Assembly: GCA_947447615.1 (NCBI GenBank)
Contig: CANFJQ010000006.1
Span: forward strand, 1-44,541
Source of the DNA: Comamonadaceae bacterium
Lineage (GTDB): Bacteria; Pseudomonadota; Gammaproteobacteria; Burkholderiales; Burkholderiaceae_C
Length of the DNA stretch: 44,541 nucleotides
Reading direction: 5' to 3'
The translations under genes and the position numbers were made by a program. The first letter of the stretch is position 1. Each line of letters opens with the position of its first letter. Below are positions 1 through 44,541 of this stretch, piece after piece. The notes under the pieces were generated by a model. That model was not told where the DNA came from and did no database searches. It saw only the letters and a list, made by a program, of their open reading frames with translations.

Positions 1-66
1 AGTAGGAATCGAACCTACAACCTTCGGTTTTGGAGACCGACGCTCTGCCAATTGAGCTATACCCCT
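1..66 (-). tRNA. tRNA-Trp (CCA anticodon), 3' end truncated by window edge
   Basis: Reverse complement reads AGGGGTATAGCTCAATTGGCAGAGCGTCGGTCTCCAAAACCGAAGGTTGTAGGTTCGATTCCTACT: D-arm, anticodon stem TCGGT/ACCGA with loop CTCCAAA (anticodon CCA), T-arm GGTTCGATTCC. Confidence 0.95.
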
Positions 67-72
67 TCGCAA

Positions 73-1263
73 TTACGCAATGATTTTGGCAACCACACCG
101 GCGCCGACAGTGCGGCCACCTTCGCGGATAGCAAAACGCAAGCCCTCTTCCATCGCAATGGGGTTGATCAGCTTGACCGTGATCGAGACGTTGTCGCCTG
201 GCATCACCATCTCTTTACCTTCAGGCAACTCGATCGCACCAGTCACGTCCGTCGTGCGGAAGTAAAACTGGGGGCGGTAGTTGTTGAAGAAAGGCGTGTG
301 GCGACCGCCTTCGTCTTTGGACAAAACGTAGATCTCGCCAGTGAAGTGGGTGTGAGGCTTGATCGAACCGGGCTTGCACAGCACTTGGCCGCGCTGCACG
401 TCTTCGCGCTTGGTGCCGCGCAGCAAAATACCCACGTTGTCGCCCGCCTGGCCTTGGTCCAGCAATTTGCGGAACATTTCCACGCCAGTGCAGGTGGTTT
501 TTTGGGTGTCAGCGATACCGACGATCTCGATCTCTTCGCCCACTTTGACGATGCCGCGCTCTACGCGCCCGGTCACCACGGTGCCGCGTCCGGAGATGGA
601 GAAGACGTCTTCCACAGGCATCAAGAAGGCGCCGTCCACTGCGCGCTCGGGCAGGGGGATGTAAGTGTCCAGGGCTTCGGCCAGTTTCATGATCGCGCCT
701 TCGCCCAGCTCGCCCTTGTCGCCTTCGATAGCGAGCTTGGCGCTGCCGTGGATGATCGGAGTAGCGTCGCCGGGGAAGTCGTATTTGTCCAGCAACTCAC
801 GCACCTCCATTTCCACCAGCTCGAGCAGTTCGGCGTCGTCCACCATGTCGCACTTGTTCAGGAACACGATGATGTAGGGAACACCCACCTGGCGCGCCAG
901 CAGGATGTGCTCACGGGTCTGGGGCATGGGACCGTCAGCGGCCGAGCAGACCAAAATAGCGCCGTCCATCTGCGCTGCACCCGTGATCATGTTTTTCACA
1001 TAGTCAGCATGTCCGGGGCAGTCCACGTGGGCGTAGTGGCGGTTAGCCGTTTCGTACTCGACGTGGGCAGTGTTGATAGTGATACCGCGCGCTTTTTCTT
1101 CAGGCGCGGCGTCAATTTGGTCGTAAGCCTTGGCTTCACCGCCAAATTTGGCCGACAAAATTGTCGTGATCGCCGCCGTCAGCGTGGTTTTGCCATGGTC
1201 CACGTGGCCGATGGTGCCTACGTTAACGTGGGGCTTGGTACGCGTGAATTTTTCTTTTCCCAT
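73..1263 (-). CDS. tuf: Elongation factor Tu
   Basis: 396 aa [33 protein letters not shown]..., classic EF-Tu G-domain motifs ([20 protein letters not shown]). Confidence 0.99.
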
Positions 1264-1374
1264 TTCAATTCTCCAAAAAGAGCAAGGCCCGTGTGTGATT
1301 TAAGGTTTGCACGCTATTGCTAATTCATCCCGCACGGGCACAGGATGGCATAGCGTCGCAGACCGTTTGAAAAT

Positions 1375-3477
1375 TTACTTGGCGCGTGCAGCCATGATGG
1401 CTTCGGACACGTTGCGCGGTGCTTCGGTGTAGTGCTTAAATTCCATGGTGTAGGTAGCGCGACCTTGCGACATAGAACGCAGCGTGGTCGAGTAACCAAA
1501 CATCTCGGACAAGGGCACCTCCGCCTTGATGGCTTTGCCACCGCCGACCATATCGTCCATGCCCTGCACCATGCCACGACGAGAGGACAAATCGCCCATC
1601 ACGTTACCGGCATAGTCTTCGGGCGTTTCGACTTCCACAGCCATCATGGGCTCCAGAATCACCGGCCCCGCTTTTCGGCAGCCTTCTTTGAAGCCGAAAA
1701 TCGCGGCCATCTTGAATGCCAATTCATTCGAGTCCACATCATGGTAGGAGCCGAAGTGCAAAGTCACTTTCACATCTACCACCGGATATCCAGCCAGCAC
1801 GCCTTGCGTCACGGCTTCGTGAATGCCTTTTTCCACGGCGGGAATGTATTCGCGCGGCACCACACCACCTTTGATGGCGTCCACGAATTCAATACCTTTA
1901 CCGGCCTCATTGGGCTCGATCTTGAGCACCACGTGCCCGTACTGACCTTTACCGCCAGACTGACGCACAAACTTGCCTTCGGCCTCTTCGATGGTCTTGC
2001 GAATGGTTTCGCGGTAAGCCACCTGGGGCTTGCCGACATTGGCTTCAACGCCGAATTCGCGCTTCATGCGGTCGACAATAATTTCCAAGTGCAACTCGCC
2101 CATACCTGCGATGAGTGTCTGACCCGACTCTTCGTCGGTCTTGACGCGGAAAGAAGGGTCTTCTTGCGCCAGACGCTGCAAAGCAATACCCATTTTTTCC
2201 TGGTCGGCCTTGGTCTTGGGCTCCACGGCCTGGGTAATCACAGGCTCGGGGAAAATCATGCGCTCGAGCATCACAATCGCGGAGGGATCGCACAAAGTCT
2301 CACCCGTAGTTACGTCTTTCAAGCCGACGCAGGCGGCGATGTCGCCAGCGCGAATTTCACTGACTTCTTCGCGGTTGTTAGCGTGCATTTGCACAATACG
2401 GCCGATACGCTCTTTCTTGCCGCGAATCGGGTTGTACACGCTGTCGCCTTTTTGCAGCACGCCAGAATACACGCGAACAAACGTCAACTGGCCCACAAAC
2501 GGATCGGTCATCAATTTGAAGGCCAGCGCTGAGAATTTCTCTCCGTCGTCAGCTTGGCGCACCACTGGGTTTTCGTCTTCGTCCATGCCGTTCACTGGCG
2601 GAATATCCACGGGCGAGGGCATGAATTCGATCACGGCGTCCAACATACGCTGCACACCTTTGTTCTTAAAGGCCGAACCGCAGTACATGGGCTGGATTTC
2701 GCTGGCAATCGTGCGCGCGCGGATGCCCATTTTGATTTCCGCTTCCGTGAGGTCACCTTCTTCGAGGTACTTGTTCATCAGTTCTTCAGTGGCTTCAGCC
2801 GCAGCTTCTACCATTTTTTCGCGCCACTCTTTGGCCAGTTCGACCAGGTCCGCAGGAATATCGCGGTAGTCGAACAGCATGCCTTGCGAGGCCTCATCCC
2901 AAATGATGGCCTTCATCTTGAGCAAGTCCACCACGCCGACGAAGTTTTCTTCCGCGCCAATTGGAATCACCATAGGCACCGGGCTGGCCTTGAGGCGCAG
3001 TTTCATCTGGTCCACGACCTTGTAGAAATTGGCACCCGTACGGTCCATTTTGTTGACAAAGGCCAGACGCGGCACTTTGTACTTATTGGCCTGACGCCAC
3101 ACCGTTTCAGACTGGGGCTGCACGCCGCCGACCGCACAGTAAACCATGCAGGCGCCGTCTAGCACACGCATAGAACGCTCCACCTCAATGGTGAAATCCA
3201 CGTGTCCAGGAGTGTCGATGATGTTGATGCGGTGTTCGGGCAAGGACTTGTCCATGCCCTTCCAGAAGCAAGTGGTTGCAGCCGAGGTAATCGTGATACC
3301 GCGCTCCTGCTCTTGCTCCATCCAGTCCATGGTGGCCGCGCCATCGTGCACTTCACCGATTTTGTGGTTCACACCGGTGTAAAACAACACGCGCTCGGTC
3401 GTGGTGGTTTTGCCTGCGTCGATATGCGCTGAAATGCCGATGTTGCGGTAGCGCTCAATAGGGGTATGGCGAGCCAT
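1375..3477 (-). CDS. fusA: Elongation factor G
   Basis: [35 protein letters not shown]...; start taken at 3477 rather than the longer ORF start at 3606. Confidence 0.99.
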
Positions 3478-3627
3478 GGTGGATCCTTCTTTGATCTGGG
3501 TCTTCAATAATCGGTGCGCTTGAAAGCGCTGCTTGCGGCCGGTCGCTAAGGCTAAAGCACCGCTGCAACAGTGTGATGACACTGCGCCATGGCGGCGCGG
3601 GCACACAGGCCCGCCGGCGCGCGCTGC

Positions 3628-4101
3628 TTAGAAACGGAAGTGCGAGAACGCCTTGTTGGCTTCGGCCATACGGTGCACTTCATCGCGCTTTTTCATGGCG
3701 CCGCCACGGCCTTCGGTGGCTTCGAGCAACTCATTGGCCAAGCGCAGCGCCATAGATTTTTCGCCACGCTTGCGCGCCGCTTCTTTAATCCAGCGCATCG
3801 ACAAGGCCAGACGGCGCACGGGGCGCACTTCAACAGGAACTTGGTAGTTGGCGCCACCGACACGGCGGGATTTGACCTCGACCATGGGTTTGACGTTGTT
3901 GATAGCAACGGTAAAAGCTTCGAGCGGGTCTTTGCCGGGATGTTTCTTTTCAATCTGCTCTAACGCACCGTAAATAATGCGCTCGGCGACTGCTTTTTTG
4001 CCGCCTTCCATGATCACGTTCATGAACTTGGACAGCTCGACATTGCCGAATTTTGGATCGGGCAGGATTTCACGTTTGGGGACTTCGCGACGACGTGGCA
4101 T
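3628..4101 (-). CDS. rpsG: 30S ribosomal protein S7
   Basis: [47 protein letters not shown]...; str operon position. Confidence 0.99.
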
Positions 4102-4265
4102 TTTTTCACCTCTTTGCTTCAGTTGGCATCCACTTGGGACACCGCGGGAGCCATAGGACTCCCACTTACTCGACCCACACAAACAATTTTGCGCTTCGGG
4201 TCACTACGCTGCACCACCGCGCCACGCGGGGAACAGCACCTAAAAACGACCGGGGAAACCCCGAA

Positions 4266-4643
4266 TTACTTGGCCTTGGGGCGCTTGGCGCCGTATTTGG
4301 AACGCGACTGCTTGCGGTCTTTCACGCCTTGCAAGTCCAGCGAACCGCGCACGATGTGGTAACGGACACCGGGCAAATCCTTAACACGACCGCCACGCAC
4401 CAGCACCACGCTGTGCTCTTGCAGGTTGTGGCCTTCGCCTCCGATGTAGGAAATAACTTCAAAACCGTTGGTCAAGCGCACTTTGGCCACTTTACGCAGC
4501 GCAGAATTGGGCTTCTTGGGGGTGGTGGTGTACACGCGGGTGCAAACGCCGCGGCGCTGCGGCGAGTTCTGCATCGCAGGGCTTTTGGACTTGATCGTTT
4601 CGACCTCGCGCCCCTGACGCACTAGCTGGTTAATGGTTGGCAC
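4266..4643 (-). CDS. rpsL: 30S ribosomal protein S12
   Basis: [63 protein letters not shown]... Confidence 0.99.
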
Positions 4644-4796
4644 TTAAGCCTCCTAATGAAAATTCCCCCGCTGCGCAGGAGCTATACGATTCAAAAACTT
4701 CGAAAACACAGAGCCCTTCGGAAGTTTCCGAAAAGCCTTCTAATATACCAGATATTGCTTGGACTTGCGCCGGCGCGCCGCTGACTGTAGCGATTA

Positions 4797-5963
4797 CTAA
4801 CGTATCCAGAGGCGCAAAGCGTCCCAGGCGCGGCCGAAAATACCGGCTTGGTCCACGGCATCTAGCGCCTGCAGGGGCATTTGCGCCACCTCTATGCCGC
4901 CCGAGAGCACGCGCAGGGTCGCCACCTCCTGGCCTTTGGCGATGGGCGCCAAAAGTGGTTCTTTGCGCACGACTTCGGTGCTCACTTTGCCAGCGCTGCC
5001 GGCCGGCAATGCCAACACAACGCCCTGCGGATGGCCTACGCGCACGGTGGAAGCGCTGCCTTTCCAGACCTGCGCTGTCACCACGGCCTGGCCGGGATCG
5101 AACAATTTGACCGGCTCAAAGGCGGTAAAGCCCCAGTTGAGGAGCTTTTGGGATTCATTGGCGCGGGCATTTTCATTGGCGGTGCCCAAAACAATAGACA
5201 ACAGGCGCCGACTCGGACTGGCCCCTTGCGAGCCCAGGCTGGCGTAGTCGCGCCGGGCGGTGGCCACCATGCAGTAACCGGCGGCTTCGGTATAGCCAGT
5301 TTTAAGTCCATCGACCGTGGGGTCGCGCTGCAACAAGAGGTTGCGATTGGTGTCATTGGCCGCCGGGGTGCCGGGGTAGCGGTATTTTTTCAGGGCGTAA
5401 TAGCCGACGTACTGCGGGAAATCGGCCATCAAACGGGTCGCCAGGATGCCCAGGTCGCGCGCCGTGGTGGTGTGACCGGCCTCGGTCAGACCTTCGGGGT
5501 TTTTGTAGCTGGTGCCTTTGAGGCCCAGCACTTGGGCCTGCGCATTCATCATTCGCACAAAGCGCGCCACATCGCCGCCCACGCCCTCGGCAAGCGCGAT
5601 GGTGGCGTCATTGCCCGACTGCACCACCATGCCCTTGATCAGGTCTTCCACCGGTACTTGCATTTTGGGGTCGATGAACATGCGCGAGCCTGGCATTTTC
5701 CAAGCGCGCTCACTGACGGGAAATTTCTGATCCAGGCTGATCTTGCCGGACTTCAAGGCATCAAACACCAGGTACGCGGTCATCAGCTTGGTAAGCGAGG
5801 CTGGTTCCACCTGCATGTCCGCGTCTTTGGCCGCCAGCACCTGGTGTGCCGACACATCGAGCAACAAATAAGCGCGCGCCGCGATTTCGGGTGGCTGGGG
5901 GCTTTGCGCATGGGCACCGGCCAATAAGGAAATAGCGAGCAGGCAGGAAGCAACAAATTTCAT
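4797..5963 (-). CDS. D-alanyl-D-alanine carboxypeptidase (PBP5/6 family, S11)
   Basis: Signal peptide MKFVASCLLAISLLAGAHA; SLTK, SGN and KTG active-site motifs (ASLTKLMTAY, QSGNDATIALAEG, DGLKTGYTEAAGYC). Confidence 0.95.
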   Translation of the reverse strand: MKFVASCLLAISLLAGAHAQSPQPPEIAARAYLLLDVSAHQVLAAKDADMQVEPASLTKLMTAYLVFDALKSGKISLDQKFPVSERAWKMPGSRMFIDPKMQVPVEDLIKGMVVQSGNDATIALAEGVGGDVARFVRMMNAQAQVLGLKGTSYKNPEGLTEAGHTTTARDLGILATRLMADFPQYVGYYALKKYRYPGTPAANDTNRNLLLQRDPTVDGLKTGYTEAAGYCMVATARRDYASLGSQGASPSRRLLSIVLGTANENARANESQKLLNWGFTAFEPVKLFDPGQAVVTAQVWKGSASTVRVGHPQGVVLALPAGSAGKVSTEVVRKEPLLAPIAKGQEVATLRVLSGGIEVAQMPLQALDAVDQAGIFGRAWDALRLWIR

Positions 5964-6058
5964 GAATTCAAAACCTTTGGGAGTGGAGTGCAGCGCGCGC
6001 ATCGGCGGGGCGTTTGTAAAAATAAGAATGGTGTGATGCGGCAGCGTAGGCCACAAGC

Positions 6059-6706
6059 TCAATGCCCAGCCACATGGCGTGCGACCAAGTCGCGCAGCAA
6101 GGGCAATTGTCCGTGAAAAAAATGCCCCACTCCGGGCAAGACCACTAGCGGCAGGTTTTGCGGGCGGGCCCAGTCCAGCGCGGCGGCCAGGGGCACGGTG
6201 TCATCTTCCTCCCCGTGCAGCACCAAGGTTTTGGCATGCAAGTCCTTGGGCAGCTCGGCAACGTCAAACCGTCCTGCGGCCGTGCCGACCAAAACCACAC
6301 GGTCTAGGGTGCGCACCGCATGCAAAGCCTGCACCGCGTGGGAGGTCACGAAAGCACCGAAAGAAAAACCGGCCAATGCAAGCACCCCTTGCTGGGCTGC
6401 GGGAGAAAAATGCTCAATCACCGCAAGCAGATCTTGCAATTCGCCACGCCCTTCGTCATGGGCGCCTTCGCTGGCGCCCACGCCCCGGAAATTAAAACGT
6501 ACCGCCATCCAGCCCGACTGCACAAAAGCGCGCGCCATGGTTTGCACGACTTTGTTGTCCATGGTGCCGCCAAAAAGCGGATGGGGGTGGGCAATCACCG
6601 CCACGCCGACCGGTTTTTGTCCTGCCTCCAGGGCTGGCATGTCCACCAAGGTTTGCAGGCTGCCTGCTGGCCCCTGAATTGCCAGCTGCTGGGTACGCGG
6701 ATGCAT
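6059..6706 (-). CDS. Alpha/beta hydrolase (dienelactone hydrolase-like)
   Basis: VAVIAHPHPLFGGTMDNKVV, nucleophile elbow GFSFGA, C-terminal GVGHFFHG. Confidence 0.85.
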   Translation of the reverse strand: MHPRTQQLAIQGPAGSLQTLVDMPALEAGQKPVGVAVIAHPHPLFGGTMDNKVVQTMARAFVQSGWMAVRFNFRGVGASEGAHDEGRGELQDLLAVIEHFSPAAQQGVLALAGFSFGAFVTSHAVQALHAVRTLDRVVLVGTAAGRFDVAELPKDLHAKTLVLHGEEDDTVPLAAALDWARPQNLPLVVLPGVGHFFHGQLPLLRDLVARHVAGH

Positions 6707-6712
6707 GCGCGC

Positions 6713-7075
6713 TTAGCGCCCTAAGCTGGGGGGCAGGCGCAGGCGCTCGACCGGTTTGCCGCCCAGCAGGTGGCTGTCGACGATTTCGTCGATATCGGCG
6801 CTGTCCACATAGGTGTACCAAACCGCCTCGGGATACACCACTGCCACCGGGCCACCGGCGCAGCGGTCTAGACAGCCAGCTTTGTTGACGCGCACCTGGC
6901 CAGGCCCATTGTGGTCGGCATCACGGATGCGCTGCTTGCAGCGGTCAAACCCGGCTTGCGCCTGGTGTTGCGCGCAACATTCTTCGCCGCTTTTGCGTTC
7001 GTTCAGGCAGAAAAAAATATGGCGCGCGTAATAGCTGGTGTCTGCGGCTGGCGCAGCGGATGGGGTGGAAGTCAT
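6713..7075 (-). CDS. (2Fe-2S) ferredoxin domain protein
   Basis: YYARHIFFCLNERKSGEECC...VRVNKAGCLDRCAGGPVAVVYPEAVWYTYVD: thioredoxin-like 2Fe-2S ferredoxin pattern. Confidence 0.85.
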   Translation of the reverse strand: MTSTPSAAPAADTSYYARHIFFCLNERKSGEECCAQHQAQAGFDRCKQRIRDADHNGPGQVRVNKAGCLDRCAGGPVAVVYPEAVWYTYVDSADIDEIVDSHLLGGKPVERLRLPPSLGR

Positions 7076-8193
7076 GCGCCGATTTTAGGTTCGCTGCTGC
7101 TTATGCGAATCCGGGCCAGCGCCAACGCGATGGCCGCATAGGGCCAGAGCCAGCCCAGCCATTCGGCCAAACCATTAAAGCGCACAAAGCGGCCCTGCTC
7201 CCAGGACTGCAAGGTTTGCGCGAAATACGGGCTCTCTGGCGCCTGATTGAGCAAGGCCACATGGCCGCACAGCAGCACGAAGACCAGGACCAATGCCCAG
7301 CGCCAGCGCAGGCGCGCCAGGGCCACAGCCAGGGCCAAGGCGCCCAGCAGGCCGGCGGAGGTGGTGGCGTCCAGCCAAGACCACATATGCGTTGGCCCCC
7401 AGCTCAGGGCGGCCGAGAGGCCGCTGGCGCTCACGCCCACGACCGTCACGGCCAGACTGAGCCAGACGCGGTGCCTGGGCCTGTGCAGAACGCCAAAGCC
7501 CAGCAAACAAGGAGCCAACAAACCGGTAACCACGCAGGCCAGCGTGGCGGCTGATCCCAGCGGCCCGGCGTCGATGGCAGGTAATAATTTGTGCACTTGC
7601 GCGTCGTCCAACCAATGCGCGCCCATGCCGAGCAAGGCCTGGGCTAAATCTTGCAAACCGCCCCACACATGGCCCAGGCCGAAGGGCACGGCCGAGGGAA
7701 ACAAGAGCGCGGCCGGCCAGCTCAGTAGCAGCACCAGCACCCCGCGCGATTGCGGCGCCAGCCACCGGTTTTGCCAGCGGTCCCAGCGCGCCAAGCCGCC
7801 GCGCCGCGCCAAGTACAGCGCCGCTAGCGCGCCCACGATGGTGCCTAGGGTGTTGAGCAACCAGTCCTCGCGCGAGGCGACGCGCTGGGGCAAATAGCTT
7901 TGCAAAGTTTCCAGCACCAAGGACAGCAGCGTGCCACAGGCCACCGCCAGCCAAGCGGGAGGTACCCGGTGACGGGTGCGCAAAGCCAGCCAGGCCAGCA
8001 AAGCGCCCAGCGGCACATAGCCGACGATATTGATAGCGACGTCAAAGCCAGTCCAGTAGCGCGGCAGCGGAGCGGCCAAAAAGGCCCAGGGTGCAATGCC
8101 CTGGTCACGCCAATCGGCAAAGGGGTACAGGCTGGCATAGACCACCAGCGTGCAGTACATCCAGGTGAGCGGCCAGGCAGCGGATTTGTGCAT
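7072..8193 (-). CDS. VanZ-like family membrane protein
   Basis: Multiple hydrophobic segments; DVAINIVGYVPLGALLAWL and SLVLETLQSYLPQRVASREDWLLNTLGTIVGA are VanZ-like signatures. Confidence 0.8.
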   Translation of the reverse strand: MHKSAAWPLTWMYCTLVVYASLYPFADWRDQGIAPWAFLAAPLPRYWTGFDVAINIVGYVPLGALLAWLALRTRHRVPPAWLAVACGTLLSLVLETLQSYLPQRVASREDWLLNTLGTIVGALAALYLARRGGLARWDRWQNRWLAPQSRGVLVLLLSWPAALLFPSAVPFGLGHVWGGLQDLAQALLGMGAHWLDDAQVHKLLPAIDAGPLGSAATLACVVTGLLAPCLLGFGVLHRPRHRVWLSLAVTVVGVSASGLSAALSWGPTHMWSWLDATTSAGLLGALALAVALARLRWRWALVLVFVLLCGHVALLNQAPESPYFAQTLQSWEQGRFVRFNGLAEWLGWLWPYAAIALALARIRISSSEPKIGA

Positions 8194-8205
8194 GGCACGG
8201 TACCG

Positions 8206-8634
8206 TTAAAAAGGCTTGAGTATTACCAGCAATACCGCCGCCACCAGGAAGAGCACCGGGATTTCGTTGAACCAGCGAAACCACACATGGCTGCGCAAAG
8301 CGGTTTGCACTTCCAATTGGCGCAGGATGCGGGCGCACAAATGGTGGTAGCCCAGGGTCAGGATGACAACGACGAGCTTGGCGTGCATCCAGCCATTGCC
8401 CGGCCCCAGGCCGATGCCGTAATAGAGCCACAAAGCCAGCCCCAAGCCCAGCGCCGGGATGGCCAGGATGGTGCTAAAGCGCAAAAGCTTGCGCGCCATG
8501 AGCAGTAAGCGGGCGCGTTCGGCTTCGGAACCGGGCTCGACCATGGCCAAATTCACAAAAATGCGCGGCAGGTAAAACAGCCCGGCAAACCAGCTGGCGA
8601 CGAAAACAATGTGGAAGGCTTTGACCCAGAGCAT
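8206..8634 (-). CDS. hemJ: CopD/HemJ (UPF0093) family membrane protein, probable protoporphyrinogen IX oxidase
   Basis: MLWVKAFHIVFVASWFAGLFYLPRIFVNLAM... with C-terminal WFNEIPVLFLVAAVLLVILKPF; internal ATG at 8634 used as start. Confidence 0.8.
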   Translation of the reverse strand: MLWVKAFHIVFVASWFAGLFYLPRIFVNLAMVEPGSEAERARLLLMARKLLRFSTILAIPALGLGLALWLYYGIGLGPGNGWMHAKLVVVILTLGYHHLCARILRQLEVQTALRSHVWFRWFNEIPVLFLVAAVLLVILKPF

Positions 8635-8683
8635 GGGCAAAGTGTAGCGGCAGCCCCGCTGGGCGAAGGGCCCAATCGCGGGC

Positions 8684-8712
8684 AAAAAAAACCCCAGCAC
8701 ATGGCCGGGGTG
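8684..8712 (-). terminator. Rho-independent terminator
   Basis: Minus strand CCCCGGCCATGTGCTGGGGTTTTTTTT: 7-bp stem (one G-U) plus 8 T. Confidence 0.75.
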
Positions 8713-8785
8713 TTAAGCCTATTTGCTGTCACACATCAAGGCCCCGCTCAGGGAGGAAAAGCGGGGGGAACCGAAGTTCCCAGCC
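8684..8785 (-). ncRNA. Candidate small RNA with anti-SD (CCTCCC) hairpin loop
   Basis: Minus strand: -35-like GTGACT, 16-nt spacer, -10 TATACT (+ 8789-8794); then hairpin GGGAAC-TTCG-GTTCCC, hairpin CCCCGCT-TTTCCTCCCTG-AGCGGGG, and terminator CCCCGGC-CATGT-GCTGGGG followed by T8. Confidence 0.6.
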
Positions 8786-8912
8786 AAAAGTATATCTTTC
8801 TTGGCAAAAAAGTCACGAATTTTTTATTTTGTTTAAAAAAAATGTTTTATGTGTTGTAAACGGCACAAAAGCGCAACGCGCGCCTGCACCAGCCAAGGGC
8901 TTGGGGCTGTGA

Positions 8913-9974
<1,062 letters not shown>

Positions 9975-10100
9975 CGCAGCGCCCATGCGGCAGAGCTTTC
10001 TCACCCAAGCACGCGAGGCGGTGCTGGCGCGGTACGGCAGCGCACTTTCTTCGCGCTGCGCGTGGCCGAAACAAAACCCCGCGCTGGCGCATGCAAGCCC

Positions 10101-10850
10101 ATGAACGCCCCAATCATGCTAATTACCGGTGGCTCGCGCGGCATTGGCGCGGCGACCGCGCTGGCGGCAGCGCAGGCCGGCTATGCGGTGGCGGTCAATT
10201 ACCAATCCAACTCGCTGGCTGCCGACGAGGTGGTGCGCAGCATCCGCGAAAGCGGCGGCCAGGCCATAGCCTTGCAAGCCGATGTCAGCCGTGAAGACGA
10301 GGTGATGGCGATGTTTGCGCGCATAGACGCCAAGTGGGGGCCCTTGGCCGCATTGGTCAACAACGCGGGGGTGGTCGATGTCAGTTCCCGCGTCGATGGC
10401 ATGGGCGTGGCGCGGCTTTCGCGCATGCTCAACACCCATGTGCTGGGCAGCTTTGTCTGCGCCCGCGAGGCGGTTTTGCGCATGAGTACGCGCCATGGCG
10501 GCAGCGGCGGGGCCATCGTCAACCTGTCTAGCGCCGCATCCAAGCTGGGCAGCCCCGGCCAGTATGTGGACTATGCGGCCTGCAAAGGCGCAATTGACAC
10601 CTTTACCATCGGCCTGGCCAAAGAGGTGGCCGCCGAAGGAATCCGCGTCAACGCGGTGCGCCCCGGCATCATCGAAACCGACATCCATGCCAGCGGCGGC
10701 GAGCCCGACCGAGCACAGCGCCTGGCCCAGCAAGTGCCTATGCAACGGCCAGGCAGCGCGCAGGAAGTGGCCAACGCTATTGTTTGGCTGCTGAGTCCGC
10801 AAGCCAGTTACTGCACCGGCGCGCTACTGGACGTGGGGGGCGGGCGCTAA
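10101..10850 (+). CDS. SDR family NAD(P)-dependent oxidoreductase
   Basis: MLITGGSRGIGAATALAAA (TGGxxGIG), NNAG, YVDYAACKGAIDTFTIGLAKE, VNAVRPGIIETD. Confidence 0.93.
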   Translation: MNAPIMLITGGSRGIGAATALAAAQAGYAVAVNYQSNSLAADEVVRSIRESGGQAIALQADVSREDEVMAMFARIDAKWGPLAALVNNAGVVDVSSRVDGMGVARLSRMLNTHVLGSFVCAREAVLRMSTRHGGSGGAIVNLSSAASKLGSPGQYVDYAACKGAIDTFTIGLAKEVAAEGIRVNAVRPGIIETDIHASGGEPDRAQRLAQQVPMQRPGSAQEVANAIVWLLSPQASYCTGALLDVGGGR

Positions 10851-10987
10851 GCGCACACTTGTATGCTTGGGGCCTTGCGGCCCTTTGGCCCGGACCCCAT
10901 TCCCAGATCAACAGTTCCCGATCTCGATTTCCCGACCTCAGTGCCCGACCCTGTTTACCGACCCGATTACGCAGAAAGCTTTTTTGT

Positions 10988-11773
10988 ATGGATGCCAGTG
11001 CCCTGACCAGCCCCGATTTATCTGTTGACCTACGCGGCCCGGTGCTGTGGCTGACCATTACCCGCGAAGCGCGCCGCAATGCCATGAGCCATGGCGTGTT
11101 GGCCGGTATGACAGCGGCCATCAGCGCAGCGCAAACTGAGCGCAGCGTGCGCGCCATCGTCGTCACCGGCGCCGGTGACAAAGCTTTTTGCGCTGGGGCC
11201 GATCTGCAAAACGCACAAGCCTTCACCACCGATTACTCCGAACCGCTAGGCCATTTGGCGCAGCTCTTGCGCGTAGCCAAAGCCAGTTATGTGCCACTGG
11301 TGGCGCGCGTCAACGGCGCGTGTATGGCCGGAGGCATGGGCCTCTTGTCCATGTGCGATATGGCGGTGGCCGCAGAGCATGCGGTCTTTGGTTTGCCCGA
11401 GGTAAAGGTGGGCGTCTTCCCCGCCCAGGTGCTCAGCGTTTTGCAACACCTGATTCCGCGCCGCACGCTGGTGGAAATGTGCATTACCGGCGAGCCCATT
11501 AGCAGCCTGCAAGCCTTGGAGTTTGGCCTGGTCAATTACATCGACCGCGATGTCGATGCCAAGCTGCAATGGTTGCTGGAACGCCTGCTGGACAAGTCGC
11601 CCGCAGCGGTACGGCGCGGGCTGTACATGATGAAGAAAATGGAGGCCATGGCCTTTGAAGAGTCCATGGCTTTTACCGAAAGCCAGATTGCACTCTTTAC
11701 GCTAACCGAGGACGCACGCGAGGGCCAACTGGCGTTTCAGGAAAAGCGCAAACCCCAATGGAGCGGCAAGTAA
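10988..11773 (+). CDS. Enoyl-CoA hydratase/isomerase family protein
   Basis: Crotonase fold: ITREARRNAMSHGVLAGM, VVTGAGDKAFCAGADL, ARVNGACMAGGMGLLSMCDMAVA. Confidence 0.92.
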   Translation: MDASALTSPDLSVDLRGPVLWLTITREARRNAMSHGVLAGMTAAISAAQTERSVRAIVVTGAGDKAFCAGADLQNAQAFTTDYSEPLGHLAQLLRVAKASYVPLVARVNGACMAGGMGLLSMCDMAVAAEHAVFGLPEVKVGVFPAQVLSVLQHLIPRRTLVEMCITGEPISSLQALEFGLVNYIDRDVDAKLQWLLERLLDKSPAAVRRGLYMMKKMEAMAFEESMAFTESQIALFTLTEDAREGQLAFQEKRKPQWSGK

Positions 11774-11813
11774 GTCTGCTGTGGCAGGCTGACAGCGCTC
11801 GCCCACACACCAC

Positions 11814-13523
11814 ATGAACGACACCACTTTTGACTACATCATCATCGGCGCAGGAACCGCCGGTTGCCTGCTGGCCAATCGCCTGAGCGCCGACGCCTCC
11901 AAGCGCGTGCTGCTAATCGAAGCCGGGCGGCGCGACGATTACCACTGGATTCATATCCCGGTAGGCTATTTGTATTGCATCGGCAACCCGCGCACCGACT
12001 GGTTATTCAAAACCGAGGCCGAGACCGGGCTCAATGGCCGCAGCCTGATTTACCCGCGCGGCAAAACCCTAGGCGGTTGCAGCAGCATCAACGGCATGAT
12101 TTATATGCGCGGCCAGGCCCGCGATTACGCGCGCTGGGCCGATGTGACGGGCGAGTCGCAATGGAGCTGGGACAACAGTCTGCCCTATTTCCAATTGCAC
12201 GAAGACCACTACAAAGGCGCCAACGCTTTGCACGGCGCGCGCGGCACAGCACCCGCGCTGATGCAAGACGCGGATACCCCCTACCGCGCGCTGCTACGCC
12301 ACCACAATGCTGGCGGCGAGTGGCGCGTGGATAAACAACGTTTGCGCTGGGAGGTGCTGGAAGCTTTTTCGCAGGCAGCGGTGCAAGCGGGCATCCCGGC
12401 GACCGAGGACTTCAACCGGGGCGACAACGAGGGTGTGGGCTTTTTTGAAGTCAACCAAAAAAACGGCTGGCGCTGGAATACCGCCAAGGCCTTTTTGCGC
12501 CCCACGTGCTATGCGCGACCCAACTTCGAACTCTGGACCGGCGCGCAGGCGAGCGAACTGGTGCTGGAAAACCACCCCGGCACCGCCAAGCCTTTGCGCT
12601 GCACCGGCGTGAAGGTGTGGAACGGGCGGGAAATGGTGACCGCGCATGCAATGCGAGAAGTGATTTTGAGCGCCGGTTCGGTCGCCTCGCCGCAGTTGTT
12701 GCAACTCTCGGGTATTGGTCCGGCTGCGCTGCTGCAATCCAAGAACATCGCGCTGCGGCTAGACCTGCCGGGCGTAGGCGCCAATTTGCAAGACCATTTG
12801 CAAATCCGTACGGTGTTCAAAGTGAAAAATACGCCTACGCTCAACACCATTGCCTCCAGCCTGTGGGGCAAGGCGCGTATCGGCTTGGAATACGTGCTCA
12901 AGCGCACCGGGCCCATGAGCATGGCGCCCAGCCAGTTGGGCGCATTCACGCGCAGCGACCCGCAGCAGCCTTACCCGAATATCCAGTACCACGTGCAGCC
13001 GCTCAGCCTGGATGCCTTTGGCTCGCCGCTGCACACCTTCAATGCCATGACCGCCAGCGTGTGCAACCTTAACCCAACGAGCCGGGGCACGATCAACATC
13101 CGCACCCCCGACTTTCGCGATGCGCCAGCGATTGCGCCCAATTACCTGAGCACGGATACCGACCGCAAAGTGGCCGCCGATTCACTACGGGTAACGCGGC
13201 GCATCATGGCGCAAAGCGCGATGCAAGCATTTGCGCCCGAGGAATACAAACCCGGCGTGCAATACCAAAGCGACGAAGAACTCGCCAAGCTGGCTGGCGA
13301 CATTGCCAGCACGATTTTTCACCCCGTGGGCACCACCAAAATGGGCCGCGCCGACGATCCCATGGCGGTGGTGGACCCACGCCTAAAAGTGCGTGGCGTG
13401 GCGGGGCTGCGCGTGGTCGATGCGGGCGTGATGCCCTTTATCACCAGCGGCAACACCAATTCGCCCACCCTGATGATTGCTGAGAAAGCCGCCCAATGGA
13501 TTGCCGAGGATGGCCAGGACTAG
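11814..13523 (+). CDS. GMC family oxidoreductase (choline dehydrogenase-like)
   Basis: DYIIIGAGTAGCLLANRLSAD, YPRGKTLGGCSSINGMIYMRGQARDYARWA, C-terminal HPVGTTKMG...DAGVMPFITSGNTNSPTLMIAEKAA. Confidence 0.94.
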   Translation: MNDTTFDYIIIGAGTAGCLLANRLSADASKRVLLIEAGRRDDYHWIHIPVGYLYCIGNPRTDWLFKTEAETGLNGRSLIYPRGKTLGGCSSINGMIYMRGQARDYARWADVTGESQWSWDNSLPYFQLHEDHYKGANALHGARGTAPALMQDADTPYRALLRHHNAGGEWRVDKQRLRWEVLEAFSQAAVQAGIPATEDFNRGDNEGVGFFEVNQKNGWRWNTAKAFLRPTCYARPNFELWTGAQASELVLENHPGTAKPLRCTGVKVWNGREMVTAHAMREVILSAGSVASPQLLQLSGIGPAALLQSKNIALRLDLPGVGANLQDHLQIRTVFKVKNTPTLNTIASSLWGKARIGLEYVLKRTGPMSMAPSQLGAFTRSDPQQPYPNIQYHVQPLSLDAFGSPLHTFNAMTASVCNLNPTSRGTINIRTPDFRDAPAIAPNYLSTDTDRKVAADSLRVTRRIMAQSAMQAFAPEEYKPGVQYQSDEELAKLAGDIASTIFHPVGTTKMGRADDPMAVVDPRLKVRGVAGLRVVDAGVMPFITSGNTNSPTLMIAEKAAQWIAEDGQD

Positions 13524-13583
13524 GGGAAATACGCAAGGGTAAGTCCTGATGTTGATCCGGCGCGGCGGCGCTACAGTGCGCGG

Positions 13584-13730
13584 GTGCCTCGATACAGGCC
13601 ACACTTCGAAAAGCGAAGGGCAGCCCACCAGGCCGCGAGCGATTCCGAGGAGACCATAAGACCCTGGCCTAGCCAAGGTTGACACACCTCTCCATGAGGC
13701 AAAAAGCACCAACCTTGTTGGTGCTTTTTT
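13584..13730 (+). ncRNA. Candidate structured RNA: attenuator/leader or independent sRNA, class unknown
   Basis: Closing helix TGCCTC (13585-13590)/GAGGCA (13696-13701), internal hairpin CTTCG-AAAAG-CGAAG, AGGCC/GGCCT helix, abutting a strong terminator. Only a weak promoter-like sequence upstream. Confidence 0.5.
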
Positions 13731-13733
13731 TTT
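13701..13733 (+). terminator. Rho-independent terminator
   Basis: AAAAAGCACCAAC-CTT-GTTGGTGCTTTTTTTTT: 9-bp perfect core stem extended by A/T pairs, with T-run. Confidence 0.85.
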
Positions 13734-13862
13734 GCGTTTTTTTGCCTTGTCACTGCATCTGCGATCCAGTTGCAAACCTCTACACTTGGCAGGCTTTGGC
13801 GCAGTGGATGCCCAAGGCATTGGCTCCCGCGACACCTGACTTCTTTCTATACCCCATTCCCC

Positions 13863-14621
13863 ATGGAATTGCTACTTGTTTGCGCCGCTTCGCTTTTAGC
13901 GGGATTTGTCGATTCCATTGTCGGAGGCGGCGGACTCATACTGATCCCTAGTTTGTTTGCCCTATTTCCGGCGGCAGCACCCGCCACCTTGTTTGGCACC
14001 AACAAAGGCGCGTCCATTTGGGGCACGGGATTGGCGACGGTGCAGTACAGCCGCCGCGTCACCATGCCTTGGCGCGCACTACTGCCCGCTGCGGTAGCCG
14101 CCTTGTTTGCCGCCTTTGCCGGTGCCTGGCTGGTGACGGTAGTCTCGCCGGCTTTGTTGCGCAAAGTTTTGCCGGGTCTTTTGGTGTTGCTGCTGGCTTA
14201 TACGCTGGCAAAAAAAGATTTAGGCCAGGCGCACGCGCCGCGATTTGAAGGCCGCCGCGAGATGCTGGTGCTTGCCGCCATTGGCGCGCTGGTGGGTTTT
14301 TACGATGGGTTCTTCGGGCCGGGGACCGGCAGCTTTTTTGTGTTCTTGCTGGTGCGTGTGGCCGGGTACGACTTTTTGCATGCCTCGGCCAGCGCCAAGT
14401 TGCTCAATACCGCCAGCAACCTAGCGGCCCTGGTTTTGTTCGCTTGGACCGGCCATGTGTGGTGGCACCTGGTGTTGGCCATGGCCTTGTCCAATATGGT
14501 GGGCAGCTTGGCTGGTACGCATCTAGCGCTCAAACACGGCACTGGCTTTGTGCGCATCGTGTTTATGGTGGTGGTGGCGGCCTTGATCGCTAAAACCTCG
14601 TGGGATGCGTTTCTGGCTTGA
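13863..14621 (+). CDS. TauE/SafE family sulfite exporter-like membrane protein
   Basis: MELLLVCAASLLAGFVDSIVGGGGLILIPSLF...GFYDGFFGPGTGSFFVFLLV...HASASAKLLNTASNLAAL. Confidence 0.92.
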   Translation: MELLLVCAASLLAGFVDSIVGGGGLILIPSLFALFPAAAPATLFGTNKGASIWGTGLATVQYSRRVTMPWRALLPAAVAALFAAFAGAWLVTVVSPALLRKVLPGLLVLLLAYTLAKKDLGQAHAPRFEGRREMLVLAAIGALVGFYDGFFGPGTGSFFVFLLVRVAGYDFLHASASAKLLNTASNLAALVLFAWTGHVWWHLVLAMALSNMVGSLAGTHLALKHGTGFVRIVFMVVVAALIAKTSWDAFLA

Positions 14622-14648
14622 AACGGCGTGGCGTTCAGGTCTTAGCGC

Positions 14649-16628
14649 TTAAGGCTTGGCGACCAGCCCTGGCGGCTCCGCGATTTGCGAGGGCGGTGGC
14701 CAGCTGAGCTCGGCCACGGCGCGTGGCTTGCCGATGGGCGCAGTAGCCTGGCCTTTGCGCACGGCGGCCAAGTCTTCTTCATTGGGGTATTGCTGCAAGA
14801 GCCAGTAGTCAAACACACGCCGGGCAATCGGCGCGGCGGAGGCAGAACCGAAACCGGCGTTTTCCACAATCACGGCCAGGGCAATTTTCGGGTCGTCGGC
14901 TGGTGCAAAGGCGACGTAGAGCGAGTGGTCCCGTTGGTGCTCTTCCATGCGCGCGGCGTTGTATTTTTCGTTCTTGCCCAGGCTCACCGCTTGCGCGGTG
15001 CCGGTTTTGCCGCCACTTAAATAAGCGGCCCCGGCAAAGGCGCGCGCTGAGGTGCCCTCTTGCGTGACACCCACCATCGCCTGGACTATCACATTGATGT
15101 TGTCGGGCGACAGCTTTAAGTCCTCTGGAGGAGGCGCCGGGCGTTCGCTGCGCGCATGCGTACTGGCGTCTGCGGTGGCTTGCACCAGACGCGGGGTGTA
15201 CTTGATGCCCTTGTTCGCTACCGTGGCTGTGGCCTGCGCCAATTGCAACATGGTAAAGCTGTTATAGCCCTGGCCTATCCCTAGAGAAATTGTCTCTCCG
15301 GCATACCATTTTTGGTGCTCGGGTTTGCTGTAGTAGCGCCGCTTCCATTCCTGGCTAGGCAGTACGCCGCGCACTTCGCCCAGCACATCGATGCCGGTCA
15401 TCTGGCCAAAGCCCAGGGGTTTCATAAAGTCGTGCATGGTGTCCACGCCCAACTCGTTCGCTAGCGAATAAAAATAGGCGTTACTAGACTCCACAATCGC
15501 CCGGCGCATGTCCATGATGCCGCCGCGCTCGTTCTCTGGGCTGCCAAAACGATGGCCGCCAAACATGTAAAACCCGGGGTCATTGATCAGCGTAGTGGGC
15601 TTGCGTGTGCCCGTCTCCAAAGCTGCCAATGCCATAAATGGTTTGTAGGTCGAACCCGGCGGATAGGTGCCGCGCAAAGCGCGGTTAAGCAAGGGCTTGT
15701 CCGGCGATTCATTGAGCATTTGCCAGTTATCCTGATCGATGCCTTCAACGAATAAGTTCGAATCAAACGTTGGCTTACTCACAAAGGCGAGCACTTCGCC
15801 ATTTTTCGGGTTAATAGCCACCAGCGCGCCGCGCCGCTCGCCAAACATGCTCTCCACCAAGTGCTGCAATTTGATGTCGATGGTTAGCACCACGGTATCG
15901 CCCGGCGTGGCTTTACTGCTTGACAGGCGCCGCGTAGCCCGCCCGCCCGCCGATGTTTCAATATGCTCGACGCCGGTGATGCCATGCAACTGGCGCTCAA
16001 AGCTTTGCTCTACGCCTAGCTTGCCGATATATTCCGTCCCCCGGTAATTGGCCTGGTCGTCATCGTCTTCGATTTTTTCTTTCTCACTTTGGTTGATGCG
16101 CCCGATGTAGCCGATCACATGGCTGGCCAGTTCGCCATAGGGGTAGTTGCGAAACAAGCGGGCTTTGATCTCTACGCCGGGAAAGCGAAAACGCTGCGCG
16201 GCAAAGCGCGCCACTTCCACATCGGTGAGGCGGTTGCGCAAAGGCAGGGACTCAAAGGTTTTGGATTCTTCGAGTAATTTTTTGAAGCGGCGCCGGTCAC
16301 GCGGGGTGATCTCCACCACCTCGGCCAATGCGTCTATGGTCGCTTCCAAACCATTGGTTTTGGAGGGCGTGATTTCCAGGGTGTAAGCCGAATAATTGCT
16401 GGCCAGCACAATGCCGTTGCGGTCTTGTATCAGGCCCCGGTTGGGCACGATGGGCACGATAGCGGTGCGGTTGCTTTCGGCCTGCGCCAGCAAATCGTCA
16501 TGGCGCCACAGCTGCAAATACATGAGGCGCAGCAGCAGCAACACAAAGCACACCAACACCAGCACCGTGAACACAAAGATGCGCTGGCGAAAGCGTTGCA
16601 GGTCGTAATCGATATTGCGCAAGTCCAT
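14649..16628 (-). CDS. mrdA: Penicillin-binding protein 2
   Basis: 659 aa; RDRNGIVLASNYSAYTLEI, PPGSTYKPFMALAALE (STYK), SSNAYF, SGGKTGTAQ; downstream of mreBCD. Confidence 0.97.
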   Translation of the reverse strand: MDLRNIDYDLQRFRQRIFVFTVLVLVCFVLLLLRLMYLQLWRHDDLLAQAESNRTAIVPIVPNRGLIQDRNGIVLASNYSAYTLEITPSKTNGLEATIDALAEVVEITPRDRRRFKKLLEESKTFESLPLRNRLTDVEVARFAAQRFRFPGVEIKARLFRNYPYGELASHVIGYIGRINQSEKEKIEDDDDQANYRGTEYIGKLGVEQSFERQLHGITGVEHIETSAGGRATRRLSSSKATPGDTVVLTIDIKLQHLVESMFGERRGALVAINPKNGEVLAFVSKPTFDSNLFVEGIDQDNWQMLNESPDKPLLNRALRGTYPPGSTYKPFMALAALETGTRKPTTLINDPGFYMFGGHRFGSPENERGGIMDMRRAIVESSNAYFYSLANELGVDTMHDFMKPLGFGQMTGIDVLGEVRGVLPSQEWKRRYYSKPEHQKWYAGETISLGIGQGYNSFTMLQLAQATATVANKGIKYTPRLVQATADASTHARSERPAPPPEDLKLSPDNINVIVQAMVGVTQEGTSARAFAGAAYLSGGKTGTAQAVSLGKNEKYNAARMEEHQRDHSLYVAFAPADDPKIALAVIVENAGFGSASAAPIARRVFDYWLLQQYPNEEDLAAVRKGQATAPIGKPRAVAELSWPPPSQIAEPPGLVAKP

Positions 16629-16640
16629 GGTGCGCCTTGG

Positions 16641-17171
16641 CTAGAGCGGACGGTTGTCGTCCGGGTCCGGCGCGCGGCGCTGCGGGGCCAGCAGCATCCA
16701 GCTGATCACCGGCCACAGCAAGGCCTCGCCCACCGGCGCCAACAGCACCCACCAGCCTGGAAAGTTGCCGCCAATAATGCCGTTGAGGACCAACTCCACC
16801 ATATGCACCAGCGCAAACAAGGGAAGCACTTGTAGCGTCTGCTCGGGCAAGCTAAACCAAAGTAAACGGCGGTGCACCATGATCGCAAAATAGCTGAGCA
16901 CCGTATAGGCCATGGCGTGCTGCCCCAGCAAGCCGCCTTGGTACACATCGAGCATCAAACCAAATACGAAAGCAACGGCCACGCCCACGCGCATGGTTTG
17001 GTGTACCGTCCAAAACACAAGCACGATGGACAGCATATCGGGCGCCCATGCGGCGCGGCCCCACAGCAGCATATTGCCCAGCATATTGGCGATAAAGGCG
17101 AACAGCAGGCTCACCCATAAAAACGCGGGGTTGACCGGCATGAGCAGGCGTTGGCCCGGACGCATAATCAT
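16641..17171 (-). CDS. mreD: Rod shape-determining protein MreD
   Basis: Small polytopic membrane protein in mreBCD order; VFWTVHQTMRVGVAVAFVFGLMLDVYQGGLLGQHAMAYT. Confidence 0.95.
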   Translation of the reverse strand: MIMRPGQRLLMPVNPAFLWVSLLFAFIANMLGNMLLWGRAAWAPDMLSIVLVFWTVHQTMRVGVAVAFVFGLMLDVYQGGLLGQHAMAYTVLSYFAIMVHRRLLWFSLPEQTLQVLPLFALVHMVELVLNGIIGGNFPGWWVLLAPVGEALLWPVISWMLLAPQRRAPDPDDNRPL

Positions 17172-18088
17172 CGGCGGCCTCCGCTACGCACGGCTTTGTG
17201 CTCCGGCTCGGGCGGCGGACGCGCCACGGCGGCTTGCGCAGTGGGCAGCAGCACCAGCACATGGCGCGTGCCTGCGACCATGGCAATGGGCACGCATTCA
17301 ATACGCGCAAACACTGCCTCGGTACGTCGCTCTACTTTGTCTATCCGCGCCACCGGCAAGCCTGCGGGGTAGACACCATCGACGCCGCTGGTGGTCAGCA
17401 TATCGCCCACGGTGACATCCGCATTGGCAGCCATAAAGCGCAGCTCCAGGGCGTCGGCATTGCGGGTAGTTTCGCCATAGGCCACACCGCGCGCGCCGGT
17501 GCGCACATTGACCACGGGAATCGCATGGTCGCGGTCGGTGATCAAGGTCACTTCGCTGGACATGGGGAAAACGCGGGTTACCTGGCCTATGACGCCAAAC
17601 TCATCAATGACAGGGGAGGCCAGTTGCACGCCCTGGCTCTGCCCTTTGTCTAGCACCACTTTGCGGGTGTAGGGGTCGGCGGCGTCATACACCACTTGGG
17701 CGGCCAGCGTGCCAGGCCATTGGCGTTCCTGCAAATTCAAAATGCCACGCAATCGCTGGTTCTCCAAAACCAGTTCCTCGTTTTGCTGGGCGCGTTGGCG
17801 CTGCTCGGTCAATTGCTGGCGCAGCTGACGCAGCGTCGCTTCGTTGCTGAACATGCCGTCCATGCGGTCATTGGCCTGCTGCGATAACAGCAGCGGTTGC
17901 AACACCAGCCATTGCAGCGGATAGAGCGCGGTAGCAATACTGGCGCGCAAGGGTTGCACCATTTGAAAGCGCGCGTCGGCCACCATCAGCAAGAGTGCCA
18001 GGGCGCTGAACACCACCAGGCGTGACAGAGCCGAAGGGCCTTGGCGGAAAAACGGAGGGGGGTCTCTGCCCAGCGAAGCAAGAGCCAT
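17168..18088 (-). CDS. mreC: Rod shape-determining protein MreC
   Basis: N-terminal TM then coiled coil; VIDEFGVIGQVTRVFPMSSEVTLITDRDHAIPV; mre operon. Confidence 0.96.
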   Translation of the reverse strand: MALASLGRDPPPFFRQGPSALSRLVVFSALALLLMVADARFQMVQPLRASIATALYPLQWLVLQPLLLSQQANDRMDGMFSNEATLRQLRQQLTEQRQRAQQNEELVLENQRLRGILNLQERQWPGTLAAQVVYDAADPYTRKVVLDKGQSQGVQLASPVIDEFGVIGQVTRVFPMSSEVTLITDRDHAIPVVNVRTGARGVAYGETTRNADALELRFMAANADVTVGDMLTTSGVDGVYPAGLPVARIDKVERRTEAVFARIECVPIAMVAGTRHVLVLLPTAQAAVARPPPEPEHKAVRSGGRR

Positions 18089-18103
18089 CGCTGCGTCCGG
18101 CGC

Positions 18104-19219
<1,116 letters not shown>

Positions 19220-19348
19220 TCAGGCGCAAACGGCAGGGGAAAACGCCGCGCAAGCCAAAGGCAGGATAATAACCCATCGCCCCTGAAATCCCGCCTTGTG
19301 CAGGGGCCTACGCTCAGCAAACCACCCTGTAAAGACCGCTTTTTTCAC

Positions 19349-19684
19349 ATGTCCTTGACCTCCCACGATATCGACCGTCTCGCCCAGCTCTCCCGGCTGC
19401 AATTTGAGCCGCCCGCCGCCGAACGCCTGCTTGGCCAGCTCAATGGTTTTTTTGAGATCGTTGAGCAAATGCGCGCCGTGGACACAAGCGGCGTGGTGCC
19501 GATGGCGCATCCGGTCGATGCGATGCACGGTTTAACTGCTGCCATTGGCGACACCGACGCACTGGGTATGACGCTGCGTTTACGCGAAGACGTGGTGAGC
19601 GAGCACAACCAGCGCGAGGCCAACCAGCGTAGTGCGCCTGCGGTGGAGCGCGGTTTGTTTTTGGTGCCGAAAGTGATCGAGTAA
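19349..19684 (+). CDS. gatC: Asp-tRNA(Asn)/Glu-tRNA(Gln) amidotransferase subunit C
   Basis: [55 protein letters not shown]; upstream of gatA. Confidence 0.96.
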
Positions 19685-19687
19685 GCC

Positions 19688-21151
19688 ATGGCTGATTTAC
19701 ACGACATGACAGTTGCCCAATTGGCGGCAGGTCTTCAAAAGAAAGATTTCAGCGCGGTCGAAGTGGCCACGCGTTTTCTGGCGCGCATGGGCGGCAATCC
19801 GCATAACGCGTTTTTGGATATTAATAGCGAAGTGACGCTGGCGCAGGCCCAAGCCTCGGACGACAAAATCGCCGCAGGCACCTCAGGCCCCTTGGAAGGC
19901 GTGCCGATTGCGCACAAAGACATCTTTGTGACCAAAGATTTCGCCACCACGGCGGGATCGAAGATATTGAAAGACTACCGCTCGCCGTTTGACGCCACGG
20001 TGGTTTCAAAGTTGCGCGGAGCCGGCATGGTGACTTTGGGCAAACTCAATTGCGATGAATTCGCCATGGGCTCGGCCAATGAAAACTCGGCCTATGGTGC
20101 GGTGACCAACCCGTGGGACACCACTCGCATTCCCGGCGGCTCGTCCGGCGGCAGCGCAGCGGCCGTGGCCGCACGTTTGGCGCCTGCGGCCACCGGTACC
20201 GATACCGGCGGCTCCATTCGCCAACCGGCGGCGTTTTGCGGCATCACCGGCATCAAACCCACGTATGGGCGCGCCTCGCGCTACGGCATGGTGGCGTTCG
20301 CTTCCAGCTTAGACCAGGCCGGGCCAATGGCGCGCAGCGCTGAAGATTGCGCTTTGTTGTTGTCGGCCATGTGCGGACCGGATATGGATAGAGACTCCAC
20401 TTCCTTGAATGTAGCGAACGAAGATTTTTCGGGTGCATTAACGCAGCCGCTTCAAGGCTTGCGTGTAGGCATACCCAGTGAATTTTTCGCTGAAGGCTTA
20501 GCGAACGATGTGCGCAGCGCCATTGACGCGGCGTTAAAACAATTGCAATCCCAAGGTGCCACGCTGGTGCCTATCGCTCTGCCGCGTACCGAGTTATCTA
20601 TTCCGGTGTACTACATCATCGCGCCGGCAGAGGCATCAAGCAACCTCAGCCGTTTTGATGGCGTGAAATTTGGCCACCGGGCCAACAACTTTTCAGACCT
20701 GGCCGACATGTATGAAAAAACCCGCAGCGAAGCTTTTGGAGACGAAGTTAAACGCCGCGTCATGATAGGCAGTTATGTCTTGTCGCACGGTTATTACGAC
20801 GCCTACTATTTACAAGCGCAAAAAATTCGCCGGATGATTGCAGACGATTTTCAGCAAGCCTTTAACCAATGCGACGTAATTGCCGGTCCAGTCGCACCGA
20901 CCACCGCATGGAAGCTGGGCGATAAATCAGACGATCCGCTAGCAAACTATTTGGCTGACATCTTCACGCTGCCCGCATCGCTCGCGGGCTTGCCGGGCAT
21001 GAGCCTGCCGGTCGGGTTTGGTGCAAGCGGTATGCCAGTGGGCATGCAACTCATCGGCAATTATTTGCAGGAAGCCAAATTGCTGAACGTGGCGCACCAA
21101 TACCAATTGCATACAGACCATCACACACAAGCCCCTGGAGGTGCCGCATGA
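19688..21151 (+). CDS. gatA: Asp-tRNA(Asn)/Glu-tRNA(Gln) amidotransferase subunit A
   Basis: Amidase signature [37 protein letters not shown]. Confidence 0.98.
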
Positions 21152-22620
21152 GCGCCCCTAAATTAGTCCATGGCTACGAAGTCGTTATCGGCTTTGAAAC
21201 CCACGCGCAGCTGTCCACGCGAAGCAAAATATTCAGCCGCGCATCCACTGCGTTTGGTGCCGAAGCGAATACGCAAGCCTGCGCGGTGGACTTGGCCTTG
21301 CCCGGCACGCTGCCGGTGATGAACAAGGGCGCGGTCGAACGCGCCATTGAACTCGGGCTGGCTCTGGGTTCGCACATCGCCGAGCGCAGCGTGTTTGCGC
21401 GTAAAAATTATTTTTACCCCGACCTGCCCAAGGGCTACCAGATCAGCCAGTTTGAAATACCAGTGGTGCAAGGCGGCGCGGTGTCGTTCTTTTTGGGGGA
21501 CGAGAAAAAAACCGTGCGCTTGGTGCGCGCGCATTTGGAAGAGGATGCGGGTAAGTCTTTGCATGAAGACTTCATCGGTCAATCGGGCATCGACCTGAAC
21601 CGCGCCGGTACGCCGCTCTTAGAAATCGTCACCGAACCCGATATGCGTTCTAGCGAAGAAGCCGTGGCCTACGCCAAAGAGTTGCACAAGATCGTGACTT
21701 GGATTGGCATTTGCGACGGCAATATGCAAGAGGGCAGTTTCCGCTGCGACGCGAACGTGTCGGTGCGCAAACCCGGCGCGGCGCTGGGCACACGGCGTGA
21801 AATCAAAAACCTGAACAGCTTCAAGTTCATGCAACAAGCCATCGACTACGAGGTGCGTTGGCAGATCGAGCAGATCGAAGACGGCTACGCGATACAACAA
21901 GCCACGGTGTTGTTTAACCCGGACACCGGCGAAACGCGGGCCATGCGCACCAAAGAAGACGCTGCCGATTACCGCTACTTCCCCGACCCGGATTTGCCCC
22001 CGCTGGTGATTTCGCGCGAATGGGTGGAGCGCGTACGCAGTGAAATGGCCGAGCTGCCGCGCGTCATGGCCGAGCGCTTTGTAGCGCAATACGGCTTGCC
22101 CGAATACGACGCCACGACGCTGACGCAAAGCAAAGCCATGGCGGCTTATTTTGAAGAGACGGCCAAAGCTTGCGGGCAAGCGAAGTTGGCAAGTAACTGG
22201 ATCATGGGTGAGTTGTCGCGGCGTATGAATGCAGATGACCTCGGTATCGAGCATCTGCCCGTAAAGTCAGCCCAGCTCGGTGCCTTAATCGCGCGTATTG
22301 CCGACGACACCATTAGCAACAACGCAGCCAAGCAAGTATTTGATGCCTTATGGAGTGAAGGCGATGATGCAAAGGGCGCCGCTGACGCAGCGCGTGTGGA
22401 CGCCATCATCGAAGCCAAAGGCCTGAAACAAATGAACGACACCGGTGCCTTGGAAGCCATCATCGACGAGGTGCTGGCCGCCAACCCGAAAAACGTCGAA
22501 GAGTTCAAAGCCGGTAACACCAAGGCGCTGAACGGTTTGGTCGGCCCGATCATGAAAGCCAGCAAAGGTAAGGCCAATCCGTCGCAGGTCAATGCGCTGC
22601 TGCTCAAGAAATTAGGCTGA
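21148..22620 (+). CDS. gatB: Asp-tRNA(Asn)/Glu-tRNA(Gln) amidotransferase subunit B
   Basis: [21 protein letters not shown]...[13 protein letters not shown]...[15 protein letters not shown]. Confidence 0.98.
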
Positions 22621-22682
22621 GATATCTTTGGTCACCGGCTACCTTATAGGCACCGGGAGTGGGTGGCCGGCTAACTACAGGG

Positions 22683-22714
22683 TGGAGTTTTCGGCCATTA
22701 ACTCCATTTGTTTT
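22683..22714 (+). terminator. Possible terminator after gatCAB
   Basis: Inverted repeat TGGAGTT-ttcggccatt-AACTCCA followed by TTTGTTTT. Confidence 0.4.
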
Positions 22715-22722
22715 ACCGATAT

Positions 22723-23127
22723 TCACACTCTAACCCAATCCTCCACCGCCAAACCACCAACTTGCGCAAACGCTCTGTCATTGCTCACCAGCGTGGCTTT
22801 CAAATGCAATGCATGCGCTGCAATTTGCAGATCCAGTGCGGCTAGCGGCCTACCATTTTTTTGAAGCTCTGCGCGAAGCGTGCCGTAGGTTTGCGCCACT
22901 GCGTCATCCCAGGGCATTACTTCCACGCGGCGCAAAAACTCGTTGACGGCTTCTCTTAAAGCCATGGCCTGGGGGCGCTTTGCCAGGCCAAAGGCCAACT
23001 CGCCCGCCGTGATGGCGGATATGCATACGCTGTGCATAGGCACGTCCAATAAGCGCGCAATAGCTTGGGGTTGGCGCTTGATGATGTGGCTCACCGTGTT
23101 GGTGTCCAGCATGTAGAGGCTAGCCAT
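22723..23127 (-). CDS. vapC: PIN-domain toxin (VapC family)
   Basis: MASLYMLDTNTVSHIIKRQ, ITAGELAFGLAKRP, LAALDLQIAAHALHLKATLVSNDRAF: conserved PIN acidic residues. Confidence 0.9.
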   Translation of the reverse strand: MASLYMLDTNTVSHIIKRQPQAIARLLDVPMHSVCISAITAGELAFGLAKRPQAMALREAVNEFLRRVEVMPWDDAVAQTYGTLRAELQKNGRPLAALDLQIAAHALHLKATLVSNDRAFAQVGGLAVEDWVRV

Positions 23128-23135
23128 GGTGATGG

Positions 23136-23420
23136 TTAGTGCCCAACCGACTTGGAAATCCCATCCAAAGGGTCGCGGTCAGGCGATGGCATGTGCCCTG
23201 CGGCCAGTCGCTCTGCGGGGTTTAAAAAATCATCGGCATCCGCGATGGCTTGCGCGGCCACCAAAAATCCATCCCAGTCATGCGGTCGCCTGGAAAGGAT
23301 GACGTCACCGGTGAGCGGGTCTTTGCGGATAAAGACCTCGGTCGTATCAAATCGAAACGCGGCGGGCAGGCGCACGGCCTGGCTGCGCCCGTTGGCAAAT
23401 AGTTTGGCGGCTTGGGACAC
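23136..23420 (-). CDS. vapB: VapB-family antitoxin
   Basis: GTG start; VSQAAKLFANGRSQAVRLPAAFRFDTTEVFIRKDPLTGDVILSRRP (AbrB-like N-terminus); upstream of vapC. Confidence 0.88.
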   Translation of the reverse strand: MSQAAKLFANGRSQAVRLPAAFRFDTTEVFIRKDPLTGDVILSRRPHDWDGFLVAAQAIADADDFLNPAERLAAGHMPSPDRDPLDGISKSVGH

Positions 23421-23531
23421 GGCAGACCTCCCGGGCAGACGATGGTAGATACCAAAGTATATGCCAAGCTGCGCTGCAATTGCTGAGCGGTCAAATAGGC
23501 AGCGCCTTTTCCAAGGGCTTGCGCCCAAGAG

Positions 23532-24539
23532 CTACGGGGCAATCTCTTCCGTATCCACCTCGCTGCGCGCTTGCACCGGGTAGCGATTACCCTGCACCGT
23601 CTGGCTGTTGATCAAGGCTTCGCAAGCGGCCAGGGTTTCGGGTGTTAACACCTTCTCTACCGCAGCTGCGTTCTCTAGTGCATGTTCCACGCTGGTGGTC
23701 CCAGGGATGGGCAATATATGGGGCGCCTTGTGCAGCAGCCAGGCGATAGCCAATTGCGCCGGGGTGCATCCAGCCTCTTGCGCTACCTTTGTAAACGGCG
23801 CCAGCAACTTGCAATTGGTGGCATAGGTTTCGGGCGCAAAACGCGGCATGTTTTTGCGAAAGTCGGTGACGTCAAACGTCGCGATGTCCGGCGGCGCACT
23901 GGTCAGAAAACCACGCCCTACCGGACTGAAGGCTACCAAGGCCACGCCCAGCTCGGCGCAGGCTTGCAGCACCGCGATCTCGGGGTTGCGCGTCCACAGC
24001 GAATATTCTGATTGCACTGCGCTGATAGGAAACTCGGCATGCGCTTTGCGCAGCGTCACGGCAGATACCTCGGACAAGCCCACGGCGCGTATTTTTCCGG
24101 CTTTCACCAGATCACCCAGCGCGCCCACGCTTTCCTCAATAGGCACCGACTTATCCCAGCGGTGTAGGTAATACAGGTCTATCACATCGGTGTTCAGGCG
24201 CTTGAGCGAGTCTTCGCAGTTTTGGCGCAGCGTGGCCGGGCGGCCATCGATGGCGCGCATTTTTTTGCCATCCGGCCCGGTGACGGCATGGATACCGCAT
24301 TTGCTGGCCAGCGTAAAGCGCTTGCGATGCCGCATCAGGTACTTGCCCAGCAACAACTCGGACTGGCCGAAGCCATACAAAGTGGCGGTATCAAAGTGGG
24401 TGATGCCCGCATCTAGCGAGGCCAGCAGCACGCGCTCGGTCTGCGCTTCGGACACCGGCGAGCCATAGGCGTGGCAAAAATTCATACAGCCCAGGCCAAT
24501 GGCGCTGACGGTGAAAGGGCCTAGTGCGCGTTGTTGCAT
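23532..24539 (-). CDS. Aldo/keto reductase
   Basis: LGPFTVSAIGLGCMNFCHAYG, ITHFDTATLYGFGQSELLLGKYL, DVIDLYYLHRWD, C-terminal IPGTTSVEHALEN. Confidence 0.94.
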   Translation of the reverse strand: MQQRALGPFTVSAIGLGCMNFCHAYGSPVSEAQTERVLLASLDAGITHFDTATLYGFGQSELLLGKYLMRHRKRFTLASKCGIHAVTGPDGKKMRAIDGRPATLRQNCEDSLKRLNTDVIDLYYLHRWDKSVPIEESVGALGDLVKAGKIRAVGLSEVSAVTLRKAHAEFPISAVQSEYSLWTRNPEIAVLQACAELGVALVAFSPVGRGFLTSAPPDIATFDVTDFRKNMPRFAPETYATNCKLLAPFTKVAQEAGCTPAQLAIAWLLHKAPHILPIPGTTSVEHALENAAAVEKVLTPETLAACEALINSQTVQGNRYPVQARSEVDTEEIAP

Positions 24540-24595
24540 GATGAAAGACTCCGGTGTAAATAGTGACCGACTAGGCGCTTTAAGTCCACAAACCT

Positions 24596-25318
24596 TCAAG
24601 CCACGCCATAGCGCGCGCGATACGCCTGCACGCGCTGGCGGTGTTCGCCCATGGCGTCGCCGCTTTGGGTTTGCAAGTAGGCCAGCAAATCATCCAAATT
24701 GGCAATCGCACACACTTGCAGGCCCAGGTTCTGGCGCACATATTGCAACGCGCTGTAGGGTACATCCTGGGTGCTGCCATCGGCCTGCTTTTCGGTAGCC
24801 ATTTCCTGGCGGTCCAGGGCAATTGCCACCGCATGCGGCGTGGCACCGGCGGCTTGGATGAGGGCAATCGATTCGCGCGCCGCAGTGCCTGCGCTCATCA
24901 CGTCATCAACGATCAGCACCCGGCCTTGCAAGGGCGCGCCTACCAGCGTGCCGCCTTCACCATGGTCTTTGGCTTCTTTGCGGTTGTAGGCAAAGGGCAC
25001 ATTGCGGCCAAGCCGCGCCAGCTCGACGGCCACCGCCGCACCCAGCGGAATGCCTTTATAGGCCGGGCCGAACAACATATCAAACTGTACGCCGCTAGCT
25101 AGCAAAGCCTGGGCATAAAACTGCGCCAGCCGGCCCAGCTTGGCGCCGTCATCAAACAAACCGGCATTGAAAAAATAAGGGCTTAGGCGCCCGGCCTTGG
25201 TTTTGAATTCGCCGAAATGCAATACGCCCGATGCGATGGCAAATTGCACAAATTCCTGCGCCAATGCGCTGTTTTGGCTGGGCGGGGGGGTGGCGGCGCT
25301 GGCGCTGGTAGTGGTCAT
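24596..25318 (-). CDS. pyrE: Orotate phosphoribosyltransferase
   Basis: GVLHFGEFKTKAGRLSPYFFNAGLFD..., PRPP motif VLIVDDVMSAGTAARES. Confidence 0.97.
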   Translation of the reverse strand: MTTTSASAATPPPSQNSALAQEFVQFAIASGVLHFGEFKTKAGRLSPYFFNAGLFDDGAKLGRLAQFYAQALLASGVQFDMLFGPAYKGIPLGAAVAVELARLGRNVPFAYNRKEAKDHGEGGTLVGAPLQGRVLIVDDVMSAGTAARESIALIQAAGATPHAVAIALDRQEMATEKQADGSTQDVPYSALQYVRQNLGLQVCAIANLDDLLAYLQTQSGDAMGEHRQRVQAYRARYGVA

Positions 25319-25503
25319 GCGGTGTCTTGAAAGAAGGCTTGGCCCATTGTATGGAGCGGCGGCCATTGGCACGGCGGCGGCAAATTTGCACGCTGTCGGT
25401 TTTTCGGTGCGCAGTCGGTGTACCATGAAATTTCTTGCTTGCGCTTGCCTGCGTCACTTTGGCATGCGGGCATGGACTACAACCATTTTCCAAGGAGACT
25501 CGC

Positions 25504-26460
25504 GTGTCACACACTTCCTCGTTTACCCGCCCCTTCAACCTGGCCGCTGCTGCGCTGGCCGTTTCTTTTTCGCTGTTAGGCCAGGCCCAAGCCGCTGAAC
25601 CCGCTTCCTGCCAAGCAGTGCGCTTTGCCGATGTGGGCTGGACCGACATCACGGCCACCACCGCTGTGATGTCCGAAATTCTCAAGGGCATCGGCTACAA
25701 GCCTTCCGCGCAAGTGCTGTCGGTGCCGGTGACCTATAGCAGCCTCAAAGCCAAAAAGATTGATGTGTTCTTGGGCAACTGGATGCCGTCCATGGAAGGC
25801 GACATCAAGCCCTACGCAGCAGACGGCTCGGTGGAAACCATTGGTGCCAACTTGGAAGGGGCGAAGTACACGCTGGCAGTTCCTGACTATGTGGCCGAAG
25901 CCGGTGTCAAAACCTTTGCCGACCTGGCTAAAAACGCCGACAAGTTCAGCAAAAAGATTTATGGCATTGAGCCGGGCAACGACGGCAACCGCCTGATTTT
26001 GGACATGATCAAGAAAAACGCCTTCGGCTTGGGTGGCTTCAAGATTGTCGAGTCCAGCGAGGCGGGCATGGTCTCGCAAGTGGTGCGCGCCGTGCCCAAG
26101 AAAGAATGGATTGTGTTTTTGGGCTGGGCGCCCCACCCCATGAACACCAAGATCAAGATGACCTACCTGGCCGGTGGTGACGATTTCTTCGGCCCCAACT
26201 TTGGTGGCGCTACGGTGTATACCAACACGCGCAAAGGCTATTCCACCGAATGCGCCAATGTGGGCAAGCTACTGAAAAACACCAAGTTCAGCCTGGAGGC
26301 AGAAAACGAAATCATGTCCTCCATCCTGGACAAAAAAATGAAGCCCGAAGCGGCGGCCCAAGCCTGGCTCAAGGGCAATGCCTCCACCTGGGGCAACTGG
26401 CTCGCTGGCGTCAAAACCTTTGACGGCAAGGACGTGACCCCGGCGATGATTAGCAAATAA
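25504..26460 (+). CDS. choX: Choline/betaine-type ABC transporter substrate-binding protein
   Basis: GTG start after AAGGAG; signal peptide; CQAVRFADVGWTDITATTAVMSEILKGIGYKP, VFLGNWMPSMEGD. Confidence 0.88.
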   Translation: MSHTSSFTRPFNLAAAALAVSFSLLGQAQAAEPASCQAVRFADVGWTDITATTAVMSEILKGIGYKPSAQVLSVPVTYSSLKAKKIDVFLGNWMPSMEGDIKPYAADGSVETIGANLEGAKYTLAVPDYVAEAGVKTFADLAKNADKFSKKIYGIEPGNDGNRLILDMIKKNAFGLGGFKIVESSEAGMVSQVVRAVPKKEWIVFLGWAPHPMNTKIKMTYLAGGDDFFGPNFGGATVYTNTRKGYSTECANVGKLLKNTKFSLEAENEIMSSILDKKMKPEAAAQAWLKGNASTWGNWLAGVKTFDGKDVTPAMISK

Positions 26461-26464
26461 GCCG

Positions 26465-27325
26465 ATGGCGGCAGGTCTGGAAGCCACGCTGGCCTGGCTC
26501 ACCGACAACAAGCTCCCGCTGGGCGAGACCATCGCAGCGGGGGTGGAGCGCATTACCCAAAGCGCCCCTTGGTTGTTTGACGCGGTTTCCGAAAACCTCA
26601 GCGCCCTGGTGCTGGGTTTTACCGGGGCGCTGTTGTGGGTACAGCCGCTCATCATGGTGGCCGTGCTGACGGCGCTGGCGTGGGCGCTGCAACGCTCGGT
26701 CAAGCTGGCGGTGTTTGTAGGCGCAGCGCTGCTGCTCATCATCAACATGGGCTACTGGACCGAGACCATGGAGACGCTGTCGCTGGTGTCCTTTGCCACG
26801 TTCACTTGCGTACTGATCGGCGTGCCTATCGGCATCGCGGCGGCGCACCGGCCCTGGCTGGAATCGGCCTTACGCCCGCTGTTGGACTTGATGCAGACCA
26901 TCCCCACCTTTGTGTACCTGATACCCACACTCATTCTTTTCGGTTTGGGCGTGGTGCCGGGGTTGATTTCTACCGTTATCTTTGCCTTGCCCGCGCCCAT
27001 ACGCCTAACCACGCTGGGCATTGCCTCGGTGCCGCGCCCGCTGATCGAGGCGGGCCAGGCCTTTGGCGCCACGCGCTGGCAGTTGCTGATCAAGGTGGAA
27101 ATTCCCTCGGCTCTGCCCAACATCATGGCCGGGATTACGCAATGCATCATGCTCAGCCTATCCATGGTGGTCATCGCCGCGCTGGTGGGCGCTGACGGGC
27201 TGGGCAAGCCGGTAGTGCGCGCGCTCAACTCCGTCAACATCGCCGATGGCTTTGAGGCCGGGCTGGCGATTGTGATCGTGGCCATTGTGCTCGACCGTTT
27301 GTGCAAAACCCGCAGCCATGGCTGA
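26465..27325 (+). CDS. choW: Choline/betaine-type ABC transporter permease
   Basis: Polytopic; RPLLDLMQTIPTFVYLIPTLILFGLGVVPGLISTVIFALPAPIRLT typical of ProW/ChoW/OpuAB. Confidence 0.9.
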   Translation: MAAGLEATLAWLTDNKLPLGETIAAGVERITQSAPWLFDAVSENLSALVLGFTGALLWVQPLIMVAVLTALAWALQRSVKLAVFVGAALLLIINMGYWTETMETLSLVSFATFTCVLIGVPIGIAAAHRPWLESALRPLLDLMQTIPTFVYLIPTLILFGLGVVPGLISTVIFALPAPIRLTTLGIASVPRPLIEAGQAFGATRWQLLIKVEIPSALPNIMAGITQCIMLSLSMVVIAALVGADGLGKPVVRALNSVNIADGFEAGLAIVIVAIVLDRLCKTRSHG

Positions 27326-28565
27326 AAGCCACAGCCCGCAAAGCAGCGCGCTACCGATGGCCGAGTTTCGGCATGTGGACGTAGTCTTTGGCAAGCACAG
27401 CGCGCAGGCCTTGGCTCTTCTCGACGCGGGCAAAACCCGGCAAGAAATTTTGGACGCCACCGGCGCGGTGCTGGGCGCGGCGGACTGCAATTTGCAAATC
27501 GCCGAGGGCGAGATTTCGGTGCTCATGGGCTTGTCCGGTTCGGGCAAATCCACGCTGCTGCGCTGCCTGAACGGTCTAAACCAAGCCAACCGGGGCGCAG
27601 TGCTGATACGCGACACGCACGCTGGGCAAAGCGGCTATGTAGACCTGACGCGCTGCGACGCTGCCACCTTGCGCCGCCTGCGCACCACGCGCGTGGCCAT
27701 GGTGTTCCAACAATTCGCGCTGCTGCCCTGGCGCACGGTAGCCGAAAACGTGGGCCTGGGCCTGGAGCTCAGCGGCATGCCCAAAGCACAGCGCGAAAAA
27801 ATAGTCGCCCAAAAGCTGGAGTTGGTGGGCCTGCAGCAATGGGCCAAAAAGTACGCGCACCAACTGTCGGGGGGCATGCAGCAGCGCGTCGGCCTGGCCC
27901 GTGCCTTTGCCACCGACGCCGATATTTTGCTGATGGACGAGCCTTTCTCGGCGCTGGACCCGCTGATCCGTGAGCACTTGCAGCAGGAGCTTTTGCAGCT
28001 GCAAAAGCAGTTGAAGAAAACCATTGTTTTCGTCAGCCACGACCTGGACGAGGCCATCAAATTGGGCAACCACATCACCATCATGGAAGGCGGGCGTATT
28101 GTGCAATCGGGCGAGCCCGAGCAAGTGGTGCTCAACCCGGCCAATACCTATGTGCGCGACTTTGTGGCGCATATGAACCCCATCAAAGTGCTGCGTGGCC
28201 GTTCGCTAATGACGCCGCTCGCAAAGCTCAAGCATGAAGGCCTGCGCGTACAACTGGACTGGACCGGCCACCACTGGCTGCAACTCGATGCCGCGGACCA
28301 GCCCGAGCGCGCCGACATCGAAGGCCGGCCCGGCCAACTGCTGGAATACCACCCAAAGCTAGACATCGTGCAAGCGGGCCTGGACGGGCGCAGCATCGCT
28401 ATTGCCCGCCCCGACATGTTGCTCGAAACCATCATCCACATCCGCCACGCCACGGGCCGCCCGGTAGTGCTGTGCGAAGCGGGCCGCTTTGTAGGCGTCG
28501 TAGGGGATGAAGAGATTTACCGGGGTATGTTGCAAAGCACACGCGCGCCCGTGGGCGCAGGCTGA
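27318..28565 (+). CDS. choV: Choline/betaine-type ABC transporter ATP-binding protein
   Basis: Walker A GLSGSGKST, signature LSGGMQQRVGLARA, Walker B ILLMDEPFSALDP; overlaps the permease by 8 bp. Confidence 0.9.
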   Translation: MAESHSPQSSALPMAEFRHVDVVFGKHSAQALALLDAGKTRQEILDATGAVLGAADCNLQIAEGEISVLMGLSGSGKSTLLRCLNGLNQANRGAVLIRDTHAGQSGYVDLTRCDAATLRRLRTTRVAMVFQQFALLPWRTVAENVGLGLELSGMPKAQREKIVAQKLELVGLQQWAKKYAHQLSGGMQQRVGLARAFATDADILLMDEPFSALDPLIREHLQQELLQLQKQLKKTIVFVSHDLDEAIKLGNHITIMEGGRIVQSGEPEQVVLNPANTYVRDFVAHMNPIKVLRGRSLMTPLAKLKHEGLRVQLDWTGHHWLQLDAADQPERADIEGRPGQLLEYHPKLDIVQAGLDGRSIAIARPDMLLETIIHIRHATGRPVVLCEAGRFVGVVGDEEIYRGMLQSTRAPVGAG

Positions 28566-28716
28566 ATCGGTCCACAGGGCACGCCCTAGGGTATTTGCGT
28601 ACTTGACAGCACCGCCTGCCTGCTTCACGCTGACGGCAGGTACAGGGCTTTTGTTGCATGCAGCGGGGGCCCTGCCTGCGGTACGCACCATTACAAACCA
28701 TCCGAGGAGCTTTCCC

Positions 28717-30525
28717 ATGACACAGACCAGTCCGTCCGGGCGCGCCAGCGCCTGGCTTGATCAATTTGGCGCCGCGCTGGGCCGCCATGACGCTGCGGCC
28801 ACCGCCGCGCTGTTTGACGCAGACTGCTATTGGCGCGATCTGGTGGCCTTTACCTGGAATATTTGCACCCAGGAAGGCCGGGGCGCTATCGAAAAGATGG
28901 TGCAGGCGCGTGGCGGCGATGTGGCGGCCAGCCATTTCGCGCTGGAAGGCGAGGCCACCGAGGCCGATGGCGTAGTCGATGCCTGGTTTACCTTCGAAAC
29001 CCGGCTGGCGCGCGGGCGTGGGCATTTGCGCCTTAAAGGCACAGACCAGGGCGACAAAGGCTGGACGCTTTTGACTACCATGACCGAGCTCAAAGGCTTT
29101 GAAGAGAAAACCGGCACGCACCGTATAAAAGGCGCGGAACACGGCGTACACCCAGGCCGCAAAAGCTGGCTAGAGGAGCGCGCGCATGAGCAACAAACCT
29201 TGGGCTTTAGCGAGCAGCCTTATGTGGTGATCGTCGGCGGCGGGCAGGGCGGTATTGTGCTGGGGGCGCGACTGCGGCGCTTGGGTGTACCGACCATCAT
29301 CATCGAGAAAAACGCCAAGCCCGGCGACTCTTGGCGCAACCGCTACAAAAGCCTGTGCCTGCACGACCCGGTGTGGTACGACCACCTGCCCTATATGCCC
29401 TTCCCGGACGATTGGCCTGTGTTTGCGCCCAAGGACAAGATAGGCGATTGGCTGGAGATGTACACCAAGATCATGGAGCTCAACTACTGGGGCTCTACCG
29501 AAGCCAAGAAAGCGCACTTTGACGAGGCCACTGGGCAATGGGAATTGCAGGTGGAGCGCGAAGGCAAAACCATCACCCTTCGTCCCAAGCAACTGGTGTT
29601 TGCCATGGGCGTGTCGGGCTACCCCAATGTGCCGCATATCACCGGCGCCGAAAGTTTTGAAGGCGAGCAACACCATTCCAGCAAGCACCCAGGGCCGGAC
29701 AAATACCTGGGCAAAAAAGTGGTGGTGCTGGGATCGAACAATTCAGCGCACGATATTTGTGCTGCGCTGTGGGAGCACCAAGTGGACGTGACCATGGTGC
29801 AACGCAGTAGCACGCATATTGCGCCCTCGGACTCGCTGATGGAGCTGGCGCTGGGCGGTCTGTACAGCGAAGAGGCGATCAAGAACGGCATCGACCACCA
29901 CAAGGGCGATCTGGTGTTTGCCAGCGTGCCCTACAAAATCATGCACAGCTTTCAAATCCCGGTGTACGAAGAGATGAAGCGGCGCGATGCCGACTTGTAT
30001 GGACGTCTGGAAAAAGCCGGTTTCATGCTGGACTTTGGCGACGACGGCTCGGGCCTGTTCATGAAATACCTGCGCCGCGGTTCGGGCTATTACATCGACG
30101 TAGGCGCCTCCGAGTTGGTGGCCAACGGCAGCATCAAGCTGCGCAGCGGCGTCAACATCGAGCACATCAACCCCAAGTCGGTCACCTTGAGTGATGGCAG
30201 CGAGTTGCCGGCCGATGTCATTGTGTATGCGACTGGCTACGGCTCGATGAACCAGTTCTTAGCCGATTTGGTATCCCCCGAAGTGGCCGACCGCGTAGGA
30301 AAGGTCTGGGGCCTAGGTTCGAGCACCACCAAAGACCCCGGCCCCTGGGAAGGCGAACTGCGCAATATGTGGAAGCCGACGAACCAGGCCCAGCTCTGGA
30401 TTCATGGTGGCAATTTGCACCAGAGCCGACACTATTCGCAGTTCCTGTCGCTGCAACTGAAAGCGCGCTACGAAGGCCTGCCTACACCGGTCTACGCGCA
30501 GGCGACAGTGAACCACCTGAAGTAA
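28717..30525 (+). CDS. Flavin-containing NAD(P)/FAD monooxygenase with N-terminal SnoaL/NTF2-like domain
   Basis: N-terminal FGAALGRHDAAATAALFDADCYWRDL; then VVIVGGGQGGIVLGARLRRLGVPTIIIEKN, KVVVLGSNNSAHDICAALW, DVIVYATGYGSMN. Confidence 0.9.
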   Translation: MTQTSPSGRASAWLDQFGAALGRHDAAATAALFDADCYWRDLVAFTWNICTQEGRGAIEKMVQARGGDVAASHFALEGEATEADGVVDAWFTFETRLARGRGHLRLKGTDQGDKGWTLLTTMTELKGFEEKTGTHRIKGAEHGVHPGRKSWLEERAHEQQTLGFSEQPYVVIVGGGQGGIVLGARLRRLGVPTIIIEKNAKPGDSWRNRYKSLCLHDPVWYDHLPYMPFPDDWPVFAPKDKIGDWLEMYTKIMELNYWGSTEAKKAHFDEATGQWELQVEREGKTITLRPKQLVFAMGVSGYPNVPHITGAESFEGEQHHSSKHPGPDKYLGKKVVVLGSNNSAHDICAALWEHQVDVTMVQRSSTHIAPSDSLMELALGGLYSEEAIKNGIDHHKGDLVFASVPYKIMHSFQIPVYEEMKRRDADLYGRLEKAGFMLDFGDDGSGLFMKYLRRGSGYYIDVGASELVANGSIKLRSGVNIEHINPKSVTLSDGSELPADVIVYATGYGSMNQFLADLVSPEVADRVGKVWGLGSSTTKDPGPWEGELRNMWKPTNQAQLWIHGGNLHQSRHYSQFLSLQLKARYEGLPTPVYAQATVNHLK

Positions 30526-30667
30526 AGCCATGCGCCGGATGGTGCGTGCCTGCTTGCCTTAGGGCAGGCGGGCCTTGGGCACTGTCGTGTGCGCCTTGCG
30601 TGGCGCAGCAAGCGCGCCAGGCAATCGGTTATCTTCCACGCTTTCATAAAGCCTACGGGAGAACCGC

Positions 30668-31459
30668 TTGTTCACACTCACCAGCCTGAACCTCAACGGC
30701 ATACGCTCGGCCACCAGCAAAGGGCTGCAAGACTGGCTGCACGGCTTGCAGGCGGACTGTCTGTGCGTGCAAGAAGTCAAGGCGCAAGCAGCGGATGTAG
30801 CCGGGCAGTTTGAGACCTTGGCCGGCATGGCCGGGCACTTCCACTTTGCCGAGAAAAAAGGCTATTCCGGTGTAGGCATTTACACCCGCCATGCGCCCAG
30901 CGATGTGTGCGTGGGCTACGGCTCTGCCGAATTTGATGCCGAGGGTCGCTATGTAGAACTGCGCTTTGATACCCCCAAGCGCAAGTTGTCCATCATTAGT
31001 TGTTACTTCCCCAGCGGTTCCTCCGGTGAGGAACGACAGGAGGCCAAATACCGTTTTCTGGAAGGCATGTACCCGCACCTGCAAGAACTCAAGCGCACGC
31101 GTGAGTTTGTGCTGTGCGGCGACATCAATATTGCGCACCAGGAAATCGACTTGAAGAACTGGAAAGGCAACCGCAAGAACTCGGGCTTTCTGCCCGAAGA
31201 GCGCGCCTGGATGACCCGGCTATTGAACGAAGGTGGCTTGGTCGATGTCTATCGCCAACTCGAGCCTAGCGCCACCGATGCAGCCTATACCTGGTGGAGT
31301 AACCGGGGGCAGGCCTATGCGAAAAATGTGGGCTGGCGTTTGGATTACCACTTGGCCACCCCTACGCTGGCAGCAGGTGCGCGTCAGCACGCCATTTACA
31401 AAGACACGCGTTTTTCGGACCACGCGCCTATCAGCATCGACTACGACTGGGGCTTGTAG
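30668..31459 (+). CDS. xth: Exodeoxyribonuclease III / AP endonuclease (ExoA-type)
   Basis: TTG start; FTLTSLNLNGIRSATSKGLQDWL, CVQEVKAQ, CGDINIAHQEIDLKNWKGNRKNSGFLPEERAW, FSDHAPISIDYD. Confidence 0.95.
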   Translation: MFTLTSLNLNGIRSATSKGLQDWLHGLQADCLCVQEVKAQAADVAGQFETLAGMAGHFHFAEKKGYSGVGIYTRHAPSDVCVGYGSAEFDAEGRYVELRFDTPKRKLSIISCYFPSGSSGEERQEAKYRFLEGMYPHLQELKRTREFVLCGDINIAHQEIDLKNWKGNRKNSGFLPEERAWMTRLLNEGGLVDVYRQLEPSATDAAYTWWSNRGQAYAKNVGWRLDYHLATPTLAAGARQHAIYKDTRFSDHAPISIDYDWGL

Positions 31460-31520
31460 TCCTGCTCGGTGGTGGCCTCGTGAAAATTCGGCTGCCCAGC
31501 ACGCGCCTCGCGTCACTACT

Positions 31521-33485
31521 TCAGCGCGACACGATACCAAACGTGCCCGGCGCTTTTTCTATCAGGCCAAAAAATCGCACCAGGTCCACTTTGCTTCCGC
31601 TCACTTTCAAATCATCACTGAGCAAGGTATCTTGGATGCCTGCGCTACCAGCGATGATTTTTACGAACAAGGGTTTGGTCAATGTCAATGTGGCATTGGC
31701 CTCTGGGTGTTGGCCACGTTTGAAATGCAGCACCGCGTTGTCAATCCACAAAGCGTAGCTTTCTTTCTGGTCGCTGAGCGTAATATTGATGCGGTAGTTT
31801 TTTCCCTCCGCCGCCGGGCCGTCCAGGCTGGCGGCCATGGCTTCTAAAAAGCGCTCCATCGGCGTTTGCAGCAGCAACTCGATAGCGCCAGCCTTAGACA
31901 TGCCTTTGGCCGGCGGGCCATTGCGCAACTCTTGTGCGCCGCTTAAATAGGCGTTACGCCAGGTGGCGGACTCGGCGCTGTAGCCCATTTGCTCATAGGT
32001 TTTAGCCAGCAGTTCTTTGGCGGCTTTGTTGGAGGCATCAGCCATCACCACATGGTTGAGTAACTCGGCGGCCCAGCGCATATCGCCTTGGTCGAATGCC
32101 TTTTGCGCGGTGGCAATGGCTTTGTCTGCACCACCGGCTAAATCCACATAGCGCCTACCAGCGTCGGTGGGCGGCAGCGGGTTCAGGTGCGCCGGGTTGC
32201 CGTCGAAAAAGCCCAGGTAATACTGGTACACCGCTTTGACGTTGTGGCGCAAATCGCCATAGTGGCCGCGCACCGCCATAAAGTCGGCGAGCGATTTGGG
32301 TAGCTGCACTTTGTCGGCAATCTCTGAGGGCGTGTAACCCGCGTTCATCAGGCGCACAGTTTGATCATGGGTGTATTTATAAACATCGCGGTGCATGGTG
32401 ATGAACTGCTGGATATTCGCATTGCCCCAAATCGGCCAGTGGTGCGAAGCGATATACACCTCGGCCTCGCGGGTTTGCTCTAGGGCCTGTTCCATGTAGG
32501 TGGCCCAGCGCAAAGCGTCGCGCACTTTGGCGCCGCGTATGGGCAGCAAGTTGTGCATGGTTTGCGACAGGTTTTCTGCACCGTCGTACAGCTTCTTGGA
32601 AGGTATAGAGAAGCTCAACTCCGCAGGACATTCCGCATTGGGCACGTTGTGAAATACAAAGTCCACACCGTCGATTTGCATGGACTGCTTGGCCTGGTAG
32701 ATCAACCAATTCGGCGTCAAGATGCCGATGCTGCCGTAGATCACATCCTTACCCAACCCCGTGTCCACATTGCCTTTGGCGCTGCGCGGCAGGTCACGGC
32801 CAAACTGGTACACCGAGCGCCGCCCCATGGCCGTACCCACCAACACGTTTTCGCTAGTGGCCTCTTCCATAAAACCGGCAGGGGCCACGATAGGCACTTT
32901 GCGCTGTGCCGCATCTTGCTGGGACAAGACGCCCAGCGCGCCGCCGAAATGGTCGGCATGTGCATGCGTCAGCACCAAGCCGCTGACCGGTTTTTTGCCC
33001 AGGTGCTGCTCGGCAAAGGCCATGGCCGCTGCTGCGGACTCGCGCGAGGTGAGCGCATCGACCACGATCCAGCCGGTCTTGCCTTCGATGAGGGTGATGT
33101 TGGCAATATCAAAACCACGCAACTGGTACACGCCGTCCATCACCTTATAGAGGCCAATATTCGCGTTGAGCTGGGCGTGGCGCCATAGGCTGGGGTTGAC
33201 GGTATCGGGCGCTGCGCCTTGCAAAAAATCATAGGCCGCAAAGTCGCGCAAGACGCTGCCGTCGGCTGCCAGTATCTTGCCCGTAGGCCGCGCAATCAGG
33301 CCGCGTTTGGCATCTTCAAAGTCTTGCCCTGAAGCAGCGGCTATGGCCTGAGCAAAGGTGGTATTTTCCTTCTGCGTGCTGGGGCTAGCATCGCTACTGG
33401 CGCCGCCTATGCCTGGGTTTTTACCGCAGGCGGCCAGGGCCAATGCGGTGACTGCGACTGCCACGAAAGAGAGCGGGCGGAGCAT
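31521..33485 (-). CDS. Alkyl/aryl-sulfatase, metallo-beta-lactamase fold (SdsA1-like), lipoprotein
   Basis: Lipobox ALAAC; THAHADHFGG metal-binding motif; full-length alkyl sulfatase with C-terminal SCP2-like domain. Confidence 0.92.
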   Translation of the reverse strand: MLRPLSFVAVAVTALALAACGKNPGIGGASSDASPSTQKENTTFAQAIAAASGQDFEDAKRGLIARPTGKILAADGSVLRDFAAYDFLQGAAPDTVNPSLWRHAQLNANIGLYKVMDGVYQLRGFDIANITLIEGKTGWIVVDALTSRESAAAAMAFAEQHLGKKPVSGLVLTHAHADHFGGALGVLSQQDAAQRKVPIVAPAGFMEEATSENVLVGTAMGRRSVYQFGRDLPRSAKGNVDTGLGKDVIYGSIGILTPNWLIYQAKQSMQIDGVDFVFHNVPNAECPAELSFSIPSKKLYDGAENLSQTMHNLLPIRGAKVRDALRWATYMEQALEQTREAEVYIASHHWPIWGNANIQQFITMHRDVYKYTHDQTVRLMNAGYTPSEIADKVQLPKSLADFMAVRGHYGDLRHNVKAVYQYYLGFFDGNPAHLNPLPPTDAGRRYVDLAGGADKAIATAQKAFDQGDMRWAAELLNHVVMADASNKAAKELLAKTYEQMGYSAESATWRNAYLSGAQELRNGPPAKGMSKAGAIELLLQTPMERFLEAMAASLDGPAAEGKNYRINITLSDQKESYALWIDNAVLHFKRGQHPEANATLTLTKPLFVKIIAGSAGIQDTLLSDDLKVSGSKVDLVRFFGLIEKAPGTFGIVSR

Positions 33486-33543
33486 GGGTTATTTCCTTCA
33501 GATGGGCTTACAACTAGGTCCTGGGGTAGACATGGAAAGGGGC

Positions 33544-34041
33544 TTATTTCAGTAACTGCCGGGCATCCTTGAGCAAGAGCAGCAATTGCTGCGCGCGCAA
33601 AGGCGATGGCACGAAACCAAAACGGGTGTAGAAGGCGGCGGCTTCTTGGTCCAGCGGATGCGTCAGCATGGCGCGCACACCGGCTTGTTCGCTGATGAGC
33701 ACGGTGCGCGCAATGGCATCTTGCAAAAGACCCCAACCCAAGCCGCGCCCTTGCGCGCTGGTAGACACCGCTAAACGTGCCAACAAAACCACGGGCAAGG
33801 GATAGTGGCCCATGCCTTTGCGCATGCGCTCGGGCACCTCAAAGGTATCGATCTGGCCTACTGTCAGGCTGAAATAACCCAGCACCTGGTCTTCATCGGC
33901 TGCGACAAAGGTCTTGGTCGAACCTGCGCCTTGGGCCTGTCTGGCGTGGCGCACTAGCCAATCGTTAAGCACTGGCTTGCCGCAATCAAATTCCTCCAGC
34001 TTATGGCGGGGCGCCAGTAGCTCTGGCCTGCGCAAACTCAC
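33544..34041 (-). CDS. GNAT family acetyltransferase, probable TacT/AtaT-type toxin
   Basis: LEEFDCGKPVLNDWLVRHARQAQGAGSTKTFVAADEDQVLGYFSL..., LAVSTSAQGRGLGWGLLQDAI; overlaps upstream DUF1778 gene. Confidence 0.88.
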   Translation of the reverse strand: MSLRRPELLAPRHKLEEFDCGKPVLNDWLVRHARQAQGAGSTKTFVAADEDQVLGYFSLTVGQIDTFEVPERMRKGMGHYPLPVVLLARLAVSTSAQGRGLGWGLLQDAIARTVLISEQAGVRAMLTHPLDQEAAAFYTRFGFVPSPLRAQQLLLLLKDARQLLK

Positions 34042-34328
34042 GGGGTTTCCCAGGGGGCTTGGCGGGCGAATAAATTGCGCAATCCTTCATTGGCTTGCGC
34101 GGGTTGGTCCAACAAATCTACAAAGCTTTGGTACTGCGCGCCCGACACCATGAATAGGCGTTGATCGAGCAAGGTCTGTTCAGCTGCCAGGCAGGCACTG
34201 TCCAAAATGAAATCGGTCAGCGACTTGTGCGCCACCTCCGCAGCCCGCCGCAAGACAAGCTCTTGTTCTTGGGTGGCGCGTAGGCCCAAACGGGCGGAAC
34301 GGGTGCTGGCGGGAGCTAGGGCGGACAT
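34038..34328 (-). CDS. DUF1778 ribbon-helix-helix antitoxin (TacA-like)
   Basis: RLGLRATQEQELVLRRAAEVAHKSLTDFILDSACLAAEQTLLDQRLFMV; 4-bp overlap with GNAT gene. Confidence 0.9.
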   Translation of the reverse strand: MSALAPASTRSARLGLRATQEQELVLRRAAEVAHKSLTDFILDSACLAAEQTLLDQRLFMVSGAQYQSFVDLLDQPAQANEGLRNLFARQAPWETP

Positions 34329-34451
34329 GGGCAGACCTCATGGAGCGGGAAAGTATGGCGGGGATGTTAGTACATATGACATACAAAATCCAGCCCGGCC
34401 CGCGCTATTGCCCCTAAAACCCTGTTGGCGCTGTGACGGGAGGCGCCGTCC

Positions 34452-37400
34452 TCAAGCCAACAAAGCCACATTCCCACCCGCTGCGGTGGTGTTGACCGTC
34501 ACCGTGCGCTCAGCGCAAAAGCGGTACAGATAATGCGGGCCGCCGGCTTTGGGGCCGGTGCCGCTCAGGCCTTCGCCGCCAAAGGCCTGCACGCCGACCA
34601 CGGCGCCGATCATGTTGCGGTTGATATAGACATTGCCGGTATGCGCCGCCTGCGCCATGGCCTGGGCGCGGCTGTCGATGCGGGTTTGGATGCCCAGCGT
34701 CAGGCCATAGCCCAGGGCGTTGATCTGCTCTATGGTGTCCAGCGGATCGCCCTGCCAGCGCAGCACTTGCAGCACCGGCCCAAAAATTTCGGCATCCACC
34801 TCAGCCACGCTTTGCACTAGGTAGGCATGTGGCGCGATGCGGTTCGGTAGCGCACAACAATCCTGCGCCAACGCCGCCTGCCAAGCGGGGCCAAACAAAC
34901 ACATGCGGCGCGCATGCAGGCGCGCGATATGGGCTTGCAATGTGGCGGCTGCCTCCGCGTCAATCACCGGCCCCAGGTCGGTGGCCAGGTCTGCCGGGTC
35001 GCCCACGCGCAGTTGCTGCGCCGCGCCGCGCAGCATCTCCAACACGGTGTCTGCAATATCAGCATGCACGCACAACAAGCGCAGCGCCGAACAGCGTTGT
35101 CCGGCAGAGCGAAATGCGCTGCTGATCACCGCATCGACCACTTGCTCGGGCAGTGCCGACGAGTCCACCACCATCGCATTAATGCCGCCAGTCTCGGCAA
35201 TCAAGGGCACGATAGGGCCGGGCTTTTGTGCCAACGCACGCTGAATGATTTTGGCCACCTCGGTAGAGCCGGTAAACACTACGCCCGCCACGCCGGGCTG
35301 CGCCACCAGCGCCGCGCCTACGCTCTCGCCCGGCCCGTGCAGTAGCTGCAAAGCGTCCTGCGGAACGCCTGCCGCGTGCAGCAAGCGCAAAGCCTCTGCC
35401 GCGATCAGCGGCGTTTGTTCGGCAGGCTTGGCCAGCACGGTGTTGCCGGTGGCCAGCGCCGCAGCAATCTGCCCCACACAAATAGCCAGCGGAAAATTCC
35501 AGGGGCTGATACACACCCATACGCCGCGCCCGCACAGTTGCAGCGTATTGGTCTCACCCGTCACACCGGGCTGCCAGTGCGCGCTGTCGGTTTGCATACC
35601 GGCGGAGCGGCTTGCGGCGCCCACGCCTGACCATGCGTGACCGTGCGCCACCGGCATGGAAACCGGCTGCATGATGCGCAGCGCCTCGTGTGCGTAGTAG
35701 CGCAAAAAGTCCACCGCTTCGCGCACTTCAGATTGCGCATCGCCCCAGGTTTTGTGCGCCTCGCGCACCAGCAAAGCACACAGCGCCGGGCTGTGTTGCT
35801 CCAGGCTGTCTGCGGCGCGCAGCAAGGCCGCGCTACGCTGCTCCACGGGCGTGCGGGCCCAGGTTTTAAATCCGGCTGCTGCGCGCTGCATCGCGTTTTG
35901 CACATCCTGCAGAGTCGCCTGCGCCAGCGCAGCAGGCATGGGATGCGCCAGGGCATGCAGATAGGGCGCGCGCATATCCGGCACCGTGAAGTCCAGCCCC
36001 ACGCTATTTGCGCGTGCGCCTTGGCCGTTGCCAAAGAGTTGCGGCGGAAGTGGCAAAGCGCCCGAGGGCTCCAGGCGCAGCGGCGAAATCAGCAAATCGC
36101 GCACGCTTAAATGGGGGTCAGCCAGTTGGTGCACAAAAGACGAGTTGGCGCCGTTCTCCAGCAAGCGGCGCACCAGGTAAGCGAGCAAGTCTTTGTGCGC
36201 CCCCACCGGCGCATATACGCGGCAGGCCATGAGTGGGTTTTTCAGCACCTCGCGGTACACGCCCTCGCCCATGCCGTGCAGGCGCTGCAACTCAAACGCG
36301 CCGCCGCTGCGCGCGCCCATTTGCGCAATGGCCGCTATCGTGGCTGCGTTGTGCGTGGCGAATTGGGGGTAGATCACATCGGGCGCGTCCAGCAGGGCGC
36401 CAGCGCAGGCCAGGTAAGAAATATCGGTATGGTGCTTGTGCGTAAATACCGGGTAATGCGGCAGGCCCAGCTCCTGGGCGCGTTTGATTTCGGCATCCCA
36501 ATACGCGCCTTTTACCAAGCGGCACATCAGACCTACCCCATGTTGGCGCGCCATGGCCACCACGGTATGTACCAGTTCCAAGGCGCGGCTTTGGTAAGCC
36601 TGCAAAGCCAGGCCCAGGCCGCGCCACTGCGGCCAGTGCTGCGCCACGCGCTGCAACAAAGCGTCCAACACTTCGAGCGACAACTCCAGGCGCTCCACCT
36701 CTTCGGCATCAATCGTCAGGTTGATATCGGCGCGTGCCGCTTGCTCGCACAAGCTCCACACCCGTGGCAGCAACTCGGCCATAACGCGCGCGCTTTGGCC
36801 GTCTTCGTAGCGCGGGTGCAGCGCACTCAGTTTGATGCTGATGCCGTCATTGCCTTGCGGCCCGCGACCGGGCACGGCGGCCTGCGCCAGGGCGCTTATC
36901 GCGTCGCTATAACTTTGCCAATAGCGCAGCGCGTCGGCATCTGTGCGCGCACCCTCGCCCAGCATGTCATACGAAAAACGCAGGCCCTGGCTTTGCGCCT
37001 GGCGGGCCGTATCAGCATGGCGCATGGCCTCGGCCATGGTCTGGCCCAGCACAAACTGGCGGCCTAGCAATTGCACCGCGCGCAGCGTGGCGGCCACCAC
37101 GGTGTGCGCGCCCAAGCGGCCCATCAAGCCGCTGCCGCTGGTAGCGCCTTGGGCATCGGGCAAAAAGTGTTTGGACATGGCAATCGCCGCGCGCGACAAA
37201 CGCGCCAGCACCTGGTCGCCGGCCTGCGCAAAATCGGCGCGGCCCAGCTGGTCGGCGGTCAGGGCGATGGCGGTGTCCATGTCCGGCACGCGCAAAAGCG
37301 CTTCGGCCAGGCGCATCAGGGCCAGGCCCTCGGCGCTGGAAATGGGGTATTCCTGCAACAAGCTTTCCATGGCCCAAAACGGCGCCGGGTGGTCGCGCAC

Positions 37401-37532
37401 GGTTTGCACCCAGGGCGCGGCCACTTGCGCGGCAGCGGCCCAGTCCAGCTTGTCTTGCAAGCTGCGCAGGCGCTCTGCCACGATCTCGGCCTCGGGAAGG
37501 TAGGGCTGGGGAAGGCGTTGCTGCATCAACAT
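34452..37532 (-). CDS. putA: Bifunctional proline dehydrogenase / delta-1-pyrroline-5-carboxylate dehydrogenase
   Basis: 1026 aa; PRODH domain (MCRLVKGAYWDAEIKRAQELGLPHYPVFTHKHHTD) plus ALDH domain (NFPLAICVGQIAAALATGNTVLAKPAEQTPLIA, VFTGSTEVA, RSAGQRCSALR). Confidence 0.97.
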   Translation of the reverse strand: MLMQQRLPQPYLPEAEIVAERLRSLQDKLDWAAAAQVAAPWVQTVRDHPAPFWAMESLLQEYPISSAEGLALMRLAEALLRVPDMDTAIALTADQLGRADFAQAGDQVLARLSRAAIAMSKHFLPDAQGATSGSGLMGRLGAHTVVAATLRAVQLLGRQFVLGQTMAEAMRHADTARQAQSQGLRFSYDMLGEGARTDADALRYWQSYSDAISALAQAAVPGRGPQGNDGISIKLSALHPRYEDGQSARVMAELLPRVWSLCEQAARADINLTIDAEEVERLELSLEVLDALLQRVAQHWPQWRGLGLALQAYQSRALELVHTVVAMARQHGVGLMCRLVKGAYWDAEIKRAQELGLPHYPVFTHKHHTDISYLACAGALLDAPDVIYPQFATHNAATIAAIAQMGARSGGAFELQRLHGMGEGVYREVLKNPLMACRVYAPVGAHKDLLAYLVRRLLENGANSSFVHQLADPHLSVRDLLISPLRLEPSGALPLPPQLFGNGQGARANSVGLDFTVPDMRAPYLHALAHPMPAALAQATLQDVQNAMQRAAAGFKTWARTPVEQRSAALLRAADSLEQHSPALCALLVREAHKTWGDAQSEVREAVDFLRYYAHEALRIMQPVSMPVAHGHAWSGVGAASRSAGMQTDSAHWQPGVTGETNTLQLCGRGVWVCISPWNFPLAICVGQIAAALATGNTVLAKPAEQTPLIAAEALRLLHAAGVPQDALQLLHGPGESVGAALVAQPGVAGVVFTGSTEVAKIIQRALAQKPGPIVPLIAETGGINAMVVDSSALPEQVVDAVISSAFRSAGQRCSALRLLCVHADIADTVLEMLRGAAQQLRVGDPADLATDLGPVIDAEAAATLQAHIARLHARRMCLFGPAWQAALAQDCCALPNRIAPHAYLVQSVAEVDAEIFGPVLQVLRWQGDPLDTIEQINALGYGLTLGIQTRIDSRAQAMAQAAHTGNVYINRNMIGAVVGVQAFGGEGLSGTGPKAGGPHYLYRFCAERTVTVNTTAAGGNVALLA

Positions 37533-37681
37533 GGGTATGGCTCCTTGCGCTTGACGGTTGTCGTTTTCCGCTTTGGGAATTACGGTTTGCGGGCGACGGG
37601 TTTGGTGTAAAGCGCTATATTCCCACCGGTTAAGGTAAATATTTGTCTTTATTTCTGTCGCTTTATAGTGAATAACTCAAT

Positions 37682-38161
37682 ATGACCACCCCTGCCGCCA
37701 GCCTGGACCGCACCGACCTGAAGATTCTGCGCGCCTTGCAGGAAGACGGGCGCATCTCCAACCTCAAGCTGGCCGAGGCCGTGGCCTTGTCGCCCACTGC
37801 CGTGCTGGCGCGGGTGCAGCGCCTGGGCAAAGAGGGCTTTATCTTGGGCTACCAAGCGCACCTGAACCCGGCCAAGCTGGGCGCGGGCCTGATGGTGTTT
37901 GTAGAAGTGCTGCTAGACCACACCACACCGCATGTGTTTGAGGCCTTCAAAGCGGCAGTGCAAGTGCGCCCCGAAATCATGGAATGCCATATGGTGGCCG
38001 GCGGCTTTGACTACCTGCTCAAAACCCGCATGGCCGACATGGCCGCCTACCGCGACTTCGCCGGCACCGTGCTGTGGCAACTCCCCGGCGTGCGCGAAAC
38101 CCGCACCTATGCGGTGATGGAAGAAGTGAAAAACAGCACGTACATTCCAATCAAGGGGTGA
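37682..38161 (+). CDS. Lrp/AsnC family transcriptional regulator (divergent from putA, PutR-like)
   Basis: LDRTDLKILRALQEDGRISNLKLAEAVALSPTAVLARVQRLGKEGFILGYQAHLN... Confidence 0.95.
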   Translation: MTTPAASLDRTDLKILRALQEDGRISNLKLAEAVALSPTAVLARVQRLGKEGFILGYQAHLNPAKLGAGLMVFVEVLLDHTTPHVFEAFKAAVQVRPEIMECHMVAGGFDYLLKTRMADMAAYRDFAGTVLWQLPGVRETRTYAVMEEVKNSTYIPIKG

Positions 38162-38254
38162 TGGGCCCAAGGCTCATGCGCTGCCCCACAAATAGATCTT
38201 CAAACTGTCAAAAACCCATCTTTATCTATGCGCCATTGGCGTACAATAAATGGC

Positions 38255-38566
38255 ATGGAATTTATTGAGACGCCGACCTTCACGCGTTTGCTTAAGCTGC
38301 TGATGACGGACGAGGAATACCGTCAAATGCAAAATGTCCTGGTGGTAGACCCTGCGTGCGGCAAACTGATCCCAGGCGGCGGGGGCATCCGCAAATTGCG
38401 GCATGCGCTTGCAGGGCGAGGCAAAAGCGCAGGTGTGCGGGCTATTTACTACTGGATCAAAAGCGAACACCAGATTTACATGCTGGTGGTGTACCCCAAA
38501 TCCAGCAAAGACAACCTATCGGACAAAGAGATCGCCGTGTTGCGCGAACTCGTGAAGGAACTCTAA
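38255..38566 (+). CDS. RelE/HigB-type toxin
   Basis: MEFIETPTFTRLLKLLMTDEEYRQMQNVLVVDPACGKLIPGGGGIRKLRHALAGRGKSAGVRAIYYWIKSEHQIYMLVVYPKSSKDNLSDKE. Confidence 0.9.
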   Translation: MEFIETPTFTRLLKLLMTDEEYRQMQNVLVVDPACGKLIPGGGGIRKLRHALAGRGKSAGVRAIYYWIKSEHQIYMLVVYPKSSKDNLSDKEIAVLRELVKEL

Positions 38567-38568
38567 AG

Positions 38569-38859
38569 ATGGACAAAGTTTTGTTTGATGACTTGGTTAA
38601 CAGCTTGCAAGAAGCGCGTGCCATAGCGAAAGGGCAAGCTGGTGCTTCGCGGCGATTTGAACTGCCAGCGCCGGACGCCAAGGCGGTACGCGAGCAGATT
38701 GGTTTGTCACAAAGCGAGTTTGCCGACCTCATGCGCGTGAGTGTCAAAACCCTGCAAAACTGGGAGCAACACCGACGTGAGCCAACCGGGCCAGCCGCTG
38801 CCTTGTTAAAGATTGTGGCCGCTTCACCCCAGCTGGCCTTGAAATCCTTGCACGCCTAA
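38569..38859 (+). CDS. XRE-family helix-turn-helix antitoxin (HigA-like)
   Basis: VREQIGLSQSEFADLMRVSVKTLQNWEQHRREPTGPAAALLKIV; 2 bp downstream of toxin gene. Confidence 0.9.
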   Translation: MDKVLFDDLVNSLQEARAIAKGQAGASRRFELPAPDAKAVREQIGLSQSEFADLMRVSVKTLQNWEQHRREPTGPAAALLKIVAASPQLALKSLHA

Positions 38860-38918
38860 ACGAGAACACATTCGCCTAGCGGCTAAGGTTCGCATCTACC
38901 TTTTTGTGAACGACATAC

Positions 38919-39839
38919 CTAATGCCCCAACCCCGCATACGCCAGCGCAATCGCGCAGGCCAGGCGAGCGTTATTGAGCACCAGGGCGATATTCGATGCA
39001 AGGCTGTCGCCGCCAGTAAGTTCGTTGACGCGGGCCAGCAAAAACGGGGTGCTGGCTTTGCCGCTGATGCCTTGGGCGCTGGCTTCTTGCAGGGCCTGGG
39101 CGACGGCGCGGTCTATGGTGCCTCGCTCCATGGCATGCGCTTGCGGTATCGGGTTGGCCACCACCATGCCGCCCGGCAGGCCCAGCGCCCACTGCGCGTG
39201 CATGGCCTTTGCGATAGCGTGCGCGGAGTCCAGCCGGTAGTCCACCTTAAAACCACTTTCGCGGGTAAAAAATGCGGGCAAGGCCTCGGTTTGGTAGCCC
39301 ACTACCGGCACGCCCTGGGTTTCTAAATACTCCAAGGTTAGGCGCAAATCGAGTATCGACTTCGCCCCCGCGCACACCACCGCCACGGGGGTTTGCGCCA
39401 GCTCTTGCAAGTCCGCCGAGATATCAAAACTTTGCTCCGCGCCCCGGTGTACGCCGCCGATGCCGCCAGTGGCAAACACGCGTATGCCCGCCAGCGCGGC
39501 GATGCGCATGGTGGCGGCCACGGTGGTCGCGCCATCAGCGCCTGCGGCCACGACAAAGCCCATGTCGCGGCGGCTAACCTTGGTCACCGCATGGCCGGCG
39601 CGGCCCAGGCGCTCGATCTGCGCGGCGGACAAACCGGCTTGCAAGCGTCCCTGCACGATAGCCACCGTGGCCGGCACGGCGCCATGGGCGCGCACTTCGG
39701 CCTCGACCCGCAGCGCCGTCTCAACATTCTGCGGGTACGGCATGCCGTGCGAAATAATGGTGGACTCCAAAGCCACCACCGCCTGCCCTTGGGCCAGGGC
39801 GGTTTGTACTTCGGGGGCGATGTCTAAATACGGGTTCAT
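38919..39839 (-). CDS. psuG: Pseudouridine-5'-phosphate glycosidase
   Basis: ALESTIISHGMPYPQNVETALRVEAEVRAHGAVPATVAIVQGRLQAGLS..., FATGGIGGVHRGAEQSFDISADLQEL; internal ATG at 39839 used. Confidence 0.94.
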   Translation of the reverse strand: MNPYLDIAPEVQTALAQGQAVVALESTIISHGMPYPQNVETALRVEAEVRAHGAVPATVAIVQGRLQAGLSAAQIERLGRAGHAVTKVSRRDMGFVVAAGADGATTVAATMRIAALAGIRVFATGGIGGVHRGAEQSFDISADLQELAQTPVAVVCAGAKSILDLRLTLEYLETQGVPVVGYQTEALPAFFTRESGFKVDYRLDSAHAIAKAMHAQWALGLPGGMVVANPIPQAHAMERGTIDRAVAQALQEASAQGISGKASTPFLLARVNELTGGDSLASNIALVLNNARLACAIALAYAGLGH

Positions 39840-40768
39840 AGTAGGGTGTGTTGCATGTGGTGTTGCACGGCCTGCACGCTCAGCGCCGAGGCGTTGGCTG
39901 CAGGGCTGCCTAAGGTAATTTCGGCACAGGCCATGGCCCACGCCAGCGCCTTCTCTAGCGGCCAGCCCTGCAAGTGACCATACACCAAGCCGCCCATCAA
40001 GGCATCGCCCGCGCCGGTAGCGCTGAGCACCGGCACTGCGCGCGCCGCGCGGTGGCCGCAGCGGCCATCGGCATCGCACCAGGCCACGCCTTGCGCGCCC
40101 AGGCTGATCAGCACCCGGCCCACGCCCTGGCGGTGCAAGGCCAGCGCAGCGTCGCACGCGTCTTGCGTGCTGGCAATAGTGCGGCCCCACAAAGCCTGCG
40201 CTTCCAAGCGGTTGGCCTTCAGCGTGTGGACATGCGCCAGCACCGCGCCCAGACGCGTGCACTTGGCCACCGACACCGCCTCGGCAAACAGCGCCGGGTG
40301 CGCCACCTCGGTGGCCAGCCACTGCCACACATCGGGCCGCAAATTGCAGTCCGCCACCAACACCGCCGCGCTGCGCAAGAGCGCCACGTGCGGCTGCAAT
40401 AGTGCAGGCGTGAGCGCGTCCATGATGTCCATGTCGTTGACCGCCACATCCATATCGCCATCGGCGCGGTGCAGGCACACATAGGTTGCGCTGCGCTGGC
40501 CGGGCAGCGTCAGGCAGGCACGCATATCCAGCCCCATGGCCGCGCCCGATTGCCGCAAAGCCTGGCCAAACACATCGTCGCCCAGCGCCCCCAGCAAGCG
40601 CGCGTGTTGCCCCAGGCGCACCAAGTTTTCCGCCACATTGCGCGCAACCCCGCCGGGGCTGCACTGCACCTGGCCGGGATTGGAATCGCCCGCACGCAGC
40701 GCGCTGTGCGCATGAACGGAGACATCCATGTTGATGCCGCCTAGGAGGGTGATGTGGGGTGGGGACAT
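39836..40768 (-). CDS. psuK: PfkB-family carbohydrate kinase, probable pseudouridine kinase
   Basis: LGGINMDVSVHAHSALRAGDSNPGQVQCSPGGVARNVAENLVRLG..., SATGAGDALMGGLVYG; 4-bp overlap with psuG. Confidence 0.88.
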   Translation of the reverse strand: MSPPHITLLGGINMDVSVHAHSALRAGDSNPGQVQCSPGGVARNVAENLVRLGQHARLLGALGDDVFGQALRQSGAAMGLDMRACLTLPGQRSATYVCLHRADGDMDVAVNDMDIMDALTPALLQPHVALLRSAAVLVADCNLRPDVWQWLATEVAHPALFAEAVSVAKCTRLGAVLAHVHTLKANRLEAQALWGRTIASTQDACDAALALHRQGVGRVLISLGAQGVAWCDADGRCGHRAARAVPVLSATGAGDALMGGLVYGHLQGWPLEKALAWAMACAEITLGSPAANASALSVQAVQHHMQHTLL

Positions 40769-40984
40769 GGGCGTGCAGCGCAAAGGCCGCCGTACTGTAC
40801 TTCAGGCGAGATAGCCGACCTAAGCAGCCTCCACACCGCAGTCGCGCACCGTGGGCAGTGGCTAAAAAATATTTTCAGCCGGTAAATGAATTTGCCATTT
40901 TGATTCCCGAAAAATACCAAAAATAATTATTTCAATATTCGTTACTAAATAAACTATGAATTCACATTTTCAATCTATTGAGTT

Positions 40985-42214
40985 ATGGCAAATCGCAACT
41001 TATCCAGCGCGAAGCGGGCAAAAAACGACGAGTTTTATACGCAGTTCGTTGATATCCAAAGAGAAATGGAAGCCTATTTGGAGTACGACGCCCAAACTTT
41101 CAAAGGCAAAGTCGTTTACTGCAACTGCGACGACCCCTACGAGAGCAACTTCTTTCGTTACTTCGTGTTGAACTTTAAAAAGCTGGGGCTCAAGCGCCTG
41201 ATCACCACCAGCTATAAGCCCTCGCCCTTGGCCAACACCCAACTGCCCTTGTTTGGCAATGACAGCACGCTTGCGCCCGCTAAAGGACGACCAAAAGTCA
41301 ACGCCAACAAGTTCATCATCAACAAAGTGCACGCTATCAACGGCAATGGCAGCTTTAATTTAAAAGATGTAGCCCAAGAGCTCAGGGCGAACAAGGTCAA
41401 CACATGGGCGCCGCTGCAAGGTGATGGCGATTTTCGAAGTGCAGAGTGCATCCAATTATTGGAACAGGCAGATATTGTCGTAACCAATCCACCATTTAGT
41501 TTGTTTCGAGACTATGTGAAACAACTAATGGAGCACGGAAAGAAGTTTGTGATTGTCGGCAGCAAAAATGCGATCACTTACAAGGAAATTTTTCCGCTGA
41601 TTATGTCCAATCAGGTTTGGACAGGAGTTACCGGCTTTACTAAAGACATGTATTTTTTGCCACCGCCAGATATAGATCTGAGTGACAAACCAAAGACGGC
41701 ATTGCGTTGCATTGATGGAATCACCTATTTGCGCTCGCCTTCGATTTGGTTTACGAACCTAGACCATGGTCGCCGCCACCAACCGCTTGCGCTAATGACC
41801 ATGGCCGACAACTTGAAATACAGCCGGCACAAGCAAATCAAGGGAAAGAAAAAATACGAAAAATACGATAACTATGACGCGATTGAAGTTCCATTCACGG
41901 ATGCCATTCCAAGTGATTTCAAAGGTGTTATGGGAGTGCCCATAAGCTTCTTGGATAAATACAACCCAGGCCAGTTTGAAATATTAGGAGCGACTCAACG
42001 CGGCTGCCATGCTGCCGTTCCAGATACCAAAACCTACGATGATTATTGGGAAGTTAGGCAAGACGGCACAGCAACTGGTTCTGGTGGCGGAAAAACAAAT
42101 GAGAACGCCAATTTGGTTGGCAATGATGGAAAGAAAAATTACTTCATAAATTCTAAAGGTCGCATGATTCAATCTGCCTACCAAAGAATTTTCATCAAGC
42201 ATAGGGGAATTTGA
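40985..42214 (+). CDS. M.EcoRI-family adenine-specific DNA methyltransferase
   Basis: Blocks shared with M.EcoRI as I recall it: DEFYTQ, VVYCNCDDPYESNFFRYF, GDGDFRSAE, DIVVTNPPFSLFRDY (motif IV NPPF), ITYKEIFPLI, TNLDHGRRH, KYDNYDAI, DFKGVMGVPISFLDKYNPGQFEI. Confidence 0.93.
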   Translation: MANRNLSSAKRAKNDEFYTQFVDIQREMEAYLEYDAQTFKGKVVYCNCDDPYESNFFRYFVLNFKKLGLKRLITTSYKPSPLANTQLPLFGNDSTLAPAKGRPKVNANKFIINKVHAINGNGSFNLKDVAQELRANKVNTWAPLQGDGDFRSAECIQLLEQADIVVTNPPFSLFRDYVKQLMEHGKKFVIVGSKNAITYKEIFPLIMSNQVWTGVTGFTKDMYFLPPPDIDLSDKPKTALRCIDGITYLRSPSIWFTNLDHGRRHQPLALMTMADNLKYSRHKQIKGKKKYEKYDNYDAIEVPFTDAIPSDFKGVMGVPISFLDKYNPGQFEILGATQRGCHAAVPDTKTYDDYWEVRQDGTATGSGGGKTNENANLVGNDGKKNYFINSKGRMIQSAYQRIFIKHRGI

Positions 42215-42215
42215 A

Positions 42216-43385
42216 ATGCGAACAAATCTCCGAACGGATATCAGCATTCAGGCCATTTGCAAGGGCTTTGTTTACAACGAACTAGAAGGCAAAGGCCTAT
42301 TTGGCTTGTCCGGCAAACTGACCATACAGCCTGAATACCAGCGCAATTACATCTACGCCGCAGAGGGCGGAGGAAAAGAGGTGGCCGTCGTTGAATCGGT
42401 GCTAAGGGGCTATCCACTCGGACTTATCTATTTCAACAAAATTGCTGACGATAGGTTTGAAGTTTTAGACGGGCAGCAACGCATCACCAGCATGGGGCGC
42501 TTTGTGACAGACAAATTCGCCATTCGGGATGGGCAAGGGCATCAGCAATATTTCAGCGGCATGGCCGCAGACAAACGTGCTTTGATTTTGGACACCAAGT
42601 TGCTGGTCTATGAATGCGAAGGAACGGAGAGCGAAATCAAGGAATGGTTCAAAACCATCAATATCGCCGGAGTGCCGCTGAACGAACAAGAGCTCCTGAA
42701 CGCGGTGTATTCTGGCCCGTTTGTCACCTTGGCTAAGGAAGCCTTTAGCAACAGTCAAAACTCCAACATCCATAAATGGAGCACTTACATCAAAGGCACG
42801 GCAATCCGACAAGATTTCTTGGGTTGCGCACTGAAGTGGGTGAGCAAAGGCGATGTTGGTACCTATATGGCTAGCCACAGGAGCGCAACAAATATCCAGG
42901 AACTTGCCACTTACTTTAATACGGTGATTCAATGGGTGGTGTCGGTATTTACAGATGTCGAGAAAGAAATGTGTGGCATTGATTGGGGCCGCTTATACGA
43001 AGAATATCACCATAAGCCTTACACCGCGGCAGAGGTTTCTAAAGTCTTGCAAATACTCTATGGCGATTCGCAGGTGAAAAACCGCAAAGGGATATTTGAA
43101 TATATTTTGGGCGGCTGCACGGATACCAAACTATTAGAAATCCGCGTGTTTGATGAGATGACCAAAAAAGTGGTTTATGGCACCCAAACCCAAACTGCGA
43201 AGATAAAAAACAAATCTAACTGCCCGCTCTGCGCCGTGGGCCCGGAGGCCAACAAGAAAAAAATATGGAGCCTCGCGGACATGGACGCAGACCACGTCAC
43301 GGCTTGGAGCAAGGGTGGCGCCACCGACAAGAAAAACTGCCAGATGCTGTGCAAGACGCACAATCGGGTAAAGGGCAACCGCTAG
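42216..43385 (+). CDS. DUF262 (GmrS/ParB-like) N-terminus with C-terminal HNH endonuclease domain; putative restriction/defence nuclease
   Basis: PEYQRNYIY...VVESVLRGYPLGLIYFNK...FEVLDGQQRITSM (DUF262 DGQQR); C-terminal CPLCAVG...MDADHVTAWSKGGATDKKNCQMLCKTHNRVKGNR (HNH with CxxC). Starts 1 nt after the MTase stop with SD AGGGGA. Confidence 0.9.
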   Translation: MRTNLRTDISIQAICKGFVYNELEGKGLFGLSGKLTIQPEYQRNYIYAAEGGGKEVAVVESVLRGYPLGLIYFNKIADDRFEVLDGQQRITSMGRFVTDKFAIRDGQGHQQYFSGMAADKRALILDTKLLVYECEGTESEIKEWFKTINIAGVPLNEQELLNAVYSGPFVTLAKEAFSNSQNSNIHKWSTYIKGTAIRQDFLGCALKWVSKGDVGTYMASHRSATNIQELATYFNTVIQWVVSVFTDVEKEMCGIDWGRLYEEYHHKPYTAAEVSKVLQILYGDSQVKNRKGIFEYILGGCTDTKLLEIRVFDEMTKKVVYGTQTQTAKIKNKSNCPLCAVGPEANKKKIWSLADMDADHVTAWSKGGATDKKNCQMLCKTHNRVKGNR

Positions 43386-43407
43386 ACCGACCAGCGTCTT
43401 GTTGCCT

Positions 43408-43437
43408 AGCGGCCGCCCGTGTAAATAGGGCGCCGCT
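43408..43437. repeat. Strong inverted repeat downstream of MTase/HNH operon (possible terminator or boundary element)
   Basis: AGCGGC-c-GCCC-gtgtaaata-GGGC-GCCGCT: 6 bp + 4 bp stem with one bulge; no T-run follows. Confidence 0.55.
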
Positions 43438-43661
43438 TGCCCATGCATTTTCTGCAAAACCAAAGGCCAACTTTAAGTTTCCACGATCCTAGGTGTCAGT
43501 TCCGGGATTTCCCGTAGCCCAAAAAATATTTTTTCATTCTTTTACAGGCAACCGGTGCGGTCGGTACACCTGTCGGAGTGGGTGAGGAATCCACAAAATT
43601 CAAGGTCATAGCTGCGCTGATGGTCTGAGCCGTCGGGTGTAGGTAGTCCAACCGTTAGAGT

Positions 43662-43757
43662 TGAACGTTTCGTGAAACGTTTCGTGAATCGATTGTTGAG
43701 TCGATAGTGAGCCTATCCTTGAGACAATTCATGAAACGATTCTTGAAACAATTTTCT
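43662..43757. repeat. Degenerate 12-bp tandem repeat array (about 8 units)
   Basis: TGAACGTTTCGT|GAAACGTTTCGT|GAATCGATTGTT|GAGTCGATAGTG|AGCCTATCCTTG|AGACAATTCATG|AAACGATTCTTG|AAACAATTTTCT. Confidence 0.65.
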
Positions 43758-43863
43758 CCTACCGAGATTGAAGGGTTCCCGCTTTCAGCGCTCATTCGTA
43801 ATGCGTCCCGCTGCAGTACGGCCCGCATACACTCGCGCCGTATCCATTTCCACCCCGCGCCCC

Positions 43864-44328
43864 ATGGCCCTTCAATCCTTGCAAACAAACAAAGCGCAGC
43901 GCCCGCTGCCAACCGCCGCTGCCCTGCTAGGCCTAGCCTTTCTAGCCTGCCCGCTGGCCGCACTGGCCGCGCCGCAATTGCAGTGCAGCTTTGACGTGAA
44001 CTCCGAAACCCACCACAAAAGCTTTGGCGTAGTGACAGATCCTTACACCACGCCTGCGGTGCCCATTGGCAACCGCTTTCGCTTCAAGGCCATCTTGCTC
44101 GCTGCCGGGCCGGACGCCGGGGGCGCATCGGGCCTAGAGAGTATTAATTTGTACGTGTACTACAACACGCGCCGCCAGCCCATGGTCATGCAGCACACCC
44201 GCTTTTTGCAGCCGGTGGCGCAGACGGCGCCCCAGCCCGATGCGCTGACGGGTCGGGTGTCTTTGTACTCGCCGCTTTTGGGCAAAGAGCTGCAATACCA
44301 ATGCGCCCTGGCCGAGGTGGCGCCATGA
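43864..44328 (+). CDS. Hypothetical secreted protein
   Basis: 154 aa with signal-peptide-like ALLGLAFLACPLAALAAPQ; overlaps the next ORF by 4 bp. Confidence 0.65.
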   Translation: MALQSLQTNKAQRPLPTAAALLGLAFLACPLAALAAPQLQCSFDVNSETHHKSFGVVTDPYTTPAVPIGNRFRFKAILLAAGPDAGGASGLESINLYVYYNTRRQPMVMQHTRFLQPVAQTAPQPDALTGRVSLYSPLLGKELQYQCALAEVAP

Positions 44329-44541
44329 TGCGCCGCTCGCATAGCGCCGCGCTGGCCACTAGCGCAATGATGGGGCGCGCACTTTTTGCAGCGCTCGCCT
44401 ATGGCCTCTTGGTGCTGGCCTTTATGGCACAGCCCTTGTTCGCGGCAGAAACCAGCCCGACCCAAGCCACCGCCAAGCCAACCCACGTACACGCGGCGAA
44501 AAAGCACAAAGACAAAGCGCACCACACTTCCAATAAGCAGG
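44325..44541 (+). CDS. Hypothetical exported His/Lys-rich protein, truncated by window end
   Basis: Open frame from ATGATGCGCCGC...: MMRRSHSAALATSAMMGRALFAALAYGLLVLAFMAQPLFAAETSPTQATAKPTHVHAAKKHKDKAHHTSNKQ; ATGA overlap with the upstream gene. Confidence 0.5.
   Translation, partial: MMRRSHSAALATSAMMGRALFAALAYGLLVLAFMAQPLFAAETSPTQATAKPTHVHAAKKHKDKAHHTSNKQ

Follow-up and report, generated by a model that had tools for sequence, protein, structure and literature searches.

An EcoRI-type methyltransferase with two exchangeable segments as the probable specificity subunit of a GmrSD-type DUF262-HNH nuclease

The window analysed here, a stretch of 44,541 nucleotides from a Comamonadaceae bacterium (GCA_947447615.1, contig CANFJQ010000006.1, positions 1 to 44,541), contains a cassette of two genes on the forward strand. 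The upstream gene, M (40985..42214, +), encodes an EcoRI-family adenine-N6 DNA methyltransferase of 409 aa, for which we propose the role of modification and specificity subunit. The protein was matched over its whole length by Pfam EcoRI_methylase PF13651 (E=7.1e-124) and over most or all of its length by the PADLOC MTase_II model PDLC03297 (334.6 bits). M.EcoRI, which is among the best studied methyltransferases and whose site is GAATTC, is 42% identical to it, the NPPF motif and about 60 conserved positions being common to both. This catalytic motif IV occupies residues 168-171 (41486..41497, +); of 112 relatives, M.EcoRI among them, at least 95% have it. With the PF13651 match and NPPF, M belongs to the EcoRI family of DNA methyltransferases and is expected to produce m6A.

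An insert of M that is absent from M.EcoRI includes a degenerate EF-hand-like loop (residues ~116-129; 41330..41371, +). Most clade I relatives have an intact D-x-N/D-G-D-G loop at this place, EF-hand/dockerin-like (e.g. DIDGDGEFNLKDV), and the methyltransferases linked to R.EcoRI lack the insert. The loop might bind a metal or serve for the docking of R. The structure model of M was of moderate quality (pLDDT 77) and the fold search with it yielded generic Rossmann folds only, without a close DNA methyltransferase match; a sequence search of solved structures returned no homologue of either M or the partner protein.

The second gene, R (42216..43385, +), follows M after 1 nt (42214/42216) and has its own Shine-Dalgarno-like AGGGGA inside the end of M (42203..42208, +), 8 nt before its ATG. 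It codes for a protein of 389 aa, a DUF262 (GmrSD_N, ParB/Srx-like)-HNH nuclease by Pfam, PADLOC and an AF2 model, and is our candidate for the effector subunit. Pfam matches were obtained for GmrSD_N/DUF262 (PF03235, E=5.3e-19) and HNH (PF01844, E=1.5e-6), and the PADLOC REase_II model PDLC03418 covered the full length (264 bits); the NCBI family models gave no match. The DGQQR motif, a predicted NTP site (residues 85-89; 42468..42482, +), is invariant in 43 relatives, and its presence in a DUF262 domain places R in the GmrSD/DUF262 family. The HNH/zinc-knuckle nuclease core (43203..43382, +), with its CPLC and DH...N...N elements, comprises C336, C339, D359, H360, N374, C379 and N383, all invariant in alignment A2; DGQQR and D359/H360/N374/N383 did not vary in sets of 17 and 43 relatives. 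The methylase ending at 42214, the DUF262-HNH fusion starting at 42216 and the separate ribosome-binding site of the latter had all been claimed in a preliminary description of this DNA, and were found as described.

Several domains that would assign the locus to other classes were searched for. The DUF1524 nuclease domain of Type IV GmrSD proper was not matched in R at E up to 0.1, the nuclease domain being HNH PF01844 instead, and the domain search of R detected neither the SF2 helicase nor the PD-(D/E)XK nuclease that characterise Type III Res. The partner of M is not a PD-(D/E)XK endonuclease of the R.EcoRI type but a PF03235 plus PF01844 protein, and HsdS or HsdR of Type I systems are not present at the two-gene locus. 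The best PDB fold match of the AF2 model of R (pLDDT 86) was BrxU, a weak one (E=3.5e-3), followed by ParB nucleotide-binding folds and, for the C-terminus, by the Gme HNH nuclease; SspE was matched weakly (E=0.85).

The GC content of M (45.5%) and R (48.9%) is lower than that of the rest of the window upstream (60.0%), and the EcoRI-type methyltransferase family is rare: within this order, 3 genomes out of 400 have a member, and in a phylum sample 5 of 399 do. The low GC content and the scarcity within the order make the suggested horizontal acquisition of the cassette well supported. About 2 kb upstream there is a RelE-like toxin gene with an Xre-like HTH antitoxin gene (38228-38859), and a pseudouridine-type catabolic pair, Indigoidine_A (PsuG-like) and PfkB kinase (38922-40783), adjoins the cassette on the opposite strand. 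Among the loci compared in this analysis, which bear L-numbers, six (L003, L005, L006, L009, L013 and L014) have small Cro/C1-type HTH genes directly upstream that end at the start of M; these were confirmed by Pfam in L005 and L014 and resemble the C (controller) genes of R-M systems. No such controller-like gene precedes M in the window. A GAATTC located 27 nt upstream of the M start was considered as a regulatory site and dismissed, since its frequency upstream of M in 85 loci is about that expected by chance (6 occurrences versus 5.8).

Relatives of R were drawn from viral contigs, plasmids, phages and 85,488 species genomes. An EcoRI-type M gene was found directly upstream of R on the same strand in 96 of 102 viral and genome loci; in the remaining 6, the contig starts 1-211 bp before R, too short to tell. 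The genes mostly overlap or abut, most spacings being between -52 and +21 nt. According to record titles, in which MAG names may be wrong, the hosts include Pseudomonadota, Bacteroidota, Chloroflexota, Clostridia, Patescibacteria, Spirochaetes, Armatimonadetes, Verrucomicrobia and one archaeal MAG, and the pair also occurs on plasmids and in the temperate Flavobacterium phage laban6-1. Gene order and spacing are thus kept across many phyla, far beyond what chance would give. The earlier suggestion of an R-M cassette with a DUF262-HNH protein standing in for R.EcoRI holds. Within the R family the mean identity is 69%, and its two clades are about 38% identical to each other. The architecture is already catalogued: the PADLOC models cover both proteins in full or nearly so, and file them as Type II R-M under a label that gives neither mechanism nor TRD behaviour. 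Our literature search, with most subscription papers outside its scope, found no paper describing an EcoRI-type methyltransferase with a DUF262-HNH nuclease. What is new is the comparison of about 100 pairs, in which variable segments of M stand against a near-constant R.

In phage laban6-1 (L033 / L126, 10219-12581) the whole cassette adjoins the tape-measure gene on the opposite strand, and GATC is strongly depleted in this phage (33 versus 116 expected). Site avoidance gave no clue to the target: GAATTC shows no exceptional depletion in the window, laban6-1 or the pooled loci, most palindromes being scarce there.

The variation of M is concentrated in two stretches, proposed as target-recognition segments 1 and 2: segment A (residues 215-253; 41627..41743, +), with a mean identity of about 0.2 in relatives, and segment B (residues 335-398; 41987..42178, +), in the beta-rich C-terminal part, with about 0.1. 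When 109 methyltransferases were clustered at 50% identity, 21 allele clusters were obtained for A and 49 for B. In the model of M both segments lie in the beta-rich part that follows the Rossmann-like domain. The 101 DUF262-linked M genes display 82 combinations of A and B, and exchange is visible in either direction: L034 and L094 share A (98%) beside unrelated B (5%), and L003 and L062 share B (89%) beside unlike A (16%). Exchange of B even crosses the R clades, L114 of clade II having the same allele as the clade I loci L043 and L046. The A allele of the window was also found in the archaeal MAG locus L050, and some DUF262-linked members bear an A or B allele of the M.EcoRI type.

The behaviour of methyltransferases linked to R.EcoRI is the opposite. 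Eight of these, from E. coli, Klebsiella, Leuconostoc, Rhodococcus, Staphylococcus and viral contigs, whose endonucleases, when full length, share 62-100% identity with R.EcoRI, have a single A and a single B allele, and identities of 0.74 in the core, 0.78 in A and 0.83 in B; the values for DUF262-linked enzymes are 0.68, 0.20 and 0.10. Base reading by A and B, with the site fixed by R.EcoRI, would lead one to expect such constancy, and we infer that the two segments are the base-reading parts (TRDs) of M.

R does not follow these segments. In 88 distinct pairs, the identity of R was 0.69 whether A was shared or not, and it correlated with that of A at r=0.04, with that of B at r=0.09 and, moderately, with that of the M core at 0.30. 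Association with A or B alleles at z>3 was seen in 2% of the R columns, versus 24% and 8% of the M core columns. When alleles were placed on the R tree, 48 changes were counted for A (53.9 +/- 2.2 in shuffled labels) and 35 for B (39.7 +/- 1.5 shuffled), the shuffles leaving some sequence relatedness in; the N-terminal type of M follows the tree, with 7 changes versus 20.4 shuffled. Columns 331-351 of R, at the zinc knuckle (window 43206-43268), were associated with A at z 2.7-4.2, which is probably due to relatedness, although it could alternatively reflect a small adaptation to M. In L014/L015 and in L064/L067, R differs by 1 residue and the M cores are 94-96% identical, while A and B are unrelated alleles; these pairs look like natural swaps that come close to a controlled experiment. 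The co-variation of R and M specificity determinants expected of a Type II system, whose nuclease recognises the target on its own, was therefore not apparent in the aligned sequences.

Some loci possess devices that could change B in place. Inverted extra B segments lie between M and R in L013, L014 and L015. Inverted repeats, 16-25 nt long, occur where the expressed B begins and also next to these silent B cassettes. A Phage_integrase-family (tyrosine) recombinase gene follows R in these three loci and in L016 (E 4e-27 to 1.5e-29), where a silent B cassette fragment is found at the contig edge. A Bro-N domain gene is situated between the inverted B cassettes and R in L014 (2469-3320) and L015 (4127-4978). 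In four other loci, dinucleotide tracts run inside B (L020, 21 units; L085, 8; L097, 13; L115, 9). Past each tract all three reading frames reach a stop, with the family C-terminal motif within 14 residues before it. The canonical C-terminal tail is present in 12 of 12 frames, 8 of them alternative ones, compared with 81 of 39198 out-of-frame reads in the null. By its architecture, B is phase-variable in loci with inverted cassettes or dinucleotide repeats. In L011, L123 and probably L110, a single R is preceded by two M genes that differ in A and B. In the window copy of M, no repeat tract, silent cassette or recombinase was found, and it is a static member with no visible switch. Individual MAG-derived loci can be chimeric, but the swaps, cassettes and repeats come up repeatedly in records independent of one another.

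R also persists beside damaged M genes. On the plasmid of L026, M is broken into three frames and R is intact; on plasmid pK205-4b-C of Enterococcus dispar (L027, 1164-3131), the oxazolidinone/phenicol resistance gene optrA is inserted within segment B, and R is again intact. With the exception of the optrA insertion, the breaks in M may be recent events or errors of sequencing. Two loci were left out of this count: Thiomicrorhabdus L136, whose M reading frame proved to be open in an unannotated gene, and Paracoccus L137, in which both genes have decayed.

Taken together, M has its segments replaced, inverted or shifted in frame and R remains the same, so R either gets its target from M or needs none. 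A nuclease that reads DNA by itself must match its methyltransferase, and could not survive such switching. Since R is found intact where M is broken, cells seem to tolerate R by itself, as they do Type I and Type III nucleases but not classical Type II enzymes. Judged from sequence comparison, M is thus probably a specificity subunit steering the DUF262-HNH nuclease R in a shared-specificity R-M system. With somewhat less assurance, we favour a fuller reading, that of a widespread, mis-filed family in which two interchangeable recognition segments of an EcoRI-type methyltransferase program a GmrSD-type DUF262-HNH nuclease, and in which reprogramming occurs by segment exchange, by recombinase inversion or by repeat slippage among three overlapping-frame C-termini. 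M would then be both modifying enzyme and specificity subunit, its swappable segments A and B setting the specificity, and R would be a general effector, cutting only at unmethylated targets that an M-R assembly encounters, probably once its DUF262 (DGQQR) domain has bound or hydrolysed NTP. If R takes its address from M, a new or phase-switched M allele would alter what is modified and what is restricted at once, as HsdS does in Type I systems and Mod in Type III. NTP dependence of R is suggested by its intact DGQQR and by the precedent of GmrSD and BrxU (PMC12707154, PMC4619093). The physical M-R complex, cleavage, NTP use and the targets are likewise what we infer from the genes.

The main rival to an M-guided effector is a sensor of the kind represented by SspE, described as a DUF262-DUF1524 protein acting with a modification module (PMC12707154, PMC8713573). 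R would sense adenine methylation context-free through DUF262 and attack unmarked incoming DNA, leaving M free to change its motif. This would account for the indifference of R to A and B, and the DUF262 architecture is common to both proteins. However, it needs a context-free m6A reader in R, where none is recognisable, the fold match to SspE is weak, and the constant position of M upstream of R, with mostly overlapping or abutting ends, is left unexplained; we regard it as unlikely. The earlier suggestion that the nuclease senses phage modifications misses the family pattern, the indifference of R to the variable segments of M.

An autonomous Type II-like cutter had also been envisaged, in which R would read the site of M by itself, as R.EcoRI does. 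The two-gene layout and the PADLOC labels agree with an ordinary Type II system, and HNH nucleases are among the catalytic classes known from Type II (PMC4081073). Against it, R shows no co-variation with A and B, which are shuffled and sometimes phase-variable, and can be 1 residue apart beside different alleles; a phase-variable B would expose the host's own sites, R stays intact beside broken M, and true R.EcoRI pairs keep A and B constant. This explanation thus appears very improbable. A slightly lower probability still is given to a guard or toxin-like arrangement, with R as a non-specific nuclease restrained by M, as a protein or through its mark, and freed when a phage inhibits M, A and B then varying as the surface targeted by inhibitors. 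Conserved coupling and hypervariable segments would be understandable on these terms, but the constancy of A and B in R.EcoRI-linked methyltransferases fits base reading rather than inhibitor escape, R persists without an intact M, and the inverted silent cassettes look like hsdS switching.

An effector guided by M would combine traits of several known systems. The methyltransferase family is that of EcoRI R-M, but the nuclease is DUF262-HNH instead of R.EcoRI, M has longer, shuffled A and B segments and an insert, and the gene order is M-R rather than the R-M of the EcoRI plasmids inspected. GmrSD, BrxU and SspE (DUF262 plus DUF1524) resemble R in the DUF262 N-terminal domain with DGQQR and a C-terminal HNH-type nuclease; they are about 560-770 aa long, with DUF1524, and act alone on modified DNA, whereas R has 389 aa, with a PF01844 HNH and a Cys knuckle, and obligately adjoins a DNA methyltransferase gene. 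Variable recognition segments in the methyltransferase subunit, a conserved effector and phase variation by simple repeats are reminiscent of Type III (Mod/Res), although helicase and PD-(D/E)XK Res are lacking and M is of the EcoRI family. Two recombining segments and silent cassettes with inverted repeats and a tyrosine recombinase recall Type I hsdS with invertible TRDs, but here the segments lie within the methyltransferase itself, with no separate S and no HsdR.

If R is indeed addressed by M, the cassette would be a compact two-protein, reprogrammable DNA-targeting nuclease, with new specificities to be gained by exchange of two short segments of M (about 40 and 20-65 residues). Nature would offer a library of about 20 x 50 alleles, with closely related methyltransferases of known site (GAATTC) as anchors. 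A large family would move from Type II to a shared-specificity class, a GmrSD-type nuclease would have been turned into a programmable effector, phase-variable methylomes would gain a new kind, and the cassette would be a minimal system in which the role of the DUF262 NTPase becomes testable.

A few loci depart from the usual arrangements. On the Psychrobacter plasmid pA3H10 (L032, 1997-3244), the EcoRI-type methyltransferase is annotated as a RelB/DinJ antitoxin, likely a misannotation, and is followed by a second methyltransferase-like gene. R.EcoRI-like endonucleases paired with methyltransferases outside the EcoRI family were found in L129 (1417-3307; 48% identical) and L131 (1106-2976; 30%). 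An EcoRI-type R-M locus of Rhodococcus (L121, 4828-6618) has a separate DUF262 protein of 597 aa encoded just downstream.
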